From a virus: a DNA stretch of 64,000 nucleotides. The first letter of the stretch is position 1; each line of letters begins with the position of its first letter. The notes beneath the pieces are model-generated. The model was given only the letters and a program-made list of their open reading frames with translations, was not told where the DNA came from and did not search any database. The stretch is from positions 37,864-101,863 of the IMG/VR virus record IMGVR_UViG_3300027140_000003. The stretch is one strand, 5' to 3'. Made by a program: the position numbers and the translations under genes. This document shows, one piece after another, positions 1-64,000 of this stretch.

Positions 1-488
1 TTGTAAACGGGAACTTTACGTGTAAGTATACGATTACTGTTTGCACAAATACGGAAGTCATTCATCATGCCACGGATATGTGCAAGAGTTACAGGATCTT
101 CGTTATTCATATCAGTCCACAAAGTGCCACCGATGAAACGAACACCATCAATGTCAACAGTTTCTTTATCAAGAAAATGGACATTACTTAGCATGTTTGA
201 TGCCAGCATCGAGCGAATTTTGTTGGCACTCTCAGCAACGTCGCCATGATAATGCTCATGGTTACCCATTACATAAACCACATGAGGAAACTGAAAACTG
301 CAACGCTTAAAGAAGTCAACGATGCGACTGCTCCGTGAACCTTCCATAAAATTGTTAGGATCTGGGCGACCGATGTCTCTGGCAACACAAATGTCACCAC
401 TTAAAATTAATACGTCAGCATTCTGATCGTTCTTCAGATTGATATCTCCGAACTCAAGATGCAGATCGCTACAGATTGCTACTTTCAT
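1..488 (-). CDS. Metallophosphoesterase (calcineurin-like), C-terminus beyond window
   Basis: The N-terminal 162 residues of a calcineurin-like phosphoesterase are visible; the gene runs off the left edge. Metal-binding motifs are SDLHLEF (residues 7-13), GDI (31-33) and GNHEHYHGD (about 75-83), in the usual order and spacing. Such enzymes use two metal ions to hydrolyse phosphomonoesters or phosphodiesters; phage members may act on nucleotides or DNA ends, and the substrate here cannot be told. The start codon overlaps the stop of the upstream gene as ATGA, so the two are probably translationally coupled. Confidence 0.9.
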   Translation of the reverse strand, partial: MKVAICSDLHLEFGDINLKNDQNADVLILSGDICVARDIGRPDPNNFMEGSRSSRIVDFFKRCSFQFPHVVYVMGNHEHYHGDVAESANKIRSMLASNMLSNVHFLDKETVDIDGVRFIGGTLWTDMNNEDPVTLAHIRGMMNDFRICANSNRILTRKVPVY

Positions 489-655
489 TTCACTTCCTCA
501 TAAAATTTATCCAGAGTTCCCTCGTGGATCATATGTGCTTTCTTACGACCAATTTTCATGGAGTTCCAGTGACCATTACCATTCTTTTTAGAGATTAACT
601 TGATAACGATTCCTGATGTCTTGGCTTTCAACATCATTCCTGGCTTGTATGTCAT
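485..655 (-). CDS. Small basic hypothetical protein (56 aa)
   Basis: A 56-codon frame begins MTYKPGMMLKAK and ends FYEEVK. It overlaps both neighbours by 4 bp as ATGA, which is the main support for it being a gene. It is basic and has no membrane segment. The PGMMLKAKTSGIVIKL stretch looks like a small beta-barrel (SH3-like) fold. The function is unknown. Confidence 0.7.
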   Translation of the reverse strand: MTYKPGMMLKAKTSGIVIKLISKKNGNGHWNSMKIGRKKAHMIHEGTLDKFYEEVK

Positions 656-861
656 TTACAATTACCACCAAAATATTCAATTAAAACTTCCAATGAAGGA
701 AGCAACTTAAACTGTGAGTTATACGCATCATCTTTATGAAGATACTTACCTTCCTCAACGTGAGCACGCAGTTCTTCTTTTAGATAAGCATACTGATCTT
801 GCAATGTTGCAAGAGTAATGCCATCGGCGACTTCGAAGGGAATAGTTAAACCTTTGTTCAT
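652..861 (-). CDS. Hypothetical protein (69 aa)
   Basis: A short, acidic, mostly helical protein without recognisable motifs apart from a C-terminal GGNCK. It is the first gene of the operon read from the promoter at 868-896. The promoter -10 box ends only about 6 nt before the ATG, so its transcript would be nearly leaderless. It overlaps the next gene by 4 bp (ATGA). Confidence 0.7.
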   Translation of the reverse strand: MNKGLTIPFEVADGITLATLQDQYAYLKEELRAHVEEGKYLHKDDAYNSQFKLLPSLEVLIEYFGGNCK

Positions 862-867
862 AATATA

Positions 868-896
868 ATTATACCTTAATTACCAATAAATGTAAA
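868..896 (-). promoter_or_regulatory. Sigma70-type promoter
   Basis: On the minus strand TTTACA (891-896) and TATAAT (868-873) are separated by exactly 17 bp. It lies between the 2OG oxygenase gene (880..1584) and the 652..861 gene. It belongs to the consistent promoter series in this window and overlaps the end of the upstream coding sequence. Confidence 0.8.
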
Positions 897-1584
897 GAAC
901 TTTATTTTTCCTCACGCCATGTCCTTGCAAAGTTATTCTTTGGTCTTTTGCAAAGGTAGAAGCACCTACACGATGTAGGTAACGATCTTTTGCAATAATT
1001 AAATCGCCCTTTTTGTATGACAATGTAACTGGGTCTTTGAGATCGCAGTCGCAGTCATCGCCAAGAAGTCCATGATGTTTTTTGCAATAAAACTCAGGTT
1101 CTTCTTTATACTTGGAATATGTCTGAGGATAATATTCATAGGTAAAATTCCCCTCAGTGAGCATTAGCGTATACGTAAACACTTCATCAAAGTAGTCAAA
1201 TCTCATGTAATCGGGAAACGCATGCTCATATGGGTAACGCAACTTCTCATCATCATAGTGCCAGATGCGTGGAGTTTCCTGTGTGACGATTTGATATCCA
1301 GGTCTACTAAAACCCTTCATGTATCGAACAGCATATACACCATAAAGATCCTGTAGTTTTGTATGTAAGATTGATTGCCCAAAACTATCCGTGTCAAATG
1401 TTTCTGAATAGTTTTTCCATGCAGCGTCACGATCGAAGTTCGTTGAGATTAAATGACGATAGAAACTATTACCAAGTACGTGAATGTCCTTGTAGAATTT
1501 CCAACTATTCTCACGTTCTTTGACTTCTGCTACAATCAAGTCGCAGTCAGCGTCAGAAATGAAAGACTCTTTAATCTCAACCAT
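880..1584 (-). CDS. 2OG-Fe(II) oxygenase-like protein
   Basis: A 234-residue protein with a probable jelly-roll 2-oxoglutarate/Fe(II) oxygenase core. The iron ligands are HYD at residues 109-111 and a distal His in RYLHRVGAS (about 205), with RITLQGHG supplying the Arg that would bind 2-oxoglutarate. KGDLIIAKDRYLHRVG matches the strand pattern before the second His in this superfamily. A CDCDLKD patch lies between the two motifs. It is one of seven such enzymes in the window. Hydroxylation of a macromolecule or small molecule is the family activity; the substrate is unknown. Confidence 0.7.
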   Translation of the reverse strand: MVEIKESFISDADCDLIVAEVKERENSWKFYKDIHVLGNSFYRHLISTNFDRDAAWKNYSETFDTDSFGQSILHTKLQDLYGVYAVRYMKGFSRPGYQIVTQETPRIWHYDDEKLRYPYEHAFPDYMRFDYFDEVFTYTLMLTEGNFTYEYYPQTYSKYKEEPEFYCKKHHGLLGDDCDCDLKDPVTLSYKKGDLIIAKDRYLHRVGASTFAKDQRITLQGHGVRKNKVLYIYW

Positions 1585-1586
1585 AA

Positions 1587-1805
1587 TCAGTGCACCGAAA
1601 CTTCTTTTTCAGTTACAGGGAGAACTGCTTCATGGATCAGACGATTGAAGTCTTCTCTATTACCAACAAACATATTCATCAGTGCAAGTCTTGCCAGAAC
1701 TACGCTGGACAAACTTAGCATATTAATCTCATAACGAATCCCAAGATCGCCAAGCATATCATCGATCTCATGGGATAACTTCTCTAGGTTTTCATCACTT
1801 ATCAT
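1587..1805 (-). CDS. Hypothetical helical protein (72 aa)
   Basis: A short alpha-helical protein (MISDENLEKLSHEIDDML) with no known motif. A GGAGAAATTAA ribosome-binding region precedes its ATG, and its start overlaps the end of the upstream gene by 11 bp, as in a compact early phage operon. The function is unknown. Confidence 0.7.
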   Translation of the reverse strand: MISDENLEKLSHEIDDMLGDLGIRYEINMLSLSSVVLARLALMNMFVGNREDFNRLIHEAVLPVTEKEVSVH

Positions 1806-2076
1806 TTAATTTCTCCATAAATTCTGCCAACTCTTTTTGATACTGCTCCCCATCCTTGGGGTCATAATCTTCCATGAAATATTCCACATATCGCATGGCT
1901 TCAGCTGCTTCTTCTTCGGTACAGCCATAGACAGCTTGAATCTCTTCTGCAGTGATGGTCTTACAATCCTCATAGTCAATATCGATCGTGTGATCCATAT
2001 CATACCACAAAGACAGTTTACCATTTACGTTATAAAACGCATACCAAGCACTATTACTCCAACGTGCGTAACTCAT
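1795..2076 (-). CDS. Acidic hypothetical protein (93 aa)
   Basis: A strongly acidic 93-residue protein with an aromatic N-terminal half (ARWSNSAWYAFY) and a helical C-terminal half (TEEEAAEAMRYVEYFMEDY). The ATG follows a GAGGAT ribosome-binding site. The stop of the upstream gene overlaps it as TAATG. Acidic, DNA-mimic-like composition is common in early phage proteins, but no function can be assigned. Confidence 0.7.
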   Translation of the reverse strand: MSYARWSNSAWYAFYNVNGKLSLWYDMDHTIDIDYEDCKTITAEEIQAVYGCTEEEAAEAMRYVEYFMEDYDPKDGEQYQKELAEFMEKLNDK

Positions 2077-2261
2077 TACATCAAATCCTCATCATAAACT
2101 TCCATCTCCTCGTAGGAGTCCCCATCGTCCAGGGTATCGTATACTTCCTGGAGTGTAATATTTAAGAGCGCAGCGATTGTGACTGGACGGAGTCCCTCGT
2201 CCCAGAGTTTCCAAATTTCTTGGTACATATCCTTCGGTTCCCAGCGTCCAATCAATCCCAT
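2076..2261 (-). CDS. Small protein with HTH-like helix (61 aa)
   Basis: The stretch LWDEGLRPVTIAALLNITLQ (residues 19-38) resembles a recognition-helix arrangement of a helix-turn-helix, and the C-terminus is acidic. A GGAG ribosome-binding site lies 6 nt before the ATG. Two of the GGAGTCCC repeats fall inside this gene in different frames. A DNA-binding role is only suggested. Confidence 0.6.
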   Translation of the reverse strand: MGLIGRWEPKDMYQEIWKLWDEGLRPVTIAALLNITLQEVYDTLDDGDSYEEMEVYDEDLM

Positions 2262-2262
2262 C

Positions 2263-2484
2263 TTAATCTCCGTAATGTCTCATAACCAACGTTGCACTTT
2301 CAATAAATCCTAAGCTATCGGATACCTCTTGAGGAGTCATACTGTCATACCCCATGGCATGATTCAGCAACTCACGTTCTAAATTAGAACAATGCTTCCT
2401 AAGCGAAGCGACCACGACTTGCTCTTCCTGTTTAATCGATAACTTAACATTCACTGACTTTAAATTAAATCCACACATAGCCAT
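2263..2484 (-). CDS. Hypothetical protein (73 aa)
   Basis: The start at 2484 (MAMCGF) is chosen over the upstream GTG because AAAGGTG then sits at good distance. The middle is a charged helix (RKHCSNLERELLNHAMGYD). It is the first gene behind the promoter at 2537-2565. The stop abuts the next gene. The function is unknown. Confidence 0.6.
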   Translation of the reverse strand: MAMCGFNLKSVNVKLSIKQEEQVVVASLRKHCSNLERELLNHAMGYDSMTPQEVSDSLGFIESATLVMRHYGD

Positions 2485-2536
2485 AATCCACACCTTTGAT
2501 ACTTTCTAAAACCCAGCCAAAATCGACTGTAAGGAA

Positions 2537-2565
2537 ATTCTACTGAAAAACCTTATTAAAGTAAA
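2537..2565 (-). promoter_or_regulatory. Sigma70-type promoter
   Basis: TTTACT (2560-2565), a 17-bp spacer and TAGAAT (2537-2542) on the minus strand. It reads into the 2263..2484 gene. The -35 region TTTACTTTAAT matches the other promoters of this phage. Confidence 0.7.
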
Positions 2566-2573
2566 GGATATCG

Positions 2574-2807
2574 TTACTGCAATTTCTCCATTCTTGTTTT
2601 CATGTGTTGCAATAGATCAAACATACGATCCACAGACATAGTTCCTGCAACACCCATATCTACATCCACTCGAACTGGAATCTTGGCAACACAAAAGGAG
2701 TCCCGCACTCTATTGGATGCTTCTTGACAATCTTTAAGCGAAGCGAAAGTATAACCCTCTGATACCCCTACCCCTGTTACAATCATCAACGCAAATAAGG
2801 TATTCAT
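2574..2807 (-). CDS. Small exported protein with two Cys (77 aa)
   Basis: A hydrophobic N-terminus (MNTLFALMIVTGVG) resembles a short signal peptide, followed by a soluble domain with cysteines in LKDCQEASNRVRDSFC and basic ends. Export to the periplasm with a disulfide is plausible. One GGAGTCCC repeat (2697-2704) lies inside. It overlaps its upstream neighbour by 4 bp (ATGA). Confidence 0.6.
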   Translation of the reverse strand: MNTLFALMIVTGVGVSEGYTFASLKDCQEASNRVRDSFCVAKIPVRVDVDMGVAGTMSVDRMFDLLQHMKTRMEKLQ

Positions 2808-2914
2808 TTAAATATACTCTTTACAAAAGCATTAAGTGCACAGCCAAGGAGTCCCGCAAGGAATCCTAGCCCCAAAACGTATAGAATTACAATATGCAAA
2901 TTAGTATCCAACAT
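2804..2914 (-). CDS. Single-span membrane peptide (36 aa)
   Basis: The 36-residue frame MLDTNLHIVILYVLGLGFLA... is one continuous membrane helix with a basic tail (FVKSIFK). ATGA overlap with the downstream gene and TAATG overlap with the upstream gene support it. A GGAGTCCC repeat encodes the AGLL part of the helix. It resembles small phage membrane peptides of unknown role. Confidence 0.65.
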   Translation of the reverse strand: MLDTNLHIVILYVLGLGFLAGLLGCALNAFVKSIFK

Positions 2915-3177
2915 TAGTCTTCTCCGTAATAACCATAATCTTCGTCAGTTCCAAATCCAGCGGAAGCCATTGCAGAATCATGGTCTCCATCCATTGAATC
3001 ATTGTAATAATCGTCGTCTACCTCTTCCTCGAAATACCCAGAGTCAATCTCCTCGGAGTCCCAAGATGTATAGTCGGAGTCCCTAAGATTCCCCACTACT
3101 TCCTCAGGATCCTGTCCGTCTTCCAGTGGTACGTCCATCCAATAATTAACAGTTTTAAATACACGAATAGATTTCAT
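2914..3177 (-). CDS. Highly acidic hypothetical protein (87 aa)
   Basis: The start at MKSIRVFKTVNYWMDV (3177) is preferred; the longer frame would overlap the membrane protein upstream. The C-terminal two thirds are Asp/Glu/Tyr/Ser rich (EEEVDDDYYNDSMDGD), a composition seen in DNA mimics and in phage antirestriction proteins, although no specific family is recognised. It contains two GGAGTCCC repeats only 21 bp apart (3055 and 3076). Confidence 0.65.
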   Translation of the reverse strand: MKSIRVFKTVNYWMDVPLEDGQDPEEVVGNLRDSDYTSWDSEEIDSGYFEEEVDDDYYNDSMDGDHDSAMASAGFGTDEDYGYYGED

Positions 3178-3194
3178 AATATAGCCTGAGTCCC

Positions 3195-3629
3195 TTAAAC
3201 TAAAAATAATGCAACAATAAACAAAATCAAATATGCCCACCAAAGAACAAATGCACCAAATACTGGAGTAAAATACTGCAGCATAACATCAGCTTTATTC
3301 ACGTTCCAATAAGATGCAACAATGAAGGTATGAATGCCAATATACACTATGTAAGCGGAAAGGAGTCCCGCAAGAATAGATCCCGAAAGATAACTAAACC
3401 CAAGGAATCCTAGAGCCATTACCCCCATATTCCAGAAAACCCCTGTCATCCATGGCGTATCCTCACTATCATAGTTAGAGTAAGTTTCTTCAGGAGTCCC
3501 CTTACTCTTATATGGTCTATGATAAGAAAGCACAACATCGCCAAATCTCTTATAGCCAGTGACGCCATTCTTACCGAATAACATTTTAGTGCCACCAATC
3601 TTCTTCACTACTCTAACTCTTAGTCCCAT
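3195..3629 (-). CDS. Integral membrane protein (144 aa)
   Basis: A soluble basic N-terminus of about 60 residues is followed by three probable membrane helices (around residues 65-85, 86-106 and 122-143). The protein ends in a hydrophobic helix, ILFIVALFLV. The ATG is preceded by AAGGGACTCCTT, so a GGAGTCCC repeat overlaps the ribosome-binding region; two further copies lie inside the gene. The function is unknown; it could act on the host envelope. Confidence 0.65.
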   Translation of the reverse strand: MGLRVRVVKKIGGTKMLFGKNGVTGYKRFGDVVLSYHRPYKSKGTPEETYSNYDSEDTPWMTGVFWNMGVMALGFLGFSYLSGSILAGLLSAYIVYIGIHTFIVASYWNVNKADVMLQYFTPVFGAFVLWWAYLILFIVALFLV

Positions 3630-3732
3630 AAGGAGTCCCTTCGTTTAAAATTAGGGGTCGGGGTTTCACCGAGCATAGGGAAAAGACCCAGGAGTCCCTT
3701 TAATCCCTTCGACTCATTTTTACCCCTACCCC

Positions 3733-3957
3733 CTATAGCATAAATTTATCCAAGTACGCCAACGCTTTGTCACAATCGCAATCTGCAATTTCATCTGATT
3801 GCGCAAGTAAGACCATTTGCTCCAATGTATCCACCATATTCATAGTTTCTTCATCAAGACTATCTCTCCACTGCTCATAGTCCTCCATGTCCTTTAGATC
3901 CCACATGGTGTCCAATAGCTCTACTTGTCGCTTAGTCAGTCCACTAATAGTAATCAT
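3733..3957 (-). CDS. Acidic hypothetical protein (74 aa)
   Basis: A helical acidic protein (LTKRQVELLDTMWDLKDMED at the N-terminus) with CDCDKA near the C-terminus. Its start overlaps the stop of the upstream 47-aa gene by 4 bp. The N-terminal pattern resembles other small early phage proteins. The function is unknown. Confidence 0.7.
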   Translation of the reverse strand: MITISGLTKRQVELLDTMWDLKDMEDYEQWRDSLDEETMNMVDTLEQMVLLAQSDEIADCDCDKALAYLDKFML

Positions 3958-4097
3958 AGTATATCTCTATAGTCCTTTGCAATTGCACGTACATCACTAA
4001 CACTCATGTTCAATTTGTATGCTACATAATCATAGTCATATGCATGCATACGTAGCATGTATAGTATGTCATGTATCAAGTGTTTCACTGCAGCCAT
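3954..4097 (-). CDS. Small HTH-like protein (47 aa)
   Basis: A 47-codon frame from ATG at 4097. Residues from about 25 read VAYKLNMSVSDVRAIAKDY, the pattern of a helix-turn-helix. The AAAGGA ribosome-binding site precedes the start and the stop overlaps the next ATG (ATGA). It may be a small DNA-binding regulator; this is inference from one motif. Confidence 0.6.
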   Translation of the reverse strand: MAAVKHLIHDILYMLRMHAYDYDYVAYKLNMSVSDVRAIAKDYRDIL

Positions 4098-4111
4098 AAT
4101 ATCCTTTCTAT

Positions 4112-4164
4112 ACAGAGGGGTAGTGTATAGAGACCCCCCTCTATGGAGACCCCCCTATGGAGGA
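4112..4164. repeat. G/C-run tandem repeat and hairpin between genes
   Basis: On the plus strand, GAGACCCCCCT occurs twice (4130-4140 and 4146-4156), each next to CTATGGAG. Upstream AGAGGGG (about 4114-4120) can pair with CCCCTCT (4136-4142) to close a hairpin. It lies between the 35-aa membrane peptide and the HTH-like gene. It could be a terminator or an RNA-processing element; there is no long T-run. Confidence 0.5.
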
Positions 4165-4168
4165 GTCG

Positions 4169-4276
4169 TTAAACCAGAACACGCAAAATGCTCGCTGCAA
4201 CGTAAGCCACTGCAGAGATCACACCCCAAGACCAAGCGAAATAAACAACAGTAACCAGACCGATCAATTTCAACAT
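4169..4276 (-). CDS. Single-span membrane peptide (35 aa)
   Basis: The frame MLKLIGLVTVVYFAWSW... is a hydrophobic peptide of 35 residues ending ILRVLV. The start at 4276 has AAAGGA nine bases before it and is the first ATG behind the promoter at 4307-4335; the longer upstream reading frame is not credible because it would cross that promoter. The function is unknown. Confidence 0.65.
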   Translation of the reverse strand: MLKLIGLVTVVYFAWSWGVISAVAYVAASILRVLV

Positions 4277-4304
4277 TTTTGTGTCCTTTCTTTCGACTAC
4301 AGAG

Positions 4305-4335
4305 GGAGTATACTCCAATTGCAATTTTCTGTAAA
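4305..4335 (-). promoter_or_regulatory. Sigma70-type promoter with palindromic -10 (GGAGTATACTCC)
   Basis: TTTACA (4330-4335), 17 bp, TATACT (4307-4312). The -10 lies inside a perfect 12-bp palindrome, GGAGTATACTCC (4305-4316), which would be a natural operator. It drives the 4169..4276 peptide gene and whatever is read through after it. Confidence 0.75.
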
Positions 4336-4392
4336 GCACTTTCGCAAAAGACCCTGTACAGTGTAGGGTCATAGTGGAGTACCCCACCCCCA

Positions 4393-5325
4393 TTAAGCAG
4401 TCAACATGTAAGTAGCCAGATCTTTCCAGTCAGTGTTGGAAGCACGAACCTTGGAAACCGAGATCAGTGTACGGAGACTGATTTCCTTGCACTCGGCACT
4501 GATTTCACGAATCAGACCCAACGCATCACGAACGATCTGCTTGTCGTACTCAGGGAGAAACTCGTCAGACAGAGCGATCGTTTCCATACGCTCGATTTTC
4601 TGCTCAGTGGTCATGGACAGATCGATCATCATGGAACGACTACGAATGGCTTGGTCAATCTTACCATCGTCCATGTTAGAGATGAAAATTACACGACCTT
4701 CGAAATTGAAGCTACGTGGCAGATCTTCGTCTTTCATATCGGCATTCCAGGAGATGATACGCTTACCGTAAGAATCAAGGGCTGATTTCAACAGGTTCAA
4801 CGCAACTGGGTCTTTCAGAACAGAGTCACAGTCATCGAACACGATAATGGACTTGTTGTTTTCGAACAGAGTACGGTAGAGACCTTTAGGAGTCGAGTAA
4901 CCCTTAACCATGGTGAAGCACTTGCGAGTGTTAATCACAGAGCCCACTTGGAAGTCAGCCAGATCGCTAATGTCTTTGTAACCCTTGTTTTCAAGAGTCT
5001 TGGTCACAGTGTAGGTCTTACCGAGACCACCTTCGCCAGTGATAATGGCAGAGGGCTGAACAGAGTCAGCAACCATACCGACCAACTTCTCAACAAACGA
5101 GAAACGCTGATTGATGTCAAATTTGGTAGACTTGGACTCTTCGATAGGAGTGCTACCAACGATAAGATTGAAAGGAGCTTTCACACCAGTGATTTTCTTG
5201 TAGTGAAACTCGACAACTTCCTCAAGACCACGACCAGTTTTGCCAGTGGTGACTTTCTTATCACCGAGCATAATGATAGATTTACCATCACGGAGGGTCT
5301 TAATGGAGATTTTTAGAGTATTCAC
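4393..5325 (-). CDS. AAA-type ATPase
   Basis: A 310-residue ATPase with Walker A GEGGLGKT (about residues 97-104), Walker B SIIVFDDCD (about 159-167) and a sensor-1-like FISNMD, followed by a region (QAIRSRSMMIDL) that suits an arginine finger. I chose a GTG start at 5325 because GAAAGGA precedes it and because the in-frame ATG codons upstream overlap the promoter at 5356-5384 and could not be transcribed from it. The fold is that of hexameric AAA+ proteins; many phages encode one of this size with unknown role. The start codons of this gene and of 37583..37855 have a nearly identical promoter layout. Confidence 0.8.
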   Translation of the reverse strand: MNTLKISIKTLRDGKSIIMLGDKKVTTGKTGRGLEEVVEFHYKKITGVKAPFNLIVGSTPIEESKSTKFDINQRFSFVEKLVGMVADSVQPSAIITGEGGLGKTYTVTKTLENKGYKDISDLADFQVGSVINTRKCFTMVKGYSTPKGLYRTLFENNKSIIVFDDCDSVLKDPVALNLLKSALDSYGKRIISWNADMKDEDLPRSFNFEGRVIFISNMDDGKIDQAIRSRSMMIDLSMTTEQKIERMETIALSDEFLPEYDKQIVRDALGLIREISAECKEISLRTLISVSKVRASNTDWKDLATYMLTA

Positions 5326-5355
5326 AGAGTTCCTTTCACATTTCATCATAAGACT

Positions 5356-5384
5356 ATTATACGGCAGATCTGAATTGTTGTAAA
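5356..5384 (-). promoter_or_regulatory. Sigma70-type promoter of the AAA ATPase gene
   Basis: TTTACA (5379-5384), 17-bp spacer, TATAAT (5356-5361) on the minus strand, followed by AGTCTTATGATG. The same sequence TATAATAGTCTTATGATG follows the promoter at 37886-37914. Confidence 0.85.
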
Positions 5385-5435
5385 GGACTTTTTTCACAGC
5401 AAAAACTCGTTTAAAATCAACGACTTAGACTCGAA

Positions 5436-5460
5436 AATAACCCTACAGACTACAGGGTTA
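5436..5460 (-). terminator. Intrinsic terminator, AACCCT...AGGGTT type
   Basis: Minus-strand hairpin with ATAACCCT and AGGGTTAT arms followed by a short U-run. It ends the operon of the zinc-finger gene and lies about 50 bp before the AAA ATPase promoter. The remaining part of the 5326-5582 gap shows only a weak promoter-like TTGATT-17-TAAACT around 5535-5565. Confidence 0.65.
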
Positions 5461-5582
5461 TCGCTTTTCTGGTCTAAAAACATCTCAAAATCAGGATTTC
5501 TACTCTTTTTATCAACCCTAACACCGTAAGTTTACCCTAAAGTCAAATAAAAATCAAATTTATTTCACAAAAAGTCTTGCAA

Positions 5583-5921
5583 TCAGTCTTTTTCGGTCCA
5601 AAGGTCGCCTGAAGCCACGAACTGATTCACAGGGAGAGCAGGTTTCATGGGTTCAAGGTAGATATCATTGGGATCAGTGAGTAATTCTTCGTGTTTGGGT
5701 AGGGTTTTATTACGTGCAGCCAGTTGATTTCGAGTAAGTACTTCCCATTCTCCAGGGGTTTTCTCTCGATTGGCATGTGATTTTGCTTGAGCATGAGACA
5801 TATTGGCTTTCTGTGTCTCGGTAATAGTACGACCACGATTAGAGCAGGACTTTGAGCAGTACGGTCCACGCTTTTTATGCTGAGTAGAACAGTATGGGCA
5901 GGTCTTTTGGCGATAAGTCAT
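5583..5921 (-). CDS. Small zinc-finger protein (112 aa)
   Basis: The protein from MTYRQKTCPYC has CPYC (about residues 8-11) and CSKSC (about 22-26), a compact treble-clef or zinc-knuckle as in HNH and NUMOD-type phage proteins, then basic residues and TPGEWEVLTR. No HNH catalytic residues follow, so a nuclease is not supported. The start overlaps the stop of a 16-codon mini-gene as ATGA. Confidence 0.65.
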   Translation of the reverse strand: MTYRQKTCPYCSTQHKKRGPYCSKSCSNRGRTITETQKANMSHAQAKSHANREKTPGEWEVLTRNQLAARNKTLPKHEELLTDPNDIYLEPMKPALPVNQFVASGDLWTEKD

Positions 5922-5968
5922 AATAATTGCGGTAGTAGAACACAATCCTCACTTTTACTCTTTTTCAT
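5918..5968 (-). CDS. 16-codon mini-ORF bridging two genes
   Basis: ATG at 5968 overlaps the upstream stop as ATGA, and its own TGA overlaps the start of the zinc-finger gene as ATGA. The 16-residue product (MKKSKSEDCVLLPQLL) may itself be irrelevant. The arrangement would hand a ribosome across a stretch with no other ribosome-binding site. A GTGAGGA lies within it. Confidence 0.45.
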   Translation of the reverse strand: MKKSKSEDCVLLPQLL

Positions 5969-6120
5969 TTTCTCCTCACCTTAAATAATCCCCAGCGAGA
6001 TTCCTTCATGTATTCATCTCCGTAGCAATCCACATAGAGCGATACCATTTTACCTGATACGCTGTCTCTGAATAGATTACATTTCCATTGCAAGGATAGA
6101 TAAGATTTAATGGCTTTCAT
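5965..6120 (-). CDS. Hypothetical protein (51 aa)
   Basis: The 51-codon frame begins MKAIKSYLSLQWKCN and ends WGLFKVRRK. Its ATG overlaps the upstream stop (TAATG) and its stop overlaps the mini-ORF (ATGA). It looks like a small mixed alpha/beta protein; no family is recognised. Confidence 0.6.
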   Translation of the reverse strand: MKAIKSYLSLQWKCNLFRDSVSGKMVSLYVDCYGDEYMKESRWGLFKVRRK

Positions 6121-6341
6121 TACCAATGGCTTTCATCAGTTATATTGGTAGTCCACTCTCCCCAGCGATCTGCTTGCTTTACAGGGAAAGTTGCTTTAAG
6201 TATTGAACCGATACCACTTGAGTTATCCATGGTAATTGTAACTGTACCACTTGCAAGTAATAGAGTATCGGGTGGGTTCAGTGTTTCCACCAGTTCCAGT
6301 AGTTCTTTCAGTTCTCTATGATGTAGGGTTATATGTTGCAT
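6120..6341 (-). CDS. Hypothetical protein (73 aa)
   Basis: Helical N-terminus (HHRELKELLELVETLNPPD) followed by short strands (LLLASGTVTITMD). It overlaps both neighbours. No known function. Confidence 0.65.
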   Translation of the reverse strand: MQHITLHHRELKELLELVETLNPPDTLLLASGTVTITMDNSSGIGSILKATFPVKQADRWGEWTTNITDESHW

Positions 6342-6477
6342 TGTTTCTCTCTTGGTAATATCGATATATTCTTACTTGCCACTCGAATCTTCTTGGTTCT
6401 TGCTCTGGGTTAGCCAGCTTATCTCCGTAGTGTTCTTGGAGTTTATTGTAATAATTGGTTACTTCTTCGTCAGTCAT
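6316..6477 (-). CDS. Hypothetical protein (53 aa)
   Basis: A charged helical protein starting MTDEEVTNYYNKLQEHYG. The ribosome-binding region GCGAGGT before it belongs to a 16-bp sequence repeated before the 6761..7039 gene (see the repeat at 6484). The end overlaps the 6120..6341 start by 26 bp. Confidence 0.6.
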   Translation of the reverse strand: MTDEEVTNYYNKLQEHYGDKLANPEQEPRRFEWQVRIYRYYQERNNATYNPTS

Positions 6478-6510
6478 GGGCAAACCTCGCTTCGCTTAGA
6501 GAATAGTATA

Positions 6511-6783
6511 TCATAATTCATTTGGCTTCCAGCTATCCCAGTCGTAGTTTCGTTTCTTTGCAAACTCTTGTTGCTTCTCATGAGTGGATAATGAATATTG
6601 AATGGTTTCTTCCGTGTTTTGTTGTGCGCCAGCATGGAGATTGAGCAGTGCAATTGACTTCATAATACCTGACTTTACACCAACGTGGAAACCCAGATCT
6701 CGTGGGCTCATTCCTTCAGTTGATAATGCATTGAGGCGATACCATTCTTTACGTAGAATATTAATCTGTTCTTTGTGTTCCAT
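6511..6783 (-). CDS. Hypothetical protein (90 aa)
   Basis: Start taken at MEHKEQINILRKEWYRL (6783), inside the end of the upstream gene; MNRETDTQ at 6807 is an alternative. A helical charged protein, probably a small cytoplasmic phage protein. No motif is recognised. Confidence 0.6.
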   Translation of the reverse strand: MEHKEQINILRKEWYRLNALSTEGMSPRDLGFHVGVKSGIMKSIALLNLHAGAQQNTEETIQYSLSTHEKQQEFAKKRNYDWDSWKPNEL

Positions 6784-7039
6784 TTGAGTGTCTGTCTCTC
6801 TGTTCATCGATATTTTGGAATAATTTCTGTTCTTGAATAGTGAGTTCTTTAAAGGTTTTTCTTGGATTGGCACACATGTGGCACTTTGGATTACCACAGT
6901 TCATTGGTGATTTCTTTGCAAGTCTATGGGGATCGTCCACTGGTACGTGGTTTTGTTTGGCTATTCGAGTTTCTTTTCGAATATGATTTTCTTTTTGTTG
7001 GAGTCGCTTGGAATGTTTGATTTTGGATTCTTCGTCCAT
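6761..7039 (-). CDS. Small Cys-rich protein of the CxMCxNPRK type (92 aa)
   Basis: A basic N-terminal half precedes NCGNPKCHMCANPRKTF (about residues 47-63) and TIQEQKLFQN. The C-x4-C-x2-C cluster followed by NPRK is a motif of a widespread family of tiny bacterial and phage proteins whose function is unknown; zinc binding is likely. Its start uses the repeated GAGGTGA ribosome-binding leader. Confidence 0.7.
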   Translation of the reverse strand: MDEESKIKHSKRLQQKENHIRKETRIAKQNHVPVDDPHRLAKKSPMNCGNPKCHMCANPRKTFKELTIQEQKLFQNIDEQRDRHSNGTQRTD

Positions 7040-7056
7040 GATTCACCTCGCTTCGC

Positions 7057-7251
7057 TTAGTTGGATTTGTTTTCGATCTTTGTGCAGGTCAGATGATCCG
7101 TGAGTTCACAGCGTTCCATGCTACCATTTTGTGTATTGAAACGATAAACCTTATTCTCGTGGATTGTATAGGAAAACTTTGCGTTGTCCACTGCTGGCAT
7201 GGATACTTGATAACCCAGCAGTGCAACCATAAGTGCTGTCAGTGCGATCAT
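7057..7251 (-). CDS. Small exported or membrane-anchored protein (64 aa)
   Basis: An N-terminal hydrophobic helix (MIALTALMVALLGYQV) is followed by a short soluble tail with two Cys (MERCELTDHLTCTK), consistent with an exported disulfide-bonded peptide. It overlaps the upstream gene by 4 bp (ATGA). Confidence 0.65.
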   Translation of the reverse strand: MIALTALMVALLGYQVSMPAVDNAKFSYTIHENKVYRFNTQNGSMERCELTDHLTCTKIENKSN

Positions 7252-7466
7252 TTTTGCTCCAGTTTGTTGATTCTCAGGGATAAATCTCTGGTCTCTGATA
7301 TAGATTGATTGTGTATCATTTGTAGTCTGTCATGAATACGCTTGAGTTTGATATAGACCATGACGAAACCAAGGATAAGAACAGTGGCTGTAACACCCAG
7401 TCCAGCGATTACACCAGTGATCCATGACCATAATGAACCGACCTCTGCAATGATATTGGTCAGCAT
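7248..7466 (-). CDS. Membrane protein with coiled-coil tail (72 aa)
   Basis: One or two membrane segments (around residues 14-40, GVIAGLGVTATVLILGFV) are followed by a helical coiled coil (KRIHDRLQMIHNQSISETRD). The layout resembles small phage membrane proteins including some holin accessory proteins, but nothing specific identifies it. Confidence 0.65.
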   Translation of the reverse strand: MLTNIIAEVGSLWSWITGVIAGLGVTATVLILGFVMVYIKLKRIHDRLQMIHNQSISETRDLSLRINKLEQK

Positions 7467-7597
7467 GGAGTGATTGAAATTAGTCGTTTACCAAGGTCGT
7501 TGGCGAACTTTGTTGCAGTTGCTTCGTCTTTGAATAACTTAACCAGAGCTACAGTGTGTCGTTCATTGGTGTCTGGCACGTACTTTACTTTCCACAT
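7460..7597 (-). CDS. Hypothetical protein (45 aa)
   Basis: The 45-codon frame starts MWKVKYVPDTNERHTV and overlaps both neighbours (7 bp and 35 bp). Small mixed alpha/beta protein; function unknown. Confidence 0.55.
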   Translation of the reverse strand: MWKVKYVPDTNERHTVALVKLFKDEATATKFANDLGKRLISITPC

Positions 7598-7748
7598 AAT
7601 ACATCCTTTCGTTCAAATGTTTCCTACACGTTTTCAGATAGATTGGCTTACCTGTCTTACCTTTGGCTCCAAATGCTTGTGCAAACCGATCGCATCCTTT
7701 ATGTTTGCAGAGTGGAGGTGGATTATTGAGTAGATCCGCCATAGACAT
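7563..7748 (-). CDS. Small Cys/His zinc-binding protein (61 aa)
   Basis: CKHKGCDRFAQAFG followed by YLKTCRKHLNE forms a C-x4-C...C-x2-H cluster that resembles a zinc finger common in small phage proteins. The ATG at 7748 is inside the upstream gene. Confidence 0.6.
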   Translation of the reverse strand: MSMADLLNNPPPLCKHKGCDRFAQAFGAKGKTGKPIYLKTCRKHLNERMYYVESKVRARHQ

Positions 7749-7863
7749 TGGATTCTAGCTGTCTCACTCGTTCATTGGCTTGTGCCAATAATTGTTCCAA
7801 CTCTTTAATGCGTTGAGCCATCGCTAGGATGGCTTCGGTTTCTTGTTGCTGTAGGGTTTTCAT
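7723..7863 (-). CDS. Coiled-coil peptide (46 aa)
   Basis: The frame MKTLQQQETEAILAMAQRIK is an uninterrupted heptad-type helix of about 35 residues. TAATG overlap with the upstream gene and a 26-bp overlap downstream. Possibly an oligomerisation peptide; no function known. Confidence 0.6.
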   Translation of the reverse strand: MKTLQQQETEAILAMAQRIKELEQLLAQANERVRQLESNVYGGSTQ

Positions 7864-8045
7864 TACTCAGTCATAACATCAGTTGGATTTGCAATAATCA
7901 AACCACCATTTTCATCGATGGCGTAGACTTGTCCCCAGACTGCTTCGTTACCTTGATATTCCATTACCTGTGTCTTCACTGTTGCTTTGATACCTTTGAT
8001 GGTGACTTTGTCGCCTTCGTTGAATGTTGGGTTTCCGATTGACAT
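7863..8045 (-). CDS. Small beta-barrel-like protein (60 aa)
   Basis: NEGDKVTIKGIKATVKTQVM reads as an SH3/KOW-like strand pattern. A strong TTAGGAG ribosome-binding site precedes the ATG. Twenty-two bases before the ATG is CATAAATA (8067-8074), a late-promoter-like motif. Confidence 0.65.
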   Translation of the reverse strand: MSIGNPTFNEGDKVTIKGIKATVKTQVMEYQGNEAVWGQVYAIDENGGLIIANPTDVMTE

Positions 8046-8046
8046 T

Positions 8047-8211
8047 TCATTTTCTCCTAAAAAAATTATTTATGGCTTGTAGTAAATTATAGAATCGAGA
8101 CCAATGGGGTGGATGGTGCGGACATCTACCCTGTCTCCAGTCGCAATCTGACTGGTAGTATCGTCCGCAGACTTTGCATCGATCCATTCCGTCAGTTGGA
8201 AAAGGTTTCAT
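8047..8211 (-). CDS. Zinc-ribbon-like small protein (54 aa)
   Basis: The 54-codon frame starting at 8211 has CKVCGRYYQSDC and RCPHHPPH, four Cys and several His in a small zinc-ribbon arrangement. It overlaps the TctC-like gene by 4 bp (ATGA). Confidence 0.6.
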   Translation of the reverse strand: MKPFPTDGMDRCKVCGRYYQSDCDWRQGRCPHHPPHWSRFYNLLQAINNFFRRK

Positions 8212-9089
8212 TTACTGGCTTCCTCGATTTCTTTGCGATATCTGTTTTGTTGTATACGTACCACGCTGACAGATGCTTTGTAAAACTCTTCTGCTGATTC
8301 AGTTGGGACTTTCATACCTGACAACTTAAAGAGTTCATCCGCTCCAATCTTATTCTGAGCATCGTTCAGAATAATTGAGATAACTTTACGCTTGGCAGGG
8401 TTCATGTCTTTGTGAGCCACAGTAATATTGAATACGTATGGTGCTTTAATTCCGTTTTCTCCTAGTGTCTTCAGCTTGGGTGCTTGTGGCAGTCTGGATG
8501 GGCAGGATGCTGCAAATGCTTCCAGTTTTGGATTCTTGGTCTTCATGGACTCATACGCTTCATAGCGATCCACGACCATGGTCACACCATTATTTCCAGC
8601 CATGTTAATCAATGCATCGTTGTTGGACTTGAAAACGATATAGCGAACTGGAAACTTATATTTCTCGCCCATTGCCAGTCCAGTCAGGTGTGCTGCATTA
8701 CCGAAACCTACACCACCAATAGTCATCTCTTTGATACCTTTGACTGGTCCATTGGTAATCACTACCCAACATGCATCGCCCTGTGCGTGGATAGGGATAT
8801 AATCTTCTTCCTTTACTGCACCTTTGTTTACGTTCTCAACGAATGCTGGTGCAATAATAGCCAGACTGTTCTCGTCCATGGATTTCAGTGCAATAACCTG
8901 ATTACCTCCAGGTTTGAATTCAAGGATAAACTTGTAAATGTTCTGTGACTTGTTGGCTTCATCCACGATACGTAGCATTCCTGGAGTTCCAGAATGCGAT
9001 GGACTGTATGGTGAGTAAATTCTAACTGTCTCTTGTGCGTATACGTTCAGACTAAACAACGCACCGATAATTAAACTGGCTAACTTCAT
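8208..9089 (-). CDS. Periplasmic tripartite-tricarboxylate-type (TctC/Bug) solute-binding protein
   Basis: A 293-residue exported protein. The signal peptide is MKLASLIIGALFSLNVYAQ with cleavage near AQ-E. The mature part has the two-lobed solute-receptor pattern of the Bug/TctC family: an early strand with SPYSPSHSGTPGM, FKPGGNQVIAL, GVGFGNAAHLTG and later PKLKTLGENGIKAP. In bacteria such receptors capture carboxylates for a three-component transporter; the family is greatly expanded in Burkholderiales. No transporter subunits are adjacent, so the phage protein probably feeds or alters a host transporter. Start is ATG at 9089 after GAGAGGTGG; TGATG overlap with the upstream gene. Confidence 0.8.
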   Translation of the reverse strand: MKLASLIIGALFSLNVYAQETVRIYSPYSPSHSGTPGMLRIVDEANKSQNIYKFILEFKPGGNQVIALKSMDENSLAIIAPAFVENVNKGAVKEEDYIPIHAQGDACWVVITNGPVKGIKEMTIGGVGFGNAAHLTGLAMGEKYKFPVRYIVFKSNNDALINMAGNNGVTMVVDRYEAYESMKTKNPKLEAFAASCPSRLPQAPKLKTLGENGIKAPYVFNITVAHKDMNPAKRKVISIILNDAQNKIGADELFKLSGMKVPTESAEEFYKASVSVVRIQQNRYRKEIEEASK

Positions 9090-9274
9090 CAACCACCTCT
9101 CCCTGCTGCTCGTGTAACTGGTTTATTTGAAGCAATACGTCCAACTGCTTTCTTGACTGCACTGCTGGCTTCTTTCTTACTCATGCCATATTCCTTCATA
9201 GCATTATTACGTGCTTTCTTTTTGGCTTTCTTAAGCAATTTCTTTGCTTCCCACTGCTCTTTAAATGTACTCAT
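9089..9274 (-). CDS. Very basic small protein (61 aa)
   Basis: About a third of residues are Lys or Arg (KKLLKKAKKKARNNAMKEYG). A helical, nucleic-acid-binding peptide is likely. It is first behind the promoter at 9294-9322 with an AGGAGA ribosome-binding site. Confidence 0.7.
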   Translation of the reverse strand: MSTFKEQWEAKKLLKKAKKKARNNAMKEYGMSKKEASSAVKKAVGRIASNKPVTRAAGRGG

Positions 9275-9293
9275 ATTTTAATCTCCTGTAACA

Positions 9294-9322
9294 ATTATAC
9301 TACAACCTCGTTTATTTGTCAA
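9294..9322 (-). promoter_or_regulatory. Consensus sigma70 promoter
   Basis: TTGACA (9317-9322), 17 bp, TATAAT (9294-9299), matching the bacterial consensus in every base. It reads the basic protein and the TctC-like protein. Confidence 0.9.
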
Positions 9323-10016
9323 ATACAAAACCAAACGTATAGCTGGTTTCAGATTTTGCAAGTTCATTGCAAGATTCCATAATACCATAGTAAGTGTATT
9401 CTTTTGCAATAATACTTTCTCCCACGTTCACTGCTATAACTCTGTCTGGTTTTAATTGGCTCACAACATCACATAAACTTACATTGTATATATTTTGTAG
9501 ACACGAGAATATGGTGACCTTATTTCTATCTATACTTTGGTTATGCATGAGAACGAAGTCGTCATAATAATTTCTAATTTCTGTCTGCAAACCAGTCATC
9601 TCGCCAATAAGTTCAGCTGCTATTTGTGGTGCACCTTTGGTGTCAATAACTTCAATATCATCATAAGCAGATAATAACACTTTACTTATTGCATCATCCA
9701 AATATGGACTGCCAGGAGTAAATAACACTGCACGTTCAAACAATAATTCAGAGTGCAGTTTCTTTAACTGGCTCAATAAGTTTATGGTTGCTTTGGCAGG
9801 ATCTCTATCTGAATCCCATATATTAAGAACTGTATAATCAACACCCATATTATGTATTATCTTATATCCTGCAGGTGCATTCTTTTCGTCATTACTAACC
9901 ATAATGCCGATCCAATTTTTGTTCTGCTTCAGACTGGTTACTATATCACGAAACTCTTGCGTTACAGTTGCGTTGGTAATTGGTAAACCAACTCTGCTTA
10001 TATCATATCTACTCAT
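9312..10016 (-). CDS. Possible tetrapyrrole-methylase-fold protein (234 aa)
   Basis: The middle (VLFTPGSPYLDDAISKVLL, about residues 98-116, then IEVIDTKGAP) resembles the glycine-rich loops of SAM-dependent tetrapyrrole methylases (CbiE/borosin-type). The C-terminal half (about residues 165-234) has two further strands with VIAVNVGES. The match is weak and the first glycine loop is not obvious. It sits at the end of a six-gene enzyme cluster. A hypothetical protein with Rossmann-like fold is the safe reading. Confidence 0.45.
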   Translation of the reverse strand: MSRYDISRVGLPITNATVTQEFRDIVTSLKQNKNWIGIMVSNDEKNAPAGYKIIHNMGVDYTVLNIWDSDRDPAKATINLLSQLKKLHSELLFERAVLFTPGSPYLDDAISKVLLSAYDDIEVIDTKGAPQIAAELIGEMTGLQTEIRNYYDDFVLMHNQSIDRNKVTIFSCLQNIYNVSLCDVVSQLKPDRVIAVNVGESIIAKEYTYYGIMESCNELAKSETSYTFGFVFDK

Positions 10017-10269
10017 CGAATTTAATCTTATTCAAGATTGGATCGTCTGGATGTTCTTCCTTCATTCTCTTGATAAAATCAACTACCTTTTGCAGCACGA
10101 TAAACCCAAACAACTGTGGTATAAATGCATGCAATAACATTGCCAATGCCCAAATAATAAACACCAGTGCCATGTGCAATGCCCAGAACATGTGTTTAAA
10201 ATAGAACAACAATCCTGTCGTTGTTCTGGAATATTTGGCTGCTTCTTTTAAATGATTTTCAAACCACAT
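10009..10269 (-). CDS. Membrane-associated protein of the DUF6356 type (86 aa)
   Basis: The pattern HLKEAAKYSRTTTGLLFYFK, then an internal helix and LLHAFIPQLFGFIVLQKVV, matches what I recall of DUF6356, small bacterial proteins with a conserved HAFxPxLF. One membrane helix is likely (about residues 28-55). Function unknown. Confidence 0.6.
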   Translation of the reverse strand: MWFENHLKEAAKYSRTTTGLLFYFKHMFWALHMALVFIIWALAMLLHAFIPQLFGFIVLQKVVDFIKRMKEEHPDDPILNKIKFDE

Positions 10270-10270
10270 A

Positions 10271-10783
10271 TTAGTATTCAGTTATGTTTAGGGTTTTCAT
10301 AAAACTTAAAGTATCCTCGTAGGAAGATTCTCTAACACACAAACTTAATATAATTCTTTCTTCATTACATGGATTGACTACGCAATGTTCTTTCTTAACA
10401 TTTAAAATTGTAGGTTTACCGATGATGTATTTAACTGTATGTGTCTTATAATATATGATTTCTTTAACATCATACATTGGTTTTCTGTATAATGCAACTG
10501 CATTATCACCTTGTTTGATTACAAAGTTAATGGAGCATTTCCTAATGTCTTTGTCGATATGCCAATTATAGAATGTGTTTGGTGGATTCTTAATCCAGAG
10601 AGCAGTAACTTCTCCTATGTTTTGCTTGAGTATTTGCATAAACTTGCTATCGTTAAACGAACACTTAGTTCCACGAAAATCATGTGGATGAAAATGTTCT
10701 TTGTAGGTAGCATTTAAAGCATCTGCGAACAAAGCTGACGATAATGTGGGATAATTTTCGAAACAGTAATAAAGATCTTCCAT
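10271..10783 (-). CDS. 2OG-Fe(II) oxygenase-like protein (170 aa)
   Basis: HID at about 75-77 (NWHIDKD) and His 133 (KKEHCVVN) give an HxD...H iron site, with Arg 143 (EERIILS) in the 2-oxoglutarate position. KPTILNVKKEHCV is the strand-turn before the distal His typical of hydroxylases of the aspartyl/asparaginyl or PF13640-like sort. TAATG overlap with the methyltransferase upstream fixes the start. Confidence 0.65.
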   Translation of the reverse strand: MEDLYYCFENYPTLSSALFADALNATYKEHFHPHDFRGTKCSFNDSKFMQILKQNIGEVTALWIKNPPNTFYNWHIDKDIRKCSINFVIKQGDNAVALYRKPMYDVKEIIYYKTHTVKYIIGKPTILNVKKEHCVVNPCNEERIILSLCVRESSYEDTLSFMKTLNITEY

Positions 10784-12219
10784 TATTTCTCGCAATAAAA
10801 TGTAACAAAACTAAATCTACTATTAATTATTTGAATTGACTTGAATCCTATATCTTTAAGAGTTTGCATATACCATTCAACTGGCATCAAATTCATATAT
10901 CCTTTTAATTTTTCTTCTTTCCCATATATGTATTCGTTGGTCACACCATTGTTGCGTTTGAAGTCATAATACATTTCTTTAATAATTTGATCCTGCGGTG
11001 TCTTGTCTGATAAAATAAACACACCATTGTGTTTCATATTATCGTATATATCTTGAATGTATTGTTTACGCTCATCGACAAAATGTAATGTCCAGTTTGC
11101 CAACACCATATCATAATTTCCTTTTGGCAGCTTACTTGACATAACTACTTTATGTTTGTATAAACTGTTTGTAATCATTTCTGCTGAGTTATCAACACCA
11201 GATATATTTTTGAATCCGTCTTTTACAAAAATATCCATAGTGTGCCCCAGAGCAGAACCCACATCAATAATAGAGATGTTTTTATCAAACTTTTTGTTGG
11301 CGACTCCAAGACACATACCAAGAACTCTCTCGTAATCTGGTATATTGGTCATTGCTTCTTGCTGGAATCGTTTTGCTACAGAATCATCAAAAGACCACTG
11401 GGGTGTTCCAGGAAGTTCTTTAAACTGTGAGGATGTGGTATTGGATTGTAAAGAAACTTTTTTAGTTTCCTGTTTTTTAAATCTACCGATGTATCTCTCA
11501 ACTGTAATCGTGGACGCATCTTTGGAGCTATCAGTTTTATAATCATAAATCGGTGTATTGTATGCATCTAAACTTGAATTTATTTTTTCTGGTTCAAGTT
11601 TACCACCATCGTTAACGAATCCATTTTCATGTAAGATAAATGATACTGCTTTAAATCCAGCAATAGCAGTAAATCCTTCAGAATATCTGTAATTACTTTC
11701 TGGTGTTTCTTTTGGAACAACCATTCTGTATGGCTTAAACTCAATTCTTGGGTATACTGGTTCTTCTACTTCCATAGATTCAATAATGATATATTCATTT
11801 GCTACAAGACTCATATGTCTAATAAGTTCAATTACATCAGTGAATCCATGAATCACTCCTGCAGCTATAATTATATCGTATTTGTCATTCAAATAAGATG
11901 CGTCTCTTAAAAATTGTAAAGCATCCTTTTCAATTATAGAAAAATTTGTATGATATTTCGATAACATCTGACTAGATGAACGTGCGAACTCTTTTTGTAA
12001 TTCAACACCAGTGTAATTTTTAGCACCATTCATTAATGCCCATTGACCATATGCACCATAACAACTACCAAGATCTAAAATGGTTTTACCTTCGATTAAC
12101 CATTTAGGTAAACTCACCTCACATCGTTTAGTCATAGTTTCATAATTAACCTGAACCATGGAACGATCTTTTCTTGGATCGGCATCAACAAATTCTTTAT
12201 ACTTCTCGAAGAACATCAT
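10783..12219 (-). CDS. Double SAM methyltransferase; C-terminal half CmoA-like
   Basis: A 478-residue fusion of two class I methyltransferase domains. Domain 1 (about residues 35-180) has ILDLGSCYGAYGQWAL for motif I and AAGVIHGF for the motif IV region. Domain 2 (about 295-478) has IIDVGSALGHTMDIF, GVDNSAEMI, LANWTLHFVDERK and a late YYDFKRNNG. The last three match E. coli CmoA (carboxy-SAM synthase of the tRNA cmo5U34 pathway) in order and wording. Domain 1 resembles CmoB more loosely. The linker is Ser/Thr/Lys rich. A tRNA-wobble modification role is attractive next to the tRNA array but is inference; the CmoA arginine that contacts carboxy-SAM is not evident by eye. Confidence 0.7.
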   Translation of the reverse strand: MMFFEKYKEFVDADPRKDRSMVQVNYETMTKRCEVSLPKWLIEGKTILDLGSCYGAYGQWALMNGAKNYTGVELQKEFARSSSQMLSKYHTNFSIIEKDALQFLRDASYLNDKYDIIIAAGVIHGFTDVIELIRHMSLVANEYIIIESMEVEEPVYPRIEFKPYRMVVPKETPESNYRYSEGFTAIAGFKAVSFILHENGFVNDGGKLEPEKINSSLDAYNTPIYDYKTDSSKDASTITVERYIGRFKKQETKKVSLQSNTTSSQFKELPGTPQWSFDDSVAKRFQQEAMTNIPDYERVLGMCLGVANKKFDKNISIIDVGSALGHTMDIFVKDGFKNISGVDNSAEMITNSLYKHKVVMSSKLPKGNYDMVLANWTLHFVDERKQYIQDIYDNMKHNGVFILSDKTPQDQIIKEMYYDFKRNNGVTNEYIYGKEEKLKGYMNLMPVEWYMQTLKDIGFKSIQIINSRFSFVTFYCEK

Positions 12220-12908
12220 ACCTCGATACTCCCCATTTTATATACTTGTTGTTCATTCTTCTCAAGTTCTTTAATGAAGTCTGAGTGCTTCCAATGAATA
12301 TTGGATACAACTGCGTTTCTATAATCATAACGTGCGTTATCATAATCAGTCGGCTCAACGAAGTGAACCAGATAACCTGGATGAATAACCATCAGTCCAC
12401 GTTCAACAGCAATGCGTTTGAATGGTGTAAATTGATTGTGCCACATAACACCACCACGTGGATCAAGTAACACCAAATTACCTGCGTTGCGTTTAGGTAC
12501 TGTGAGATAGATAATACCTACACCCAAAGTCTGGGCATGCTTGTGTGGTGAAATGCGATACACACTGTTCTGTTTGATATCTCTGAAGTAACCCTTCGAG
12601 CAGAACAATGGTGGCAATGGCATCTCAGTTAGTGGGCGATAGTATTTGTCTGTTAACTCAACAAACTTTTTCTCTACTTCTCTAAAACTATCAGGTAGAT
12701 CTGGTAGTTCCCATATATTAGTTTTGTTAAATGTAGCAGGTGATCCTGGCTTCAACAAATATTTCGTATCAGCTTCCAGTTGTTGAATAAATTCTTCAGT
12801 GAATGGTCTGGCTGTGACGACTGGTGTCTGCCAAAGATTATGTACCTCATCAACAACTTCATCGTTATGTCTTACATAAGTGATTGGTTTCTGTTCCATT
12901 GATTCCAT
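12216..12908 (-). CDS. 2OG-Fe(II) oxygenase (phage PF13759 type)
   Basis: A 230-residue protein with ISPHKHAQTLGVGIIYL (iron ligand region about 119-135), NLVLLDPRGG, and VIHPGYLVHFVEP (distal His about 182). This is the pattern of the putative 2OG-Fe(II) oxygenase family common in T4-like marine phages. Overlaps the methyltransferase start (ATGA). Confidence 0.8.
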   Translation of the reverse strand: MESMEQKPITYVRHNDEVVDEVHNLWQTPVVTARPFTEEFIQQLEADTKYLLKPGSPATFNKTNIWELPDLPDSFREVEKKFVELTDKYYRPLTEMPLPPLFCSKGYFRDIKQNSVYRISPHKHAQTLGVGIIYLTVPKRNAGNLVLLDPRGGVMWHNQFTPFKRIAVERGLMVIHPGYLVHFVEPTDYDNARYDYRNAVVSNIHWKHSDFIKELEKNEQQVYKMGSIEV

Positions 12909-13807
12909 TATATTCCTCTCAATAGGTTCATTACTCGATCTCTACTGCCAAGATAATCTACTTCAGTTTGCGGTGTAGTAATAAATCTTCGCTTTCTATT
13001 TTCTTCTTGCAACAGTGGTTCTGTTCTCCAAAAATATTCTGGATATCCTACATTTTTTGGTCTCCTGTCGCACCCCATTATTCTTGCTTTATTAACTGCA
13101 CTGTCGAAATTTAAATCATATTCTTTTATGTAGCTATAAACAATCTGCGGATTCCATTCCAGAAAGTTTATCGGCATTTCTGGATTGAGTTGGTGACTAA
13201 CTAAAAAAGGTAGGTGGGTGTAATAACCATCCTCAACGATCCTGTAGTCGTCATACTTATAAACATCCTGGCTAGTTTTCTTCATCTGCGATAAGACCAG
13301 ATCTGGGTAATGTGTATAATTACCCGAACCTGTTGTCAAAACACCACCATTTTTCTTAGCATATTCAGCACACTGGTTTATCGCATATACACCTGGAAAC
13401 CAACGCACACCAAACATGCGTGACTGTTTAATCAATCCATCACAGAATTGTTTGATTGATTGTTTAATTATTATTGGTTCTCTGTTATTCGCCTTACACC
13501 ATTCAATAGCCCACCAAACATCTAGTTCGTTTAGATCTTCTGCTTTGAATATAATTGGTTGAAAGTGAATCTTGTTTCGTAGGAATGTATTTGCCACATA
13601 CTCGGAGTCTATTCCTCCGCTCATTGCTACGTATATTTTACCGTAAGTTTGATATAATTCTTTTGCAACATTATCTGATGCTTGCGTAAAATTTATATCT
13701 TCTTTGGCTAATGATGTTGGTTTCAGCTTTACTGAGAATGTAGCACGCTGATTGACTATGCTGTAATCATAATGTACCCAGTCGTCACTACCATAACGAA
13801 ATTTCAT
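12908..13807 (-). CDS. PP-loop ATPase, asparagine-synthase-like
   Basis: The PP-loop signature AMSGGIDSEY is at residues 61-70, followed by strands as in the C-terminal domain of asparagine synthase and related ATP-pyrophosphatases. There is no N-terminal glutaminase (Cys2) domain, so ammonia or an amine would be the nucleophile if it is an amidating enzyme; tRNA thiolation and other adenylation chemistry is also possible. The start is ATG 13807 with GGAAAA before it. It lies within a row of 2OG oxygenases. Confidence 0.75.
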   Translation of the reverse strand: MKFRYGSDDWVHYDYSIVNQRATFSVKLKPTSLAKEDINFTQASDNVAKELYQTYGKIYVAMSGGIDSEYVANTFLRNKIHFQPIIFKAEDLNELDVWWAIEWCKANNREPIIIKQSIKQFCDGLIKQSRMFGVRWFPGVYAINQCAEYAKKNGGVLTTGSGNYTHYPDLVLSQMKKTSQDVYKYDDYRIVEDGYYTHLPFLVSHQLNPEMPINFLEWNPQIVYSYIKEYDLNFDSAVNKARIMGCDRRPKNVGYPEYFWRTEPLLQEENRKRRFITTPQTEVDYLGSRDRVMNLLRGI

Positions 13808-13808
13808 G

Positions 13809-14438
13809 TTATTTTCCAAACAATGCTTTCCGTGCGTCTTTAAAATAAAAAGTTCCAGGATTATTAACTCTAAGTGTTAACATCGCACGATGCTGATTCG
13901 ATTTGTTTACCCAACGATGCCATATATCTGTGTTGAACAATATAACATCATTTTGTTTAGCGCACATATGTTTAACTGGTTTGTGTTTAGTTTCATCGAA
14001 ATCATCAAACTCTCGTGAGTCGATTTTTTTCGCAGCTTTCACACCACCAACTTTATGTTTCTCGGTAAGGTCAACTAGATCTGGGGAATAACCTGGAGAG
14101 ATAACATCTGGATACCAACTTGTAGTGCACTTATCATCAAGAACTTTAACAGCAAAGTTAATACTGATTCTGTGATCTCTACCATCTTTATGCACAGGTG
14201 ATTTATATCCACCATTTGTATAAAATATTGATACACGACGTTTCATTAAATCAAGATATGGAAGTAATTGTGTTTCTTCCAATATCTGTTGTCCTGTTTC
14301 GTCATCAAATGTCAGAAATCTATCATGATCGAATTTATAGTTTTCCAAATGGTAATTGCATAAGTCAATTACTTTCTGTGCTGCTGGATAAGTGAATCTA
14401 ATATAATAAGGACTACAGTCCTCCAATATAGTAAACAT
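13809..14438 (-). CDS. 2OG-Fe(II) oxygenase-like protein (209 aa)
   Basis: HKD at 83-85 (SPVHKDGRDHRISINFAV) and NDVILFNTDIWHRWVN with distal His about 177, followed by HRAMLTLRV with the 2OG-binding Arg. KxxVSIFYTNGGY before the first motif is the usual strand. Third of four oxygenases in this cluster. Confidence 0.75.
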   Translation of the reverse strand: MFTILEDCSPYYIRFTYPAAQKVIDLCNYHLENYKFDHDRFLTFDDETGQQILEETQLLPYLDLMKRRVSIFYTNGGYKSPVHKDGRDHRISINFAVKVLDDKCTTSWYPDVISPGYSPDLVDLTEKHKVGGVKAAKKIDSREFDDFDETKHKPVKHMCAKQNDVILFNTDIWHRWVNKSNQHRAMLTLRVNNPGTFYFKDARKALFGK

Positions 14439-14439
14439 A

Positions 14440-15183
14440 CTACTCCTTTAATCGAACTCTAAATGCTAATGAGTATCTAAAACATTCTGCCCATTCAGCT
14501 ACAGGTCTGGTTGTGTGTAATGTCCTACCATCATAAAGGATGATTCGACCTGGAAGTGTTGGGATTGTTGCGTATGGGAAGCCAACAGAGAAACCTCTGG
14601 ATTGTCCCCATCCTTTTTGGAACTGCTGATGATCGCCTGTTGGATCATCGTTCTCATAGAATATATTTTCACCGAACCACGTTGGATGCCAAACTGGATT
14701 GGCTAGGTATAGTAACGTGTAGTTTCTGGTTTCATTCATATCGATGGTGTCACGATGAACACCATGAGATCTTTTAATCTCTTCGTTACCTTGCACGTTC
14801 ACATAAACACGCTGCAAGAAATTTGGATTATTTTTAGACCAGCATCCTTCTTTATCGCCATCAATGATGAATCTATTACCGAGATGCTTGTTTATTTCTT
14901 TCCAGAGTTTGTAGATTGGTCGATGACGAAACTCTAAATCATTCTCAGAGTTGCCAAACGTAACCCTGTGCATGAACTGACTATTCCATGATGGAAGGTC
15001 TTTATTGTTGTATTCTTTTTTGTTTTCTTCTGGGAAATATGTTACAACAGTGCCAACTTTTGGATAGTTGGCATCCTTCATCATGGCATAGTGCTCAAGT
15101 CCACGGATATATTTCCAAACTTCTTCTTGCTGCTGTTTTGATATCACATCATCGTGTACTTCGTACTTAAATTGTTTTTCCAT
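14440..15183 (-). CDS. 2OG-Fe(II) oxygenase-like protein (247 aa)
   Basis: HRD at 143-145 (SHGVHRDTIDM), then a GENIFYEND insert and RIILYDGRTLHTTRP (distal His about 222) with YSLAFRVRL supplying the Arg. This resembles the prolyl-hydroxylase-like oxygenases of cyanophages. First gene behind the CATAAATA motif and 18-bp palindrome at 15195-15217. Confidence 0.8.
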   Translation of the reverse strand: MEKQFKYEVHDDVISKQQQEEVWKYIRGLEHYAMMKDANYPKVGTVVTYFPEENKKEYNNKDLPSWNSQFMHRVTFGNSENDLEFRHRPIYKLWKEINKHLGNRFIIDGDKEGCWSKNNPNFLQRVYVNVQGNEEIKRSHGVHRDTIDMNETRNYTLLYLANPVWHPTWFGENIFYENDDPTGDHQQFQKGWGQSRGFSVGFPYATIPTLPGRIILYDGRTLHTTRPVAEWAECFRYSLAFRVRLKE

Positions 15184-15194
15184 AATATCCTCAC

Positions 15195-15217
15195 ATAGTA
15201 GTATACTACTATTTATG
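15195..15217 (-). promoter_or_regulatory. 18-bp perfect palindrome overlapping a CATAAATA motif
   Basis: ATAGTAGTATACTACTAT (15195-15212) is a perfect palindrome. Its upstream end (in the direction of transcription) overlaps CATAAATA (15210-15217), a T4-late-like promoter element. The gene 14440..15183 starts 12 bp further on with GAGGAT as ribosome-binding site. An operator over a late promoter is a reasonable reading. Confidence 0.55.
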
Positions 15218-15689
15218 CAGCTTGCATGAACGACTTATATCTGTCAGCAGCATATGATGCAGCAAATGCTTTTGGTTTCACCATAGGAACTACGTTACAC
15301 ATTCCTTTGATGTAACCAACTGCTTCGTTTATCACACAAGATGATCCATACATTTCATCTGGGTTAATATCCAAATGAACTTGCACTTCTCTATCTTCTA
15401 GTACGTCATGAATTTTGGTGTATAGATCTGCAATCTTATAAACTTCATTCATAAGACGCATACGTGGTCTATCACGTTTCTGATCCCAGTCACGTTCACG
15501 TTGCACTTCACCAAAAATCTTACAGCCATTGTTTCCATTGATATGGACAACAACAACCATAATGTAATCTGCGTACCAATCTTTTCCAATTAAAAATCGT
15601 TCAGAATCTCCACCGATATAAACTTTTGTTTCTGGAGTCTGTGCCATGATGAAATCTCTAACTTCATCAATGTCAATTGCTTTACGCAT
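15213..15689 (-). CDS. RNase-H-like protein of the DUF458/YkuK type
   Basis: VYIGGDSERF near the N-terminus (about 23-32), YIMVVVVH, then RMRLMNEVYKIADLY and VQVHLDINPDEMYGSS (Asp residues about 113-118) form the RNase H-like fold of YkuK/DUF458 proteins. The C-terminal KPKAFAASYAADRYK is typical of them. Activity is undemonstrated in that family. It adjoins the tRNA array. Confidence 0.75.
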   Translation of the reverse strand: MRKAIDIDEVRDFIMAQTPETKVYIGGDSERFLIGKDWYADYIMVVVVHINGNNGCKIFGEVQRERDWDQKRDRPRMRLMNEVYKIADLYTKIHDVLEDREVQVHLDINPDEMYGSSCVINEAVGYIKGMCNVVPMVKPKAFAASYAADRYKSFMQAA

Positions 15690-15710
15690 ATTACACCTCT
15701 ATTATTAGAA

Positions 15711-15784
15711 TGGAGCGGAGTGAGAGAATCGAACTCTCAACCGAAGATTGGAAATCTGCTGTTTTACCATTAAACTAACCCCGC
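15711..15784 (-). tRNA. tRNA-Gly(UCC)
   Basis: Cloverleaf with acceptor GCGGGGT/ACTCCGC, anticodon loop TTTCCAA, T-loop TTCGATT and encoded CCA. Confidence 0.95.
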
Positions 15785-15866
15785 ATTGGGTGCAGGGTTT
15801 TCACCTGCTGCTAATCAAACCTTTCGGTGATTAATCTGCCACCTCTTTATATTCAGTGGACTTTTC
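15785..15866 (-). ncRNA. Structured 80-nt spacer, not a tRNA
   Basis: Between two tRNAs the minus strand folds into three hairpins: CCAC/GTGG, TAATC-ACC-GAAA-GGT-GATTA with a GAAA tetraloop, and GCAGG-TGAAAAC-CCTGC. The last has T-arm geometry but not the TTCRA sequence. There is no anticodon arm or CCA-bearing acceptor. It could be a processing element or a small independent RNA. Confidence 0.4.
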
Positions 15867-15940
15867 TGGCATCCCGATAGGGACTCGAACCCCAACCAAC
15901 AGTTTTGGAGACTGCTATGCTGCCATTACACCATCGAGAC
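15867..15940 (-). tRNA. tRNA-Trp(CCA)
   Basis: Anticodon loop CTCCAAA, T-arm GGGGTTCGAGTCCC, CCA encoded. The acceptor pairs with a G-U at position 1. Confidence 0.93.
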
Positions 15941-15943
15941 ATT

Positions 15944-16019
15944 TGGTGCCCACGGAGAGACTCGAACTCCCGACCTCCTGATTACTAATCAGATGCTCTA
16001 CCAACTGAGCTACGTGGGC
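15944..16019 (-). tRNA. tRNA-Thr(AGU), unusual A34
   Basis: Acceptor GCCCACG/CGTGGGC and anticodon stem TCTGA/TCAGG with loop TTAGTAA give anticodon AGU. A at position 34 is normally limited to tRNA-Arg(ACG) in bacteria. The rest is a standard Thr-like tRNA with encoded CCA. Confidence 0.9.
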
Positions 16020-16023
16020 GATT

Positions 16024-16097
16024 TGGTGGAGGATGAGAGAATCGAACTCTCAATCTCGGCTTGCAAAGCCGATGTTATCCCATTTAACTAATCCCCC
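16024..16097 (-). tRNA. tRNA-Ala(UGC)
   Basis: Anticodon stem TCGGC/GCCGA with loop TTTGCAA; acceptor GGGGGAT/ATCCTCC; CCA encoded. Confidence 0.94.
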
Positions 16098-16099
16098 AA

Positions 16100-16318
16100 T
16101 TATTTTGATCTTGGAGTAGTACAACTATCACTCCAAAGATCTTGTGCTTGTTTCTTATATTCTTCTAATTCATCAGCCATTTGCATAGTAGCTAATCTTT
16201 TTGCTTCTGACTTACTCACAACATCATCTCGTTGAAAGATTGCATTCCAACGATTATCATATTCATCTTGTGTTACACTAAATGGTCTTGGTTTACTTCC
16301 TTTGCCACCATCAGTCAT
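16100..16318 (-). CDS. Conserved small phage protein (72 aa)
   Basis: Begins MTDGGKGSKPRPFSVTQDEY, a motif (GGKGSxPRPFSV) that I recognise from many phage and bacterial hypothetical proteins. The rest is a charged helix ending in WSDSCTTPRSK. It lies inside the tRNA array and overlaps the next small gene as ATGA. Confidence 0.75.
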   Translation of the reverse strand: MTDGGKGSKPRPFSVTQDEYDNRWNAIFQRDDVVSKSEAKRLATMQMADELEEYKKQAQDLWSDSCTTPRSK

Positions 16319-16443
16319 CTTCCTTGTCCCCTATATTTCTTGTGAGTCTTTTTAGATTTATTTAAGGTGCTTGTTTTACTTCCATTCTGGGAAGTTTTCT
16401 TAACAACTCTTTGATGCTTACTAACACTGCCTTTACCTGCCAT
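16315..16443 (-). CDS. Very basic peptide (42 aa)
   Basis: The frame MAGKGSVSKHQRVVKKTSQN continues Lys/Ser/Thr rich and ends HKKYRGQGR. It has no membrane helix. GGAGATAAC precedes the ATG. An RNA- or DNA-binding peptide is plausible given its place among tRNA genes. Confidence 0.6.
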   Translation of the reverse strand: MAGKGSVSKHQRVVKKTSQNGSKTSTLNKSKKTHKKYRGQGR

Positions 16444-16462
16444 GTTATCTCCTTTTATATAT

Positions 16463-16537
16463 TGGCTCCGAAGGGTGGGATCGAACCACCGACCAATTGA
16501 TTAACAGTCAACTGCACTACCGCTGTGCTACTTCGGA
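16463..16537 (-). tRNA. tRNA-Asn(GUU)
   Basis: Acceptor TCCGAAG/CTTCGGA, anticodon loop CTGTTAA, T-arm GGTGGTTCGATCCCACC, CCA encoded. Confidence 0.94.
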
Positions 16538-16545
16538 ATAAACTT

Positions 16546-16619
16546 TGGTGCCCCATGAGAGAATCGAACTCCCGTCCTCGGATTACAAAACCGATGTTCT
16601 ACCATTTAACTAATAGGGC
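16546..16619 (-). tRNA. tRNA-Thr(UGU)
   Basis: Anticodon loop TTTGTAA in stem TCGGT/TCCGA; acceptor GCCCTAT/ATGGGGC; CCA encoded. Second Thr isoacceptor. Confidence 0.93.
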
Positions 16620-16629
16620 TATTATATAT

Positions 16630-16706
<77 letters not shown>

Positions 16707-16713
16707 ATAAAAC

Positions 16714-16788
16714 TGGTGGTGATGGTTGGATTCGAGCCAACGACCTACTGCGTATGAAGCAGTTGCACTACCACTGTGCTACATCACC
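16714..16788 (-). tRNA. tRNA with CAU anticodon (Met or Ile2), first copy
   Basis: Acceptor GGTGATG/CATCACC is fully paired and the anticodon loop is TTCATAC. Lack of a 1-72 mismatch argues against initiator. Elongator Met or lysidine-modified Ile(CAU) cannot be separated by eye. Confidence 0.92.
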
Positions 16789-16794
16789 GAAATT

Positions 16795-16877
16795 TGGTGC
16801 CCCAAGCGAGACTCGAACTCGCACACCGAAGTACTGGCTTCTAAGACCAGCGTGTCTACCAATTCCACCATCGGGGC
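16795..16877 (-). tRNA. tRNA-Leu(UAG)
   Basis: Class II tRNA with long variable arm (TACTTCGGTG); anticodon stem CTGGT/GCCAG, loop CTTAGAA; acceptor GCCCCGA/TTGGGGC; CCA encoded. Confidence 0.94.
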
Positions 16878-17243
16878 TAACATTGTTGAAAGTACTGTTG
16901 TATGTTTAAGAGTCGGATAATAAAGACTCTCCTAATCGCATCGTTCACGTAGCGTCAGCAAGCTACTATTTCCTAGATATCGGGCTGACTTGATTAGGAT
17001 GGTGATCTTCCATAACAGTTTGGATTGCTTATTCTTTCGCACACACTTTCAACAATGCCCTCTGTCCCTACACAGAGAACCTTGTGTCTTGCTAATGTTG
17101 GACGACGATCCTCAGGTCTTGACATCCGTATGCGAAGTCCACCATCACTCGCATATTTTTAATGATGGGACTTACACCCACCTCGCAGAAGTGTGGATAA
17201 CAGAATAGGGATTATCTGTCATAGCCATTGCGGGACTAATTTC
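16878..17243 (-). ncRNA. Large structured non-coding spacer I in the tRNA array (about 365 nt)
   Basis: No credible reading frame. On the minus strand CCTAATC (about 16992-16998) pairs with GATTAGG (about 16931-16937), enclosing hairpin GTAGC/GCTAC whose loop TTGCTGAC can pair with GTCAGC near the 5' side, a possible pseudoknot. Other visible hairpins include AGAGTC/GACTCT near 16910-16931, CTCTGT/ACAGAG near 17080, and TATGCGA/TCGCATA near 17132-17156. Such density of pairing suggests a functional RNA rather than junk. Confidence 0.5.
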
Positions 17244-17317
17244 TGGTTGCGGATGATGGACTCGAACCACCAACTGCAGCGTATGAGACTGCTGAGATAC
17301 CTTTTCTCTAATCCGCT
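17244..17317 (-). tRNA. tRNA with CAU anticodon, A1-A72 mismatch, second copy
   Basis: Anticodon stem GCAGT/GCTGC with loop CTCATAC; acceptor GCGGAT/ATCCGC with an unpaired first position (A against A). A 1-72 mismatch is an initiator feature, but the three G-C pairs of initiator anticodon stems are absent, so identity is open. Confidence 0.88.
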
Positions 17318-17318
17318 A

Positions 17319-17678
17319 TTAACCTGCATTTCTCGTAATAAAATTCATTCGCATCTTACGAGAATCAAAAAACTTTTCTACTACACGTTTGACCACACTT
17401 GGATCAAACTCTTTACAACTAAACACATCTAGGTATATATGTCTATCGTGATCAATAAAATGTCCAGTGATAGATGATGTAGTAATCAACTGCATCAAAC
17501 TATACCCTTCTTTATCAGGATCTCCTGGACAAAGAAATTCAATAATTGGCTCACCATGAGCAACCATATCAATTTCCTTCACCAATGTCTTGACAAAATT
17601 ATAAATGTTTTGCTTATCTTTGATCGAATCAACATCACATTCAGAACAATCAAGCATTAAGTGATAACCCCAATACAT
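17319..17678 (-). CDS. S-adenosylmethionine decarboxylase-like protein
   Basis: A 119-residue protein with YWGYHLMLDCSECD at the start, SLMQLITTSSITGHFIDHDR in the middle (about residues 60-79) and LDVFSCKEFD after it. These match the proenzyme core of bacterial SpeD, in which the chain is cut before a Ser that becomes the pyruvoyl cofactor and where H and C residues are catalytic. The canonical ESH is replaced by a TSSI-type sequence as in phage SpeD-like proteins I recall from cyanophages. The product would feed spermidine synthesis. It is located inside the tRNA array. Confidence 0.75.
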   Translation of the reverse strand: MYWGYHLMLDCSECDVDSIKDKQNIYNFVKTLVKEIDMVAHGEPIIEFLCPGDPDKEGYSLMQLITTSSITGHFIDHDRHIYLDVFSCKEFDPSVVKRVVEKFFDSRKMRMNFITRNAG

Positions 17679-17696
17679 ATTTTCCTTTCACTAACT

Positions 17697-17771
17697 TGGC
17701 GACTCGTGGGAGAATCGAACTCCCATGATCGGATAGACAATCCGACGTAATGACCATTATACGAACGAGCC
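17697..17771 (-). tRNA. tRNA-Asp(GUC)
   Basis: Acceptor GGCTCGT/ACGAGTC, anticodon stem TCGGA/TCCGA with loop TTGTCTA, CCA encoded. Confidence 0.94.
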
Positions 17772-17779
17772 AAATAATT

Positions 17780-17867
17780 TGGTGGGTGCTCTCCGATTCG
17801 AACAGAGAAGGCACTAAGACAAGAGATTTACAGTCTCCCCCCGATACCATTACGGGACTAAGCACCC
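17780..17867 (-). tRNA. tRNA-Tyr(GUA)
   Basis: Class II tRNA with variable arm after anticodon stem GGAGA/TCTCT, loop CTGTAAA; acceptor GGGTGCT/AGCACCC; CCA encoded. Confidence 0.94.
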
Positions 17868-18223
17868 ATGATATTAGTTTTGCTGACGCACTATTTGCTA
17901 TGCTCAACGGAATTAGCTGCAGCATTTACCGTTTATGTACATAGTTACTCAGGCATGATCAAGCCCATGGCTTACATCAGCAAAACTAATACCACATTTA
18001 ATTGCACTGGGATGTTTGGCAACAACTACCACTCGGTAGCTAACCACGTCATCGTCTGACGATTGGTTCCCATCCACATTACGTTCCAACTAACTCCAGC
18101 GTGACCACCGTATCCGTCCATAGACTTCGTTTCCATCTTTCCTGATACATGACGCACCCATCTCCGTCGAGACAGCCAATGCTCATGCATCCTACTGGTT
18201 TGGTAACCCAATGCAATTAAATC
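17868..18223 (-). ncRNA. Large structured non-coding spacer II in the tRNA array (about 355 nt)
   Basis: No credible reading frame. Two domains are closed by long helices: ATTAGTTTTGCTGA (about 17874-17887) pairs perfectly with TCAGCAAAACTAAT (about 17977-17990), and TAATTGCACTGGG (about 17999-18011) pairs with CCCAATGCAATTA (about 18207-18219) with one wobble. Inside the second domain are CTACC/GGTAG, AACCA/TGGTT enclosing CGTC/GACG, and GGATG/CATCC. Long-range closing helices around a branched interior are typical of large ornate RNAs such as GOLLD and ROOL, which occur next to phage tRNAs. Confidence 0.6.
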
Positions 18224-18298
18224 TGGTACACGATAGGAGAATCGAACTCCTCTTCCTGCCGTGAAAGGGCAGTGTCCTAACCGATAGACGAATCGTGC
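18224..18298 (-). tRNA. tRNA-Glu(UUC)
   Basis: Anticodon stem CTGCC/GGCAG, loop CTTTCAC; acceptor GCACGAT/ATCGTGT; CCA encoded. Directly follows a promoter. Confidence 0.94.
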
Positions 18299-18317
18299 AT
18301 TTCAATCAAGAACATTA

Positions 18318-18346
18318 ATTATACATGATACTTGAATTAAAGTAAA
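18318..18346 (-). promoter_or_regulatory. Sigma70-type promoter inside the tRNA array
   Basis: TTTACT (18341-18346), 17 bp, TATAAT (18318-18323), reading tRNA-Glu, spacer II and following genes. It splits the array into at least two transcription units. Confidence 0.85.
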
Positions 18347-18368
18347 GCAATATTTTATTGCAACATCT

Positions 18369-18445
18369 TGGAGTGAGTGACAGGACTCGAACCTGCATGA
18401 AACGGATTTGCAATCCGTCGCCTAACCATTCAGCAGCACACTCAC
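18369..18445 (-). tRNA. tRNA-Cys(GCA)
   Basis: Acceptor GTGAGTG/CACTCAC, anticodon stem ACGGA/TCCGT with loop TTGCAAA, CCA encoded. Confidence 0.93.
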
Positions 18446-18451
18446 ATATTC

Positions 18452-18530
18452 TGGTACCCCTGCTCAGATTCGAACTGAGAACAACTTCTCCTTTTGAGAG
18501 AGACGACTTTACCAATTTGTCCACAAGGGC
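18452..18530 (-). tRNA. tRNA-Leu(CAA), short variable arm
   Basis: Anticodon stem TCTCT/GGAGA with loop CTCAAAA gives CAA. The variable region AGTTGTT is only about seven bases, far shorter than a normal class II Leu tRNA. Acceptor GCCCTTG/CAGGGGT; CCA encoded. Shifting the stem would remove U33, so CAA is preferred. Confidence 0.8.
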
Positions 18531-18532
18531 AT

Positions 18533-18607
18533 TGGTGGGCTGAGAGAGAATTGAACTCTCACTCAATCGATTATGAGTCGACTGCTTTACCATTAAGCTA
18601 TCAGCCC
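18533..18607 (-). tRNA. tRNA with CAU anticodon, third copy
   Basis: Acceptor GGGCTGA/TCAGCCC, anticodon stem GTCGA/TCGAT, loop CTCATAA; T-loop TTCAATT; CCA encoded. Confidence 0.92.
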
Positions 18608-18613
18608 AACAAC

Positions 18614-18688
18614 TGGCACCCCCACGAGGAATCGAACCTCGATTCGCAGTTTAGAAGACTGCTGCATTATCCATTATACTATGGGGAT
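18614..18688 (-). tRNA. tRNA-Arg(UCU)
   Basis: Anticodon stem GCAGT/ACTGC with loop CTTCTAA; acceptor ATCCCCA/TGGGGGT; CCA encoded. Confidence 0.93.
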
Positions 18689-18693
18689 AAACT

Positions 18694-18776
18694 TGGTGCG
18701 AATGGTCGGACTCGAACCGACAAGCCGAAGCGGGAGATTTTAAGTCTCCTGTGTTTACCAATTTCACCACACTCGC
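18694..18776 (-). tRNA. tRNA-Leu(UAA)
   Basis: Class II; anticodon stem GGAGA/TCTCC, loop CTTAAAA; acceptor GCGAGTG/CATTCGC; CCA encoded. Confidence 0.94.
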
Positions 18777-18784
18777 AAAAACTT

Positions 18785-18874
18785 TGGCGGAAGATGTGAG
18801 AGTCGAACTCACTCAGCTGCTTTCACAACTGTACGGATTAGCAATCCGCTGCATTACCATCCTGCCCATCTTCC
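18785..18874 (-). tRNA. tRNA-Ser(GCU)
   Basis: Class II with a long variable arm; anticodon stem GCGGA/TCCGT, loop TTGCTAA; acceptor GGAAGAT/ATCTTCC; CCA encoded. Confidence 0.93.
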
Positions 18875-18881
18875 AAAACTT

Positions 18882-18957
18882 TGGCACCCAATGAAGGAAT
18901 CGAACCTCCACTTCTGCGTTCGTAGCACAGCGTGATCATCCATTTCACCAATCGGGT
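18882..18957 (-). tRNA. tRNA-Arg(ACG)
   Basis: Anticodon stem CTGTG/CGCAG, loop CTACGAA; acceptor ACCCGAT/ATTGGGT; CCA encoded. A34 here would be read by TadA as in bacteria. Confidence 0.92.
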
Positions 18958-18962
18958 AAATT

Positions 18963-19052
18963 TGGCGGAAGCGGTGAGATTCGAACTCACGGACCATTTC
19001 TGATCGTCTGTTTTCAAGACAGGTGCAATAAACCAGACTCTGCCACACTTCC
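18963..19052 (-). tRNA. tRNA-Ser(UGA)
   Basis: Class II; anticodon loop CTTGAAA in stem CTGT/ACAG; acceptor GGAAGTG/CGCTTCC; CCA encoded. Confidence 0.92.
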
Positions 19053-19057
19053 ATATT

Positions 19058-19133
19058 TGGTGGGACGTGAGAGACTCGAACTCCCGACAGCCTGCGTGTA
19101 AGGCAGGAACTCTACCAACTGAGTTAACGTCCC
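19058..19133 (-). tRNA. tRNA-Val(UAC)
   Basis: Anticodon stem CCTGC/GCAGG, loop CTTACAC; acceptor GGGACGT/ACGTCCC; CCA encoded. Confidence 0.95.
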
Positions 19134-19141
19134 ATAATAAC

Positions 19142-19216
19142 TGGAGCAGGATATCGGGTTCGAACCGATGACATTTTCGTTGGCAACGAAACATTCTACC
19201 ACTGAATTAATCCTGC
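19142..19216 (-). tRNA. tRNA-Gly(GCC)
   Basis: Anticodon stem TTTCG/CGAAA, loop TTGCCAA; acceptor GCAGGAT/ATCCTGC; CCA encoded. Confidence 0.94.
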
Positions 19217-19223
19217 ATAAACT

Positions 19224-19298
19224 TGGTACCCGATAGTGGTAACGATCCACTCACCTATCGCTTATCAAGCGATTGCTCTACCACTGAGCTAATCGGGT
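19224..19298 (-). tRNA. tRNA-Ile(GAU), odd T-loop
   Basis: Anticodon stem ATCGC/GCGAT, loop TTGATAA; acceptor ACCCGAT/ATCGGGT. The T-loop reads ATCGTTA instead of TTCRANY, which departs from the rest of the array. Confidence 0.88.
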
Positions 19299-19299
19299 A

Positions 19300-19375
19300 T
19301 GGTGCTGCCTAGTAGAATCGAACTACTTTCCGAGGTTCTTCAGACCCCTGCTATGACCACATCAGCTAAAGCAGC
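19300..19375 (-). tRNA. tRNA-Phe(GAA)
   Basis: Anticodon stem GGGGT/ACCTC, loop CTGAAGA; acceptor GCTGCTT/AGGCAGC; CCA encoded. Confidence 0.93.
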
Positions 19376-19377
19376 AT

Positions 19378-19453
19378 TGGGGTGTTTAATGAGGATTGAA
19401 CTCATACTATCTCGGTCACAGCGAGATGTGCAGACCACTACACTATAAACACC
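19378..19453 (-). tRNA. tRNA-His(GUG) with G-1
   Basis: Anticodon stem TCTCG/CGAGA, loop CTGTGAC; acceptor GTGTTTA/TAAACAC with an extra 5' G opposite discriminator C73, the tRNA-His identity element. CCA encoded. Confidence 0.94.
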
Positions 19454-19463
19454 ATAGTAACTT

Positions 19464-19537
19464 TGGTAGGAGCACAGAGAATTGAACTCTGATTTGCTGG
19501 TTAAAAGCCAGCTACTTTACCATTAAGTTATACTCCC
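19464..19537 (-). tRNA. tRNA-Lys(UUU)
   Basis: Anticodon stem GCTGG/CCAGC, loop CTTTTAA; acceptor GGGAGTA/TGCTCCT; CCA encoded. Confidence 0.94.
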
Positions 19538-19540
19538 ATA

Positions 19541-19621
19541 TTAAAACACACTACATCCAGTCCACGGACACTCTTGCGAATGCGACTCATACTTACAGAC
19601 CCACTGCAATATGTTTTAATA
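19541..19621 (-). ncRNA. Structured 80-nt spacer closed by TTAAAACA/TGTTTTAA
   Basis: TTAAAACA (about 19542-19549) and TGTTTTAA (about 19612-19619) form an 8-bp closing helix. GTCC/GGAC and a GCATTCGC element lie inside. No tRNA arms. It may be an RNA processing structure between tRNA-Gln and tRNA-Lys. Confidence 0.4.
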
Positions 19622-19695
19622 TGGCACCCGAAATAAGAATCGAACTTATACTAACAGAGTCAAAGTCTGCTGTGCTACCACTACACCATTCGGGA
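19622..19695 (-). tRNA. tRNA-Gln(UUG)
   Basis: Anticodon stem GCAGA/TCTGT, loop CTTTGAC; acceptor TCCCGAA/TTCGGGT with T1-T72 mismatch; CCA encoded. First tRNA of the array in transcription order. Confidence 0.92.
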
Positions 19696-19739
19696 ACATT
19701 TGGTACGCAAATTTTTAAAGAACAGATGGGACGATGCCC

Positions 19740-19925
19740 TAAAAACAAAAAACCCCTGGATTTTCATCGCAGGGGTTTTGGAAAACAAACTTTGTATTAG
19801 TTTACTTTACAAAACCCCCAGTGTCTAACTCAATCGCAAATGTATACTGTGGGCGTGAGCATGACCATCCACTATTAAGTGGTAGATGCTTTCTGCCTAA
19901 GGATATCATTTTCGAGTTCATGTAA
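19740..19925 (-). ncRNA. Candidate stand-alone small RNA gene
   Basis: A promoter (19928-19956) and a strong intrinsic terminator (19749-19779) bound a non-coding transcript of about 180 nt. Within it GCAT-CTA-CCACT-TAAT-AGTGG-ATGGTC-ATGC (about 19868-19898) forms a stable hairpin, followed by an unpaired segment and GGGGGTTTTGTAAAG. No reading frame over 30 codons fits. Alternatively the terminator is an attenuator controlling the tRNA array. Confidence 0.55.
19749..19779 (-). terminator. Strong intrinsic terminator before the tRNA array
   Basis: AACCCCTG/CAGGGGTT arms, loop of about 13 bases, then TTTTTTGTTTTT on the minus strand. A-tract on the other side may make it bidirectional. Confidence 0.85.
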
Positions 19926-19927
19926 GA

Positions 19928-19956
19928 ATTATACACCTTTTCTGAATTAAAGTAAA
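19928..19956 (-). promoter_or_regulatory. Sigma70-type promoter upstream of the small RNA and tRNA array
   Basis: TTTACT (19951-19956), 17 bp, TATAAT (19928-19933). Stands just after the AACCCT terminator at 19968-19994. Confidence 0.85.
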
Positions 19957-19967
19957 GCACTAAATTT

Positions 19968-19994
19968 AATAACCCTACTTCTTGCAGGGTTATT
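19968..19994 (-). terminator. Intrinsic terminator, AACCCT...AGGGTT type
   Basis: AATAACCCT (19968-19976) and AGGGTTATT (19986-19994) pair around a 9-base loop; T-rich on both sides. It separates two closely spaced promoters, so the promoter at 20023-20051 would make a transcript of only about 50 nt. Confidence 0.75.
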
Positions 19995-20022
19995 ATTTTC
20001 AGCCAGTAATCTATTTAGTCAA

Positions 20023-20051
20023 ATTTTACCTGTGTTTTGAATAAAAGTAAA
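20023..20051 (-). promoter_or_regulatory. Promoter-like element
   Basis: TTTACT (20046-20051), 17 bp, TAAAAT (20023-20028). Sits between two terminators, an odd position (see findings). Confidence 0.55.
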
Positions 20052-20067
20052 ATAAATGTGAAAAAAT

Positions 20068-20150
20068 CTGTTGTTATCGGACAACAGAAAAACCGACGTC
20101 TGTTTAGGTAGTACGCTTACCTTAAATTATTGTTGTTTTCGGACAACAAT
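20068..20150 (-). terminator. Tandem TGTTGTCCGA hairpins ending the virion-like operon
   Basis: CTGTTGT/ACAACAG (20068-20087) with loop TATCGG is followed on the minus strand by ATTTTTTC, a good terminator. A second related hairpin, ATTGTTGT/ACAACAAT (20129-20150), precedes it. Both loops contain TCCGA on the minus strand and both have a nearby CGGTTT, so the two are duplicates. Confidence 0.75.
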
Positions 20151-20167
20151 CAAACCGAGAATGGTTA

Positions 20168-20413
20168 TCACGCTTCTTGTGCTTTCGCTGCGTGCTTCGC
20201 CATTCTATCTGCGATGTATGTGTAGTGTTTCATTGTGAGAGTGTCTCCATCATCACTTTCTTGCACAACTGCATCTACCAAGTGTACGATATCATCGTCA
20301 CTCTTTGCATATGCCATTGACCAAGATAATAGACGATGCAACAAATTGTGATCTATACAAATAGTTCCATCATCCATTTTTTCTACAACAATGGTTTTTA
20401 CCATTTTTTTCAT
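20168..20413 (-). CDS. Hypothetical protein (81 aa)
   Basis: Start at MKKMVKTIVVEKMDDG (20413) behind AAGGAGAACG; an earlier frame start would overlap the upstream gene. Two helices, acidic middle (SDDDIVHLVDAVVQESDDGD). Last gene of the operon. Unknown function. Confidence 0.7.
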   Translation of the reverse strand: MKKMVKTIVVEKMDDGTICIDHNLLHRLLSWSMAYAKSDDDIVHLVDAVVQESDDGDTLTMKHYTYIADRMAKHAAKAQEA

Positions 20414-20424
20414 TTTCGTTCTCC

Positions 20425-20922
20425 TTAAATTATACGCCAACCATCTCTAAACAATAATCTTACCGTTTCATTGGAAACTTGTATGATGCAGTTTTGATAT
20501 CCATCGATCAATGTTCCATCATCTGTAGTAATTGTAATTTTACGATTACCCAGTGGTGGTTTCATTTCAGCTTTAACAATAATAACTTTACCCTTTACAG
20601 GATTTGTTGGTAATGTTATTGTAGTAGCTTTTTCTGCATCAACACCAATATAACAATCATCTTCAGCAACGTTGTAAGATTCGCTTACAAGTGTAGCATT
20701 TAAAATACAGTTTGAATCGTCTTCTCCTGTGACGGAAATAAGACCATCCTCTGTTACTTCAATTCCGCTGCCGATTTGAACAACACCTAACTGATTCTTT
20801 GAAGCAATCTCAACATCCAAAGATACTGGCAATACACCAGTTGGTTGTATGGGAGATGGCTCAGGATTCTGCTTTAATGCTCTTCCAGCAAGGACTGCAT
20901 TTGGCGGTCTAGTGTAAGACAT
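20425..20922 (-). CDS. Virion-like repeat-domain protein A (165 aa)
   Basis: An N-terminal segment containing QLGVVQIGSGIEVTEDGLI is followed by a C-terminal beta domain: DDCYIGVDAEK, TITLPTNPVKGKVIIVK, GTLIDGYQ and VRLLFRDGWRII. Three neighbours share the C-terminal domain. The pattern is that of small phage fibre, adhesin or head-decoration proteins. Not a known enzyme. Confidence 0.7.
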   Translation of the reverse strand: MSYTRPPNAVLAGRALKQNPEPSPIQPTGVLPVSLDVEIASKNQLGVVQIGSGIEVTEDGLISVTGEDDSNCILNATLVSESYNVAEDDCYIGVDAEKATTITLPTNPVKGKVIIVKAEMKPPLGNRKITITTDDGTLIDGYQNCIIQVSNETVRLLFRDGWRII

Positions 20923-20934
20923 CTATTTCTCCAA

Positions 20935-21459
20935 TTAAATAATATTCCACTTACCATTACGGAACACAACTGAGAGACTTGCATAGCTAGTCAATGTTTT
21001 TGTCGCAGTTCCATCAATAAATTCAGCACCAGTACCCTTTACAGTTGTGTTACCAGATGCAGCTTCATTTTTAATAATGTATGTTTTGCCAACAACACCT
21101 GCAGGTAATGTAATTAAAGCAGGGGTGGCAGTAACACCAATATATTCATCAGTGGCTGTTGCTGTGTAGTTTGTAGCAGTTCCAGTTGTTTTAAGAATAC
21201 CTTCAGTTGCTGCAGATATTGTTACAACACCACTTGCAGCAGATAAACTAATGTTATCTCCAGCTAGAAGTTTGTAAACAACTGGTGTTCCATTGAGGGT
21301 TATGGCAGTGGTTGCATCAATCTCATCAAATGTAACATCAGATGTAATTTCAATGCTTTGTGGAATGGATATGATACCATTTAAATCAACGTTAATATTG
21401 GATCCAACTTGAAGTTGACCAAGATCAGTTGTCGTTCCTATTGGGACTAGATATGACAT
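20935..21459 (-). CDS. Virion-like repeat-domain protein B (174 aa)
   Basis: Contains LGQLQVGSNINVDLNGIISI like protein A, a middle of TTGTATNYTA-type strands, and the shared C-terminal block DEYIGVTATPALITLPAGVV, GKTYIIKNEA, AEFIDGTATK and LSVVFRNGKWNII. Same operon, same orientation, 12-bp spacing; arose by duplication. Confidence 0.7.
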   Translation of the reverse strand: MSYLVPIGTTTDLGQLQVGSNINVDLNGIISIPQSIEITSDVTFDEIDATTAITLNGTPVVYKLLAGDNISLSAASGVVTISAATEGILKTTGTATNYTATATDEYIGVTATPALITLPAGVVGKTYIIKNEAASGNTTVKGTGAEFIDGTATKTLTSYASLSVVFRNGKWNII

Positions 21460-21468
21460 ATTTTATCC

Positions 21469-21867
21469 TTATAAAATTTTCCACTCAACACCAGAATACA
21501 CTAGTGCCAATGAACCATATGGGACGTTGATAGTTGCAGTGGCTGCGCCATCAATAGTTCCTGCTGCTGGAGTAATGGTGATTGGATTTGGATTATTTGC
21601 CAAACCCAACCCATCTTTAATATTAAATACACGACCTGTAACTCCAGCTGGTAGTGTCACTGCAACTGGTACTTGTGGGGTTACTTCAACTGAAACTACA
21701 TCATCATCATTAGTCACTGCTACTGGAGTTGTGGTTGCAATACGAACTGCCAGAGTTTGTATGCCAGTTGCTGATATGGTAATTTGATTTGAACCTGTTC
21801 CCGATGTCGGCGAAACAGAAATACCTGTTCCCGCAAGAATCGAGGTAGGATTATTTGAATAAGACAT
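21469..21867 (-). CDS. Virion-like repeat-domain protein C (132 aa)
   Basis: Shares VAVTLPAGVTGRVFNIKDG, ITITPAAGTIDGAATATIN and LALVYSGVEWKIL with its neighbours. Shorter N-terminus (MSYSNNPTSILAGTG, like protein A). A probable surface structural protein. Confidence 0.7.
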   Translation of the reverse strand: MSYSNNPTSILAGTGISVSPTSGTGSNQITISATGIQTLAVRIATTTPVAVTNDDDVVSVEVTPQVPVAVTLPAGVTGRVFNIKDGLGLANNPNPITITPAAGTIDGAATATINVPYGSLALVYSGVEWKIL

Positions 21868-21891
21868 ATTGTTTCCTTAATCTTTTAGAGC

Positions 21892-22155
21892 TTAATGTTT
21901 AACAAAATCAGAAATCATAATACCGAGAGAAACTGCAGAAGATAGCAAAGCAAATGCTGCTGTTGTAATAGTCTTGAGAATATAAGATCGCAGATCGCTT
22001 TCTCTACTTTCAAGTTTAATCTGTCTGTCTTCAATTTCATCCATACGTGATTGAATGGAATCGTGTCTCTGACGAGAAAGAATTACATGGGCAGCAAGAT
22101 TCTCGCCCTCGATGCTCTCTGGAGATTCAACCTTAGTTTTGGTGAAGATTAACAT
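21892..22155 (-). CDS. Tail-anchored coiled-coil membrane protein (87 aa)
   Basis: From MLIFTKTKVESPESIEG, a charged coiled coil (RMDEIEDRQIKLESRESDLR) leads to a C-terminal membrane helix (TTAAFALLSSAVSLGIMI). The start overlaps the preceding gene by one base. Resembles small holin-like or anchoring phage proteins. Confidence 0.65.
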   Translation of the reverse strand: MLIFTKTKVESPESIEGENLAAHVILSRQRHDSIQSRMDEIEDRQIKLESRESDLRSYILKTITTAAFALLSSAVSLGIMISDFVKH

Positions 22156-22568
22156 CACACAATACTCCACGCATCTCCATTAAAGATTACGGTGATGCTA
22201 CCAAACGATGTGTTAATAGTGGCAGTGCCAATATCAACATTTTCACCTGTTCCTTGAACTATAATTGGTGTTGTTGGTGATGCATTACCATCACAATCCT
22301 TAATGATATACACAGTTCCCGTAATTCCAGTTGGTAGTGTAATAACTACTTGTCCTGCATGAGTTACACATAAAAAATAATCTGCAAGTGTAGCAGTATA
22401 CTCTGGTGTGGTGACTTCAGTTACAGGAACTGGACTTGGTTTTGCATAGTTAACGACATTGATAACATCGTTATCATTACCACATGCTGTAGTAGGTAAA
22501 ACTGGGAATGGTGGGAATGGTGGAAAATAAACCAATGGATTAATTCCCTGATATTGACTTTGATCCAT
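22155..22568 (-). CDS. Virion-like repeat-domain protein D (137 aa)
   Basis: Start taken at MDQSQYQGINPLVYF (22568). Pro-rich N-terminus (FPPFPPFPVLP), then ADYFLCVTHAGQVVITLPTG, GTVYIIKDCDG, NVDIGTATIN and ITVIFNGDAWSIV, the shared domain. Fourth member of the family. Confidence 0.7.
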   Translation of the reverse strand: MDQSQYQGINPLVYFPPFPPFPVLPTTACGNDNDVINVVNYAKPSPVPVTEVTTPEYTATLADYFLCVTHAGQVVITLPTGITGTVYIIKDCDGNASPTTPIIVQGTGENVDIGTATINTSFGSITVIFNGDAWSIV

Positions 22569-22609
22569 ACAAGCTCCAAACACACCCACCGAAGTGGGTG
22601 TTTGTTAGA

Positions 22610-23374
22610 TTATCTAATGTTAGTGTTGGTGTTAACTGGGTTAGCAGTTAGAGTACCAGAACCTACATTGATTGCTTCATTGTTGGAACGAATAGATTGT
22701 GCAAGACCCCAGATGGCATTGTATAGGTGGCCATACTGTTGTTGTTGCTGCTGTTGTTGTTGCATCTGATTGATGTTGTTAGTTGTAGTCACTTCAACAC
22801 CACGAGTGCGTTCTGCTGTATCGAAACGTGCTTGTAAAGCAATTACTGCTGCGTTAGCATCAGACAACTGACGATTCAATGTTGCTTCGTATTGAGCAGT
22901 AATCAATGCACGAGTTTTGTCGCCATCATTGTTGATGTCTTGTGCCAACTGGTAACGATTTTCCATTACTTGTTGCTGAACACCATTCAACTGCTGAGCA
23001 AGAACCATAGTACCAGAGTTAACTGCTGCTTTAGTGTCATCAATACGATTCGCAAGTGATGAAGTCACATTGTTCAGTTGACTTGTAATACCGATAGTTT
23101 GAGTTGCTTGGCTCGCTTCCATTGCTGCTGTACCAACTGCTACTGCTTTATCAACAGCACCAACTGCTTGCATCAATGACATGTTAGCCGTTACTTGCTC
23201 TGGTGGTGAACGAAGAGCTGCACCTGCTGCTCCACCATCTGCGCCGAAGAGATTTCCGTTGTTGCGTAGTAGAGAACCGAGGATAAGACCACCGATTAAA
23301 CCACCACCTCCACCGAAAAGACCATCGTTGCTGCCACCCATTAACATACCTGTTGGGGATAATACTTCTGCCAT
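22610..23374 (-). CDS. Gly-rich, helical virion-like protein with poly-Gln (254 aa)
   Basis: Gly-rich hydrophobic N-terminus (GLFGGGGGLIGGLILGSLL), long amphipathic helical middle (about residues 60-200) and a run of ten Gln (about 206-215), encoded by CAA/CAG repeats near 22740-22765. This architecture is typical of abundant phage structural proteins. It is first in the operon with virion-like proteins A to D. The long leader upstream contains inverted repeats. Confidence 0.65.
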   Translation of the reverse strand: MAEVLSPTGMLMGGSNDGLFGGGGGLIGGLILGSLLRNNGNLFGADGGAAGAALRSPPEQVTANMSLMQAVGAVDKAVAVGTAAMEASQATQTIGITSQLNNVTSSLANRIDDTKAAVNSGTMVLAQQLNGVQQQVMENRYQLAQDINNDGDKTRALITAQYEATLNRQLSDANAAVIALQARFDTAERTRGVEVTTTNNINQMQQQQQQQQQYGHLYNAIWGLAQSIRSNNEAINVGSGTLTANPVNTNTNIR

Positions 23375-23525
23375 TTTACTTCCTTTAAAACTTTATGAGA
23401 TTTTACTACAGTGGTAGGGATACCACGTTCTAGCATGATGAATTGACGTCATTCAATGGGAAAGGTCGTGAACCTCGCCCTCTAGAACTACTTATAAAAT
23501 GTAAGTGGAAAGTTTTACTTCAGGA
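23375..23525 (-). promoter_or_regulatory. Structured leader with TATAAGTA late-promoter-like motif
   Basis: The minus strand contains TTATAAGTAG (about 23484-23493) followed by inverted repeat GTTCTAG (about 23429-23435) / CTAGAAC (about 23481-23487) enclosing the near-palindrome TGAATTGACGTCATTCA. This gives a folded leader of over 100 nt before the 22610..23374 gene, whose ribosome-binding site is AAAGGAAG. Confidence 0.45.
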
Positions 23526-23550
23526 TAAAAAGTAGTGACGACTCACTATT
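23526..23550 (-). terminator. Intrinsic terminator after iscA
   Basis: TAGTGA/TCACTA (23533-23548) with a 4-base loop, followed on the minus strand by CTTTTTATCC. Immediately after the IscA stop. Confidence 0.8.
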
Positions 23551-23551
23551 T

Positions 23552-23854
23552 TTATGCAGCGAAGGAAGAACCGCATCCGCAAGTTTGCTTTGCGTTGGGA
23601 TTTGTGATTTTGAACGCTTGTTCAAATGCTTTGGTTTCATAATCAACTGTTGCACCAGTCAAATATTGCATGCTCATATAGTCTACGACTACATTGTCTA
23701 TAAGAAAATCATCTTCTTCTTTGTCTGAGAATTCAAACGTGTATGAATATCCAGAACAACCACCACCTTTAACAGCGATGCGAAGATAACTTTCTTGATT
23801 TTCAGCAAGTAAGTCTGTGATTTTGTTTATTGCGTTTTCTGTAACTGTAATCAT
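23552..23854 (-). CDS. iscA: A-type iron-sulfur carrier protein (IscA/ErpA)
   Basis: A 100-residue A-type carrier. Conserved cysteines are in GGGCSGYSY (about residues 32-40) and the C-terminal QTCGCGSSF (about 91-99). NPNAKQTCGCGSSF is nearly invariant in the family. It receives clusters from IscU and passes them to apoproteins. ATGA overlap with IscU. Phage targets could include its own RNR-related electron donors or host enzymes; this is inference. Confidence 0.92.
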   Translation of the reverse strand: MITVTENAINKITDLLAENQESYLRIAVKGGGCSGYSYTFEFSDKEEDDFLIDNVVVDYMSMQYLTGATVDYETKAFEQAFKITNPNAKQTCGCGSSFAA

Positions 23855-24237
23855 TTACATGAACACTTTAGTTCGTAGTCTTTAACTGCTGCTTTAATTG
23901 CATCTTCTGCTAAAATCGAGCAGTGAATTTTAACAGGAGGTAGTGCAAGTTCGTCAGCTATCTGGCTATTTTTAATTTGGGATGCATCTTTGATAGACAT
24001 ACCCTTAACCATTTCTGTTACCAGCGATGACGAAGCAATTGCACTTCCGCAACCATATGTTTTAAACTTGGCATCAGTAATAATACCATTATCGTCAACC
24101 TTAATTTGGAGTTTCATTACGTCACCGCATGCTGGTGCACCAACCATTCCAGTTCCAACTGTTGGGTCGTTTTTATCCAAAGAACCCACGTTGCGTGGAT
24201 TCTCGTAGTGATCGATAACTTTGTTTGAATATGCCAT
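23851..24237 (-). CDS. iscU: Iron-sulfur cluster scaffold IscU
   Basis: A 128-residue scaffold with the three Cys ligands in GAPACGDVM (about 33-41), KTYGCGSAIASSS (about 59-71) and LPPVKIHCS (about 99-107), and the HYENPRNVG N-terminus. All catalytic residues are present, including the LPPVK chaperone-binding site. No IscS, HscA/B or ferredoxin gene is near, so host partners would be used. TATAAATA stands six bases before the ATG. Confidence 0.95.
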   Translation of the reverse strand: MAYSNKVIDHYENPRNVGSLDKNDPTVGTGMVGAPACGDVMKLQIKVDDNGIITDAKFKTYGCGSAIASSSLVTEMVKGMSIKDASQIKNSQIADELALPPVKIHCSILAEDAIKAAVKDYELKCSCK

Positions 24238-24243
24238 AAGAAC

Positions 24244-24251
24244 TATTTATA
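24244..24251 (-). promoter_or_regulatory. T4-late-like promoter element TATAAATA
   Basis: Exact TATAAATA on the minus strand, followed by GTTCTTATGG, so transcription from it would start at or just before the iscU ATG. Confidence 0.45.
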
Positions 24252-24663
24252 ACTTCTTATGTGTTCTATATGCAACTGGCTTCATTCCAACGGAATTCAT
24301 ACTATCAACACGACTTTTATTATTGATAGAAACAAAACTAGACAAATGAGACGCACCCAGTTTTTTACTGGATTCTTCTAAAACTTTATAGCATAGTTTA
24401 TTCACACCCTGTCTACGATAATCTTTATGTGTGAAACTTAGAATTATCCAACCACAGTTTATGTCAGGTTTATACTCCCAAACAATACCACCTATAACAA
24501 CCCCATGTTTTTCAACCCAAATAATTCTACTATCATTGTTAAAGGTAATAAATGGAACTGCCAAATTAGATTGTATTAACTCAGCATATGTAGTTAGAAC
24601 TAATGGCAAAGCAGGAGTCATTGCCAATTTTTCTGATGAGTGCACAACGAAGTTCTCGTTCAT
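24247..24663 (-). CDS. GNAT-family acetyltransferase
   Basis: A 138-residue GNAT. GWIILSFTHKDYRRQGVNKL (about 71-90) holds the acetyl-CoA pyrophosphate loop (RRQGVN, a Q/RxxGxG/A variant), and NKSRVDSMNSVGMKPV is the C-terminal strand pair. It overlaps the ATP-grasp gene by 4 bp, so it probably acts with it. Substrate unknown. Confidence 0.75.
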   Translation of the reverse strand: MNENFVVHSSEKLAMTPALPLVLTTYAELIQSNLAVPFITFNNDSRIIWVEKHGVVIGGIVWEYKPDINCGWIILSFTHKDYRRQGVNKLCYKVLEESSKKLGASHLSSFVSINNKSRVDSMNSVGMKPVAYRTHKKL

Positions 24664-25808
24664 TTTAATAACCCTATGTCTTTCCTGTAACGATATTGCC
24701 CCAAATATTGATTATCAAGATAATCGTAAATAATTTTACTGGCTTTTTCTTTGGTTTCTGATACAGCAGTCAATACTCCATGTTTTAATCCATCAGCAAA
24801 ATGATCTTTACTATATGTTATATTACTTGGGATATCTTTTAAATCTGGTAAGTCGTAAGCTGGGATTGTCCAGTCATAGTGTTTATTAATTAATGAAATA
24901 GTTACAGCTTGCTTACCATTAAATTTAATTTCTGGTAATCTATAATCACAGCTAGCATCAAGAAATAATCTTGCTAGATCGTTCTCTATACACTCAACCA
25001 TCACCTGCAATTCTGGATCACCACTTCTGGTATTAATCTCCAGAATCATCGGAGTTCCATCTTTTCTAACACCAATTCCCAAGAATATAAACCCACGATA
25101 CATAAGATTCAATTTCTTGAAATGTTTGTAAATTTTATCAGCGTATTCGTGAACAATCTTATCAACGTCTTGAGTTGAATATGCGCCACAACTTACGGAG
25201 TTATACCCCACATCGCCATCATCAATTTTCTTATAATCTCTGGCTGCTCCAAAGAATCTCCAAGAATTATAATTGAACAGCGCATGATATGAGTATTCTC
25301 TTTCCAACTCAACAAATTCTTCAACAACAACACTCGCATTATCTTTTATATGATACAGACTTTTACCGAACAAAGAGTTATAAACATCTTCTCTATTTTC
25401 TTCAGTTACAATTACAGTCTGTCTACCATAAAAATATGCGTAGTTGACTTTAACTACGAATGGTGTTTTATAATTTCTAAAATTAGTTTTTAGTTCTGCA
25501 CCATTAACAAGTTCACCATTTGGCGTTGGGATATTTAAAGATCTCAACATCTTTTTGGTGACAAATTTATCATTCTCATACTCTGTGCATTTATTATTAA
25601 CAAAGAAATATGGTATTTTATTATTTGTTAAAAGTGTATGAACATAACTGTCTCTACAAACAGGAATACCAGAAGCCATCACAAATTTTGGTATAGTTGT
25701 CAATTTAAGTGCTTGGTCGTAGAAAACTTCTACACTATGTCCTTGCTTTTGAAATTTTGAAGCAAGATGGTCATAACTAGAAGATTTGGAAATAAGTGCA
25801 ATATTCAT
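24660..25808 (-). CDS. PurD-like ATP-grasp ligase
   Basis: A 382-residue ATP-grasp enzyme. FVVKVNYAYFYGRQTVIV (about 117-134), VVVEEFVELEREYS (about 158-171), RDYKKIDDGDVGYNS, and MILEINTRSGDPELQVM (about 260-276) correspond to the phosphoribosylamine-glycine ligase (GARS) layout, including the metal-binding ExN and GDPE. The N-terminus lacks the usual GGREHA. It forms an amide or related acyl-phosphate product. Being next to a PP-loop protein, 2OG oxygenase and GNAT, a pathway other than purine synthesis is possible. Confidence 0.8.
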   Translation of the reverse strand: MNIALISKSSSYDHLASKFQKQGHSVEVFYDQALKLTTIPKFVMASGIPVCRDSYVHTLLTNNKIPYFFVNNKCTEYENDKFVTKKMLRSLNIPTPNGELVNGAELKTNFRNYKTPFVVKVNYAYFYGRQTVIVTEENREDVYNSLFGKSLYHIKDNASVVVEEFVELEREYSYHALFNYNSWRFFGAARDYKKIDDGDVGYNSVSCGAYSTQDVDKIVHEYADKIYKHFKKLNLMYRGFIFLGIGVRKDGTPMILEINTRSGDPELQVMVECIENDLARLFLDASCDYRLPEIKFNGKQAVTISLINKHYDWTIPAYDLPDLKDIPSNITYSKDHFADGLKHGVLTAVSETKEKASKIIYDYLDNQYLGQYRYRKDIGLLK

Positions 25809-26971
25809 ATCTTAACTATAAAATTTGGTTTCATTCTTCCGATTAAGTATTCGTGTTTAAATTGTTTCATGGCATCAGGTCTACCTTTAGAATCATAAGT
25901 TATGTATTCTGGTAGTTGCTGAGCCAAATAATCTATACCACGACTCCACATGCTCAATTCTTTTTTCATACTGGGGTTAGTTTTAAACCATATATCAAAT
26001 TCAGTATTAAACCAACTCGTAGATTTATTTACTTGGAACCAATTATCATCCCAAGTTGTATATATTAAATTTCTAAGAAGCTGTTCTTGATGCGTTCTGA
26101 CTGTGGCGAATGTGCTTGATTTCCAATACTGCTGAAATTTTGGATTAGTTTCTAACCAGCGTTTAACCGTATGTGCTTGTTTAGCTAACATCGGTAGAGT
26201 TTCTTTGCCCCAGTAGAATAACTCTGTTGTTAAATTGGTGTAGTCTTGATTGAAGTCATTGATAGTTGTAATGTTTACAACTGAGTCTGGGAAATAGATA
26301 TAGAAATTGTTGTCACCTTTGATTACCAACTTTGGTTTATCAAGACCAACTATCAATCCAATCTTTAAGTTTTTATCGAATTGATTCTTCATTTCACCAA
26401 AATGGAAATAGTTGTATCTGAATAGTTGACCAATAGAAAGGTGATCGTTTCTATGAAGAACCCAATCAACATCATCAAACACATTCATTGAATTGAGGAC
26501 TACTTGACTTACATCGAGAACTGTTATCTTAGTCCCTGGACATTTTTCTCTAATGTATTTTAATCTTGGAACTGCTTGGAGATCGTGTTCTGCAGCAAAG
26601 TTCCAACTGTCTTTAACATTTGGATCTAATACTGTAGTTGATTTTGTTGCTGACGTGATATGGTTAGTTACAACTTCATCAATATGCAATCCTTGACGAA
26701 TGAAACTTTCAAGAATATTATTTGTGTCTGAACCACCAGAGAAACTCAAGATAATATAATCATACTTCTCTCTGAGTTCTCTGGCTCTTCTATCATACAA
26801 CTGGTCAAGTGTTTCTAGTGGCTCGATATTCCATGGGAATCTTGAAAACTCATCATTATGAAAAACCCACTCAACAGGTTTGTTTACAGTCTTACCATAA
26901 AGGCAAGCATCAACCTTTGATGAAAACTCAATACCACCGCAAACATAATAACCCAAGTTTTTGTTAATCAC
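25805..26971 (-). CDS. PP-loop ATPase (asparagine-synthase or thiouridylase-like), 388 aa
   Basis: SFSGGSDTNNIL (about 76-87) is an ATP-pyrophosphatase PP-loop. N-terminal residues 5-30 have two Cys (YYVCGGIEFSSKVDACLYG). The C-terminal half is rich in Trp and aromatic residues and is not recognised. ATGA overlap with the ATP-grasp gene. Together with 12908..13807 this is the second PP-loop enzyme in the window. Confidence 0.7.
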   Translation of the reverse strand: MINKNLGYYVCGGIEFSSKVDACLYGKTVNKPVEWVFHNDEFSRFPWNIEPLETLDQLYDRRARELREKYDYIILSFSGGSDTNNILESFIRQGLHIDEVVTNHITSATKSTTVLDPNVKDSWNFAAEHDLQAVPRLKYIREKCPGTKITVLDVSQVVLNSMNVFDDVDWVLHRNDHLSIGQLFRYNYFHFGEMKNQFDKNLKIGLIVGLDKPKLVIKGDNNFYIYFPDSVVNITTINDFNQDYTNLTTELFYWGKETLPMLAKQAHTVKRWLETNPKFQQYWKSSTFATVRTHQEQLLRNLIYTTWDDNWFQVNKSTSWFNTEFDIWFKTNPSMKKELSMWSRGIDYLAQQLPEYITYDSKGRPDAMKQFKHEYLIGRMKPNFIVKI

Positions 26972-26975
26972 ACTA

Positions 26976-27536
26976 TCACCAACTTATAATGTTCGTTGCT
27001 AAACTAATCCTCGTTTCATTCGATTTATTCTGCTCTACCATGTGACCAACATATCCTGGGAACAATATCAGTTTTCCAGTTTTGGGTTTTATCCGTTGAT
27101 ATTTAATTCCATCAACTTTGTGTTCAGAAATTCTATCCCATAGTGGAGCATTTCTTGGATCAACTAAAAGTAAGTCGCCACAGTTTTCTGGAGTGTATAT
27201 GTAATATACAACTGCCATAACTGTGTTTCCATGATCGTGTAATGGTATATATTCGTGCTGTTTCTGACGATTAACCCATCCTCTTGTTAATTGCGGATTG
27301 AATTTAAAATATGGGTTGAATATATTCTTAGTTGATTCTTGAACTACTTTAAGAATCTTTTGTCTCAATATAGAAATATTCTGTGTTTTCGTGTCCCATA
27401 TATTAAAATTGTATGGCGAACCAACAACCTGTATATTTGCAATTTCTTGTAACAGTTTATTATTAAATTGATCGTCAAACCCAGTCTCTACTTCCCAGAC
27501 TGGGGTTGACCACCATTCATGTTTTGTTACGCTCAT
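26976..27536 (-). CDS. 2OG-Fe(II) oxygenase (phage PF13759 type)
   Basis: HDH at 100-102 (YIPLHDHGNTVMAVVYYIY), DLLLVDPRNAPLW, and KLILFPGYVGHMVEQN (distal His about 168) followed by TRISLATNI. This matches the classic phage oxygenase family better than any other copy in the window. Confidence 0.85.
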   Translation of the reverse strand: MSVTKHEWWSTPVWEVETGFDDQFNNKLLQEIANIQVVGSPYNFNIWDTKTQNISILRQKILKVVQESTKNIFNPYFKFNPQLTRGWVNRQKQHEYIPLHDHGNTVMAVVYYIYTPENCGDLLLVDPRNAPLWDRISEHKVDGIKYQRIKPKTGKLILFPGYVGHMVEQNKSNETRISLATNIISW

Positions 27537-28042
27537 TAACTATTCAAAACTTTAGCAGCAGAATTCATCACAGCAGCAATACGACCGATATCACGAAGTT
27601 GTTCTACTGTATAACCTTCCTTCTTCAATGTCTCATAATGTGCTTTAACGCAGAAGTGACACTTACCAACGATTGAAGCAGCAAGTGAGTATGCTTCGAA
27701 TCTGGCTTTGGTAGTTCCACCATGTGTAGCGATTGCGTTCATGCGTAGTTGAGCAGGTAGACCAGCAAGTGCAGGATCGTCAGCCATCTCAACATATGGA
27801 TACCATACATTGTTCTGAGCCATCAGACTTGCAGCTGTCATAGCTGCATTAGCATCAGCAGGTGCATCGGCAAGCAACACACCCAGTAGTTTACCATTAC
27901 CTGTAGCAGCCAATGCAGCAACAGCACAGCCCATTGCTTCATCAACAGGTAGAGTGCTACGCAAAAGGACTGCGTCCAAGTTTAACTTGGTGTCCTTTGC
28001 GTAATCAGGTAATGCTTCTTTGACTGTGTCAATGAAAGCCAT
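27536..28042 (-). CDS. ahpD: Alkylhydroperoxidase AhpD
   Basis: A 168-residue AhpD-family protein with the redox motif KCHFCVKAHYETL (CxxC...H, about residues 131-143) and the preceding ALAATG/ASLMAQNN helices. In bacteria AhpD reduces AhpC through lipoyl or thiol donors. It overlaps AhpC by one base, an operonic pair. Confidence 0.9.
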   Translation of the reverse strand: MAFIDTVKEALPDYAKDTKLNLDAVLLRSTLPVDEAMGCAVAALAATGNGKLLGVLLADAPADANAAMTAASLMAQNNVWYPYVEMADDPALAGLPAQLRMNAIATHGGTTKARFEAYSLAASIVGKCHFCVKAHYETLKKEGYTVEQLRDIGRIAAVMNSAAKVLNS

Positions 28043-28578
28043 TACAGAGTCTCCCCACCCACAGTACGATTACATGCGCATAGTTCGCCAGTCTGAAGTG
28101 CGTCAAGAACACGCAATGTTTCTTCAGGTGAACGACCTACGTTCAAGTTGTTTACAGTGATGTGTTGAATCTCATTGTTTGGATCTACAATAAATGTAGC
28201 ACGTAAAGCTGCGCCAGCAGGTGCATAGAATACACCGAGTTGGTCAATCAAAGATTTATCCCATTCACGCTGAGTATCAGCAAACTGGATATGTTTAATC
28301 TTAGAAAGATCTGGGTGTGCTTTCTGCCATGCCAGTTTACAGAACTCGTTATCTGTAGAACCAGTTAATAGAACTGCATCACGATCTGCAAAATCTTGGA
28401 ATAACTTATCATATGCAACGATCTCTGTTGGGCATACGAATGTGAAGTCTTTTGGATAGTAAACGATTACTTTCCACTTTCCTTCGAATGATTTTTCTGT
28501 AATATCAAAGAACTGATCGCTGCCTGGATTAACACCAGTGACAACGAATGGCTCCAATTTATCTCCAACTGTCTTCAT
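28042..28578 (-). CDS. ahpC: Alkyl hydroperoxide reductase AhpC (2-Cys peroxiredoxin)
   Basis: A 178-residue peroxiredoxin. Peroxidatic Cys is in DFTFVCPTEI (about residues 43-52); the resolving CxC-type is in GELCACNR near the C-terminus. Both Cys present, so it should be active. Expected to remove peroxides in the infected cell. Confidence 0.92.
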   Translation of the reverse strand: MKTVGDKLEPFVVTGVNPGSDQFFDITEKSFEGKWKVIVYYPKDFTFVCPTEIVAYDKLFQDFADRDAVLLTGSTDNEFCKLAWQKAHPDLSKIKHIQFADTQREWDKSLIDQLGVFYAPAGAALRATFIVDPNNEIQHITVNNLNVGRSPEETLRVLDALQTGELCACNRTVGGETL

Positions 28579-28623
28579 TAAAACTCCTTATAGGTTAAAA
28601 AATAAAATATACACTATTACTTA

Positions 28624-28675
28624 GTCATTGAATATATCAATTATATAACTTTTTTATATAAAATTTTTCAATGAC
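28624..28675. promoter_or_regulatory. Nested inverted repeats upstream of ahpC
   Basis: GTCATTGAA (28624-28632) and TTCAATGAC (28667-28675) flank a second pair of TATATA repeats (28643-28648, 28655-28660). The dyad is A/T rich and lies 46 bp before the ahpC start. It may be an operator or the terminator of the dCMP deaminase gene. Confidence 0.45.
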
Positions 28676-28693
28676 GATAATTTATAAAACCGA

Positions 28694-29128
28694 TCACGAA
28701 ACTTTTTCGAGTTCGATACCACATTTTTCTAAAAAGTCTAAACCGATGGTATCTCGATATGAATGTCTGTAGTAGACTTTTTTGATTCCTGCACCATGAA
28801 CTAACTTAGCGCAATGGATACAAGGAGCATGAGTACAGAATAGACTACTGCCATTTCCGCTCTCGCCATCACGTGCCAATTTAAGAATAGCATTCGCTTC
28901 AGCATGAATTACCTCGTCTTTCGTTTTAGTTACAACACCACCATCCTCATGAACCTCAACGATCTCTTCGCATTCATTAGTCCAACCAGATGGCATACCA
29001 TTATATCCGATTGAGATAATGCGATTATCTTTAACAACACACGCACCGACCTGCAATCGCTTTGCACTGGACAGCTGAGCAAATCTCTCAGCTGTATCCA
29101 TAAATGCATCAATCCACTTTTGTTTCAT
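28694..29128 (-). CDS. Deoxycytidylate deaminase
   Basis: A 144-residue dCMP deaminase with HAEAN (about 75-79) and PCIHCAKLV (about 102-110) zinc ligands, and GYNGMPSGW and the NECEE that are typical of the dCMP class. It provides dUMP for ThyX. The start is overlapped by its upstream neighbour. Confidence 0.92.
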   Translation of the reverse strand: MKQKWIDAFMDTAERFAQLSSAKRLQVGACVVKDNRIISIGYNGMPSGWTNECEEIVEVHEDGGVVTKTKDEVIHAEANAILKLARDGESGNGSSLFCTHAPCIHCAKLVHGAGIKKVYYRHSYRDTIGLDFLEKCGIELEKVS

Positions 29129-29849
29129 TGTGTGCTTTCATTGCAGTTTCTATAATATTCAACTCTGCAGGTTCTTTCAAACCTCTCCAGAAAGCAATAG
29201 GATCTTTGGGTTTCTTGTTATCGATTGTCCACTTCTTACCATTCCACTTTGCAAATTTGTAGAATGGCCAATTGTTGTTTTCTTTTGTTTCGTAGTAACC
29301 GACCTGCTCAGGATTAATCTCAACAGGATACCATTCAGTAACAGTTTCCTCATACGCTTCGTTCTCTGCTTCCATCTGCAGTTCTTCCTGGCGACTATGA
29401 TAGTAGTCAATTAGACCAGTAAAATCTTTAATTTCTTCAGGGAGTGCTTCTAGAGATTCAAGATCGTCCATGTTATATTCATATTGATCGTCTTCACCAT
29501 CTTCCCACTTACCGCAGTATCCCATACCACCTTCATGATAAACAGCATCTACGTGCCAGTTATTTTCAAACAGGAATTCATACAATGCAATCGGTGGTGC
29601 CCATGCAGTTTCAAATGAGATCCAAACAGTTTCATCATCATAACGATCCCAGTCAATAACAGAAATATCCCACTTGGTTCCCCAGTAGTTTACATTCCAC
29701 TCATACCAATTTTCTTCTTCAGATTCTGGACGTGGACGTAGATGTTGGAAAACTTGTTGATTGTCTTTATCTTCCAAGACAGCAACAAGAGCATCAATGT
29801 TCTCTTTACTCGAAGTTAGAGTTGCAGCATTATCACACCAATTAGGCAT
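29109..29849 (-). CDS. DUF1281/YubB-like protein (246 aa)
   Basis: Start at MPNWCDNAATLTSSKENI (29849) behind GGTGACC. MPNWCxN and the EFETAWAPP-type stretch (ISFETAWAPPIALYEFL) match the ferredoxin-like YubB/DUF1281 proteins of plasmids and phages. C-terminal region of charged residues. Function unknown. Confidence 0.7.
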   Translation of the reverse strand: MPNWCDNAATLTSSKENIDALVAVLEDKDNQQVFQHLRPRPESEEENWYEWNVNYWGTKWDISVIDWDRYDDETVWISFETAWAPPIALYEFLFENNWHVDAVYHEGGMGYCGKWEDGEDDQYEYNMDDLESLEALPEEIKDFTGLIDYYHSRQEELQMEAENEAYEETVTEWYPVEINPEQVGYYETKENNNWPFYKFAKWNGKKWTIDNKKPKDPIAFWRGLKEPAELNIIETAMKAHNETKVD

Positions 29850-29880
29850 TTTGGTCACCTTTCAAAAATTTCATAATAAA

Positions 29881-29909
29881 ATTATACAGGAAAACTACAA
29901 TTTTGTCAA
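29881..29909 (-). promoter_or_regulatory. Consensus sigma70 promoter
   Basis: TTGACA (29904-29909), 17 bp, TATAAT (29881-29886). Reads the YubB-like and dCMP deaminase genes. Confidence 0.9.
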
Positions 29910-29939
29910 GTATAGTTTTCTTAGTTGCAAACCTCGCAG

Positions 29940-30404
29940 TTAAGCTGTGGCTCCACTTGCTGGAGCCTGAGAGTTTTTTGCTTTCTTTTCCTTCGTAGCT
30001 GGTGCAGGAACAGTGGGGAAAAATTCAGAAACTAATTTCTGTGTAATCTTTGGATACATCTTGGTAAGTTTCTGATCTTTAATTGCAAGAATCAATTTAG
30101 ATTCGAATGGATGCAATCCTTCAAGGAGTTGAATGAACAATGATTCTCTGCGCACTTTATTTAAGTCTGCACGACAGAATACATACAACTTCTTAGCTTC
30201 CATATGCAAGTTTGCTGGACTCATGCCGATGGGTGCAGCGTCTTCTTTGAAAGGAGGATCTCCCTCAGGTAGAAAGAACTTCTTGTTGGGGTCAAACGCA
30301 TGCTCAAAAATCAAACGCAGTGCACCATTATCTTTATATTTTGTAATATTAACTGGATTATCATTGATCTCAGTCAACATCTCAGTAACTAATTTTGTAG
30401 CCAT
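29940..30404 (-). CDS. DUF6433-type phage protein
   Basis: A 154-residue protein of the type found next to RNase H in T4-like phages: ITKYKDNGALRLIFEHAFDP (about 20-39) and LPEGDPPFKEDAAPIGMSPA are characteristic, as I recall DUF6433. C-terminal tail is Pro/Ala/Lys rich (PAPATKEKKAKNSQ). Function unknown; a role with replication is inferred from location. Confidence 0.75.
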   Translation of the reverse strand: MATKLVTEMLTEINDNPVNITKYKDNGALRLIFEHAFDPNKKFFLPEGDPPFKEDAAPIGMSPANLHMEAKKLYVFCRADLNKVRRESLFIQLLEGLHPFESKLILAIKDQKLTKMYPKITQKLVSEFFPTVPAPATKEKKAKNSQAPASGATA

Positions 30405-31294
30405 TAAAAATCCTCCAATTCATCTAATAGTAAACGACATTTATTGGCGATTAAATAATTCATTATCGTCATCTTGTCGGATGTCGTTTTATAATCCGCA
30501 TAGGTATCTATAATTTGCTTTGACACATCGTCAGGAATAAATTCAAAATCAACCAGTGTTTGATTGCGATGCCAGTTGCGACGTTCCTCATCTGTATTAC
30601 ATGCAACAAATCCATTTTCAATAAATTCCTGCAGACGTTTTGCAGAAACAGGTTTCTGTCTTTCGCCTTTGAGGAATACATCATCGTTGCTCAGAATGTT
30701 TGGAATACCATCGTCACCTGCTTTAACGATATGCGTAATGGTTTTCTCGTGCAACTCTTTCTTAGTTGCTTTAACATATTTCTTTTGGATAGGTGACCAC
30801 TGAGTTACATTATCATATTTTTGCAGCTGGATAAAGTCACCATCTGAAGATACAATCAAAATTTTCTGTGGTTCTTCCACTAATCCTTGCTGAACCAGTG
30901 CGTTAGTTTGACACCACTTAGCCATTACTGCGATAATGTCGTCAGCTTCTGCACGTTCCAGATGTAAAACTTTGTATGGGAAGTTTTGTGCGATCTCATC
31001 ACGAATTTGCGACAGCGTATCAAAGATTAAAGTCCAATCCAGATCGCTATTGTCACGTGCTTTCTTACGATTACACTTGTAGTTGGGAAAGAACTCCCTA
31101 CGCCAATACTTGCGACCATCACAACAGATAACCAACTCACCATACTCTTTGCCATATTTCTTTTTGTATGACTTGAGTGTTGAGAGTGTTACGTGGCGAA
31201 TCAGATTTTTAATCTCAGACTCGCTACCTTTCAACTCACGTTGGAATGATAAAATGTTACTCAGAGCTACCTGAGAATAATCAACTAAAATCAT
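30404..31294 (-). CDS. rnh: RNase H / 5'-3' exonuclease (T4 Rnh type)
   Basis: A 296-residue FEN/PIN-family nuclease. Asp ligands in MILVDYSQVAL (Asp4), CCDGRKYWRREF (about 57-68), RAEADDIIAVM (about 118-128) and SSDGDFIQLQ (about 154-163). In T4 this enzyme removes RNA primers. Stop overlaps the start of the DUF6433 gene. Confidence 0.9.
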   Translation of the reverse strand: MILVDYSQVALSNILSFQRELKGSESEIKNLIRHVTLSTLKSYKKKYGKEYGELVICCDGRKYWRREFFPNYKCNRKKARDNSDLDWTLIFDTLSQIRDEIAQNFPYKVLHLERAEADDIIAVMAKWCQTNALVQQGLVEEPQKILIVSSDGDFIQLQKYDNVTQWSPIQKKYVKATKKELHEKTITHIVKAGDDGIPNILSNDDVFLKGERQKPVSAKRLQEFIENGFVACNTDEERRNWHRNQTLVDFEFIPDDVSKQIIDTYADYKTTSDKMTIMNYLIANKCRLLLDELEDF

Positions 31295-32394
31295 TAAAAT
31301 GCTCCAAGTAAAATGCAGTCTTCATTGAATCGACCATTCGGTACTGCTGGTTTGGTCTTTAGTGTTTTGATTGCACTGTTCAATGCACGTTTACCCAACG
31401 ACAACCCTTTGAAGAATTCTTCGGGTTTGCGTAGAGTCATACGCTTTGATTCTTTAATATCGAAACCGATGATGGTAGTTCCCTTAACTGATAGAGTTCC
31501 ACCATTCTCACCTTTGTATACACCAACATGTTTGTATTTGGTGTTGTAGTACCAGACTTCGGTTGAGCCGATGATACTTGCTGGGTTCACAGACTTTAGA
31601 TTAAGTTCTGCAAAATCTTTGAGATACTTCATCTTCGCTACCTGCTTACCTGCAGGTACTTCCTTACGTTTACGTGGAGCACGATTAGCCTTAGCAGTCT
31701 GAACCATCTGGTTACAGTCAGCAATAATATTATCAACAAACTCCAAGAACTTCTTGAGTTCACGCTTGGTAAAGTTTGAGTATCCTTCAACAAGTTGCTC
31801 GTCATCACCTGCGATTGCTTCACGCAATTCATCTGCTGTTGGCACGAACAACTCCCCGATACGTTTAGCAATCGGTGCTGCTACCTGTTGTGCAAGTAGA
31901 TAGTTTTTAGCTGAGAAGTCAGACTTACAACCACCCAACACGAAGTCATCGATGGCACCTTCGATCTCACCAGCGAGATCGTGTGCTTTCTCATCCATTC
32001 TTTCCTGAATAGAAATTACATTGGTAGGGGTTTCTTCTTTTTTAACGATAACTTCTTTCTTGACTTCTTTCATCGCAGTCAGTTCTTTGATGCGATTCTC
32101 AAGAAATAGTAGATGATTTTCTGCTAGTTGACCACCACGATCGCTGATGCGTGCAAGGATGCCAGCATAACGAAAATGTTTCTCGTCAATCTTCAGAAGT
32201 TGTGCTGCGAGTTTCTTGTTTGATTTTGCAACATGACTGATAAGCCACTTCTTCTTATCTTTGTCGTCGTTGTTGTAGTTGTAGTAGTTGAGTATCTCAA
32301 GAAAACTGCTGTTATACCTAGCAGAGTTTAACTCAGGTTCACTACCATTAACTTTTGCAATAAGTTCTTTACGTTTCGCTGTATTCATAGCCAT
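31294..32394 (-). CDS. Conserved phage protein adjoining rnh (366 aa)
   Basis: Not a known enzyme. N-terminal half is helical (Lys/Asp rich NYYNYNNDDKDKKKW), the middle is coiled coil, and the C-terminal 120 residues include WYYNTKYKHVGVY and GGTLSVKGTTIIGFD, a beta domain. Homologous proteins occur beside RNase H in cyanophages and other T4-like phages. The start follows GAGGAA; a dyad AGGAATTATTCCT lies between. Confidence 0.75.
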   Translation of the reverse strand: MAMNTAKRKELIAKVNGSEPELNSARYNSSFLEILNYYNYNNDDKDKKKWLISHVAKSNKKLAAQLLKIDEKHFRYAGILARISDRGGQLAENHLLFLENRIKELTAMKEVKKEVIVKKEETPTNVISIQERMDEKAHDLAGEIEGAIDDFVLGGCKSDFSAKNYLLAQQVAAPIAKRIGELFVPTADELREAIAGDDEQLVEGYSNFTKRELKKFLEFVDNIIADCNQMVQTAKANRAPRKRKEVPAGKQVAKMKYLKDFAELNLKSVNPASIIGSTEVWYYNTKYKHVGVYKGENGGTLSVKGTTIIGFDIKESKRMTLRKPEEFFKGLSLGKRALNSAIKTLKTKPAVPNGRFNEDCILLGAF

Positions 32395-32422
32395 AGGAAT
32401 AATTCCTCACTTTCTAATAACA

Positions 32423-32451
32423 ATTATACCCTACTTTTGAATTATTGTAAA
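32423..32451 (-). promoter_or_regulatory. Sigma70-type promoter of the rnh operon
   Basis: TTTACA (32446-32451), 17 bp, TATAAT (32423-32428). Directly follows the terminator of the hydrolase gene. Confidence 0.88.
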
Positions 32452-32462
32452 GCATTATTTTT

Positions 32463-32489
32463 AATAACCCTGCAAAGTGTAGGGTTATT
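32463..32489 (-). terminator. Intrinsic terminator overlapping a stop codon
   Basis: AATAACCCT/AGGGTTATT hairpin. The TAA stop of the alpha/beta hydrolase gene (32485-32487) is inside its stem. The next promoter begins 12 bp later. Confidence 0.85.
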
Positions 32490-33282
32490 TCAAGACCCAT
32501 TGGATCATTTCCAAGCGAGTTAGAGCCGATGAATTCTCCCACATAGAGAAATGGGTAGACTGAGGGATAATTACTTCCTTGGAGTCTGGAAACAGTCCCT
32601 TAAAGGTATCATATCCACCTGTGGTAGACTCATAGTCATACTCACCGATAATACTTAGGATCGGTGGAACCTTTGCAGGATCGAACCCAAGTTGACCAGT
32701 ATCAACCCAATAATTGTTGATATCATAAACAGGTTGCGATGGAACTTTCCATGTTGTAGAGCCAACAACATCAAGAATCTTTTGTTCCCATCCGTCAATT
32801 CTATTTGGTTTGCCAATCAACTTGTCACTAATCTTTTCGAGTCTTTCTTTTTTAAGTTTCTCGATGCCAGTTTCAAAATATTCTGTGTCAAACTCAACAT
32901 AATATCTTTTATCCATGCGAACAGATGGACTGTGAATGATAATCTTATCGAATAAACCTCTTTCTCCAGCAATCAACGCAGGAGCAGTTGATGTTGAGAA
33001 ACCAAATATAGTTTTGGAAACGTATTCTTTCTTAAGTTCTTTAATAGCAGATTCAATCTGATCTGCATATCCAACTCTGTCATACTGATAATAGTCAGTA
33101 CTCTCACCATAACCACATGGATCAAATAAGATTACATCGATACCAGCACCAAGAAAATAGTCTATGTGCGTGTGACCATCTGAAAGTTTAAAGTCCCAGA
33201 AAGCACGTGGCGATAAACTCTGTCCAGGTAAAAGGAATAGTAGATGTTTATTTTGTTCTAAACTAATTTCTGTTGTAACCAT
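32485..33282 (-). CDS. Alpha/beta hydrolase (265 aa)
   Basis: Oxyanion strand HLLFLLPGQS (about 13-22), nucleophile elbow GFSTSTAPAL (Ser, about 94), acid in SIIGEYDYE (about 220) and His in PQSTHFSMWE (about 247). A complete catalytic triad in a 265-residue minimal fold. Could hydrolyse an ester, thioester or amide. Last gene of the 32.5-36.4 kb operon. Confidence 0.75.
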   Translation of the reverse strand: MVTTEISLEQNKHLLFLLPGQSLSPRAFWDFKLSDGHTHIDYFLGAGIDVILFDPCGYGESTDYYQYDRVGYADQIESAIKELKKEYVSKTIFGFSTSTAPALIAGERGLFDKIIIHSPSVRMDKRYYVEFDTEYFETGIEKLKKERLEKISDKLIGKPNRIDGWEQKILDVVGSTTWKVPSQPVYDINNYWVDTGQLGFDPAKVPPILSIIGEYDYESTTGGYDTFKGLFPDSKEVIIPQSTHFSMWENSSALTRLEMIQWVLK

Positions 33283-33283
33283 A

Positions 33284-33883
33284 TCAATTGTCGTTTTGGA
33301 TTTTACTAAAGTCTAAATTTTCATAACCACGTAGAACTGAGAATGGGTTCATTGCACCAATCCCAGCTGTGATTGCACTTCTCTTTCCTGTTATACCAAC
33401 AACATCATGTATAACTAGAGCATTAAGAATCCACCATCTGTGAGTATCAACATGAACAGATTTCACTAAATCAAGTTTATCTTTATTTTCTGGTTTAGTT
33501 AGATGTGGACGAATTAGAGGGTTTGATTTTTCTCTATAAAAATTAGTTGAAGGATTTTCTCCTCCCCTCTCATAAACATAATTTAAAACCCATTTCCTTG
33601 GGAATGAATCTGTATGGGCTAGATGTGTATTAGAGCCACCAATATAATGTGATATCTGAATACTAGGTAAAAATAACTTATCAGAGATGTTATTAACAAT
33701 CCAGTCGTTTAATTCTTTACTAGCATTATTTCTAGTGTAAAGAATGTTTGGTATATCTCCAGAAGAAGATTTCATTGTTCTCATCTCTGCAGTATAGTTA
33801 CGCTTGTCATTAATATCAACTTCTGTTGGTATTAAATGCTCTGGAACTTTAGGTAAATTATCTAAATATTTAAACAATAGCAT
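33284..33883 (-). CDS. 2OG-Fe(II) oxygenase-like protein (199 aa)
   Basis: HTD at about 90-92 (THLAHTDSFPRKWVLNYVY) and LNALVIHDVVGITGKRSAIT with distal His about 158 and Arg about 168. The first motif is as in phage prolyl-hydroxylase-like proteins. Located between a hydrolase and an aminotransferase. Confidence 0.7.
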   Translation of the reverse strand: MLLFKYLDNLPKVPEHLIPTEVDINDKRNYTAEMRTMKSSSGDIPNILYTRNNASKELNDWIVNNISDKLFLPSIQISHYIGGSNTHLAHTDSFPRKWVLNYVYERGGENPSTNFYREKSNPLIRPHLTKPENKDKLDLVKSVHVDTHRWWILNALVIHDVVGITGKRSAITAGIGAMNPFSVLRGYENLDFSKIQNDN

Positions 33884-33886
33884 AAA

Positions 33887-34705
33887 TTATGTAATCCTCT
33901 GTTGTAGATATTGTAAGGTATCATTATCATTAAAATACTTACCCTCAAAACACTTCACTGTAATTATATTTCCAGCTGTTGATGTCAGAAACATTGCATC
34001 AGATGTTTCAGCAAACCATGGTAGGATATTACCATACTCAAACCAAATACCATTTCTATCGCATAAGGATTTAACTAATTCCATCACAGTACCCTTAAGA
34101 CAGTTCGTGGCAGGTGCGTACACCTTTCCACCTCGAATAAACCCAACATTAAATCCTGGACCCTCAGTAATAAGTCCACCATGGTCTAATAACACAGCAG
34201 TATCATATCCACGATCGATTGCTTCCCACTGTGCAAGGTTTAAATCATTCCAAGCAAAGTTCTTCATCGTTTGATCAATAGATGTATTTCTTTTTTGCTT
34301 CGCTAAGCAAACTGTAGCTGTATTTTCTTTATTGAACCCATAGTAGGGTTTGGTATAGATGAAGAGATTCGGTTTACAGTTGGCTAAATCTCTTGGGTTA
34401 CCAGAAGTAGGTATACCTCTAGTCAAACCGATCCAAACTAATAGATCGTCAGTCGGTGCCATAGCTACCAATGTTTGAATAACTATCTCGATGTCGTTAT
34501 CAGAGTACTCAACAGGGATTCTCCATCCCTGAGAACTGCGGATGAATCTACTCAGGTGTGCATTTAGGTTTTCAATTTCACCATTCCTCACTGCAAGCAC
34601 ATCATAAGTTGCATCACAATGAATTAAGCCAAGATCTAAAACAGAAACTGTTAGGTCTTTGACTTTACAATACTTACCATTTTTCCAAGCAGGATAATCA
34701 AGCAC
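33887..34705 (-). CDS. Class IV (branched-chain/D-amino-acid type) aminotransferase
   Basis: A 272-residue fold type IV PLP enzyme. DLGLIHCDATYDVLAVRNG (about 24-42), the catalytic lysine in KNFAWNDLNLAQWEAIDRG (about 150-168), LLDHGGLITEGPGFNVGFI (about 175-193) and FLTSTAGNI near the end match BCAT/DAT/ADC-lyase members. GPGFN replaces the usual GSxxNxF-type sequence. Probably gives an amino acid or aminodeoxychorismate product to the same pathway as the oxygenase. Confidence 0.85.
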   Translation of the reverse strand: MLDYPAWKNGKYCKVKDLTVSVLDLGLIHCDATYDVLAVRNGEIENLNAHLSRFIRSSQGWRIPVEYSDNDIEIVIQTLVAMAPTDDLLVWIGLTRGIPTSGNPRDLANCKPNLFIYTKPYYGFNKENTATVCLAKQKRNTSIDQTMKNFAWNDLNLAQWEAIDRGYDTAVLLDHGGLITEGPGFNVGFIRGGKVYAPATNCLKGTVMELVKSLCDRNGIWFEYGNILPWFAETSDAMFLTSTAGNIITVKCFEGKYFNDNDTLQYLQQRIT

Positions 34706-35327
34706 GAATAAACTCCATTATTTCTTTGGCTAGAATATATCTAGCTGGTTCTAACATTACGTAATGTGAAGAATTCTTTATAACAACCTTTTTCTTCTCA
34801 CCCAAAAATTTTAAATACATTCCATTTGTGCATAGAGAATTATTAGAATTACCCCACTCACTAAACAACAATAATGTTTTAGTTTTGTTTGGTGAAATAA
34901 TCAATCTATCGACCACTCCAATATTTTTATTTTTAGTGGATAAATCCCTCTCAAAAAACCTATTGGCAGTTTCTATATCCTCAATATACTTCTTCTGATT
35001 ATGATTTATTTCTGCATTAGGATCAAGTAAAATTATCCCTTTGGTATTTTCTGTTGATGATGCTATAGCAAGAAAACACCCAAAACTATAACCCATTATA
35101 TAATCTACATCAGTAGCGAGTTCTTTCAAATCTTCCACTAAACTCTCATATGTATCGCTGGGTTCATAATCTACTGCGATAGTTTCAACTCCAGCATCAT
35201 ACAACAAATCTTGTAGGTTTTGTTCTGTGAATGTGGAGTTGAACATGGTGTCATATTTCCATGTGACACCCATGAGATATAAAAGACTGTGCTTATGGTT
35301 GGGTGGTGTTTTTCTGTGTACCAGCAC
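34698..35327 (-). CDS. Alpha/beta hydrolase (209 aa)
   Basis: Strand LLYLMGVTW, nucleophile elbow MGYSFGCFLA (Ser about 81), KTLLLFSEWGN near the acid position and KNSSHYVMLEP with the catalytic His (about 193). The start may be GTG at 35327 or ATG at 35273; the first is used because the initial strand is needed for the fold. Second such hydrolase in this operon. Confidence 0.65.
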   Translation of the reverse strand: MLVHRKTPPNHKHSLLYLMGVTWKYDTMFNSTFTEQNLQDLLYDAGVETIAVDYEPSDTYESLVEDLKELATDVDYIMGYSFGCFLAIASSTENTKGIILLDPNAEINHNQKKYIEDIETANRFFERDLSTKNKNIGVVDRLIISPNKTKTLLLFSEWGNSNNSLCTNGMYLKFLGEKKKVVIKNSSHYVMLEPARYILAKEIMEFIRA

Positions 35328-35577
35328 TGGTCACTTTCTCATACAATTCAACGAAGTCTTCATGGTCTGCAACTTCTTGGTGCAAACTCTGCTTATGAAA
35401 AGTTTTAGCAATCTTGTTGATAATTTTCTTTGGGATTTGCAACTGGTCAGATTGTTCTTTGACAATTTCTTTAATCAAATCACGTTCTGCTTCAGTTCGA
35501 ATCATAGAGTTGCTGATTTCACGAATGGCTTTTTGTAGATCAGTTTTCTGTTCAGGTGTCAATACGTAATTCATCAT
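35293..35577 (-). CDS. DsbA-like double-stranded DNA-binding protein
   Basis: A 94-residue helical protein: KAIREISNSMIRTEAERDLI (about 16-35), QLQIPKKIINKIAKTFHKQS and ADHEDFVELYEKV, which matches the order of motifs in T4 DsbA (a DNA-binding protein that helps late transcription). ATGA overlap with the membrane protein upstream. Confidence 0.7.
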   Translation of the reverse strand: MMNYVLTPEQKTDLQKAIREISNSMIRTEAERDLIKEIVKEQSDQLQIPKKIINKIAKTFHKQSLHQEVADHEDFVELYEKVTSAGTQKNTTQP

Positions 35578-35780
35578 TTATCCTTTTTAATTTCAATTGA
35601 TTTTGAGAAGAAGATGTGCAACAAAACTGCTGCAGACCAAGTCTCTAATGTATAGGGGATTGCGAGCATAGGGAATAAAGTGTTTAGTGCCCAGAGATAT
35701 AAAATTGGCAGAAGAACTGCCAAACCAATAATAATGATGACACCAACAGTGACACCAAACATAGCAATAATTGTTTTCAC
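35574..35780 (-). CDS. Two-span membrane protein (68 aa)
   Basis: Hydrophobic helix about residues 4-34, then a short loop with FPMLAIPYTLETWSAAVLL, a pattern seen in a common small phage protein. C-terminus basic (IEIKKDK). Confidence 0.7.
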   Translation of the reverse strand: MKTIIAMFGVTVGVIIIIGLAVLLPILYLWALNTLFPMLAIPYTLETWSAAVLLHIFFSKSIEIKKDK

Positions 35781-36079
35781 AGCGAGAACTCCACTTTAAT
35801 TACGGAGTCCCAACGGAAGGATCTCCACTCTTGTTTTTCTGTATCGAAGACTCGTACTGCGGATCCAGAAGTCTGGCTACTCGCAGTTTCTTCCTTGGGC
35901 ATCTTGTCTGCAGGTATTCTTCCCTCGCAGAGAGTACATAACATTTTTCTTTCTGTACCATCTTTTTTGGTAAAAGTAATGCACAGATCTTTTGTGTTTG
36001 CGTCTCGTAGTAGTCCATGTGTCCACTCTTTGAAAGTTTCGAACTCTTTATCATTCTTGAATACTGTTTGCATCGTCAT
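35777..36079 (-). CDS. SH3-like protein of the DUF2693/WYL_2 type (100 aa)
   Basis: Start at MTMQTVFKNDKEFE (36079). LCITFTKKDGTERKMLCTLC (about 31-50) and VRVFDTEKQEWRSFRWDSVI (about 74-93) match the phage DUF2693 Sm-like protein as I recall it. Function unknown. A GGAGTCCC octamer lies at 35804. Confidence 0.7.
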   Translation of the reverse strand: MTMQTVFKNDKEFETFKEWTHGLLRDANTKDLCITFTKKDGTERKMLCTLCEGRIPADKMPKEETASSQTSGSAVRVFDTEKQEWRSFRWDSVIKVEFSL

Positions 36080-36296
36080 TATCAAATCTCACTTTTAATT
36101 CATTAACTAATGGTTGGAAAAAATCTTTAAATTCTTTTGTGTTGTAAAAGGTAGTATGATAACTATTCGTCAGTTCCTTACCATCTTTATCGAAGGACAC
36201 TTGTTTAACTGTAAATTCTACAAGGTCATATGCGTGCGACTTAACAATAACTGACTTATGTAAGTCTGGTTTGTTAAGTTCAATATTGATATTCAT
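36051..36296 (-). CDS. Hypothetical protein (81 aa)
   Basis: A beta-rich N-terminus (SVIVKSHAYDLVEFTVKQVS) and a helical C-terminus; 29-bp overlap with the next gene. No motif known. Confidence 0.65.
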   Translation of the reverse strand: MNINIELNKPDLHKSVIVKSHAYDLVEFTVKQVSFDKDGKELTNSYHTTFYNTKEFKDFFQPLVNELKVRFDNDDANSIQE

Positions 36297-36429
36297 AGCT
36301 ACCTTTCTTGTGCTTGGGTTGACGTGTGTACTGAACCTTAGACTCCACCTTTCTCATACGATACTTGGGAGTGCGCAAATCCTTTGCTATAGGATTTCTA
36401 GGTTTAATTGAATTATACACTACTTTCAT
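36280..36429 (-). CDS. Basic conserved small phage protein (49 aa)
   Basis: MKVVYNSIKPRNPIAKDLRT continuing KYRMRKVESK resembles a small family in many phages (RNPxAKxLRxPKYRxRVV). The ATG is only 12 nt before the start of the promoter -10 so a second, shorter start (MRKVESK) may be used when read from that promoter. Overlaps the next gene by 17 bp. Confidence 0.6.
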   Translation of the reverse strand: MKVVYNSIKPRNPIAKDLRTPKYRMRKVESKVQYTRQPKHKKGSYEYQY

Positions 36430-36440
36430 TTTAATGTCAA
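36412..36440 (-). promoter_or_regulatory. Consensus sigma70 promoter inside a coding region
   Basis: TTGACA (36435-36440), 17 bp, TATAAT (36412-36417). The -10 lies within codons 5-6 of the 36280..36429 frame, like the ATPase promoter at 5356-5384. Confidence 0.85.
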
Positions 36441-36449
36441 CTTATTTTA

Positions 36450-36665
36450 TTATTGCAGTCTGTAGATAACTCCAAAGATGTATACAGCCAACAACCCAGC
36501 ATTGACTACAATAAGACTTTTCTCTTTCATCCTTATTGCAGCAGCAAGCCAAGTAATTGCACCAGCATTAAACAGATACACGTTCAATGGATCCATAGCC
36601 AATGAAGTTGCAACTGCGCCAGCAATAGTCAACGCAGTTCCTAACCACTTCAAAAATTCTGTCAT
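36450..36665 (-). CDS. Membrane protein (71 aa)
   Basis: Two or three hydrophobic helices separated by FNAGAITW and RMKEKSL. Small phage membrane protein with no known family. Confidence 0.65.
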   Translation of the reverse strand: MTEFLKWLGTALTIAGAVATSLAMDPLNVYLFNAGAITWLAAAIRMKEKSLIVVNAGLLAVYIFGVIYRLQ

Positions 36666-36868
36666 TTAACTTCCTCTACTGTCACACGATACGCTTTACC
36701 ATTTCTATCAATCACAGACATAGTCTTGCGAGTAGATAAAAACTTTCCTTGTGGATCTAAATCCCATTGCGTCTTTCCAACATTATCAATGTAAGAACTA
36801 TACTTATCCGCATCTTTCTTCATTGCTTCGCTAATAACTTTAGCGATATAGTCACAATATGCTAACAT
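36662..36868 (-). CDS. Hypothetical protein (68 aa)
   Basis: Helical N-terminus (YIAKVISEAMKKDADKY), then strands with TMSVIDRNGKAYRVTVEE. ATGA overlap with the next gene. Unknown. Confidence 0.65.
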   Translation of the reverse strand: MLAYCDYIAKVISEAMKKDADKYSSYIDNVGKTQWDLDPQGKFLSTRKTMSVIDRNGKAYRVTVEEVK

Positions 36869-36986
36869 AACAACTCCTTTTCAAAATTAGTACTACTTTC
36901 TTTGGCATAGTTGATAGTAGTAAACACTCAGATGCTGTTTTGGCTGTTTAAAGTCTACCAAGGATATTCCTCCACAAAGACTTTTC

Positions 36987-37067
36987 TTAAAAGAAACCTG
37001 AAACAAACACAACAATGGCGAAGATAATAATCGCAGGTTGTATAATGTAAAAAACCAAATCACGCAT
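36987..37067 (-). CDS. Single-span membrane peptide (26 aa)
   Basis: MRDLVFYIIQPAIIIFAIVV continues FVSGFF, one membrane helix, overlapping the upstream gene by 8 bp. Very short, so confidence is limited. Confidence 0.45.
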   Translation of the reverse strand: MRDLVFYIIQPAIIIFAIVVFVSGFF

Positions 37068-37293
37068 AATCTTTTTTGCCACCAAACTGTTCATTATATT
37101 CATAACCCATAAAATAAGCACGCATCTCAGCAATACTCATGTCTTTAGGTTCAACTCGATCGCCACGATAGGATCCCTCAGGATACCAGTGCGGGTCTTG
37201 CGGACGACTATACCAGCTATCAGCAGCACCACGATCAAATGGGCTACCATGACTACGATCAAAAGTTTGACCACGATATTCAATTGTATTCAT
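37060..37293 (-). CDS. Conserved phage protein of the RGQxxDRSHGSPFDRG type (77 aa)
   Basis: MNTIEYRGQTFDRSHGSPFD, then ADSWYSRPQDPHWYPEGSY and MRAYFMGYEYNEQFGGKKDY. This highly conserved small protein is widespread in phages and proteobacteria with unknown function. The start is chosen by GGAG at 9 nt and by matching the family N-terminus. Confidence 0.8.
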   Translation of the reverse strand: MNTIEYRGQTFDRSHGSPFDRGAADSWYSRPQDPHWYPEGSYRGDRVEPKDMSIAEMRAYFMGYEYNEQFGGKKDYA

Positions 37294-37294
37294 A

Positions 37295-37429
37295 TTAATG
37301 TTCTCCATAATATTGCGCATCATCATTTGCACATTCATCTGCATAAGACATAAACTCATATTGCTTTTGCAGTTCCAAATTTTCCAGTTCTTCGATTTCT
37401 TCTGGGGTGAGTTTATTTAGATCAATCAT
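37295..37429 (-). CDS. Acidic peptide (44 aa)
   Basis: MIDLNKLTPEEIEELENLEL plus a mixed tail ending AQYYGEH. One long helix. Overlaps the upstream gene. Confidence 0.6.
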   Translation of the reverse strand: MIDLNKLTPEEIEELENLELQKQYEFMSYADECANDDAQYYGEH

Positions 37430-37580
37430 TTTTTCGCTCCATTGATTGAGAACCGATAATCATCAGCAAAAATCCACCAGCACAAGCCAGAAGTAGGTAA
37501 GGTAAATCAGCATCACTAGCATTGTCAAGACCACCAGAAACACCGAAAATAATTAAGAGACCAATAAAAAACCTAATCAT
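37422..37580 (-). CDS. Two-span membrane peptide (52 aa)
   Basis: MIRFFIGLLIIFGVSGGLDN and LPYLLLACAGGFLLMIIG form two membrane helices. A common small phage membrane protein. Stop lies in the next gene. Confidence 0.65.
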   Translation of the reverse strand: MIRFFIGLLIIFGVSGGLDNASDADLPYLLLACAGGFLLMIIGSQSMERKND

Positions 37581-37582
37581 AA

Positions 37583-37855
37583 TTAAATCCTCGACAAGTT
37601 GATCACACGACCAGCATATTCCATGAAAGAAACTTCATGGGGTACGAAAACAATTTTGCCAACACGAGAGTGCTTACCTTTCTTTTGAATCTCGCCACCG
37701 AACACATCTTTGGTAGCAGTAATTTTGTAAGCAAAGTAACCTTGCTCAGTGTTCTTAACTTGTTCAACAACACCTTCAACGAAACAGTCTTCACGACCAA
37801 CCATCGGTTTGAAGTCATAAGCACGGATCACATCACCAACATTCACATTCAACAT
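37583..37855 (-). CDS. Hypothetical protein with beta-barrel character (90 aa)
   Basis: Start at MLNVNVGDVIRAYDFKPMVG (37855) behind AAGGAAAC. VGDVIRAYDF, FVEGVVEQVKNTEQ and HSRVGKIVFVPHE suggest a small barrel. It is the first gene behind the promoter at 37886-37914. Confidence 0.7.
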   Translation of the reverse strand: MLNVNVGDVIRAYDFKPMVGREDCFVEGVVEQVKNTEQGYFAYKITATKDVFGGEIQKKGKHSRVGKIVFVPHEVSFMEYAGRVINLSRI

Positions 37856-37885
37856 TTTGTTTCCTTTTTCAATCATCATAAGACT

Positions 37886-37914
37886 ATTATACAGCCATTT
37901 TGAATTATTGTAAA
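37886..37914 (-). promoter_or_regulatory. Sigma70-type promoter
   Basis: TTTACA (37909-37914), 17 bp, TATAAT (37886-37891), followed by AGTCTTATGATG as at the ATPase gene. Confidence 0.88.
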
Positions 37915-37943
37915 CCCCCAGTTTTGCAAATTTACAACGCAAA

Positions 37944-37991
37944 AACCCCTCTACTAGAGAGGGGTTGGGAAGACCCTACAGTTTGTAGGGT
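37944..37991 (-). terminator. Two adjacent intrinsic terminators
   Basis: AACCCCTCT/AGAGGGGTT (37944-37966) with T-run TTTTTGCG, and ACCCTACA/TGTAGGGT (37973-37991) of the shared type. The region 37992-38093 between them and the next gene shows no further gene. Confidence 0.85.
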
Positions 37992-38093
37992 TATTTTGAA
38001 GTTAAATTTGAGGGTTTGCAGGCTGTATCAACGCTACCACCTGCTAGACGATATGGAAGAAACCATATTTGTAGAAAATACCAAACCCAAAGA

Positions 38094-38324
38094 TCAATTG
38101 GATTTATCATTGTCTTTTCTTGCGAATTTTTCAGAAGCTGTGAATCCCAGTCCTGCTATCACAAGATAAATCATTGAATCGAATAAAGCTGGCGTTACCT
38201 TATACCCTTGGATGTCAGCAACGAACCCATAAGCACATAACAAAAACGCTAATAGTGTTACAACTCGTTTGCTGCTGACAGTTCCATTATGGCCATCAGA
38301 TACCATGCTTCTTAACCAATTCAT
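38094..38324 (-). CDS. Membrane protein, holin-like (76 aa)
   Basis: SSKRVVTLLAFLLCAYGFVA and SMIYLVIAGLGFTASEKFA form two membrane spans, with charged termini. This arrangement fits a class II holin-like protein. No lysis partner is adjacent; function unproven. Confidence 0.55.
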   Translation of the reverse strand: MNWLRSMVSDGHNGTVSSKRVVTLLAFLLCAYGFVADIQGYKVTPALFDSMIYLVIAGLGFTASEKFARKDNDKSN

Positions 38325-38328
38325 GATA

Positions 38329-38763
38329 TTAGTCGTTTCTTGTATTTCTTGCTACAGGATCTCCTGGCTCAAGATTATATGATTGTGTAGACATTGGCAT
38401 TGGTGGCATACCCATTGGTCTTGGTGGCATACCCATCGGTGAACTCATTGGAGTTGGTGCTGGAGTTGTTGGTTTATTCCAGCCAGAAGTTGCTGCTTCG
38501 AGTGCTTTCTTCTGTGCATCTTTATCTCCACCTGCCAACATAATTCCTGATAGAGTACCAGTCAAGAATGTTGCGATAGGAATAATTAACTCAAAGAACT
38601 TCTGGTCGATAGGACTAATAGCGTTCAATGGTTGAGTAACAAAGATAATTGAATAAAGAACAACGAAAACAATTCCAACAAGGGTAAATGATAAACAGAT
38701 ACCGATGAAGAACTTCAGACGAGCCATTAACTGCTCTTCTGTATACATAACTGGTTCGCTCAT
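38329..38763 (-). CDS. Two-span membrane protein with Pro/Met-rich tail (144 aa)
   Basis: Start at MSEPVMYTEEQLMARLKFF (38763; AGGAG). Two membrane helices (about residues 18-42 and 62-80), then a tail with MSSPMGMPPRPMGMPPMPM repeats. Unknown. Confidence 0.65.
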   Translation of the reverse strand: MSEPVMYTEEQLMARLKFFIGICLSFTLVGIVFVVLYSIIFVTQPLNAISPIDQKFFELIIPIATFLTGTLSGIMLAGGDKDAQKKALEAATSGWNKPTTPAPTPMSSPMGMPPRPMGMPPMPMSTQSYNLEPGDPVARNTRND

Positions 38764-39029
38764 TTGCATGCTCCTGTAGTTGTTGATGCAGCTGCTGGTC
38801 TAGCAACTTCACCATCTTTTGGTGGACCGAGTCTTGGATCTCTCTGCCCTTTAAAAATGTGTTCTGGACAAGTTCTGTTAACGTCGCATAGTGGCAACTT
38901 ACAGATTTCCTTATCCCAATTAGATGGGTCTTGACATGGGTAACGGAATGATTCTTTACTTACTATTGCAAACGCAATAGGGATCAGTAACAAAACTCCT
39001 ATTAGCCACAGTAGATGTTTATCATTCAT
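38760..39029 (-). CDS. Membrane-anchored Cys-containing protein (89 aa)
   Basis: An N-terminal membrane helix (LLWLIGVLLLIPIAFAIV) followed by a periplasmic tail with Cys residues (YPCQDP, EICKLPLCDVNRTC). Ends Ala/Thr rich and CK. A disulfide-bonded periplasmic protein is likely. Confidence 0.65.
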   Translation of the reverse strand: MNDKHLLWLIGVLLLIPIAFAIVSKESFRYPCQDPSNWDKEICKLPLCDVNRTCPEHIFKGQRDPRLGPPKDGEVARPAAASTTTGACK

Positions 39030-39050
39030 ACCATTACTCTCTTGTAGTTA

Positions 39051-39527
39051 TTATTTTCCAGCCAATGGGTTGTCCAATGCTTTCTGTATCTTACTATCTA
39101 TTTCTTTACGAATTTGGCGCATGTCTTGATCGACTTCACGATTAAGTTGCTTACCATCACGCTCGACAGTTTCAACAACCTTTTCAAGTCTACGAATATC
39201 TTGCTTTAGGTCGTTCTTAATATCTTGAGTATATTGAACAGCTTTCTCACTATTTTGCATAGTGAGTTCCATCTTCTTATTCAATTCAGATAGATCAGGG
39301 GAAACATATTCCGCAATCTTTTTCTTCATGCCTTGATAATCTTTATAGACTTCAAATGCTCCATAAAGACCACCTAGTGTAGATGATACAATCGTAAACG
39401 CTACCATCAGTTTGGCTGGCGTAAACTCATATCCGCCGATAGAAATTACTGTATCTTTGCTGGCAAACTTTTTAGCTGCAGCTTCTAGGTCGTCTACTTT
39501 CTTATTTAGGTCCACTTTCTCTGTCAT
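39051..39527 (-). CDS. Membrane-anchored coiled-coil protein, copy 2 (158 aa)
   Basis: N-terminal helix, KDTVISIGGYEFTPAKLMVA with a membrane span (MVAFTIVSSTLGGLYGAF), then a charged coiled coil to the end, finishing IDSKIQKALDNPLAGK. Almost identical in plan to the following gene; a tandem duplication. Confidence 0.75.
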   Translation of the reverse strand: MTEKVDLNKKVDDLEAAAKKFASKDTVISIGGYEFTPAKLMVAFTIVSSTLGGLYGAFEVYKDYQGMKKKIAEYVSPDLSELNKKMELTMQNSEKAVQYTQDIKNDLKQDIRRLEKVVETVERDGKQLNREVDQDMRQIRKEIDSKIQKALDNPLAGK

Positions 39528-39538
39528 TTCCTTTTCCC

Positions 39539-40135
39539 TTATTGAGACAGAGGATTATCCAATGCTTTCTTAATCTTCATGTCCACTTCGTTTCTCAACG
39601 CACGGATTTCCGCTGTTGTTTCTTTTTGATTTTTTACTAATTCTTGTGTCACTTCTTTTACGCTCTGGTCACTATATCTACGAACTTCTTTCAATGTAGA
39701 ATCAGAGTCTTTTTTAATTTCTTTAATAGCAATATCAGTATCTCTTAGACTAGCCTTTGTAGATCTCTCTAAGTTTTCAACAACACCCTCAACTCTACGA
39801 ACATCGTTCTTTAAGTCGTTTTTAATGTTGTTTGTGTATTCAGTCATCTTGCTAGTATTTGCATCTAACACTTCCATCTTTTTATAGAGTTCAGTTAAGT
39901 CAGGTGTTACGTACTCAGCAATTTTCTTTTTCATACTCATGTAGTCTTTATAGACTTCAAACGTACCATAAAGACCACCAAGCAATGAAGACACTAATGT
40001 AAATGCAACCATCAGTTTGGCTGGTGTAAATTCATATCCACCAATACTGATAACCGTATCTTTACTAGCATACTTCTTTACTGCTGCTTCTGCTTCGTCA
40101 ATCTTTTTATTGACATCTTTAATTTCTTCTGACAT
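39539..40135 (-). CDS. Membrane-anchored coiled-coil protein, copy 1 (198 aa)
   Basis: Same layout as its paralog: KDTVISIGGYEFTPAKLMVA, membrane span, coiled coil (about residues 80-185) and C-terminal MKIKKALDNPLSQ. About 40 residues longer in the coiled coil. Membrane tethering of a long coiled coil suits an i-spanin-like or attachment role; unknown. Confidence 0.75.
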   Translation of the reverse strand: MSEEIKDVNKKIDEAEAAVKKYASKDTVISIGGYEFTPAKLMVAFTLVSSLLGGLYGTFEVYKDYMSMKKKIAEYVTPDLTELYKKMEVLDANTSKMTEYTNNIKNDLKNDVRRVEGVVENLERSTKASLRDTDIAIKEIKKDSDSTLKEVRRYSDQSVKEVTQELVKNQKETTAEIRALRNEVDMKIKKALDNPLSQ

Positions 40136-40178
40136 TTTAATATCCTTTAAATTTCCGTAGGTTCCGAGTTGATATTAA

Positions 40179-41975
40179 TTATTTTGCGTATTGACTCTCC
40201 ACCATTTCATTGTGGACTCTATCTGATCCACCAAACATTCTTAAAGCACTACGATTATCCACAGTTCGTTGGTTCCCATAAACTGTATATGGTCTATAAC
40301 CAACTCCATCTGGGATCATTGCTTTGCTATAAGAATCAAATCCAGGAGTAAATCCCATTGCTTGAATCACAACATTCTGAATCTGCTTTTGAGATTCCAT
40401 GTCTGCTACTTTACCCATTTCATTTGCGAGGTTCTTACCTTTTTCTACAGCTTCTGCTCTTGCTGCTGCTTGTCTTCTTTCTTGTAATGCTTGTCTAGCA
40501 TTTGGTGCTGCTGGTTTTTCATTACCACCTTGTGCTTGTTGAGTCTGTGGAGCAGCTGTCTTTTCTCCAGCTTCGGGTTTGTTTTCTGGTTTTCTTTCTT
40601 GCTGTGCTTGTTGTTGTGGAGCAGCTGGCGCAGGTGGAGGTGGTGCTAATTGTACTGGAGCACTCGGTGCAGCTGCAGAGTTTGTTGTTGGTGCGGGTGC
40701 AGCAATAACTCTATCCACGTTACTATCACCTGTTCTTGAAACACCAACTGCAACCGATCCATCTGAACTTACTGTAGCAGAAGCAGTTGTAGTTGATGGT
40801 TGTGTATTTGAAGGATCGTTTCTTGCTATAACACCAGCAGTAGCTACTGTTGATGCCATGTTTTGTTGTTCAAGTAACATTTTTGTAGCATATGCAGTTG
40901 CGTAATTTGGACATTGCTGACTGTATAATCCATTCAATGAACATTGTTGATTAAAGTATGCTTGCTCATATCCAGGACAAGTTGTAGAATACAGAGAGTT
41001 TATTGAACACTGATAGTTAAGATACGCTGATGCATAACCTGGACAGTTAACATCAAATAGTGGATTAGCAGTACATTGTTGAGTAAAATATGCAGCTGCA
41101 TAACCTGGACATGATGGATCGTACAAAGCACTTATTGAACACTGTTGAGTTAAATACGCAGCTGCATAACCTGGACATGATGGAGAAGATAGTGGGTTCG
41201 TTAAACACATATCAACAGCACCAGTGCCACTTAATGCTTGCCAACTAAAAATACCTGAACTCCCAGGAGTAATGTTTATACCTTGTCCATGATATGCTTG
41301 AAAATACTCACCCTTTGATAAATCGCCAGCCATACCAGATGTAACTCTGTTCCAACTCACCATAGCACCAGCAATTCTAGTGTCTATTAAACCAGATGAG
41401 TTAATTTTAATTTCAAAACTATTTCCACCAGCAGAAGAACAGCATTGACTTGAGTTATACCACCCATAAGTCATTTCGTTTGTGCCACGAAGATAATATT
41501 GATTATTAGTCCACGAATATAAATCAGTATGCAAACCATAGATGGTATAGTTGTATCTTGAATCTCTTGTGGTTCGTAAATCAACACCTTCGCAGCATGC
41601 GCCATAGAGACCAGATGTTGCTGGGTTTTGGAATGTAACTAAACCATTGGTCATCGCCCAAGAGTTGTTGAAGTTTTGTCCGTAGAATGGAAATGTGAAT
41701 CCAAGTGGAACTTCATTATACCAGTCATCCCATGTTGAGATATTTACAGCATTGGGATTGTTTTTAATATCTTGTAATGGAAGTGCTGCTGACCCAGTTC
41801 CAACTGTAACTGACAAACCAGCACCACCTGGAATTGGTACTGATACTAAACCACCTGTTCCACCATTAACTGGTGTTAAGGTAAAATCTGTTCCAGGGAT
41901 TTGAACTTGTGCTTTAGCTCTTGGCGCAAATAGAGCCAAGCAAAAAACTAAAATCACTAAACCCCAAAATCTCAT
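40179..41975 (-). CDS. Exported Cys-repeat protein (598 aa)
   Basis: Signal peptide MRFWGLVILVFCLALFAPRA KAQ at the N-terminus. Residues about 40-270 form a beta domain with WDDWYNEVPLGFTFPFYGQN. Then five tandem units, each about 27 residues, of the form C-x6-LY/F-x-x-x-CPGYAxAYxxQQC (about 275-420), and a Pro/Ala/Gln-rich low-complexity stalk (about 420-520). A periplasmic or surface protein, possibly disulfide cross-linked. Similar Cys-repeat proteins are known from large aquatic phages. Confidence 0.7.
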   Translation of the reverse strand: MRFWGLVILVFCLALFAPRAKAQVQIPGTDFTLTPVNGGTGGLVSVPIPGGAGLSVTVGTGSAALPLQDIKNNPNAVNISTWDDWYNEVPLGFTFPFYGQNFNNSWAMTNGLVTFQNPATSGLYGACCEGVDLRTTRDSRYNYTIYGLHTDLYSWTNNQYYLRGTNEMTYGWYNSSQCCSSAGGNSFEIKINSSGLIDTRIAGAMVSWNRVTSGMAGDLSKGEYFQAYHGQGINITPGSSGIFSWQALSGTGAVDMCLTNPLSSPSCPGYAAAYLTQQCSISALYDPSCPGYAAAYFTQQCTANPLFDVNCPGYASAYLNYQCSINSLYSTTCPGYEQAYFNQQCSLNGLYSQQCPNYATAYATKMLLEQQNMASTVATAGVIARNDPSNTQPSTTTASATVSSDGSVAVGVSRTGDSNVDRVIAAPAPTTNSAAAPSAPVQLAPPPPAPAAPQQQAQQERKPENKPEAGEKTAAPQTQQAQGGNEKPAAPNARQALQERRQAAARAEAVEKGKNLANEMGKVADMESQKQIQNVVIQAMGFTPGFDSYSKAMIPDGVGYRPYTVYGNQRTVDNRSALRMFGGSDRVHNEMVESQYAK

Positions 41976-42448
41976 TAGTCTTTACTCTTGACTTTTTGTG
42001 GAACTCTGTCTGGATTATCTTCCCAGATTTTCTTAGCTTGCTCGCCAATTTTCCCATCAACAGGACATGGAGTTCCTGCATTCATCATTGCTGTAAATAC
42101 TCGCTCATCTTGGCATAGTGTAGAAACTGCTGCTACCTTCATACCCATATCATACATGGAACGAGCTAATTTTAATCTTTCGCAATTCTTGTCAACCATA
42201 GTTGCTCCAAAGGAGATACCAAGAATTTGTGTTTGTGCTGCGCCAGATACACCTACTGCGCAAACGTCTGAATTGATAACTGTGACTGCTGGAGCCACCG
42301 CTGTTGGAGGTGGTGATTTTACTGTTGTGGTGCTATTTGAAGTTGAATCTGTGGTAGATCTACTTGTCGAATCAGTGACGATGGGATCAGCCATCGCTGG
42401 GGACAAAACCATGACAAAAAGCACCGCTGTAGCGATCTTTTTAGTCAT
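41975..42448 (-). CDS. Exported conserved phage protein (157 aa)
   Basis: Signal peptide MTKKIATAVLFVMVLSPAMA. After a Ser/Thr-rich linker, SDVCAVGVSGAAQTQILGIS, NCERLKLARSMYDMGMKVAA and AGTPCPVDGKIGE. The cysteine pattern and the wording are highly conserved in phage proteins that neighbour the Cys-repeat protein. Overlaps the 598-aa gene start by one base. Confidence 0.75.
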   Translation of the reverse strand: MTKKIATAVLFVMVLSPAMADPIVTDSTSRSTTDSTSNSTTTVKSPPPTAVAPAVTVINSDVCAVGVSGAAQTQILGISFGATMVDKNCERLKLARSMYDMGMKVAAVSTLCQDERVFTAMMNAGTPCPVDGKIGEQAKKIWEDNPDRVPQKVKSKD

Positions 42449-42540
42449 TTTAAACCTTTATTTTAATTGTTTTATGATCTCAACAACTACTCATGGTAAC
42501 CTATTATTTAGGCATTTGAGGGGTTTTCGCAATAAGAAAT

Positions 42541-43680
42541 TTATCTTAATGGCATTCTCGGTGGTTTTTCTGGTGGAAGTTGTATAGAAATATTATCAGT
42601 TGTCTCAACATTAGATTCTAATGTTATACGTTTTTCACGTTGTCCAAAAGTTCCATACTCTTCTACTTTTGGAGTAGTTTCTGGAATAATAACATCTACT
42701 TCTTTATTCATCTCAGCCATTTGTTCTGGCTCTAGTTCTTCAGGTTTCTTTTTACCAAAGAAATCTTCGATAATCTTCTTAGATTCCATTGGCAATGGAC
42801 TCTTTTTAAAGAACATATCTGACCACTTAGGTTTATCTGGTTCGGGTTCTAATTCATCATTATCTTTAAGAACTATAGACTGAATTACATCATTACCTTC
42901 TGAATCAGTTTTAATTACTACTGACTTTACACTCTCATCTTTTCGCATTTGCCAGTTGGCAGCAACTAGCATTAGAACTGCAAGTGGATCAAATACAATA
43001 ACAATCATGATAATAACCCAGCGGACTGCTTTCTCAAGCAAATCCGTTTCTGGATTATCACCGTAAAGTAATGCTGCTATGTATTTTATTGGACCGACTT
43101 CGGCTTCGACTTTACGGACTTCGCTGGCGATTGGCGCACGCTCTTCGTTGAGTTTTGCGATCTTGGTTTGCGAGGTGCCGATTTCTTGGAGGATTCTGGC
43201 TCTGTCTTTTTGCTGGTTTCTACGGATGGAGATGGCTCGCTCTGCTCCGCTGGCTTCTGTGGTTCTGGCGATGGTTTGATCAACTTGAGAATCGAGTTGA
43301 GAAAGTTCTTTACGATTTGCATTTATGTTTTCCTTTTCTGTTTTAATTTTTTCATCTATTAGTGCAAGTTTTGCTTGCACATCACCTGATGGGATTGCTT
43401 GGTCCAAGTGTGCTTTACTTAGGTAACCAAAAATTCCCATAGAAGTTAATAGCATCAATACAACCAAAGCGAATGTAAAGTATGTCTTCATCAACACTGG
43501 AATTTCTTTCCAAGTTCGATAAAGCCATGATGCTACTACAAGTTTCGATGCTTCTAGCAACGAACCCATAATTAAAATAGGAATAACAGCTGCTGCGAAA
43601 ATTGCCACCAGACCCATAATTGAGTAGTAAGCTGCGCAAGCTGATAATGCCAATGCTGTTATGAATAATAGGTATTTCAT
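42541..43680 (-). CDS. Integral membrane protein with central coiled coil (379 aa)
   Basis: Three or four N-terminal membrane helices (about residues 1-45 and 65-90), a coiled coil (about 100-195) and a second membrane block YIAALLYGDNPETDLLEKAV then IIMIVIVFDPLAVLMLVAAN. C-terminal tail is charged and Pro-rich. A conserved aquatic-phage protein resembling DUF4407 ion-channel-like proteins in outline. The part encoded by about 43086-43322 is GC-richer than its surroundings and has a second open frame. Confidence 0.7.
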   Translation of the reverse strand: MKYLLFITALALSACAAYYSIMGLVAIFAAAVIPILIMGSLLEASKLVVASWLYRTWKEIPVLMKTYFTFALVVLMLLTSMGIFGYLSKAHLDQAIPSGDVQAKLALIDEKIKTEKENINANRKELSQLDSQVDQTIARTTEASGAERAISIRRNQQKDRARILQEIGTSQTKIAKLNEERAPIASEVRKVEAEVGPIKYIAALLYGDNPETDLLEKAVRWVIIMIVIVFDPLAVLMLVAANWQMRKDESVKSVVIKTDSEGNDVIQSIVLKDNDELEPEPDKPKWSDMFFKKSPLPMESKKIIEDFFGKKKPEELEPEQMAEMNKEVDVIIPETTPKVEEYGTFGQREKRITLESNVETTDNISIQLPPEKPPRMPLR

Positions 43681-44102
43681 AGTTTGTGTAGTATGTGTGA
43701 TTTGTGGACTCTAACAGAGATTTGTCCGTTGTAATATTCTTCTGTTTCTAATACTTTCCTTAAAAACTGCTCTCGTGCTTCGATGTATGAACACTCTGCT
43801 TTTGATTTGCAGTAGTACAAAATTTCTCGTGTGAATGACTCCTCACCCAATCTCTCAACGTCTTTATTTAATTCAATGCTAGAACCATAGTAAGTTAGCC
43901 AATCAGATTCAATCTTACCTCGAATCTTCTTTTTCTTTTTTGTTCCATTTTTCAACTTAACTGTTTTGTAAGTTGTCTTGGAAAATTTTGCTAACTTCTT
44001 ACCTATGTATTTTCTATCGTTGGTTTTATTTGTGATCAAATAAACGAACCCAACACAATCCTCAGGTAATGATTCTACTGTTTTGTTTTGATAATGCCAC
44101 AT
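43677..44102 (-). CDS. GIY-YIG-like endonuclease
   Basis: VGFVYLITNKTNDRKYIGKK (about residues 17-36) is the GIY-YIG signature (VYLIT...YIGKK). A basic stretch with six Lys follows (TKKKKKIRGK), then DWLTYYGSSIELNKDVER and REILYYCKSKAEC. Looks like a stand-alone homing-type or Seg-type endonuclease of 141 residues. Confidence 0.75.
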   Translation of the reverse strand: MWHYQNKTVESLPEDCVGFVYLITNKTNDRKYIGKKLAKFSKTTYKTVKLKNGTKKKKKIRGKIESDWLTYYGSSIELNKDVERLGEESFTREILYYCKSKAECSYIEAREQFLRKVLETEEYYNGQISVRVHKSHILHKL

Positions 44103-44251
44103 TATTCTTCATCGTCTAGATCCTCTTCTTCGTAGATGTCAGCAGAACAAACTGGGCAATATACCACATCTTCTGTTGAATGGTCATCTCCTTTGAGAAC
44201 GATCTTTCCTCGTGCTCCACATGATTCACATTCAAAATATTTAGTCGACAT
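44102..44251 (-). CDS. Zinc-ribbon protein (49 aa)
   Basis: CESCGARGKIVLKGDD and YCPVCSADIYEEED form a CxxC...CxxC ribbon. Acidic tail. Overlaps both neighbours (TAATG and 11 bp). Conserved in T4-like aquatic phages. Confidence 0.75.
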   Translation of the reverse strand: MSTKYFECESCGARGKIVLKGDDHSTEDVVYCPVCSADIYEEEDLDDEE

Positions 44252-44948
44252 TTTTTACCCTTGCTAATCCTAATGTATTAAAAATCCTATACCACATCCA
44301 ACCGATATCAAACTCCAATGATTTTCTACTTAATTTTGGGTTTGCTGGCTCGCCATGGTGATTGTTATGCAGTTCTTCACCACCAATAATAATCCCCCAT
44401 GGAACTATATTAGTTGATTTATCCTTACTATCATAGTTTCTATAACCATAATAGTGCCCCAAACCATTTATAACACCTGCAGCCCAGAATGGAATCCAGA
44501 TCATCTGAACACCCCAAACCCAGAGACCCCACCAGCCAAAGAATAAACAATCAAGAATTAACATTACCACAATTCCAGCATATGGAAATTTAGAGTAGAC
44601 ATTTTTCTCGACCCAATCGTCTGGCGTACCGACACCATATTTAGCAATCATTTCTTTGTCTTTGGAGGATTCAACATAACAGAAAACACCAGCGAATAAA
44701 ATATACCAAATACCGAAAATATGTGGGGTATGTGGGTCACCTTCTTTGTCAGAGTTCTGATGGTGTTTGCGATGTATGGCAACCCATTCTTTAGTTACCA
44801 TACCAGTTGTCAACCACAACCAGAATCTCATAAAGTGGGAAAGACCTGGATGAAAGTCAATACCTCTGTGAGTTTGCCCTCGATGTAAAAACAAAGTAAC
44901 ACAAATGATGGTGATGTGGGTCATCACCAATAGGTACAAGAATGCCAT
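44241..44948 (-). CDS. Fatty acid desaturase (acyl-lipid/acyl-CoA type)
   Basis: Start at 44948 (MAFLYLLVMTHITIICV). Three histidine boxes: HRGQTHRG (first), HRKHHQN (second) and ELHNNHHGEP (third). Four membrane helices. This is the pattern of a delta-9-like desaturase, here 235 residues long. It could change host membrane fluidity. TGATG overlap with NrdB. Confidence 0.88.
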   Translation of the reverse strand: MAFLYLLVMTHITIICVTLFLHRGQTHRGIDFHPGLSHFMRFWLWLTTGMVTKEWVAIHRKHHQNSDKEGDPHTPHIFGIWYILFAGVFCYVESSKDKEMIAKYGVGTPDDWVEKNVYSKFPYAGIVVMLILDCLFFGWWGLWVWGVQMIWIPFWAAGVINGLGHYYGYRNYDSKDKSTNIVPWGIIIGGEELHNNHHGEPANPKLSRKSLEFDIGWMWYRIFNTLGLARVKNVD

Positions 44949-45940
44949 CAAGCAGCCTTGCCCCAAACATCATCCCAGCTGCCAGACAATGCACCTTTGG
45001 CATAGTCAGTAACACGATTCTCAAAGAAGTTTCCGTGCACTGGTGCGTTAATCATTTCTTCTACCCATGGCAAAGGATTCTTCTTAACTTTGAAAATACC
45101 TTTCATACCTAGCGAGATAAGGCGACGATCTGCGATGTAACGGATGTACTGTTTAACATCTTCAGCTTTTAGATCACGCATCTCGCCATTCTGGTAGCAG
45201 AGATCGATAAACTTATCTTCCAATGCAACCATCTTTTCAGCGATAGTATAAATCTTAGATTTAAGTTCATCATTCCAGATCTCTGGGTTCTCCTTGATAA
45301 ACTCTTTAAATAATTTGATCATATTCTCAGCATGCATCGTTTCATCAACAATACTCCAAGTAACGATCTGACCCATACCCTTCATCAAACCATGGCGAGG
45401 GAAGTTCAACAACATAATGAATGAAGAGAACAACTGCATCCCTTCAGTGAATGCAGAGAACACCGCAATGTGTGTTGCTGTTGATGCCAATGTACCATTC
45501 TTCGAAGATAACTCAAGAACATAATCGTGCTTGTCACGCATCTCTTGATACTCAAGGAACTCATTGTAAGTTGATTCTGGCATACCCAGTGTTTCAATCA
45601 AGTGCGAGTACGCAGCAATATGCAGTGCTTCACGTGCAGCGAAACCAGAAAGCATCATGCGAATCTCTGGTTGTGGGAAGTATGGTAGATAGTTCTTAAC
45701 GTAACCACCTGCCACATCGATGTCACCTTGTGTGAAAAAACGAAAGATGTTTGTCAAGAATGTTTTTTCTTCTTGCGTTAAACTTTTCTTCCATTGCTTA
45801 ACGTCTTCTGCCATTGGAACTTCAGTGTGTAACCAATGTGCTTGTTCATGTTTTAGCCACGCTTCATATGCCCATGGATAATTGAAAGGTTTGAAATAAT
45901 TCCTTTCATCAGTCATTTTACTCGTTTTATTCTTTACCAT
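44948..45940 (-). CDS. nrdB: Ribonucleotide reductase class I small subunit
   Basis: A 330-residue R2 protein with carboxylate/His ligands: AAREALHIAAYSHL (ExxH), FTEGMQLF and DETMHAENM (ExxH). Tyr within LHIAAYSHLIETL suits a tyrosyl radical site. Ends in SWDDVWGKAA, without the typical acidic FDDDF tail. GAGGAATAAG precedes the ATG. Confidence 0.93.
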   Translation of the reverse strand: MVKNKTSKMTDERNYFKPFNYPWAYEAWLKHEQAHWLHTEVPMAEDVKQWKKSLTQEEKTFLTNIFRFFTQGDIDVAGGYVKNYLPYFPQPEIRMMLSGFAAREALHIAAYSHLIETLGMPESTYNEFLEYQEMRDKHDYVLELSSKNGTLASTATHIAVFSAFTEGMQLFSSFIMLLNFPRHGLMKGMGQIVTWSIVDETMHAENMIKLFKEFIKENPEIWNDELKSKIYTIAEKMVALEDKFIDLCYQNGEMRDLKAEDVKQYIRYIADRRLISLGMKGIFKVKKNPLPWVEEMINAPVHGNFFENRVTDYAKGALSGSWDDVWGKAA

Positions 45941-45941
45941 C

Positions 45942-46136
45942 TTATTCCTCGTCTGTAATTAGTTCTATTGCTTTTATTTCTGAATTCCATTTAGCTCCAA
46001 TCACCTCACGATAACCATCTCTAGTCATTATCATCGTCGCCATATGTTGTGTATGTTTTGGTCCTGATCCGCTCTGTTTATCCGTATTATCCATCCAAAT
46101 AGTTTTTATTTTCCAGAATAATTCGTATGCGTCCAT
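45942..46136 (-). CDS. Hypothetical protein between nrdA and nrdB (64 aa)
   Basis: MDAYELFWKIKTIWMDNTDK and GYREVIGAKWNSEIKAIEL; 1-bp gaps to both RNR genes, so certainly co-transcribed. Unknown; possibly an RNR accessory. Confidence 0.65.
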   Translation of the reverse strand: MDAYELFWKIKTIWMDNTDKQSGSGPKHTQHMATMIMTRDGYREVIGAKWNSEIKAIELITDEE

Positions 46137-46137
46137 G

Positions 46138-47940
46138 TTATCCCTCGCAGGCTAAGCAAGCACCATCGTCAGCTGATGCCAGTGCTGTTAAATCGATCTC
46201 TTTAATAACTTCTCTCTCAATTCGCTTAGCAACTTTATCTGCTTTAGCAATCTTATCTGAGCGACAATAATACATTGTTTTCAATCCTTGTTTCCATGCT
46301 TGAAAGTGAACAGCATGAATATATTTGATATGAGAATCTGGTCTAAAGAAAACATTCAGAGATTGTGCTTGGTCGATATACTCTTGACGATCTGCTGCAT
46401 GTTGAATAACCCAACGCTGATCAATCTCCATCGAAGTTTTAAATACTTCTTTAGTCCAGTCGTCCATCCACTCTAAGTGCTGCACAGAACCATCGTTGGC
46501 GATAATACTTGACCACACCTCATCCGCCCAACCTTCTTTATGATTCTCGGATTCTTTCTGAATGATTTTATCCAGATAACGATTTTTATTTAGGTGAGAA
46601 CCCGATAGAGTGTCTTGGCGATAAGCATTGGCACGATAAGGTTCAATAGAAGGACTAGTGTTGCCCATAAGAATGGAAGAAGAAGCATTGGGAGCAATAG
46701 CCATAAGATGACTAAAGCGATTCCCAGTGCCCACTGCGTCAGGTGCTTCACCTCGCTCAGTCCCCAACTTCTGATTCGCTTCATCTAACTTCTCTCTAAC
46801 GTGTTTGAATATTTTTTTGTTTCTTCCAACTGCCATTGGGTTTTCCCATGGGAGATTATTTTTTTGCAGGTAGGCATGCCAACCCAACGCACCGATGCCG
46901 ATACTTCTCTCTCGCATGGCGGAATATTTCGCTCGTTTGATTGCGGAAGGTGCATGATCAATAAAATACTGAAGAACATTATCAAGCATTTCTGCAATAT
47001 CAGCAAGGAAAAGAGGATCGTCTTTCCACTCATCATAGTACTCCAAGTTTAATGAAGATAAACAACAGACAGCTGTTCGCTTCTCGTTAGTTGGTAAAAT
47101 AATTTCTGAACAAAGATTTGATTGATTAACTTTTAAACCTTTATCTTTTAACCATTGTGGTAGCTTACGATTAGATTCATCAATAAAATGTAAGTATGGT
47201 TCACCTGTCGTCATACGTAATTCTAAAATCTTCTGCCACAATTCTTTTGCTGAAACAGTTTCACGAACTTCTCCGCTATGCGGGTCTTTCAATTCCCAAG
47301 AATCATCAAAGTTTGGATCGAGCATTGACTGTTCGATAATATGCATAAATGCATCAGGGATGTTTACACCATGATGCATGTTTAGGGTTCTCAAATTCTG
47401 ATCCCCTGTTGGTTTACGCATCTCTAAAAATGGGATAAGGTCTGGATGATCAATAGACAGGTAAGCAGCATAGCTACCCCTGCGAGTACGACCCTGCCTG
47501 TATGCCAAAGAACTGGAGTCATAGATCTTGAGGTGAGGCATGACACCAGTAGATTTATCGTCTGCTGAACGAATACCAAAGCCAATACCAACACCACCCC
47601 CGAGCATAGAAAGCCAATTAGTTTCTGATAGGTTATCAACTAGTCCCTCCGCTGTATCTTCAATATAGTTAAGAAAACATGATATAGGCAACCCACGCTT
47701 ACTGCGACCAAAAGAAAGAATGGGAGTAGAATAAGAAAGCCAATGCTTGCTGCTGTACTCGTATAACCTCTGCGCATGTTCTTCATTAGAGCCGAATTGT
47801 TTTGATACATAAGCGAACCTTTCTTGTGGAGATTGTTCATCATCTTTCATGTAGGATTCTTTTAATCTCATTAATCCCAATGCATCGAATAAATTATCTC
47901 GGCTGTAGTCAACCTTAATGCCATGCACGACACTTTCCAT
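46138..47940 (-). CDS. nrdA: Ribonucleotide reductase class I large subunit
   Basis: Start at MESVVHGIKVDYSRDNL (47940, GGAG ribosome-binding site). LPISCFLNY (active Cys), SNLCSEIIL (N-x-C-x-E), CLSSLNLEYYD and C-terminal ACLACEG (CxxC thioredoxin interface). No N-terminal ATP-cone. 600 residues. Makes dNTP precursors with NrdB and ThyX. Confidence 0.95.
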   Translation of the reverse strand: MESVVHGIKVDYSRDNLFDALGLMRLKESYMKDDEQSPQERFAYVSKQFGSNEEHAQRLYEYSSKHWLSYSTPILSFGRSKRGLPISCFLNYIEDTAEGLVDNLSETNWLSMLGGGVGIGFGIRSADDKSTGVMPHLKIYDSSSLAYRQGRTRRGSYAAYLSIDHPDLIPFLEMRKPTGDQNLRTLNMHHGVNIPDAFMHIIEQSMLDPNFDDSWELKDPHSGEVRETVSAKELWQKILELRMTTGEPYLHFIDESNRKLPQWLKDKGLKVNQSNLCSEIILPTNEKRTAVCCLSSLNLEYYDEWKDDPLFLADIAEMLDNVLQYFIDHAPSAIKRAKYSAMRERSIGIGALGWHAYLQKNNLPWENPMAVGRNKKIFKHVREKLDEANQKLGTERGEAPDAVGTGNRFSHLMAIAPNASSSILMGNTSPSIEPYRANAYRQDTLSGSHLNKNRYLDKIIQKESENHKEGWADEVWSSIIANDGSVQHLEWMDDWTKEVFKTSMEIDQRWVIQHAADRQEYIDQAQSLNVFFRPDSHIKYIHAVHFQAWKQGLKTMYYCRSDKIAKADKVAKRIEREVIKEIDLTALASADDGACLACEG

Positions 47941-47960
47941 ATATTGCTCCAATTTTATTA

Positions 47961-48656
47961 TTATTTGTTTACGAATTCTTCCACCATTGGGAAGATACTT
48001 GCTATTACTTTCGCACACTCACGTGCAACTAACATGTGTTCTTTCTGTGTACCATTTGCGCTACGCAGTTCAATAAAATGAACCCAACTACGCAAAGTGC
48101 CATTCATGTATAAACGTGAGACAGTTAAACCTTCTGGTAAAACTGCTCTTGCTTGCTCTTTGGCGATCCCATTTTTGATAGCCCAATCATATGCATGGTT
48201 CGCAGCAGAAATAACTTCTTCTTGCTTCCATCTCCACTGATCTATTAGATTTTGTTCAGTTAGTGTTAGTCCTTTAACTTCAACTGAGTTTTGTCTGTTC
48301 TTTGTATCTTGAAGTCGTGCTTCACGAAGTACAAAGTCAAGTTCTTTTGTGGGGTCAGCATATCGTTGACTAAACTCCTGGAAGGAAAAAGAGCGATGGC
48401 GTAAAATTTGTCTTGCGATATCACGTGTAGTTTCAATTTCTAAACATGCACTCACCATCTCTAGTGGTGACCAGTGTTTATTTTTAATTAGATATCGAAT
48501 CAACTTTTCTGCTGTATCTGTGTTGTATTGATTACTGGGGTTTGAAACTCTGGCACAGTAAGCAATTAAATCTTGAACATTATCTAGACCTTCTTCAATA
48601 ACTTCAGGTGTTCCCTGCGAATAATTTATTAATTTAACTTTCAAATCTTTCTCCAT
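47961..48656 (-). CDS. thyX: FAD-dependent thymidylate synthase
   Basis: A 231-residue ThyX. RHRSFSFQEFSQRY (about residues 87-100) is the RHRxxSxxxxSxR motif. N-terminal CARVSNPS and C-terminal LRSWVHFIELRSANGTQKEH complete the fold. Converts dUMP to dTMP with folate and FAD. Stop lies 20 bp before the NrdA start; start lies within the primase end. Confidence 0.95.
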   Translation of the reverse strand: MEKDLKVKLINYSQGTPEVIEEGLDNVQDLIAYCARVSNPSNQYNTDTAEKLIRYLIKNKHWSPLEMVSACLEIETTRDIARQILRHRSFSFQEFSQRYADPTKELDFVLREARLQDTKNRQNSVEVKGLTLTEQNLIDQWRWKQEEVISAANHAYDWAIKNGIAKEQARAVLPEGLTVSRLYMNGTLRSWVHFIELRSANGTQKEHMLVARECAKVIASIFPMVEEFVNK

Positions 48657-49672
48657 GTACTAAATTTTAATTTTGCTTCAACACCTGAAAAGGTATTCGT
48701 ATTTATCAATTGAACAATTTCGTCAGTAGTCATTTTACCATCTAAAATCATTTCATTGATATCTTTTTGCATTACGGTGTCGGGGAACATACAAACATTA
48801 TAGCCTAAACTAATATATTTGTCAAGTTGTTTCACTATGTCTTTATTACGTGGCTCATTATCCATTACAATCGTTGCGTTAGTAAGTAGCTGCCGAATAG
48901 TAGGGGTATCAAAACTTGCTCCTGACACAGCGATTGCATTTGGTAAGAATAGCGAATCAATTGGTCCTTCAACAACATATATGCGTTTGCTATAATCCAA
49001 GCGATCGAGTCCATAAATTTTCTCCTGCGTTTCATCTACTTTAATTGTATAATACTTAGGCTCTTCTTTACCAAATGCTCTGGCTTGATATGCAAAACAT
49101 TTACCAGCAGCAGTGAAGTAAGGAATGATAAGTCTTGGGTGCTCATCTACTATTGGCTCTTGAAATTTTGGCGTAACGGTATTGGTATATGCTTTAAATT
49201 TTGGAGCAAAGTAGAGTAAGTTCCGTTTATCCTTTGGTATCTGTCGGTTGTTTATATATTGAAGAACTGGATGACCATCTGGTAATTTATCGATGCGTGT
49301 AAGACTCTCGAGGATATCATCCTCAAGTAAATCTTCTTGTGGAGTTTCTAAGACGACACTGGTATCAGCAATGTCTTTGTGGTCATTATATCTTGTAGCA
49401 CCACCTTTGTAGCGTTCCAAGACATACTCATCATAAAGTTTTGTATCGACATACTTGATTAAGTTGCCGAGATTGGTTCCATATCCGCAGTTGTGACACT
49501 TACAGAATAAATCTGATTTTGCACGATAGATGTATCCACGTGCTTTAAGTTTGTTTGTGGTACTATCACCACAGACTGGACAGGAATAATTCCAAAGGTA
49601 ATCTTTTTTCTGTTTGAAATTTCTTAGACGTGATCCAAGAATACTTGCAAACTTAACATCAATGTATAACAT
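48641..49672 (-). CDS. DNA primase, T4 gp61-like
   Basis: A 343-residue primase. Zinc motif CPVCGDS...CKCHNCGYG (about residues 31-64) at the N-terminus and a toprim part (IYVVEGPIDSLFLPNAIAVS, then IVMDNEPRNKDI) in the centre. Same layout as T4 gp61. Acts with a helicase, which is outside the window. Confidence 0.9.
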   Translation of the reverse strand: MLYIDVKFASILGSRLRNFKQKKDYLWNYSCPVCGDSTTNKLKARGYIYRAKSDLFCKCHNCGYGTNLGNLIKYVDTKLYDEYVLERYKGGATRYNDHKDIADTSVVLETPQEDLLEDDILESLTRIDKLPDGHPVLQYINNRQIPKDKRNLLYFAPKFKAYTNTVTPKFQEPIVDEHPRLIIPYFTAAGKCFAYQARAFGKEEPKYYTIKVDETQEKIYGLDRLDYSKRIYVVEGPIDSLFLPNAIAVSGASFDTPTIRQLLTNATIVMDNEPRNKDIVKQLDKYISLGYNVCMFPDTVMQKDINEMILDGKMTTDEIVQLINTNTFSGVEAKLKFSTWRKI

Positions 49673-49693
49673 AATAACTCCACTAGAGTAACT

Positions 49694-49722
49694 ATTTTAC
49701 CCCAGTTCACAATTAAAAGCAA
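49694..49722 (-). promoter_or_regulatory. Promoter-like element before primase
   Basis: TTGCTT (49717-49722), 17 bp, TAAAAT (49694-49699), 21 bp before the primase ATG. Confidence 0.5.
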
Positions 49723-49724
49723 AT

Positions 49725-50078
49725 TTATTTTATAAACTTTTGTAAAACGTCAATATGACCCAATGCATATCCAAGAACTATTGCACCGCCTACAATCATC
49801 CATCTCCAACGCTCGAGAATATCAACACGTTCTTTAACTTTATCCATTGAAGACTTCAGAGATAAGTGCTGTTCTGAATCGGATTTTGCAAGTGCATCGA
49901 TTTTTTCATCGAGCTTATCCATAATCTCACGATTACCTGTGGTAATTCTAGAATGCAATTCTTTGATGTCATTCTTTACTTCGCCGACATCTTCTTTGAT
50001 GGCTTCGACCTGTGTTTCCAATTTGGCTACTCTTTCTTGATCTAACATAGTAGGAAAATTTTCGTTATTAGTTATCAT
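49725..50078 (-). CDS. XhlA-like coiled-coil membrane protein (117 aa)
   Basis: Long coiled coil (about residues 14-85: KLETQVEAIKEDVGEVKNDI) followed by a single membrane helix (WMIVGGAIVLGYALGHI). This is the layout of the haemolysin XhlA family that accompanies holins. Next to the spanin pair, so part of the lysis region. Confidence 0.65.
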   Translation of the reverse strand: MITNNENFPTMLDQERVAKLETQVEAIKEDVGEVKNDIKELHSRITTGNREIMDKLDEKIDALAKSDSEQHLSLKSSMDKVKERVDILERWRWMIVGGAIVLGYALGHIDVLQKFIK

Positions 50079-50088
50079 TACACAAGAC

Positions 50089-50355
50089 TCATTTCACACT
50101 ATCAAAAATGTCTTTTTGTGTCTTGTACCACTCTATCCAAGTTTCTACTGCAATGCGACATTCATGGTACATACCATAATTGTCAGAGACAACTTTGATA
50201 ACCTCAGAAAGTTTATCAGTTGTTTCTATCTGTTTTAAGTCAGGACATGATACCAAAAGTGCTTGTGGAACTTCTGGGAACTTACGCTTGACTGGTGTGG
50301 TTAAACAACCAGATAGCAAAAATACTATTGGTATAATAATGAGTAACTTTCTCAT
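50089..50355 (-). CDS. Outer-membrane lipoprotein, Rz1-like o-spanin
   Basis: Lipobox LLSGC at about 13-17 (signal MRKLLIIIPIVFLLSG). Mature part begins KRKFPEVPQALLVSCP and has a second half typical of T5/large-phage o-spanins (YHECRIAVETWIEWYKTQ). Overlaps its partner by 4 bp (ATGA). Confidence 0.75.
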   Translation of the reverse strand: MRKLLIIIPIVFLLSGCLTTPVKRKFPEVPQALLVSCPDLKQIETTDKLSEVIKVVSDNYGMYHECRIAVETWIEWYKTQKDIFDSVK

Positions 50356-50813
50356 TTCTTGACCTCAGGTCTTTTCGCTGCTTCATTAAGAATGTCAATT
50401 GTTTCTGATGACACTTTACATTGAGAATCAATCTTAACTTCTACATTCTTAATCTTTTCTTGTATTACTATTTGTGTATCTTTAACAACTTTAACTTTGT
50501 CAATATAAACCTTTTCGATTTTAACATTGGCTGTTTTAGCTTGCTCTTCAGATAATGCAACTTTGGCTTCAAGTTCTCTAACTCTTGCTCTCCATTCTTG
50601 CTCGATTGCCAAACCACCTTTGAAGTAAACACCTGCCAGAAGTAACACTATACTTACTACCTGCAATAGAGTACGATAAGGTATAATCCAAGGTATCCAA
50701 CGAATAGCAAGTTTAAATAAAACTGAAACTGTTGTACCTACTATACCAGCTAGTAATACACCATTAATTATCCAAACGAGTAATGCGTCTGGAAGGAAAC
50801 TTAACAACCACAT
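50352..50813 (-). CDS. Inner-membrane Rz-like i-spanin
   Basis: Three possible N-terminal membrane helices (residues 1-65), then a long coiled coil (about 72-130, RARVRELEAKVALSEEQAKT). C-terminal end (IDILNEAAKRPEVKK) lies in the periplasm. Together with the lipoprotein it would span the envelope and break the outer membrane at lysis. Confidence 0.7.
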   Translation of the reverse strand: MWLLSFLPDALLVWIINGVLLAGIVGTTVSVLFKLAIRWIPWIIPYRTLLQVVSIVLLLAGVYFKGGLAIEQEWRARVRELEAKVALSEEQAKTANVKIEKVYIDKVKVVKDTQIVIQEKIKNVEVKIDSQCKVSSETIDILNEAAKRPEVKK

Positions 50814-51328
50814 TATGCTGCCTCAAGAGGTGGTTTACGTCTAGCCATTTGTTTATGTTTAGCAATATCTTTCTTTAATGGAGCAGGAGTATCGGTGGCT
50901 ACACCAGCACCAGCAACATTGGCTACTGCATCTTCACTTAAAAACTTACTGACTAAAATCTCTTCTTCTACCAAATAAACATTATCTTCTAACATCTCTA
51001 AGATCTGAATATATCTTTGTTCCATTAAAGATGTAGTTCTATCATTACTTTGATAATATTCTTTAACTAAAAACAATGCAGCTACAAGACTTTTTAACTT
51101 ACTTTCTCCACCTGGAAGTTTGTTAATAATCTTTTTCATATTGAAAACAAGACGATTTAAATAAGTATAAGCATCTTTTTCTGCAGAAGTTTTTAATGTG
51201 CTGGACTTCTTAAGGTTTTTACCTTTAGCGTCAATGATACCTAACTTATATGCTTGCGTATCATCAAATGGCTTGATAAGCATAGTTAAAATTCTATATG
51301 CTATCAAGTTGTCTATTAGTCTGCTCAT
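50813..51328 (-). CDS. Conserved T4-like phage protein (171 aa)
   Basis: LIKPFDDTQAYKLGIIDAKG (about residues 17-36) and AYTYLNRLVFNMKKIINKLP are strongly conserved in this phage protein family. C-terminal third ends with a basic MARRKPPLEAA. Unknown; probably a virion or assembly protein. Confidence 0.75.
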   Translation of the reverse strand: MSRLIDNLIAYRILTMLIKPFDDTQAYKLGIIDAKGKNLKKSSTLKTSAEKDAYTYLNRLVFNMKKIINKLPGGESKLKSLVAALFLVKEYYQSNDRTTSLMEQRYIQILEMLEDNVYLVEEEILVSKFLSEDAVANVAGAGVATDTPAPLKKDIAKHKQMARRKPPLEAA

Positions 51329-51702
51329 ATCTTCCTTAATACTGCGATAATCGTTTCGTCCAATTTAATATCAGTAAGATTAATTCCATATTCTGGAATA
51401 GTCTCTGGCATCCTATTAAGATAAACTAAGAAAGTGATTAGTTGTGGCCACAAGTCTTCTTCAATTTTATGAAACAACATCTTAGTTGTTGATTCACCAA
51501 AGATATTGTATAAAACAATAATGTGGTTTAATATTAATCGCTCTCTTAATTCACCTGAATTTTTATACCTGTATATTAATTTTTTCAAGTATATAAATTT
51601 TTTCAGGTCATCTTCAAATTCAGCTATGCTATGACATTGCGGATTATCATAATGTCGCATGGCATAAACTAAAAAATTAGCATCATTTAATTTTTCGAGC
51701 AT
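51325..51702 (-). CDS. Conserved phage protein (125 aa)
   Basis: Start at MLEKLNDANFLVYAMRHYDN (51702) chosen because the upstream frame would be largely inside the previous gene. Contains CHSIAEFEDDLKKFIYLKKL and LFHKIEEDLWPQLITFLVYL. All-helical. Common in T4-like aquatic phages; function unknown. Confidence 0.7.
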   Translation of the reverse strand: MLEKLNDANFLVYAMRHYDNPQCHSIAEFEDDLKKFIYLKKLIYRYKNSGELRERLILNHIIVLYNIFGESTTKMLFHKIEEDLWPQLITFLVYLNRMPETIPEYGINLTDIKLDETIIAVLRKI

Positions 51703-51883
51703 CATCATTCTTTTCAGTTGCTGCCGAAACCATAAATTTTTCACACATTGCCATCGCACCATTAATCTGATGAATCTCTGCTTCAGTCTGCATCATTGTG
51801 TTGCGTAACTGCGTAAGAAAATCCATCTTTTCTTTGTGCGCTGCTCTCAGTGTTTCAAGTTCGCTTTTAATATTCTCTAACAT
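51683..51883 (-). CDS. Coiled-coil protein (66 aa)
   Basis: MLENIKSELETLRAAHKEKM and following helix; a short coiled-coil protein with C-terminal KNDDARKIK. Overlaps the next gene by 20 bp. Confidence 0.65.
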   Translation of the reverse strand: MLENIKSELETLRAAHKEKMDFLTQLRNTMMQTEAEIHQINGAMAMCEKFMVSAATEKNDDARKIK

Positions 51884-51901
51884 ACTAACCCATTCTAAAA
51901 G

Positions 51902-51921
51902 GAGGGGAGGAATCTCCCCTC
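51902..51921 (-). terminator. Intrinsic terminator after the ALWGKTDA gene
   Basis: GAGGGGA (51902-51908) / TCCCCTC (51915-51921) with 6-base loop and CTTTTAG on the minus strand. The preceding AATAAATAAATT region may hold a late promoter. Confidence 0.75.
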
Positions 51922-51935
51922 AACCAATTTATTTA

Positions 51936-52205
51936 TTAGGCATCAGCACCGATAGTTGTATCATCAGTGTTGTCATCACCAGTGATTGATGACATAGCAA
52001 CTAGAACTTCAGTCTTGTTGCGTGTTACACCTTGTGCATCAGTGTATGTATTAGTTGTTACCCAGCCTGCATGAGCAACACCTTTAGCCTTGTTTGCTGC
52101 GACTGCTGCTTCTGCTGCAGAGATACCCTCAACAGCTGCTTTACCAGCAGTGTTTAGATATTGTGGCTTGCTGCCAGCTGCGTCTGTTTTTCCCCATAGT
52201 GCCAT
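51936..52205 (-). CDS. Conserved phage virion-like protein (89 aa)
   Basis: MALWGKTDAAGSKPQYLNTA and the block AHAGWVTTNTYTDAQGVTRN are a recognisable small protein of T4-like phages. Ala-rich and Thr-rich. Acidic C-terminus. Confidence 0.75.
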   Translation of the reverse strand: MALWGKTDAAGSKPQYLNTAGKAAVEGISAAEAAVAANKAKGVAHAGWVTTNTYTDAQGVTRNKTEVLVAMSSITGDDNTDDTTIGADA

Positions 52206-52215
52206 TTTATTCTCC

Positions 52216-54645
52216 TTATTTGAAATTAGGCAAGTGTACTGGATAGCCTGTCATTTCGACACCACTACCTTTTCTCTTAGCAATAGTTCCCTTCTGACGT
52301 GCGCCAGATGTAGAACCTGCTGGACGACCACGACCACGTTTCTCTGCAGCTGGTTTAGCTGGCTTGTCTTCATCGTCGTAACCTTTTTTGTCTGCTTCGG
52401 CTTCACCCTTATAATACTCAGTACCATAACCACGACCACTCACTTTACGTACTGGTAAGTCAGCCATTTTAACCTCATCAAGAGATTCTACAAACTCTTT
52501 ATATGTTTTCATGTTAGTTATTACCTCTCCGTTATCGTCAAATTGTTCCACTTCTTCTTTATGACTCTTCATACCCTTATTCTTCATATACCATGCAAGA
52601 GCAAAAGGATTATCAATTTCTTTATGCTTCTTCATTGCTTTAACAGTACCCTCAAATCCTGGAGGTGCTTTCTCGTCAACTTGTTCGACTTCTTCAGTTC
52701 TAGTTCTGCGACCTGCGAAATGATGAATACCTCTGTTCTTCAATTCAGAACGAGATGCTTCATATTCATATCGGTTTTTCACTTCACTAGGTCTTGTCTG
52801 ACCAAGGGTTTTAACTTTTTTATCGAGAGTTGATGTTGCTTGTTTTTTGGCAATCTTATTGGTTGCCGTGTACAACCCCGCATCTCTTTTATCACTAGTA
52901 TCGCCAGACTTTAAATTCTTTCTAACATATGACTTTAAAGTTTTCTGATCTAATTCATCGATCTGTTCAACTTCTTCGCAGGACACCTTATTAGTTGGAT
53001 GACCATTGATTGGTTTCTTAGTTGCTTTGTATGCTTTATTCTCAGGTGTTCCTTTGATATACTTCTTATCTGGAACTGGAGCAACTGGAGCTTGTTCATC
53101 AACAACGTCTTCTTTGATTTTACTCTTTGCAGCAATAGCTTGTTTAGCAAGTTCACGTGCACGACTCATTGGTGATTGAGTAGTGCCATCTGAGTTTTTA
53201 ACAGGTTTAGTCTTTGTATATGGACCATCAAATGGAACACTATTCTTAGAAGAACCACCACCAATCTCGTCACCTTTACGACGATAAGCAGATGCTGGCT
53301 TTTGGTAGTAACCTTCTTCCATTTCAACTTCTTCTTTGTAGATAGTTCCAATATGTTTTGCTTTAATCTTTTGTAGAGAGTTGCGACCACTAGCGTTCAT
53401 AGTGTGGTTAACATCAAAGCCACCACTATGAGCATAAATCTCAATACCATCAAGATTGTCACGATGGGTTTTAACTTTTTCTTTAGCATACTTCACAGCA
53501 TCTTCTTTAGTTTTGAATGGTGCTGCTTCCACCACTTGTTCAACTGACTCATCAACATAAACTGCACGAGTTCTTTCTCCAGGATGATACGCTTTAGTGC
53601 GTTTACCAGTAATACTCTTTCCGTGATCGTCAGCTTCTTTAGAAGTTTTGAAACCTTTTTTATGCGCAGTCATATTACCATAAACATCCATTGAAGATGA
53701 ATGATATGTACCGTGAACTGTATTCTTTTTGACCTTAGCATGATTCCAAGTTTGACTAGCTTCTTCTATTTCAACTTCTTCGTTGGTTTCTTTCTTACCT
53801 GTCAAGAAGTTCTTAAAGTTTTTCAAATCTGATTTGATAGATGGTTTCTTACCCATATCTTTTAAATAACTCTTATCGGCAATGTCAGTGTTCTTTGCTG
53901 GAACTGATTCATCAAAGTGTTTGTAATCAACAGTAGTTTTCTTACTGCCTGATGTTCTGTGAGAAACAAAATGAACTTTGTCATCTTCACGTGTTACATG
54001 AACTTGATTACCAGTTTCATCTTTATACATAGCCTTCGAATGTTCACCACTTGGTCGTAAACCCTTAACAATCTTTTGGTGTTCTGGATGTAGAGGATAA
54101 GAAATATCTTTGCCGTGATGAACAGTCATCATCTTACCCCAAGAATAATCTTTCTTGCTTACTGTGGCTTCTTCTAACTCAACTTCTTCTTTTAATTTCG
54201 CTGAGATTTTATGAACTTTATATCCTTTGTCAGAGAAATGTTTTCTTGCAGCACGCTCTGCATGCTTTGGAGTTGCTGCCAATATAGATAGTGCTTTCTT
54301 TATAACTTCACGCTTCTCACCATCAGCAGGAGTTCCAGTATTATCAGAAACATGAGCAACTACAGTATGACGTCTAGAGTAATCATCTTCTTCGTCAATA
54401 GTTTCTTCAGAAACTAAAATATACTTGTTATTTGATGGGTTCAACTTAGGTTTTTGTCCAGGTGCTGCAGCAGCTTTCGCATCTTGATAAGTTGCAAACA
54501 CTCTAGCTTCGATAATATCGTCAGCTACTTCTGTTTCTTCAGGAACACAGTTAGGAACTTTTCTTCCATTCTTATCCTTTAAACCAACTGCTTTATAGCC
54601 TTTCCAGCAAGCACTGGCTAAATCTGCAAATTTCTTTTTTGCCAT
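52216..54645 (-). CDS. Modular internal-protein-like protein (809 aa) with EEVExxE linkers
   Basis: Begins CWKGYKAVGLKDKNGRKVPN, a motif found in cyanophage proteins. It is a chain of basic modules separated by acidic linkers: EEVELEE, EEVEIEE, EEVEMEE, EEVEQID, EEVEQVD, EEVEQFD. Modules include GTVKAMKKHKEIDNPFALAW and a C-terminal RGRGRPAGS AT-hook. An internal ATG at 52512 begins MKTYKEFVESLDEVK, like a T4 capsid-targeting leader, preceded by GGAGAGGT, so a 98-residue product may be made separately. Probably a head-core or packaged DNA-binding protein. Confidence 0.65.
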   Translation of the reverse strand: MAKKKFADLASACWKGYKAVGLKDKNGRKVPNCVPEETEVADDIIEARVFATYQDAKAAAAPGQKPKLNPSNNKYILVSEETIDEEDDYSRRHTVVAHVSDNTGTPADGEKREVIKKALSILAATPKHAERAARKHFSDKGYKVHKISAKLKEEVELEEATVSKKDYSWGKMMTVHHGKDISYPLHPEHQKIVKGLRPSGEHSKAMYKDETGNQVHVTREDDKVHFVSHRTSGSKKTTVDYKHFDESVPAKNTDIADKSYLKDMGKKPSIKSDLKNFKNFLTGKKETNEEVEIEEASQTWNHAKVKKNTVHGTYHSSSMDVYGNMTAHKKGFKTSKEADDHGKSITGKRTKAYHPGERTRAVYVDESVEQVVEAAPFKTKEDAVKYAKEKVKTHRDNLDGIEIYAHSGGFDVNHTMNASGRNSLQKIKAKHIGTIYKEEVEMEEGYYQKPASAYRRKGDEIGGGSSKNSVPFDGPYTKTKPVKNSDGTTQSPMSRARELAKQAIAAKSKIKEDVVDEQAPVAPVPDKKYIKGTPENKAYKATKKPINGHPTNKVSCEEVEQIDELDQKTLKSYVRKNLKSGDTSDKRDAGLYTATNKIAKKQATSTLDKKVKTLGQTRPSEVKNRYEYEASRSELKNRGIHHFAGRRTRTEEVEQVDEKAPPGFEGTVKAMKKHKEIDNPFALAWYMKNKGMKSHKEEVEQFDDNGEVITNMKTYKEFVESLDEVKMADLPVRKVSGRGYGTEYYKGEAEADKKGYDDEDKPAKPAAEKRGRGRPAGSTSGARQKGTIAKRKGSGVEMTGYPVHLPNFK

Positions 54646-54648
54646 TTA

Positions 54649-55095
54649 TTATTCTCCAATTTTCTTTAAGCTGGAACGTATCATCCAACCATGTTTCTTG
54701 TGAGCATCCAATCTTCCAGCAATAAAATCAGCAAAACCCTGCTCTTTGTCTTTCGATAATAGATCGAACAGTTTATTTAGGCTCTCGATGGTTTTATTGT
54801 TGGCTTCTTGTAAATCTTGCAGCATTTCAGTTACATTACTAGCGTTATTATCATTATCGATAGTTGTAACTTTATACATTTCTTCTATATTCTTTGGAGC
54901 ATACTCATCAAGCGCACGCATCTCTTCTGCCATTGGATCAACTGCTCCATAAATTTCTTCATAAAGATTGCCAAAAAATTCATGATACTGTGGAAAGAAC
55001 ATCCCTTCCAAGTTCCAATGATAAGATTGTGCCTTAAAATACATTAAGAATGTATTTGCTAAGCAAATTTTCGCAGTAACTAAAGTTTCATTCAT
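54649..55095 (-). CDS. Dps-like ferritin
   Basis: A 148-residue Dps/ferritin-fold protein. YHWNLEGMFFPQYHEFFGNL (about residues 25-44) has the His and acid ligands of the Dps inter-subunit iron site, followed by DPMAEEMRALDEYAP (about 53-67). The basic C-terminus (KKHGWMIRSSLKKIGE) may bind DNA. Dps protects DNA by removing iron and peroxide. It lies among the leader-bearing genes but has no leader. Confidence 0.85.
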   Translation of the reverse strand: MNETLVTAKICLANTFLMYFKAQSYHWNLEGMFFPQYHEFFGNLYEEIYGAVDPMAEEMRALDEYAPKNIEEMYKVTTIDNDNNASNVTEMLQDLQEANNKTIESLNKLFDLLSKDKEQGFADFIAGRLDAHKKHGWMIRSSLKKIGE

Positions 55096-55096
55096 A

Positions 55097-55594
55097 TTAA
55101 CAATTCCATTTTCTTAATGCCAATGCTTTACGAGTTGGCTCGCCATTTGGCTTCTTCATTGGTCCTTCTACGCCAGACATTCTGGCACAGAAAGACTTGC
55201 GACGATTGGCAGCTTTGCTACCAGCTTTTAATTTTGATGGTGGTGTTGTTACAGGTGCTTTAAGATTGCCACCCTCTGTTCTGTTATAATGATCTCGACC
55301 CTTTTGTGTCAAGCCACCAGTTGAAGATTTAAATCCTTTTGCATCAACAGCTGCTTCTTTAACAGTTAAAGATTTTTCATGGTGTTCATCTGCCTTTTCA
55401 GCATGCTTGTCTGCTGATGCCGAACGACCCTTCGACTCATGCCACTCGGACATAGCATCATGATGATCCGCCATGTGTGCATGAAATGACTTCATATCAC
55501 CTTTAGATTCAGCGTCATTGGCTTTTGATAAATGCTCTTCTGCCTCATCATGTTTGGCATTATCTTCTGTAAGGTAATCTTTAAAACGCAACAT
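55097..55594 (-). CDS. Leader-bearing protein with DUF6321 domain (165 aa)
   Basis: Start at MLRFKDYLTE (55594, AAGGA at 7 nt). Residues 1-10 fit the T4 capsid-targeting leader. Then a His-rich helical region (AHMADHHDAMSEWHESKGRS) and the C-terminal domain GLTQKGRDHYNRTEGGNLKA through SFCARMSGVEGP and ALALRKWNC, which I recognise as DUF6321. Basic and Cys/His rich; DNA binding inside the head is plausible. Confidence 0.75.
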   Translation of the reverse strand: MLRFKDYLTEDNAKHDEAEEHLSKANDAESKGDMKSFHAHMADHHDAMSEWHESKGRSASADKHAEKADEHHEKSLTVKEAAVDAKGFKSSTGGLTQKGRDHYNRTEGGNLKAPVTTPPSKLKAGSKAANRRKSFCARMSGVEGPMKKPNGEPTRKALALRKWNC

Positions 55595-57461
55595 TTCCAG
55601 ATCCTTTAGTATATTTTGTATGTGATAATCTTGCTTTCTCAACAGCACGAATACGTGGAACAAGTTTCATTGCTACACGACCGATAACTTGTTTGCGTCT
55701 TTGAATAACTCTTTCTACACGCTCTTTCTCTCCAACTGAAAGTTTGTTATAGTCACGACCACGGAGTAGACGTTTCTTCATTAACTTAATTGCAAGACGA
55801 CGTGCACGTTTGTTTGTAGTCTTAGTGGTGGCACGAGTTCTTAATGCGATGGATGCTTTACGTTCACGCTTAGCCTTAGATTTTGCAAAACGAACTCTTG
55901 CACGCATACGTTCTGTTCTTGAAAGAACTTCCAGAATTGCTTGCTCTTGCATTGTGCAAGCACATTCTTCATCGTCATATTCTTCGCCAGTATCTGGATC
56001 GATAATACCAAACTCATCATCTTCATACTCATCGATGAATTCATCATCTGGTGTAGTATTAATAATGTGATCGATTTCTTCATCAGTAAGATCTAATTCT
56101 TTTTCTAACACATCTCTAGTGTGTTCACATCCTTCTTCGCCATGCTTTACGTTGTGTACTGGACAAATACCAGTATCTTCCCATTCTTCATCATGTGGTT
56201 CATCGCCAGCATGATTAACTTTGCTCACATCAACTGGAGCTACTTCACCCAATTGTTGTTTAATTTTTTGTTTGCGTAAAGTTTCAGATGCTCCTGGTTC
56301 AACTAAACTATGTCCAGGTTTGCAGTGATTCTCTTTTACATCTTTCTTCTGTTCTTTTTCTTTTTTCTCACGTTCCTGTCTTTCTTGTTTCGCCATGCGA
56401 GACATTCTCTTGATGAAAGAAGGTTTATTATAATATGGAGTTGCTTCATCCAAAGAAGTTTCTTCTTGAGTAAGTTTCTGTGGAATTAAATTTGTGTCAT
56501 ATTGAATACCAACTTGGTTAGCCAGTTGTAACATCTTATTAACAATGTTCAATGCTTCTGGATTCAAAGTCTTGGATTTGATTCTGCGTAGTGCAGTATT
56601 AACAAGCAACTCAGCGTTTGCAGTTGCCTCAACTTTATCCACACCAAGCATAGTTGCGATTACTCGAGCAACTTTAATCTTATCGTTGGTTTTTAAAGTC
56701 TTATCTGTTAAGTCTTCGTTCATTTCTTTTTCTTCCGTTGGTATTACGTCTTGTATCCATTTAGAAACTAATTTGCCACTAGCTTCTTTAAGTAGTAAAT
56801 GGTTTGAGCCACGTTTAACTACTGCTAATTTTTCTCCACTACATTCAACGATATCTCCGACATTAAAAATTTCACCACGGAAATATTGTTCACGTACAGT
56901 ATCTTTGACCAAATTAAGCTGCTCTTTAATTGGTTCTAAACCCATCGTAATACGGACATCGTTCATCAAACGACGACCATCTAACTCACGAACAGAACTT
57001 GGCAACTTTTTCTTAAACTCTTCAAAAATTCCTTTAGTAGCAAAAGATTTCATCTTTGAAGAATTTACATCTGGGTCTTTATCTAAAGTAGAAATAATCT
57101 GAATGGAACTTGATTCTTTAACAATTTTTTTCAAGCTGGCTGATTGTTCGCTGCCGACAACCAATACAACATGTTTATACTTCTGCGACAAATCTTTAAT
57201 CGTTTCCGATAAAGATGTGATACTTTTAAAAGAAGTATTTGGGAACATTAAATTTAGATAATGTTCTTTCTTATCTTCTTGGATAATACTGTTCTTAGAT
57301 GGGGATGTATAGATTACGTGGTCAGAATTTTTTTGTTCTGCCAGTTTTTTGACTGTCTTGACTAGTAGTTCGTGACCGATTGTAGGAGGGTTAAACTCGC
57401 TAACTGCACAAACAATAGTACTGGACGGTAGTTCTTTGATTAGTTGTCTGTAATCTTTCAT
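55581..57461 (-). CDS. Cytidylyltransferase-like N-terminus fused to basic tail (626 aa)
   Basis: Leader MKDYRQLIKE, then a nucleotidylyltransferase domain with VSEFNPPTIGHELLV (HxGH-type site, about residues 21-35) and SPSKNSI (about 53-59). A KOW-like segment GEIFNVGDIVECSGEKLAVV follows (about 195-215). The C-terminal half has Glu-rich linkers (EEWEDTG...DDEECACTMQEQ) and a very basic helical tail (RMRARVRFAKSKAKRERKAS). Could carry NMN/CTP chemistry or act structurally; the fusion is notable. Confidence 0.7.
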   Translation of the reverse strand: MKDYRQLIKELPSSTIVCAVSEFNPPTIGHELLVKTVKKLAEQKNSDHVIYTSPSKNSIIQEDKKEHYLNLMFPNTSFKSITSLSETIKDLSQKYKHVVLVVGSEQSASLKKIVKESSSIQIISTLDKDPDVNSSKMKSFATKGIFEEFKKKLPSSVRELDGRRLMNDVRITMGLEPIKEQLNLVKDTVREQYFRGEIFNVGDIVECSGEKLAVVKRGSNHLLLKEASGKLVSKWIQDVIPTEEKEMNEDLTDKTLKTNDKIKVARVIATMLGVDKVEATANAELLVNTALRRIKSKTLNPEALNIVNKMLQLANQVGIQYDTNLIPQKLTQEETSLDEATPYYNKPSFIKRMSRMAKQERQEREKKEKEQKKDVKENHCKPGHSLVEPGASETLRKQKIKQQLGEVAPVDVSKVNHAGDEPHDEEWEDTGICPVHNVKHGEEGCEHTRDVLEKELDLTDEEIDHIINTTPDDEFIDEYEDDEFGIIDPDTGEEYDDEECACTMQEQAILEVLSRTERMRARVRFAKSKAKRERKASIALRTRATTKTTNKRARRLAIKLMKKRLLRGRDYNKLSVGEKERVERVIQRRKQVIGRVAMKLVPRIRAVEKARLSHTKYTKGSGNVAF

Positions 57462-57504
57462 TTAATCCATCTATAAAGTAATTTCTATTCATTTATTTAG
57501 GCAA

Positions 57505-57735
57505 TTATGCCACGCTAATTAACGCTTTTGCTGCTGCAACGATCCAACGACAGGCTACCTCGTCTGTGGCTAACTCCTGTTGGGCACGAATTTCAGCGAT
57601 TTCATTGACCAAATACTCATATTCTTCTTTGGATAGCTGTCCCTGTTCATAATTTTCACGAATAACCAATAACTCGTTCGCCAATGCTGCTGCTGGACCA
57701 CCCATTCCTGCTGCTTCTCTTAATTGTTCTAGCAT
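57505..57735 (-). CDS. Conserved helical phage protein (76 aa)
   Basis: QQELATDEVACRWIVAAAKA in the C-terminal half is conserved in aquatic phages. N-terminal region is helical. CTAAATAA follows its stop. Unknown. Confidence 0.7.
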   Translation of the reverse strand: MLEQLREAAGMGGPAAALANELLVIRENYEQGQLSKEEYEYLVNEIAEIRAQQELATDEVACRWIVAAAKALISVA

Positions 57736-57917
57736 CTTGGACCCCTTAAAAATTCAACAATACCTTTGGCAGTTTTCATATGTCGTGCTTTATATGCACG
57801 ATATTCATTTACCTCATCCATAATTGGATTCTTAATTTCTTCTAATCCTATAGATTCATATCCTGGATGATAAGGTGCTTCTGCTACTAATCTATCTTCA
57901 GTTGTAAATGTAGTCAT
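57729..57917 (-). CDS. Hypothetical protein (62 aa)
   Basis: Start at MTTFTTEDRLVAEAPYHPGY (57917) because the stop of the lipoprotein gene overlaps it. Ends GIVEFLRGPRC. Unknown. Confidence 0.65.
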   Translation of the reverse strand: MTTFTTEDRLVAEAPYHPGYESIGLEEIKNPIMDEVNEYRAYKARHMKTAKGIVEFLRGPRC

Positions 57918-58264
57918 TATCTTCCTTTCCAAGCATCTACTATTACATCGATTCTAACTTTATTTGTTTTAACAACAGATTCGCAGAATACTTTGTTCTT
58001 GGATTCTCCTGCTTTCTTGATAGCTTCTTGCAATTTTCCAATAGCTTCTGCTTGTGGGTCAGATCTTAAAACAGCATAAACTTTTAATCTCTCGATATAC
58101 TCGTCTGCGTTTTGGAACATTAACTGATTACCACATTCTAATTTATCAACTGCTATTTTGGTATCAACTAAACGACCAAACATTTCTGGGTCGTGTGGTC
58201 TTGGTAGGATAACAGAACATGCAGATAAAGAAACTACGGCAAGAATCAGTATTAACTTTTTCAT
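57917..58264 (-). CDS. Lipoprotein (115 aa)
   Basis: Signal and lipobox LSAC (MKKLILILAVVSLSAC, Cys at residue 16). Mature part is helical with paired Cys (ECGNQLMFQNADEY, FCESVV). ATGA overlap with the upstream gene. Periplasmic; possibly part of the envelope or superinfection functions. Confidence 0.7.
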   Translation of the reverse strand: MKKLILILAVVSLSACSVILPRPHDPEMFGRLVDTKIAVDKLECGNQLMFQNADEYIERLKVYAVLRSDPQAEAIGKLQEAIKKAGESKNKVFCESVVKTNKVRIDVIVDAWKGR

Positions 58265-59307
58265 ACAGCTTTACCTGCACTCTTTAATGAACTTAATGGA
58301 TCAGATTGAGAGTCGAACTTATGGGCTTGAGAAGCAAACTTCTTACCATTGTGATAGAAGTGAACAGAGCCACCACTGGATTTAACTGTAATATTCTTAT
58401 GGTCTTTAAGGATATGTTCGTGGTCTTCGCTTGGCTTACTTGTATGGTGTTGAACACCCTTAGCAGTTTGATATGTTGTATGCTTAATAAAACTGTGCCC
58501 CTTTTCTTCTGCAGGAGTCTTATGTGCATGTAGAACTTCACGAATATGTTTAACTACATGGTCGTGGTTATTGTTGTCTAAGTGGTGCTGCAACTCAGCA
58601 GCATGATCGTGAGCAACTTTATGTAAAAGTTCTTTGTTGCGTTTCTTAATATCATCATGCAACTTAGGATCTGCTTTTGCAATTTCTTTACGCTGGTCTT
58701 TATTCTTACCTTTTAATTTAGGATGAGCAGCAAGTATTGCGTCTTGATGATCTTTATAATGCTGTCTGGCTTTTGAACCACCAGATTCCATACCAAGACT
58801 TGAAGACGGAATGTTTTTACTGGACTTATCGCTGACTTTTAAACTTACGCCATGATGATGTTCTTTACCTGTCTTTGGATGCTTGGTAGTTACATAAACG
58901 TCAGAAGAATCTTCTTTCTGTGTTGCTTTGTGACCAGTTACCTTTTCTGTATCTCCAGGTTTTGAAGTCCAATGCACTGCTGAAATCTTATGCCCTTTGT
59001 GAGTAGAATCGATATGTGCCTTAATATGATTGGCAGCACTCTCTGCATTTTTAGCGATCTTATCATAATCTTTAGGGTGAATTTGTTTCTTTAATCTCTC
59101 GTGTGCTTGCTCAGGTGTTTCATCGTTTTCATTCTTGTGTTTCTCTAGATGCTTACCACCATTTAAATGTTTGCCGACTAATAGTTCGTGCAACACACCT
59201 TTAGTGTTATTGGAAACACCACCCTCTTTGGAAGCATCATCAGCTGCTTCGATAAGCAATTCTTCGTAGTATTGTTCTTCTGCTAAGAACGATTTAAAAT
59301 TTTTCAT
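58261..59307 (-). CDS. Leader-bearing His/Lys-rich protein, possible nuclease (348 aa)
   Basis: Leader MKNFKSFLAE. The middle reads KEDSSDVYVTTKHPKTGKEH then GVSLKVSDKSSKNIPSSSLG, an arrangement (D...SLK) that suggests a PD-(D/E)xK-type nuclease core. The rest is strongly His/Lys rich (HKVAHDHAAELQHHL, RKEIAKADPKLHDDIKKRNK). DNA binding and metal binding are likely. Nuclease activity is tentative. Confidence 0.6.
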   Translation of the reverse strand: MKNFKSFLAEEQYYEELLIEAADDASKEGGVSNNTKGVLHELLVGKHLNGGKHLEKHKNENDETPEQAHERLKKQIHPKDYDKIAKNAESAANHIKAHIDSTHKGHKISAVHWTSKPGDTEKVTGHKATQKEDSSDVYVTTKHPKTGKEHHHGVSLKVSDKSSKNIPSSSLGMESGGSKARQHYKDHQDAILAAHPKLKGKNKDQRKEIAKADPKLHDDIKKRNKELLHKVAHDHAAELQHHLDNNNHDHVVKHIREVLHAHKTPAEEKGHSFIKHTTYQTAKGVQHHTSKPSEDHEHILKDHKNITVKSSGGSVHFYHNGKKFASQAHKFDSQSDPLSSLKSAGKAV

Positions 59308-59921
59308 TACTTTACACCCATATGTTTACGTAAGTCGTGATACAATTCTGTTTTATGTTCTGGTTTCATCTGTGACGATAGATGAGATTCAAACTTTTTC
59401 TGTTCACCAGCTGCAGCGTGACCACGAAGTTTAGTTCCAGAAATACCTTCAGTTCCTTTTGCATTTGGATCACGTTTACCTGCATTGTGGAACTTTATAC
59501 TCTTGAAATTGTAATGTCCATGTGGACCTTCTTTTCCATTATACTTTTTAATCAATTCATGCATTGGTTTACGATCATCGCCACCAGCAAAGTGTAAATG
59601 AGTAACACCTTTTTTGTGCAACTCAGCAGCATGATGAAGAACAGTAGGATGTTCTTTATCAGCTACCTTAACATTGGTTCCAGGAAATGCTCTCTCTGCA
59701 TGTTTCTTTTTAACATCAGGTGGTAATGGATTAGATCCGTCTTTAGTTGCATGCGAACCTGATAATACCAATGTATGTTCTGCATTATGTTTCTTGGCAG
59801 TATCATGCATATGGGTTACGAGTTTCTCATGACCAGCAGTTGGAGGATTCATTCGACCAAAAGCAAGAACATGATGAACGTCTTTTTCTGATTCTACAAT
59901 ATAAGATTTAAATGTCTTCAT
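59307..59921 (-). CDS. Leader-bearing nucleotidylyltransferase-like protein (204 aa)
   Basis: Leader MKTFKSYIVE, then LAFGRMNPPTAGHEKLVTHM (HxGH site, about residues 19-38), LSGSHATKDGSNPLPPDVK and HFAGGDDRKPMHELIKKY. This is the alpha/beta phosphodiesterase-like cytidylyl/NMN adenylyltransferase fold. It is basic and His-rich. Second such enzyme in the leader-bearing group. Start of its downstream neighbour overlaps. Confidence 0.75.
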   Translation of the reverse strand: MKTFKSYIVESEKDVHHVLAFGRMNPPTAGHEKLVTHMHDTAKKHNAEHTLVLSGSHATKDGSNPLPPDVKKKHAERAFPGTNVKVADKEHPTVLHHAAELHKKGVTHLHFAGGDDRKPMHELIKKYNGKEGPHGHYNFKSIKFHNAGKRDPNAKGTEGISGTKLRGHAAAGEQKKFESHLSSQMKPEHKTELYHDLRKHMGVK

Positions 59922-61120
59922 TTTCTTGGCTTTAATAAGTTGGCTTTACTGAATTCTGCACGATTAACAATTTTAGATGGTTCTTGTTTACCTTTGTGCG
60001 TATAATTTATAACATATCCCTCAGGATCTGTTTTCTTATCTCCAATATGATGCTCAAGACCGCCAGTATGCTGGTTTAAATTCTTAACTAAAAGGTTTTT
60101 ACCTTGCTGTAAATGCTGATGCATTTTAAATAGATTCTCATAATGCTCTTTATTTTTCTCAACATGCGCAGCGTGACCAGAACCAAGATTACGCTGAGCA
60201 GTTTGTCCCTTCTCAGACTTTAGTTTAGACGCTTTCTTTTCATAAACATCCTGAATATGTTTAATGAATCCTTTTGCGTTTGGTTTTGTATCTTTGCGAA
60301 CTGTTTGATTGATGTAAGTTCCCAAATGTCCAGCATCACCTTTGTGTTCTGGATGGATCGCACCATACATCTTATCGCCGTGTTTATCATGAATATCTTT
60401 TGCAGCATTCATGTGGCTTTGGAATCTTTTCTGATCTGCTTGAGTATATTTAACTTTGCTAGTATCATGCTCGGCACCAGCAAGATGCACATCTTTGTGT
60501 TGACCAAAACTTTTCATATCAGGATGAGGAGTTGCTTTCATCGAAGCAAAATCTTTACCCTCATATTTTTGGTGAACAACTAACCCAAATTTAGATTGGG
60601 CTGTTTTCTTGGCTTCATCGCCATGCGCAGTATACTTAATTGTATTTGGTGTATAAGAAGCAGTTCCCTTCTTCTCATCATATTTAACATCACCCTCAGA
60701 GTGCATAACGTCACCCTGATATACACCTTGCTTAGGTGCAACCTTTGGTAGATGTTTTAGAGCATGCTTTAATTTTTCTGCGAGACCTGGAGCATGACCA
60801 TGGTTCTTGTCAATGTCCTTAGCAGTATAGTTGATTTTTGGGTTTTTATTGAACGCTGACTTGGAAGCAACAAAGAATTTTCCAGTTTCTGGATGCTTTC
60901 CAAAAACCAATGATGGCGATCCGTCATATTTCATGGTCAGATCGCTGGATTGTTTCCCAGCTTTAATGTGTTCATGTCCATGGTTTAGTGCACCAAGAGC
61001 ATGTTCGAACCCTGAAGAACCATGGAATAGAGGGCGATCCTCTACATGATGGATGTGCTTCAGTTTCTCTTCTTCGGTTTCTTCTTTAAGGAATGTTTGG
61101 AACGACTTCATTTTACCCAT
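59918..61120 (-). CDS. Leader-bearing covalent nucleotidyltransferase (ligase/capping fold)
   Basis: MGKMKSFQTFLKE carries the leader from residue 4. Motif I is MKYDGSPSLVFG (nucleophile Lys 64), motif III-like is VYQGDVMHSEG (about 133-143), motif IV-like is DPEGYVINY, and a late KIVNRAEFSKANL supplies motif V-like Lys. This order is that of DNA/RNA ligases and mRNA capping enzymes. 400 residues, highly His/Lys rich. Either a head-packaged ligase or a repair enzyme; substrate unknown. Confidence 0.75.
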   Translation of the reverse strand: MGKMKSFQTFLKEETEEEKLKHIHHVEDRPLFHGSSGFEHALGALNHGHEHIKAGKQSSDLTMKYDGSPSLVFGKHPETGKFFVASKSAFNKNPKINYTAKDIDKNHGHAPGLAEKLKHALKHLPKVAPKQGVYQGDVMHSEGDVKYDEKKGTASYTPNTIKYTAHGDEAKKTAQSKFGLVVHQKYEGKDFASMKATPHPDMKSFGQHKDVHLAGAEHDTSKVKYTQADQKRFQSHMNAAKDIHDKHGDKMYGAIHPEHKGDAGHLGTYINQTVRKDTKPNAKGFIKHIQDVYEKKASKLKSEKGQTAQRNLGSGHAAHVEKNKEHYENLFKMHQHLQQGKNLLVKNLNQHTGGLEHHIGDKKTDPEGYVINYTHKGKQEPSKIVNRAEFSKANLLKPRK

Positions 61121-61130
61121 CTATACAGTT

Positions 61131-61159
61131 ATTATACCCTACTTTTACAATAAAGTAAA
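61131..61159 (-). promoter_or_regulatory. Sigma70-type promoter
   Basis: TTTACT (61154-61159), 17 bp, TATAAT (61131-61136), 11 bp upstream of the ligase-like gene. Confidence 0.88.
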
Positions 61160-61171
61160 GCATTATTTTAG

Positions 61172-61194
61172 TAACCCTACGTTCTGAAGGGTTA
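61172..61194 (-). terminator. Intrinsic terminator, AACCCT...AGGGTT type
   Basis: TAACCCT (61172-61178) / AGGGTTA (61188-61194). Twelve bases later the next promoter starts. TATAAATA (61229-61236) lies between it and the nuclease-like gene stop. Confidence 0.75.
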
Positions 61195-61228
61195 TTTTAA
61201 TCCATTGAAAACAATGACTTACAGAGGT

Positions 61229-61236
61229 ATTTATAA
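61229..61236 (-). promoter_or_regulatory. T4-late-like promoter element TATAAATA
   Basis: Exact TATAAATA on the minus strand right after the 61241..62044 gene. It would read through the terminator at 61172-61194 into the leader-bearing genes, which is reasonable for a late operon. Confidence 0.45.
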
Positions 61237-61240
61237 AAGT

Positions 61241-62044
61241 CTATGAAGCGAATGCTTTAAGTAGAGACTGATTGTCAGTTAAGCTGTAAGCTGTTCTATT
61301 AATAGTGACGTTATTTTGGGATGTAATGGGTGCTAGGTTATAGAGAGATTTTCTTAGGTTTGAAAATTCTAAAGTCATAACGAACTGGTAATCGCCACCA
61401 CCCTTTGGCTGGCATCTAGTTCTGATTCTAGCTGATGTGCAGTTTGAGAAATCTTCGATCTTCTTGGTTAGCTTGGCATTCAATTTTAACGGATCGAATT
61501 TATTCATTAAATAGAACCCATGAGTACCTACATTGATGTAGTAGGTTTTCTTCTTATTGTAGTAGTCACAGATAGCCTTAGCTGGGACTGTTATGTGGAC
61601 CTCGTTCTCACCCTTATAACTTTGTATATCAATTTCATACGCTTTGCGTTTGTCTTTAATACCACCAGTAAGTATTTTTCTACCAGCTTGGTCATTCTGT
61701 AGAATAGGAACTTTACTTCTCCACTTCTCACCAGCAGTACCCGATACATTCATTTCTTGGAGAAGGTTGTATTGAGTTGCGATATCTCGCATCATGATTT
61801 TCTCAGGATCGCCTTTAAGGTCTTCAGCGAATGCCCACTTACCGTTGTAGTATTTTAATACTAGAGATCCTGCTGCAGTTGGGGATATCTTTAACTCACA
61901 TCCTGTTGATGTTGATATACTTTTAGTGACGATAGAAAGATCTGGTTTATCGTGCGATGCGCCAGCTGGATCACCTACAGTGATTTTGTATTCTTTCAAT
62001 ACGTTATGTGCGTTTCTCTCGTAATCGAAACCTTTTTGTGCCAT
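61241..62044 (-). CDS. Nuclease-like protein (PD-(D/E)xK type suspected), 267 aa
   Basis: Start at MAQKGFDYERNAHNVLKEY (62044; GGGGTT before). HDKPDLSIVTK then TGCELKISPTAAGSLVLKYY (D...ELK, about residues 36-60) resembles a PD-(D/E)xK core with Lys in the catalytic place. The C-terminal half has FYLMNKFDPLKLN and a Cys/Arg-rich ARIRTRCQPKGGG. The longer frame starting at a TTG is rejected. Confidence 0.6.
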   Translation of the reverse strand: MAQKGFDYERNAHNVLKEYKITVGDPAGASHDKPDLSIVTKSISTSTGCELKISPTAAGSLVLKYYNGKWAFAEDLKGDPEKIMMRDIATQYNLLQEMNVSGTAGEKWRSKVPILQNDQAGRKILTGGIKDKRKAYEIDIQSYKGENEVHITVPAKAICDYYNKKKTYYINVGTHGFYLMNKFDPLKLNAKLTKKIEDFSNCTSARIRTRCQPKGGGDYQFVMTLEFSNLRKSLYNLAPITSQNNVTINRTAYSLTDNQSLLKAFAS

Positions 62045-62053
62045 GGGAACCCC

Positions 62054-62081
62054 GTACAATAATTATTGTACTATTTAGGTC
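62054..62081 (-). promoter_or_regulatory. 18-bp perfect palindrome next to CTAAATAG
   Basis: GTACAATAATTATTGTAC (62054-62071) is a perfect palindrome. On the minus strand it directly follows CCTAAATA, and the TAG of the upstream gene is within it. Nine bases later is the ATG of the nuclease-like gene. Confidence 0.55.
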
Positions 62082-62787
62082 TGCGCTGTCTACGAATAAC
62101 TTTCTCGTATTTGCGATCCCACTTACCGATCTGGTCAATGATCTTTCTTGGAGATTCATTGTTTCGGAAGTCGTAGTCGAATGTCTTGAGGAAATAGTGG
62201 AGGGTTTTTGAATCGCGAGATTTCTTGCAGCGATTTAGTAGCGTATTAATATCTACGTTTGGTCTTAGTACTTTGAAGTCTAGGTATACACAATGAGCAT
62301 ATGCTTGTATCTCATCGAACTCAGAAAGGTACTTTCTTTCTGCGTCTTTTTTGGCTATACCAACTTTCTTATAAGGAACAACATAATTGCTCCATGTATC
62401 ATCACGTCTATCATATTGCATGAAGTGAATTATCTCATGCATCAAAGTTTGCAATAAACGAAACTTAAACTTTTCCCAAACTTGGTCATTGAAATTAAAT
62501 GTATCAAATTTGGTTGTATGTATTATTAAAAGTGACTGTCTATTTTCTGGATCATACTCACCACCAATACAAACATACTTCTCAGTCCAACTAGCCTTAG
62601 ACTTCTCTTCTCTCCATACAACTTTAGTTCGCCACTTTTTAAGATAGTTGGCTAAACCTTTTGAATCGTTTCTATACTTGTCTAGATCCTTGAGGACTTT
62701 TGCTGGAACAAGTTTAGCCCTAAATGGACGCTCATAAAAATTGAGCATGTCCATCCAGTCGGAGTTATAATTTTCCAGGAACTTCAT
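62071..62787 (-). CDS. HExxH metallopeptidase-like protein (238 aa)
   Basis: Start at MKFLENYNSDWMDMLNFYE (62787; AGGG at 8 nt) because the upstream gene ends at 62796. LLQTLMHEIIHFMQYDRRD has HEIIH (zinc site), followed by EFDEIQAYAH, where the Glu could be the third ligand as in SprT- or gluzincin-like peptidases. C-terminal end very basic (KVIRRQRRPK). Function unknown; a SprT-like role against host or virion proteins is possible. Confidence 0.7.
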   Translation of the reverse strand: MKFLENYNSDWMDMLNFYERPFRAKLVPAKVLKDLDKYRNDSKGLANYLKKWRTKVVWREEKSKASWTEKYVCIGGEYDPENRQSLLIIHTTKFDTFNFNDQVWEKFKFRLLQTLMHEIIHFMQYDRRDDTWSNYVVPYKKVGIAKKDAERKYLSEFDEIQAYAHCVYLDFKVLRPNVDINTLLNRCKKSRDSKTLHYFLKTFDYDFRNNESPRKIIDQIGKWDRKYEKVIRRQRRPK

Positions 62788-62795
62788 ATTCAGCC

Positions 62796-63248
62796 CTATT
62801 TGATAAAAGGAACTGGCTCCTGCATACCCCTTTCCCAAAAATACAACTCAACAGTTTGGGGTAACAGTTTGCGCATCCCTCTCAGTACTTTTTTGTTGTC
62901 TTCATAATGTCGTTGTATACCCAATTCAAGCACCCTTTCGGACTTAAATCGGACTACATTTTCAACAGTTCTGGTATTATCTAGAAGATGGAAGGAAATT
63001 ACTCTTCCACCATAATATTTATTCAGCCAGTCTTTTGTGATTGTATGTATTCTTGGCTCTCGTTTTCTTGCAGAAATGGCGTAAAATTGGGTCTCAACTG
63101 GCTCTATAAGTTTCTCGGCATTCTCGTACCAATCGTACAAAAAGTCCTTCCTAGCCTTTCTTTGAACCCCATTCATTTTACCCCACTTCATTTCGGATGG
63201 CGGTGGCTGAGCAGCCAGAACCCCATCGATGTCATAAGAAACTATCAT
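62796..63248 (-). CDS. HAD-family hydrolase (150 aa)
   Basis: Motif I SYDIDGVLAAQPP (residues 4-16, DxDGV), motif II AISARKREPRI (Ser about 58), and motif IV YEDNKKVLRG (about 115-124). Lys for motif III is likely in FKSERVLE. Small phosphatase of the type that phages encode for nucleotide or end-processing functions. ATGA overlap with the next gene. Confidence 0.8.
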   Translation of the reverse strand: MIVSYDIDGVLAAQPPPSEMKWGKMNGVQRKARKDFLYDWYENAEKLIEPVETQFYAISARKREPRIHTITKDWLNKYYGGRVISFHLLDNTRTVENVVRFKSERVLELGIQRHYEDNKKVLRGMRKLLPQTVELYFWERGMQEPVPFIK

Positions 63249-64000
63249 AGGATTAATGGATCAACCTTTCCAGTCTTTTCTACAACAGCTTTCTGCTTTT
63301 CCCAGATATTTCTACGGACTTCCTCTGGGAATGACGCAAACTTATCCAACTCCATTTTGGTATCTGTAGGGAAACACCAATTCAAACCATTGTTACCTTT
63401 CGGTGCGCAGACAGGAATACCTGCATAAAGAGCATGATATGCACGACCAGTTCTCCAACCAGACTTCTTATGTTTATCGTCATAGACAGCTAGACAGCCA
63501 TAGAACTGTTGATAGAACTTTCTACGATCTCTTTGCTGTGGGTTTGGTAGAATCTCAAGTGCTTCAAAATCATCCCATTCAGCTTCTTTACCTGCAACTT
63601 GAAGACAACGTGAAGAAGTAAACTCTTTGAAGTATTTGGTTCTGCCATTTGGTCTACCAATGTAAACCACCTTCTCAATATTACCTGGATGAAATTCAGC
63701 AAACTCCATACCAGATGCCATGGGTAAATCAACAGTTGTAGTTCCGATAGGACACTTCAGGATAGTTGCAACTTCATTACACTCAGTCGCATTGGCTGCA
63801 ATAGTCCAACGTGACCAATCTTCATCAGGTAACAACTCCCAAAGGAATGGAAGATCTGGATCGTCATTCAAAAAGATGATGCGACCCTTATGTGCTTTAA
63901 TCATCTCAACAGTTTTATCCCAGTACTTCTGATAGAACTGCAAATTAGTTCCACCAAACTCAAGCATGAGAACATCACAATCTTGATATGTGTCAAATGT
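63245..64000 (-). CDS. Glycosyltransferase-like protein, N-terminus beyond window
   Basis: At least 251 residues; the frame stays open to the right edge (reading DTYQDCDVLMLEFGGTN), so the ATG at 63967 is not the start. KVVYIGRPNGRTKYFKEF and GWRTGRAYHALYAGIPVCAP resemble the nucleotide-sugar-binding end of GT-B transferases such as T4 alpha-glucosyltransferase-type proteins. Could modify DNA or a virion or host glycan. Confidence 0.6.
   Translation of the reverse strand, partial: TFDTYQDCDVLMLEFGGTNLQFYQKYWDKTVEMIKAHKGRIIFLNDDPDLPFLWELLPDEDWSRWTIAANATECNEVATILKCPIGTTTVDLPMASGMEFAEFHPGNIEKVVYIGRPNGRTKYFKEFTSSRCLQVAGKEAEWDDFEALEILPNPQQRDRRKFYQQFYGCLAVYDDKHKKSGWRTGRAYHALYAGIPVCAPKGNNGLNWCFPTDTKMELDKFASFPEEVRRNIWEKQKAVVEKTGKVDPLIL

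Follow-up and report, generated by a model that had tools for sequence, protein, structure and literature searches.

D2, a small RNA family of phage tRNA arrays with a palindromic apical loop that suggests self-pairing

Two structured RNAs, designated D1 and D2, lie in tandem in the tRNA array of a virus from the IMG/VR collection. The novel feature of D2 is the loop at the tip of its P4 helix, which is self-complementary in every copy that could be parsed and suggests, as far as loop sequences can, an RNA that works as a pair. D2 is probably a small stable non-coding RNA derived from a tRNA precursor, folded as a three-way junction and homodimerizing through a kissing loop at P4. A few giant self-assembling RNAs, obscure in purpose, are known from the tRNA arrays of phages. 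If the proposed reading is true, D2 would be a very small case (120 nt) of a self-associating phage RNA, with a conserved core and a simple architecture that is easy to handle in vitro, and it would become a small, tractable problem to ask why RNAs of this kind are encoded next to phage tRNAs.

The locus and its coding strand

The stretch of DNA analysed (hereafter the window; 64,000 nt) is part of a virus record of 101,863 bases. Replication genes of phage type, including those for a primase, a ribonucleotide reductase and a thymidylate synthase, are present in this virus. Auxiliary genes for iron-sulphur assembly (Fe-S_biosyn and NifU_N) and a fatty acid desaturase were also noted in the window (23552-24237 and 44241-44966). 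ARAGORN identifies 27 tRNA genes in the window, every one on the minus strand. D1 and D2 occupy that same strand between a tRNA-Glu(ttc) gene (18224..18298, minus strand; ARAGORN, with an Rfam tRNA match of 54.6 bits) and a tRNA-Tyr(gta) gene (about 17780..17866, minus strand), and the sequence places the start of D1 directly after the encoded CCA end of tRNA-Glu. The tRNA-Tyr(gta) gene at 17780-17866 is missed by both ARAGORN and Rfam cmscan and was recognized by eye, with an apparent 8-bp acceptor stem; in L003, a near relative, ARAGORN reports a tRNA-Tyr in the aligned place. A SpeD gene adjoins the D1/D2 locus in the window, and SpeD of L003 is 99% identical to it.

Both inverted repeats of the original prediction are found where it had put them, ATTAGTTTTGCTGA (17873-17886) facing TCAGCAAAACTAAT (17977-17990) and TAATTGCACTGGG (17999-18011) facing CCCAATGCAATTA (18207-18219). 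On the plus strand the second repeat is interrupted by a single C-A mismatch; the minus strand has G-U at this position, and only there is the pairing complete. No strand had been named in the prediction; the minus strand is indicated by the 27 ARAGORN tRNAs and by an excess of G-U pairs, with 66 G-U cells against 19 A-C cells in the helices of D2 homologues read on the minus strand. The minus-strand fold has a z-score of -6.18 (none of 100 shuffles as good), and the plus-strand fold is weaker (z -3.43). D1 and D2 are almost certainly RNAs made from the strand of the tRNAs.

A structured RNA with a pair of closing helices, located among phage tRNAs and outside the known families, had been predicted, and this description is borne out: covariation is present in the homologues and a full match to an Rfam family is absent. 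The assumption of one RNA of 355 nt holds for the structured nature of the region and fails for its unity. Two families are encoded on the minus strand, and they do not form one RNA because 86 of the 118 D2 matches listed occur without a recognized D1; the term bipartite, used in the prediction, thus turns out to describe two separate RNAs. As for the predicted absence of coding potential, short open frames overlap the locus mechanically, and the homologues change in the manner of an RNA.

At gathering score, Rfam reports only tRNAs in the whole window, and neither ROOL nor GOLLD. At E up to 10, the interval 17770-18310 gives only tRNA and a match to mir-19 (16.9 bits, plus strand), which was dismissed as a mere reflection of the inverted repeat. 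No match covers D1 or D2 in a search of six relatives at E up to 0.5, which gave tRNAs, sub-threshold matches overlapping tRNAs or close to them, and two tmRNA matches elsewhere, likewise below threshold. These two lie near tRNA arrays at L186:144-235 (30 bits) and L160:3323-3382 (21 bits), the gathering score being 47.

Structure of D2

D2 (123 nt; 17871..17993, minus strand) is a three-way junction with a covarying closing helix, as defined by covariance model R1, alignment A1 and pair counts. Model R1 matches the D2 of the window over its full length (1-126 of 126) with 128.4 bits. The closing helix P1, assigned by sequence and covariation, is formed by a 5' strand AUUAGUUUUGCUGA (17977..17990) and a 3' strand UCAGCAAAACUAAU (17873..17886), and comprises 18-22 pairs in 97 of the 118 D2 matches listed. 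Inside it, and on the same minus strand, are the conserved core UGUAAGC (17970..17976), the first four bases of which can extend P1; the P2 hairpin with its loop palindrome UGAUCA (17956..17961); the conserved core UAACU between P2 and P3 (17943..17947); the apical loop palindrome of P4, GCUGCAGC (17916..17923), proposed to be a self-kissing loop; and the conserved core GCAAAUAGUGC (17888..17898), which precedes the 3' strand of P1.

Alignment A1 contains 72 members, retained after near-identical sequences had been thinned from a set of 84 distinct ones. Its structure of P1, P2, P3 and P4 has 30 pairs, with 94.7% of cells paired and both-sided changes in 24 of the pairs. Double-change cells number 312, against 75 after shuffling, and the covariation score of 0.459 compares with 0.146 for shuffled and at most 0.089 for slid controls; D2 thus has the covariation, above both kinds of control, of a structured RNA. 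An extra U facing an extra A is present, the two together, in 37 of the 72 rows. RNAalifold, run unaided, recovers P1, P2 and P3 but not P4; 22 of its 28 pairs are changed on both sides. Single-sequence folds of L115 and L128 do not reproduce the consensus inner arms.

Distribution and genomic context of D2

A pattern for the closing helix (ATTAGTTTTGCTGA, 75-105 nt, TCAGCAAAACTAAT) found 32 stretches of viral contigs in IMG/VR. These have similar interiors and the same core, including UAACU and a nearly identical UGUAAGC, having been found through P1 alone; the first base of the core is C instead of U in L113. A pattern for the core alone found at least 119 stretches, and one for the 5' half found 66, including nine new loci. 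Eight of the nine are readable to the 3' end and all eight carry GCAAAUAGU, the ninth (L237) being cut off; the GCAAAUAGUGC core is not imposed by the 5'-half pattern. With relaxed patterns, the family reached over 120 loci, nearly all in tRNA arrays and on the tRNA strand. The core pattern included UGUAAGC, UAACU and GCAAAYAGUGC, and their invariance in A1 is therefore partly due to selection. The sets found by the closing helix only or by the 5' half only are less biased in this respect, and neither P1 nor the P4 palindrome was part of the core-alone and 5'-half patterns. The covariance model of A1 recovers 94 of 94 loci and 26 of 26 among L176-L201; since most of these had been found by pattern, the recovery is a check rather than independent evidence.

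Contigs carrying D2 are up to 525 kb long. A search of 39 chosen whole records with the D2 model gave a match in 34, and the five without a match (L003, L052, L047, L057 and L075) all came from the SpeD search. A single credible copy is present in 33 of the matching records; the exception is the 525-kb record, with two copies (L088 and L100, on one contig of 524,565 bases), each in its own tRNA array and with a different palindrome (GTGGCCAC and CCAGCTGG). Such a difference is as expected if the copies should not cross-pair, in what is one case only. A second copy suggested in record G002 (27 bits) lies inside a long open frame and was attributed to chance. In L003, the slot between tRNA-Glu and tRNA-Tyr holds a different structured RNA (L003:4660-4820; 161 nt, 18-bp closing helix, z -4.89) that contains GCAAAUAGGC. 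It was rejected as a member of D2, as the D2 model gives no match, and is considered a separate RNA.

Among named phages and cellular genomes, the searches were negative. The only match of the whole RNA to 50,697 phage records by blastn was 32 nt long (E 0.3), and five other D2 members gave short matches to named phages at E 0.3 or worse, or none; two short matches in named phages were inspected and dropped. No cultured phage with D2 was found in the blastn searches made, nor was any match obtained in a plasmid search with L150. The genome collection gave 21 pattern matches, only one of which (L205, E 0.015) falls under E 1 with the D2 model; L205 was rejected as chance, as its 8 kb are without a tRNA and the stretch looks protein-coding by eye. 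In a search limited to open-access literature and judged by titles and the starts of abstracts, no paper on such an RNA was recognized.

tRNA genes are found near D2 in 116 of the 119 loci listed, and in all 116 the nearest one is on the strand of the RNA; the flanking DNA examined for L164, L196 and L201 contains none. Neighbours were counted among tRNAs within 1500 nt, with L001 and L002 (the window's own kind) excluded and L107, from the same contig as L002, retained. Over the 119 D2 matches listed, the nearest upstream tRNA is tRNA-Glu(ttc) in 65 and tRNA-Arg(tct) in 17, and the nearest downstream tRNA is tRNA-Lys in 32, tRNA-Glu in 20, tRNA-Asp in 17 and tRNA-Tyr in 14. In many loci, the encoded CCA of tRNA-Glu lies 14-15 nt upstream of UGUAAGC, so that P1 begins there at the tRNA end; tRNA maturation alone could thus free D2.

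Self-complementarity of the P4 loop

The P4 tip contains a perfect palindrome of at least 6 nt in all 72 members of A1. Counted as distinct segments, 46 of 46 have the palindrome, against 8.1 expected and a maximum of 16 in 500 shuffles. In a wider set, 128 of 130 loci were parsed (the exceptions being L113, in which one core base differs, and L237, which is cut off), and a palindrome of 6-10 nt is present in all 128, in 23 different sequences; the window's own genome and loci nearly identical to one another are counted in this set, which reduces to 48 distinct segments. The segments share descent, and the shuffle counts consequently overstate their independence, so that a safer figure is that of the 11 distinct inner hexamers in the 72-member set (the inner tetramers are of eight kinds). 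A control segment in the same arm has a palindrome of at least 6 nt in 17 of 52 distinct cases. The palindrome background in the D2 arm is not negligible, and the 100% of the P4 loop is far above it.

The central four bases of the loop cannot pair within one loop, and the palindromy kept there hence points to a second molecule. A cryo-EM study (PMC12286853) uses the same argument, that of a switching palindrome, for contacts between loops in OLE and GOLLD. The predicted energy of the self-duplex averages -11.1 kcal/mol, compared with -3.0 for unlike palindromes, and -5 kcal/mol is reached by 22 of the 23 self pairs and, among unlike pairs, by 51 of 253; by this calculation, different palindromes would not be fully exclusive of each other. 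D2 shows what is expected in sequence of a self-kissing dimer, an apical palindrome that is kept while its sequence changes, and self-pairing through P4 is considered quite likely.

The P2 loop is weaker in this regard. It has a palindrome of at least 4 nt in 68 of the 72 members of A1 and lacks one in four. Among 25 distinct P2 segments, a palindrome of at least 4 nt occurs in 21 (10.1 expected) and one of at least 6 nt in 11 (2.2 expected), and the P2 of L234, L235 and L239 has a GCAA loop instead. A second self-contact through P2 is thus possible and would not be general. Complementarity between P2 and P4 has a mean longest match of 2.68, against 2.75 for shuffled partners, and reaches 6 or more in none of 68 members.

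Comparison with known RNAs

ROOL, a structured RNA of phages and prophages often situated near tRNA islands, is a homo-oligomer held by kissing loops between copies (PMC12286853). D2 resembles it in its phage tRNA context and in a putative self-association by kissing loops, suggested for D2 by the loop sequence. The solved example of ROOL has 659 nt and multiple pseudoknots, whereas D2 has about 120 nt and one three-way junction. The same source describes GOLLD as a phage RNA, often near tRNA islands, with a symmetric kissing loop backed by a switching palindrome (PMC12286853); many of its members exceed 800 nt, unlike D2. The property shared by ROOL and GOLLD of being a phage RNA near tRNA genes is seen in D2 at the 116 of 119 listed loci given above. 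OLE is a dimer in which the inner tetranucleotide of the symmetric loop switches between palindromes (PMC12286853), but is a large bacterial RNA with protein partners. Neither D1 nor D2 gives an Rfam match to ROOL, GOLLD or OLE (window at gathering score; 17770-18310 at E up to 10). The likeness to GOLLD and ROOL that had been suggested therefore extends to context and probable self-association, and not to sequence or Rfam membership.

A further parallel is the pRNA of phi29, a functional phage RNA of about 120 nt that has a closing helix and a three-way junction as well as two loops by which copies pair with one another. The two loops of pRNA are unlike and pair with each other, while P2 and P4 of D2 are not mutually complementary and are each self-complementary. 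A pRNA-like pairing of P2 with P4 was rejected, as the complementarity is no better than with shuffled partners. pRNA is among the Rfam families, and D2 gave no match to it in the window at gathering score or in 17770-18310 at E up to 10.

Species 2 RNA of phage T4 (rnaD) is a stable RNA of 119 nt that, like D2, is small and lies inside the tRNA cluster of a phage; its function is given as unknown in PMC9697503. Homology between the two was rejected, as the D2 model has no match over rnaD even with filters off. They have the words GUAAG, CUGAGUAA and AGCAGAAACGGC in common; eight relatives of rnaD do not keep GAGUAA and keep a different conserved hairpin. The stable T4 RNAs rnaC and rnaD (L202:909-1172), which have been known for a long time, have no Rfam match at E up to 1, and rnaD-like sequence was seen in 705 phage records with a query that included some flanking bases.

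Proposed mechanism and alternative explanations

D2 would be made as part of the phage tRNA precursor. Its 5' end would be freed by 3' maturation of the preceding tRNA or by a cut between D1 and D2, and its 3' end by 5' maturation of the next tRNA, a route suggested because spacers are nearly absent. Comparison of homologues shows that the RNA folds into P1, the hairpin P2 and the two-part arm P3/P4 around the conserved core; as the covariation suggests, two copies would join by pairing their palindromic P4 loops. The P2 loop may add a second contact, leading to larger even-numbered assemblies. The weakest step is the last, in which the dimer would present the conserved core twice, its most likely partner being a component of the translation or RNA-processing machinery served by the tRNA array; such a partner is suggested by location alone and is a tentative proposal that we hold to be rather doubtful. 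A bolder version would make D2 a self-assembling tile, in which P4-P4 and P2-P2 contacts produce an even-numbered ring or chain and the diversity of palindromes acts as a self-recognition code for pairing mainly with the own kind in co-infection. This version appears unlikely; if true, it would make D2, at 120 nt, a minimal equivalent of the cages of ROOL and GOLLD.

The position of D1 and D2 between tRNAs, with almost no spacer, would also suit cis-acting processing spacers that recruit RNase III or space the tRNAs and have no life after cutting, and the long, regular P1 helix would be apt for this purpose. Such a helix, however, needs neither a conserved unpaired core nor a palindrome that changes in sequence and is nevertheless kept in all 128 parsed copies, and many tRNA pairs in the same arrays are a few bases apart without any such element; this explanation is judged improbable. 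Still less probable is that the P4 palindrome is a protein contact, for example of a dimeric protein on a two-fold symmetric loop, rather than a site of RNA-RNA pairing. Dimeric proteins classically bind sites with two-fold symmetry, and UAA-like triplets stand on both sides of the palindrome in many members, but a protein site would be expected to be conserved in sequence, and with 11 central hexamers it is only self-complementarity that is kept.

An element acting as DNA only, such as a cruciform, a recombination or attC-like site or a mobile inverted repeat, is very improbable, and the least probable of these explanations. It would be favoured by the inverted repeats and short palindromes, which are features typical of DNA sites, and by the different RNA that occupies the slot in L003. 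Against this, the orientation is fixed with that of the tRNAs in all loci that have them, the G-U excess is confined to one strand, the internal hairpins covary, and records rarely carry more than one copy (33 of the 34 that match have a single credible one).

D1 and other stretches preceding D2

By sequence comparison, D1 (228 nt; 17996..18223, minus strand) is a second family, located directly upstream of D2 in some members; in the proposed scheme it would be a separate structured RNA that some phages place directly before D2. Its closing helix pairs 18207-18222 with 17996-18011 (minus strand), and its fold has a z-score of -4.06. Homologues upstream of D2 were found by BLAST and a signature search, with D1 upstream in 32 of the 118 D2 matches listed and within 6 nt of the D2 stretch in 29. 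Alignment A2 consists of 24 D1 sequences taken from 25 non-redundant signature matches, L142 having been left out by eye because it runs into an apparent tRNA and a reading frame. The A2 fold has 17 pairs, 13 of them changed on both sides, a count from a consensus fold only, without shuffled or slid controls. Conserved elements of D1 include a GGU that ends the closing helix, CC..UAGG, GUAAUG and hairpin loops with GACG or GCCG. Two separate D1 hairpins in A2 often end in GACG loops, and a repeated loop of this kind could be a docking site.

In L155, L123, L136, L116 and L186, D2 is preceded by a third recurrent RNA-like stretch in place of D1, in which the words CCGGUUAC, GUGGCUAUGGCACCG, GCAGACAACAUAGCAGCGU and GGACAGGGUAACAACUC are common to several loci.

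Follow-up and report, generated by a model that had tools for sequence, protein, structure and literature searches.

Organization of the cassette

The DNA analysed here (the window, 64,000 nt) corresponds to bases 37864-101863 of a 101,863-bp IMG/VR virus record of class 'linear', from a T4-like virus of bacteria. T4-like genes for replication and tail are present, as is an array of 27 tRNAs. The protein homologues of the window are found mainly in cyanophages (Kyanoviridae), and also in Pelagibacter and Methylophilales phages and in Stenotrophomonas phage DLP_6, while Megablast against INPHARED returned no close relative of the contig. A cassette of genes spans positions 52216-61120 on the minus strand, as do all the features described below. 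An earlier note on this DNA had reported six matching decapeptides within these 8.9 kb, and all of them are present on the minus strand, five at ORF starts or three codons inside and one internal. The five leaders fit the pattern M-x-x-[FY]-x-x-[FYL]-[IL]-x-E and, as the note had stated, have I or L at position 8 and E at position 10; the sixth decapeptide (MKTYKEFVES) does not.

The leaders occur far above chance. The T4-derived motif M[KR]x[FYW]xx[FLIYVM][ILVM]xE was matched at three ORF starts and at the start at residue 4; shuffled proteins gave 0.003 matches at starts and 0.05 at any position. A looser core motif, allowed at any start codon within the first 40 codons, gave six matches on the 101.9-kb contig, compared with 0.26 on average, and never more than 2, in 200 shuffles. 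In T4, used as a control, the core motif was matched by 3 of 278 ORFs, and these were only ipII, ipIII and the uncharacterised 61.1.

The cassette proteins

The 400-aa DUF6267 protein (59918..61120; Pfam DUF6267 E = 2.3e-96; phrog_455) has its leader, MKSFQTFLKE, at residues 4-13 of the ORF (61082-61111, starting at 61111). An invariant KYDG, together with the conserved stretches EGxV and K-x-V, suggests that it is a candidate ligase/capping-type nucleotidyltransferase. Its earlier description as a KxDG ligase/capping-fold enzyme holds for the motif; as to the fold, the RNA ligase matches obtained with Foldseek were weak (E 0.17-1), and the comparison with PDB profiles gave no match. The top Foldseek matches were to CorA, with TM-scores near 0.12, and were taken as spurious long-helix matches. 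In the AF2 model (pLDDT 83.5) residues 1-23 are disordered.

Two proteins belong to the phrog_3041 family. Cytidylyltransferase-like protein 1 (CT1, 204 aa, 59307..59921; E = 9.8e-49), which begins with MKTFKSYIVE (59892-59921, starting at 59921), has the motifs TAGH and ISGTKLR, whereas cytidylyltransferase-like protein 2 (CT2, 626 aa, 55581..57461; E = 7.8e-33), which begins with MKDYRQLIKE (57432-57461, starting at 57461), keeps TIGH and has a degenerate second motif, so that CT1 alone retains the ISxTxxR-like element. The CT2 orthologues of three relatives (G001, L009 and L010) begin with MKDYRQLIRE. The pair had been described as HxGH nucleotidylyltransferases, and the family and the number of proteins agree with this description, but the motif is T-x-G-H. 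Homology to phrog_3041 together with [HT]xGH places both proteins in the cytidylyl/adenylyltransferase (PF01467-like) superfamily, with PF01467 itself below cut-off. An identity as NMNAT was not retained: the curated models were not reached, no NMNAT model scoring above cut-off for any homologue, and the PDB profile matches to NMNAT were weak (E about 0.2). With the short cytidylyltransferase as query, Phmmer matched only designed ankyrin-type proteins.

The 348-aa protein (58261..59307), a possible PD-(D/E)XK-like nuclease, begins with MKNFKSFLAE (59278-59307, starting at 59307), a leader that is kept in relatives. It had no match in PHROG or NCBIfam and none above cut-off in Pfam. Foldseek found two HinP1I restriction endonuclease structures, and the nuclease proposed earlier corresponds to this weak best match, to HinP1I, with a probability of 0.60. 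The leader and linker are of low confidence in the AF2 model, as in that of the DUF6267 protein, which is as expected for a removable tag in both predicted structures.

The DUF6321 protein (165 aa, 55097..55594; Pfam DUF6321 E = 1.2e-25) begins with MLRFKDYLTE (55565-55594, starting at 55594) when counted from the ATG at 55594, and its leader is found in 12 of 12 complete homologues. It is followed by a Dps/ferritin-like protein without leader (54649..55095; Pfam Ferritin E = 8.3e-20), a neighbour that is conserved in G001.

The last cassette protein is an 809-aa low-complexity protein (52216..54645), matched by phrog_9737 over a short N-terminal stretch. Residues 712-724 of this ORF (52474..52512) form the internal leader-like copy, MKTYKEFVESLDE, which lacks the combination of I/L at position 8 and E at position 10 and has its I/L-x-E as L-D-E at residues 11-13 instead. 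A GGAGAGG lies 11 nt upstream, and the copy is possibly an internal start, giving a predicted 98-aa protein. It is conserved as MKSYKEFLQSLDE in G001 (160095-162437), and is therefore probably not due to chance. The 809-aa protein also contains six sites of the type EEVE-x-[hydrophobic]-[DE]-[ED], at residues 153, 289, 438, 557, 651 and 697, three of which include a strict I/L-x-E. Our guess from these sites is that it may be a multi-site substrate of the prohead protease; the EEVE pattern was not found twice in one protein among the MS-characterised phages.

The leader conserves the key residues of the T4 capsid targeting sequence

The retrieved sequences of T4 ipII and ipIII both start with MKTYQEFIAE, which is the leader that the earlier note had given. 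Mutagenesis of T4 IPIII, as given in a review (PMC9026906), assigns targeting mainly to residues 4 and 7, and processing to residues 8 and 10. All five window proteins have F/Y at position 4 and F/Y/L at position 7, and the gp21 signal [IL]-x-E is present at residues 8-10 in five of the six decapeptides. A similar site, GSFLTE/A (the slash marking the cut), is the point of propeptide removal at residue 65 of the T4 major capsid protein.

To follow the conservation of the leader we used the DUF6267 homologues of 80 related IMG/VR loci. The leader was matched in 77 of the 79 complete homologues, and the remaining two have a variant of it that differs by one residue. Among cultured phages, Methylophilales phage Melnitz also bears the leader, as does Stenotrophomonas phage DLP_6, in which the DUF6267 protein begins with MMKFTQFLAE. 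Residues 1, 4 (F), 7 (F/Y), 8 (L/I) and 10 (E) are fixed in all 37 non-redundant sequences; positions 2, 3, 5 and 6 are free, and position 9 is mostly K. The same positions are fixed in the matched homologues of both cytidylyltransferases, of the 348-aa protein and of the DUF6321 protein; these counts presuppose a match to the motif, and among the unmatched cytidylyltransferase homologues many deviate only at position 7 or 8 (e.g. MKSFLDIIKE). In addition, the leader begins many ORFs that have no relative in the window. At the sequence level, the window leaders conserve exactly the T4 residues for targeting (4, 7) and processing (8, 10), in agreement with the T4-type leader that the note had proposed.

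Prohead protease and capsid protein

The contig was searched by BLAST with head queries from S-CREM2 and T4, and no gene for major capsid protein, prohead protease, portal, large terminase (terL) or tail sheath was found on it; a search of the contig alone for an S77 protease also found none. The entire head module is missing there, so the contig is a fragment, and the absence of the protease is therefore uninformative. The earlier note had regarded the lack of a prohead protease gene as evidence against packaging. Such a gene is present in two cassette-bearing relatives: the S77 prohead proteases of G001 (174 kb; E = 2.5e-38) and G002 (120 kb; E = 3.6e-32) are 58-59% identical to the S-CREM2 virion protease over about 212 residues. 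The major capsid protein of G001 has L-F-E/A where that of S-CREM2 has L-T-E/A, the place of the propeptide cut.

Leader-bearing proteins in virions of cultured relatives

A cytidylyltransferase/NMNAT-like protein has been reported in purified virions of S-SM1 (PMC3037559), S-CREM2 (PMC10665884), S-SCSM1 (PMC9602691) and S-SZBM1 (PMC9146016). Blast ties the proteins of the last three phages to the window proteins, and that of S-SM1 is annotated as the T4-GC190 cytidyltransferase and scores above cut-off for PF01467. All four carry the leader: MKKFSAFLNE in S-SM1, MKNFSSFLTE in S-CREM2, MKSFLQFLKE in S-SCSM1 and the nine-residue MRFRQFIIE in S-SZBM1.

The core motif gave five matches in the whole genome of S-CREM2, of which four were detected in virions by MS. 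These four are the cytidylyltransferase, a SAM lyase (MKDFDSFLEE; PF23780 E = 2.3e-19), a kinase-like protein ((V/M)KRFDAFLTE) and the small protein ORF13 (MKDLHSFLTE). The scan of S-SCSM1 (195 of 229 kb) gave one leader match, which was MS-detected. Two regex matches were obtained in S-SZBM1, neither detected in virions, and its detected cytidylyltransferase was missed by the regex because the leader is one residue short. Pooled over the three phages, five of eight leader matches are MS-positive versus 1.5 expected (P = 0.008), in a small sample and a test that is not fully blind, the core motif having been fixed before the scan with some leaders already seen. In HTVC008M the cassette is present with degenerate or absent leaders, and packaging is therefore not universal. 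The packaging that the earlier note had predicted thus finds its support in the virion proteomes of cultured relatives, where leader-bearing cytidylyltransferases occur alongside a kinase-like protein and a SAM lyase that also carry the leader.

The authors of the S-CREM2 and S-SCSM1 studies noted that contamination could not be excluded (PMC10665884, PMC9602691), and MS detection alone would be compatible with carry-over of proteins. The enzymes might enter the particle in another way (tail, neck or DNA-bound) or be abundant cytosolic contaminants, and the leader would be an inherited relic. Of the cassette neighbours in S-SCSM1, several are virion proteins by annotation and have no leader, and the MS-negative matches of S-SZBM1 also point in this direction. 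We nevertheless consider it improbable, as the same enzyme was found in four separate proteomes, a relic would not retain exactly positions 4, 7, 8 and 10 across unrelated families, and the DUF6267 homologue of S-SZBM1, which has no leader, is not in the MS list of its virions.

The motif could also be a cytoplasmic interaction helix that docks the cassette enzymes into one complex, and not a capsid targeting sequence (CTS). DUF6267 and the cytidylyltransferase both fall within the single profile phrog_455; some phages therefore have them joined in one protein, and the two probably act jointly. However, conservation is as high at the protease residues E10 and L/I8 as at the hydrophobic positions, the leader is common to the T4 internal proteins, and it is found on unrelated virion-detected S-CREM2 proteins that are encoded elsewhere (the SAM lyase and the kinase-like protein), which makes a docking role very unlikely. 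A by-product of the shared ancestry of one domain was rejected because the leader sits on many unrelated kinds of protein.

Proposed mechanism

We consider it highly likely that the decapeptide is a T4-type CTS on a cassette of enzymes that would be packaged, cut by a gp21-like protease and ejected with the DNA. Targeting by such a sequence is well supported. For this phage we infer packaging, with support from its relatives, as well as leader cleavage after residue 10, ejection and the roles of the cassette enzymes. The aromatic or hydrophobic residues 4 and 7 of the leader would bind the prohead core, so that the enzyme is built into the scaffold, and the S77 (gp21-like) prohead protease would then cut after [IL]-x-E at residue 10 and free the enzyme inside the head. 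The enzyme would remain with the DNA and be ejected into the host at infection, like the T4 internal proteins.

By analogy with its relatives and T4, a small set of enzymes probably enters the host cell along with the viral DNA. This pre-made kit would comprise the two TxGH nucleotidylyltransferases, the KxDG ligase/capping-like DUF6267 protein, the nuclease-like protein and the DUF6321 protein, and would act before phage gene expression, its most plausible role being the protection or repair of nucleic acid or cofactor pools in the face of the host's immediate defences. A more specific proposal, which we regard as speculative and rather unlikely as it stands, is a first-strike repair in which the injected ligase/capping-like, NMNAT-like and nuclease-like proteins reverse the loss of NAD+ or the cutting of RNA or DNA caused by host defences, ahead of any phage gene expression, with CTS tagging serving T4-like phages of aquatic bacteria as a general means of exchanging injected enzymes.

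Comparison with known systems

The mechanism is already known from T4. What appears to be new, within the open-access literature, is an enzyme cassette as CTS cargo, its presence in a Kyanoviridae-like lineage and the connection with virion enzymes that had lacked an explanation; in the open-access library searched we found no paper joining 'capsid targeting' with cyanobacteria, and a broader search listed none applying CTS to cyanophages.

The closest system is the CTS of T4 IPI, IPII and IPIII (Mullaney & Black 1996, as reviewed in PMC9026906), likewise a ten-residue N-terminal leader with key positions 4, 7, 8 and 10 and an L/I-x-E end. The T4 cargo consists of small, basic proteins, IPI being an anti-restriction protein, whereas here, in Kyanoviridae-like phages, one cassette supplies several enzyme-like proteins of larger size. 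The T4 Alt ADP-ribosyltransferase is also a head-packaged enzyme; gp21 cuts it at a short N-terminal propeptide, and it is ejected (PMC9026906), but it is a single enzyme and its N-terminus, MELITELFDE, lies outside the leader motif. In the giant phages SPN3US and phiKZ, which belong to another lineage, many head proteins are processed by a gp21-like protease and many are ejected; excerpts of the two sources (PMC9026906, PMC7411985) do not describe a T4-like decapeptide for them.

The virion cytidylyltransferase/NMNAT-like proteins of S-SM1, S-CREM2, S-SCSM1 and S-SZBM1 are leader-bearing members of the same family as those of the window, and were published without a packaging signal. The leader provides a sequence rule that would explain the cytidylyltransferases, SAM lyase and kinase-like protein in cyanophage virions, and may allow injected enzymes to be predicted from sequence in the abundant T4-like phages of aquatic bacteria. 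The CTS review (PMC9026906) had already suggested that T4-like phages may package varied proteins in this way, to which the present data add enzyme cargo and a conservation pattern that agrees with the T4 mutagenesis.

Within the cassette, a Dps/ferritin-like protein (54649-55095) is encoded without a leader, and the neighbour of its gene is conserved in the cassette-carrying relative G001. Upstream of the DUF6267 gene lies the gene of a 267-aa protein (61241-62044), for which family searches returned nothing above the cut-off; its DKPDLS...GCELK stretch appears to resemble PD-(D/E)XK. Elsewhere in the window, a dense array of 27 tRNA genes occupies 15711-19695 on the minus strand.

A candidate start, MKTLNSYV[ED]E, is kept at residue 36-37 of the small ORFs that adjoin the ssDNA-binding protein gene in both genomes (G000:C1:26575-26799, locus L002, and G001:C1:92295-92528).

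In cyanophage S-CREM2, the virion-detected ORF12 (L109, 7704-10313) is annotated as Cas9, with no match in the Pfam search, and has a leader-like LRFASFMAE|A around residue 17. The small gp191 of cyanophage S-SZBM1 (L106, 22312-22629) bears the leader, with the N-terminus MKSFKSFLSE, yet is absent from the proteins detected in virions. In T4 itself (L112), a motif scan showed that the 54-aa product of gene 61.1 (18966-19130), annotated as hypothetical, begins with MKTFKEFIKE; because this start matches the capsid targeting motif, the product may be an unrecognised internal protein.
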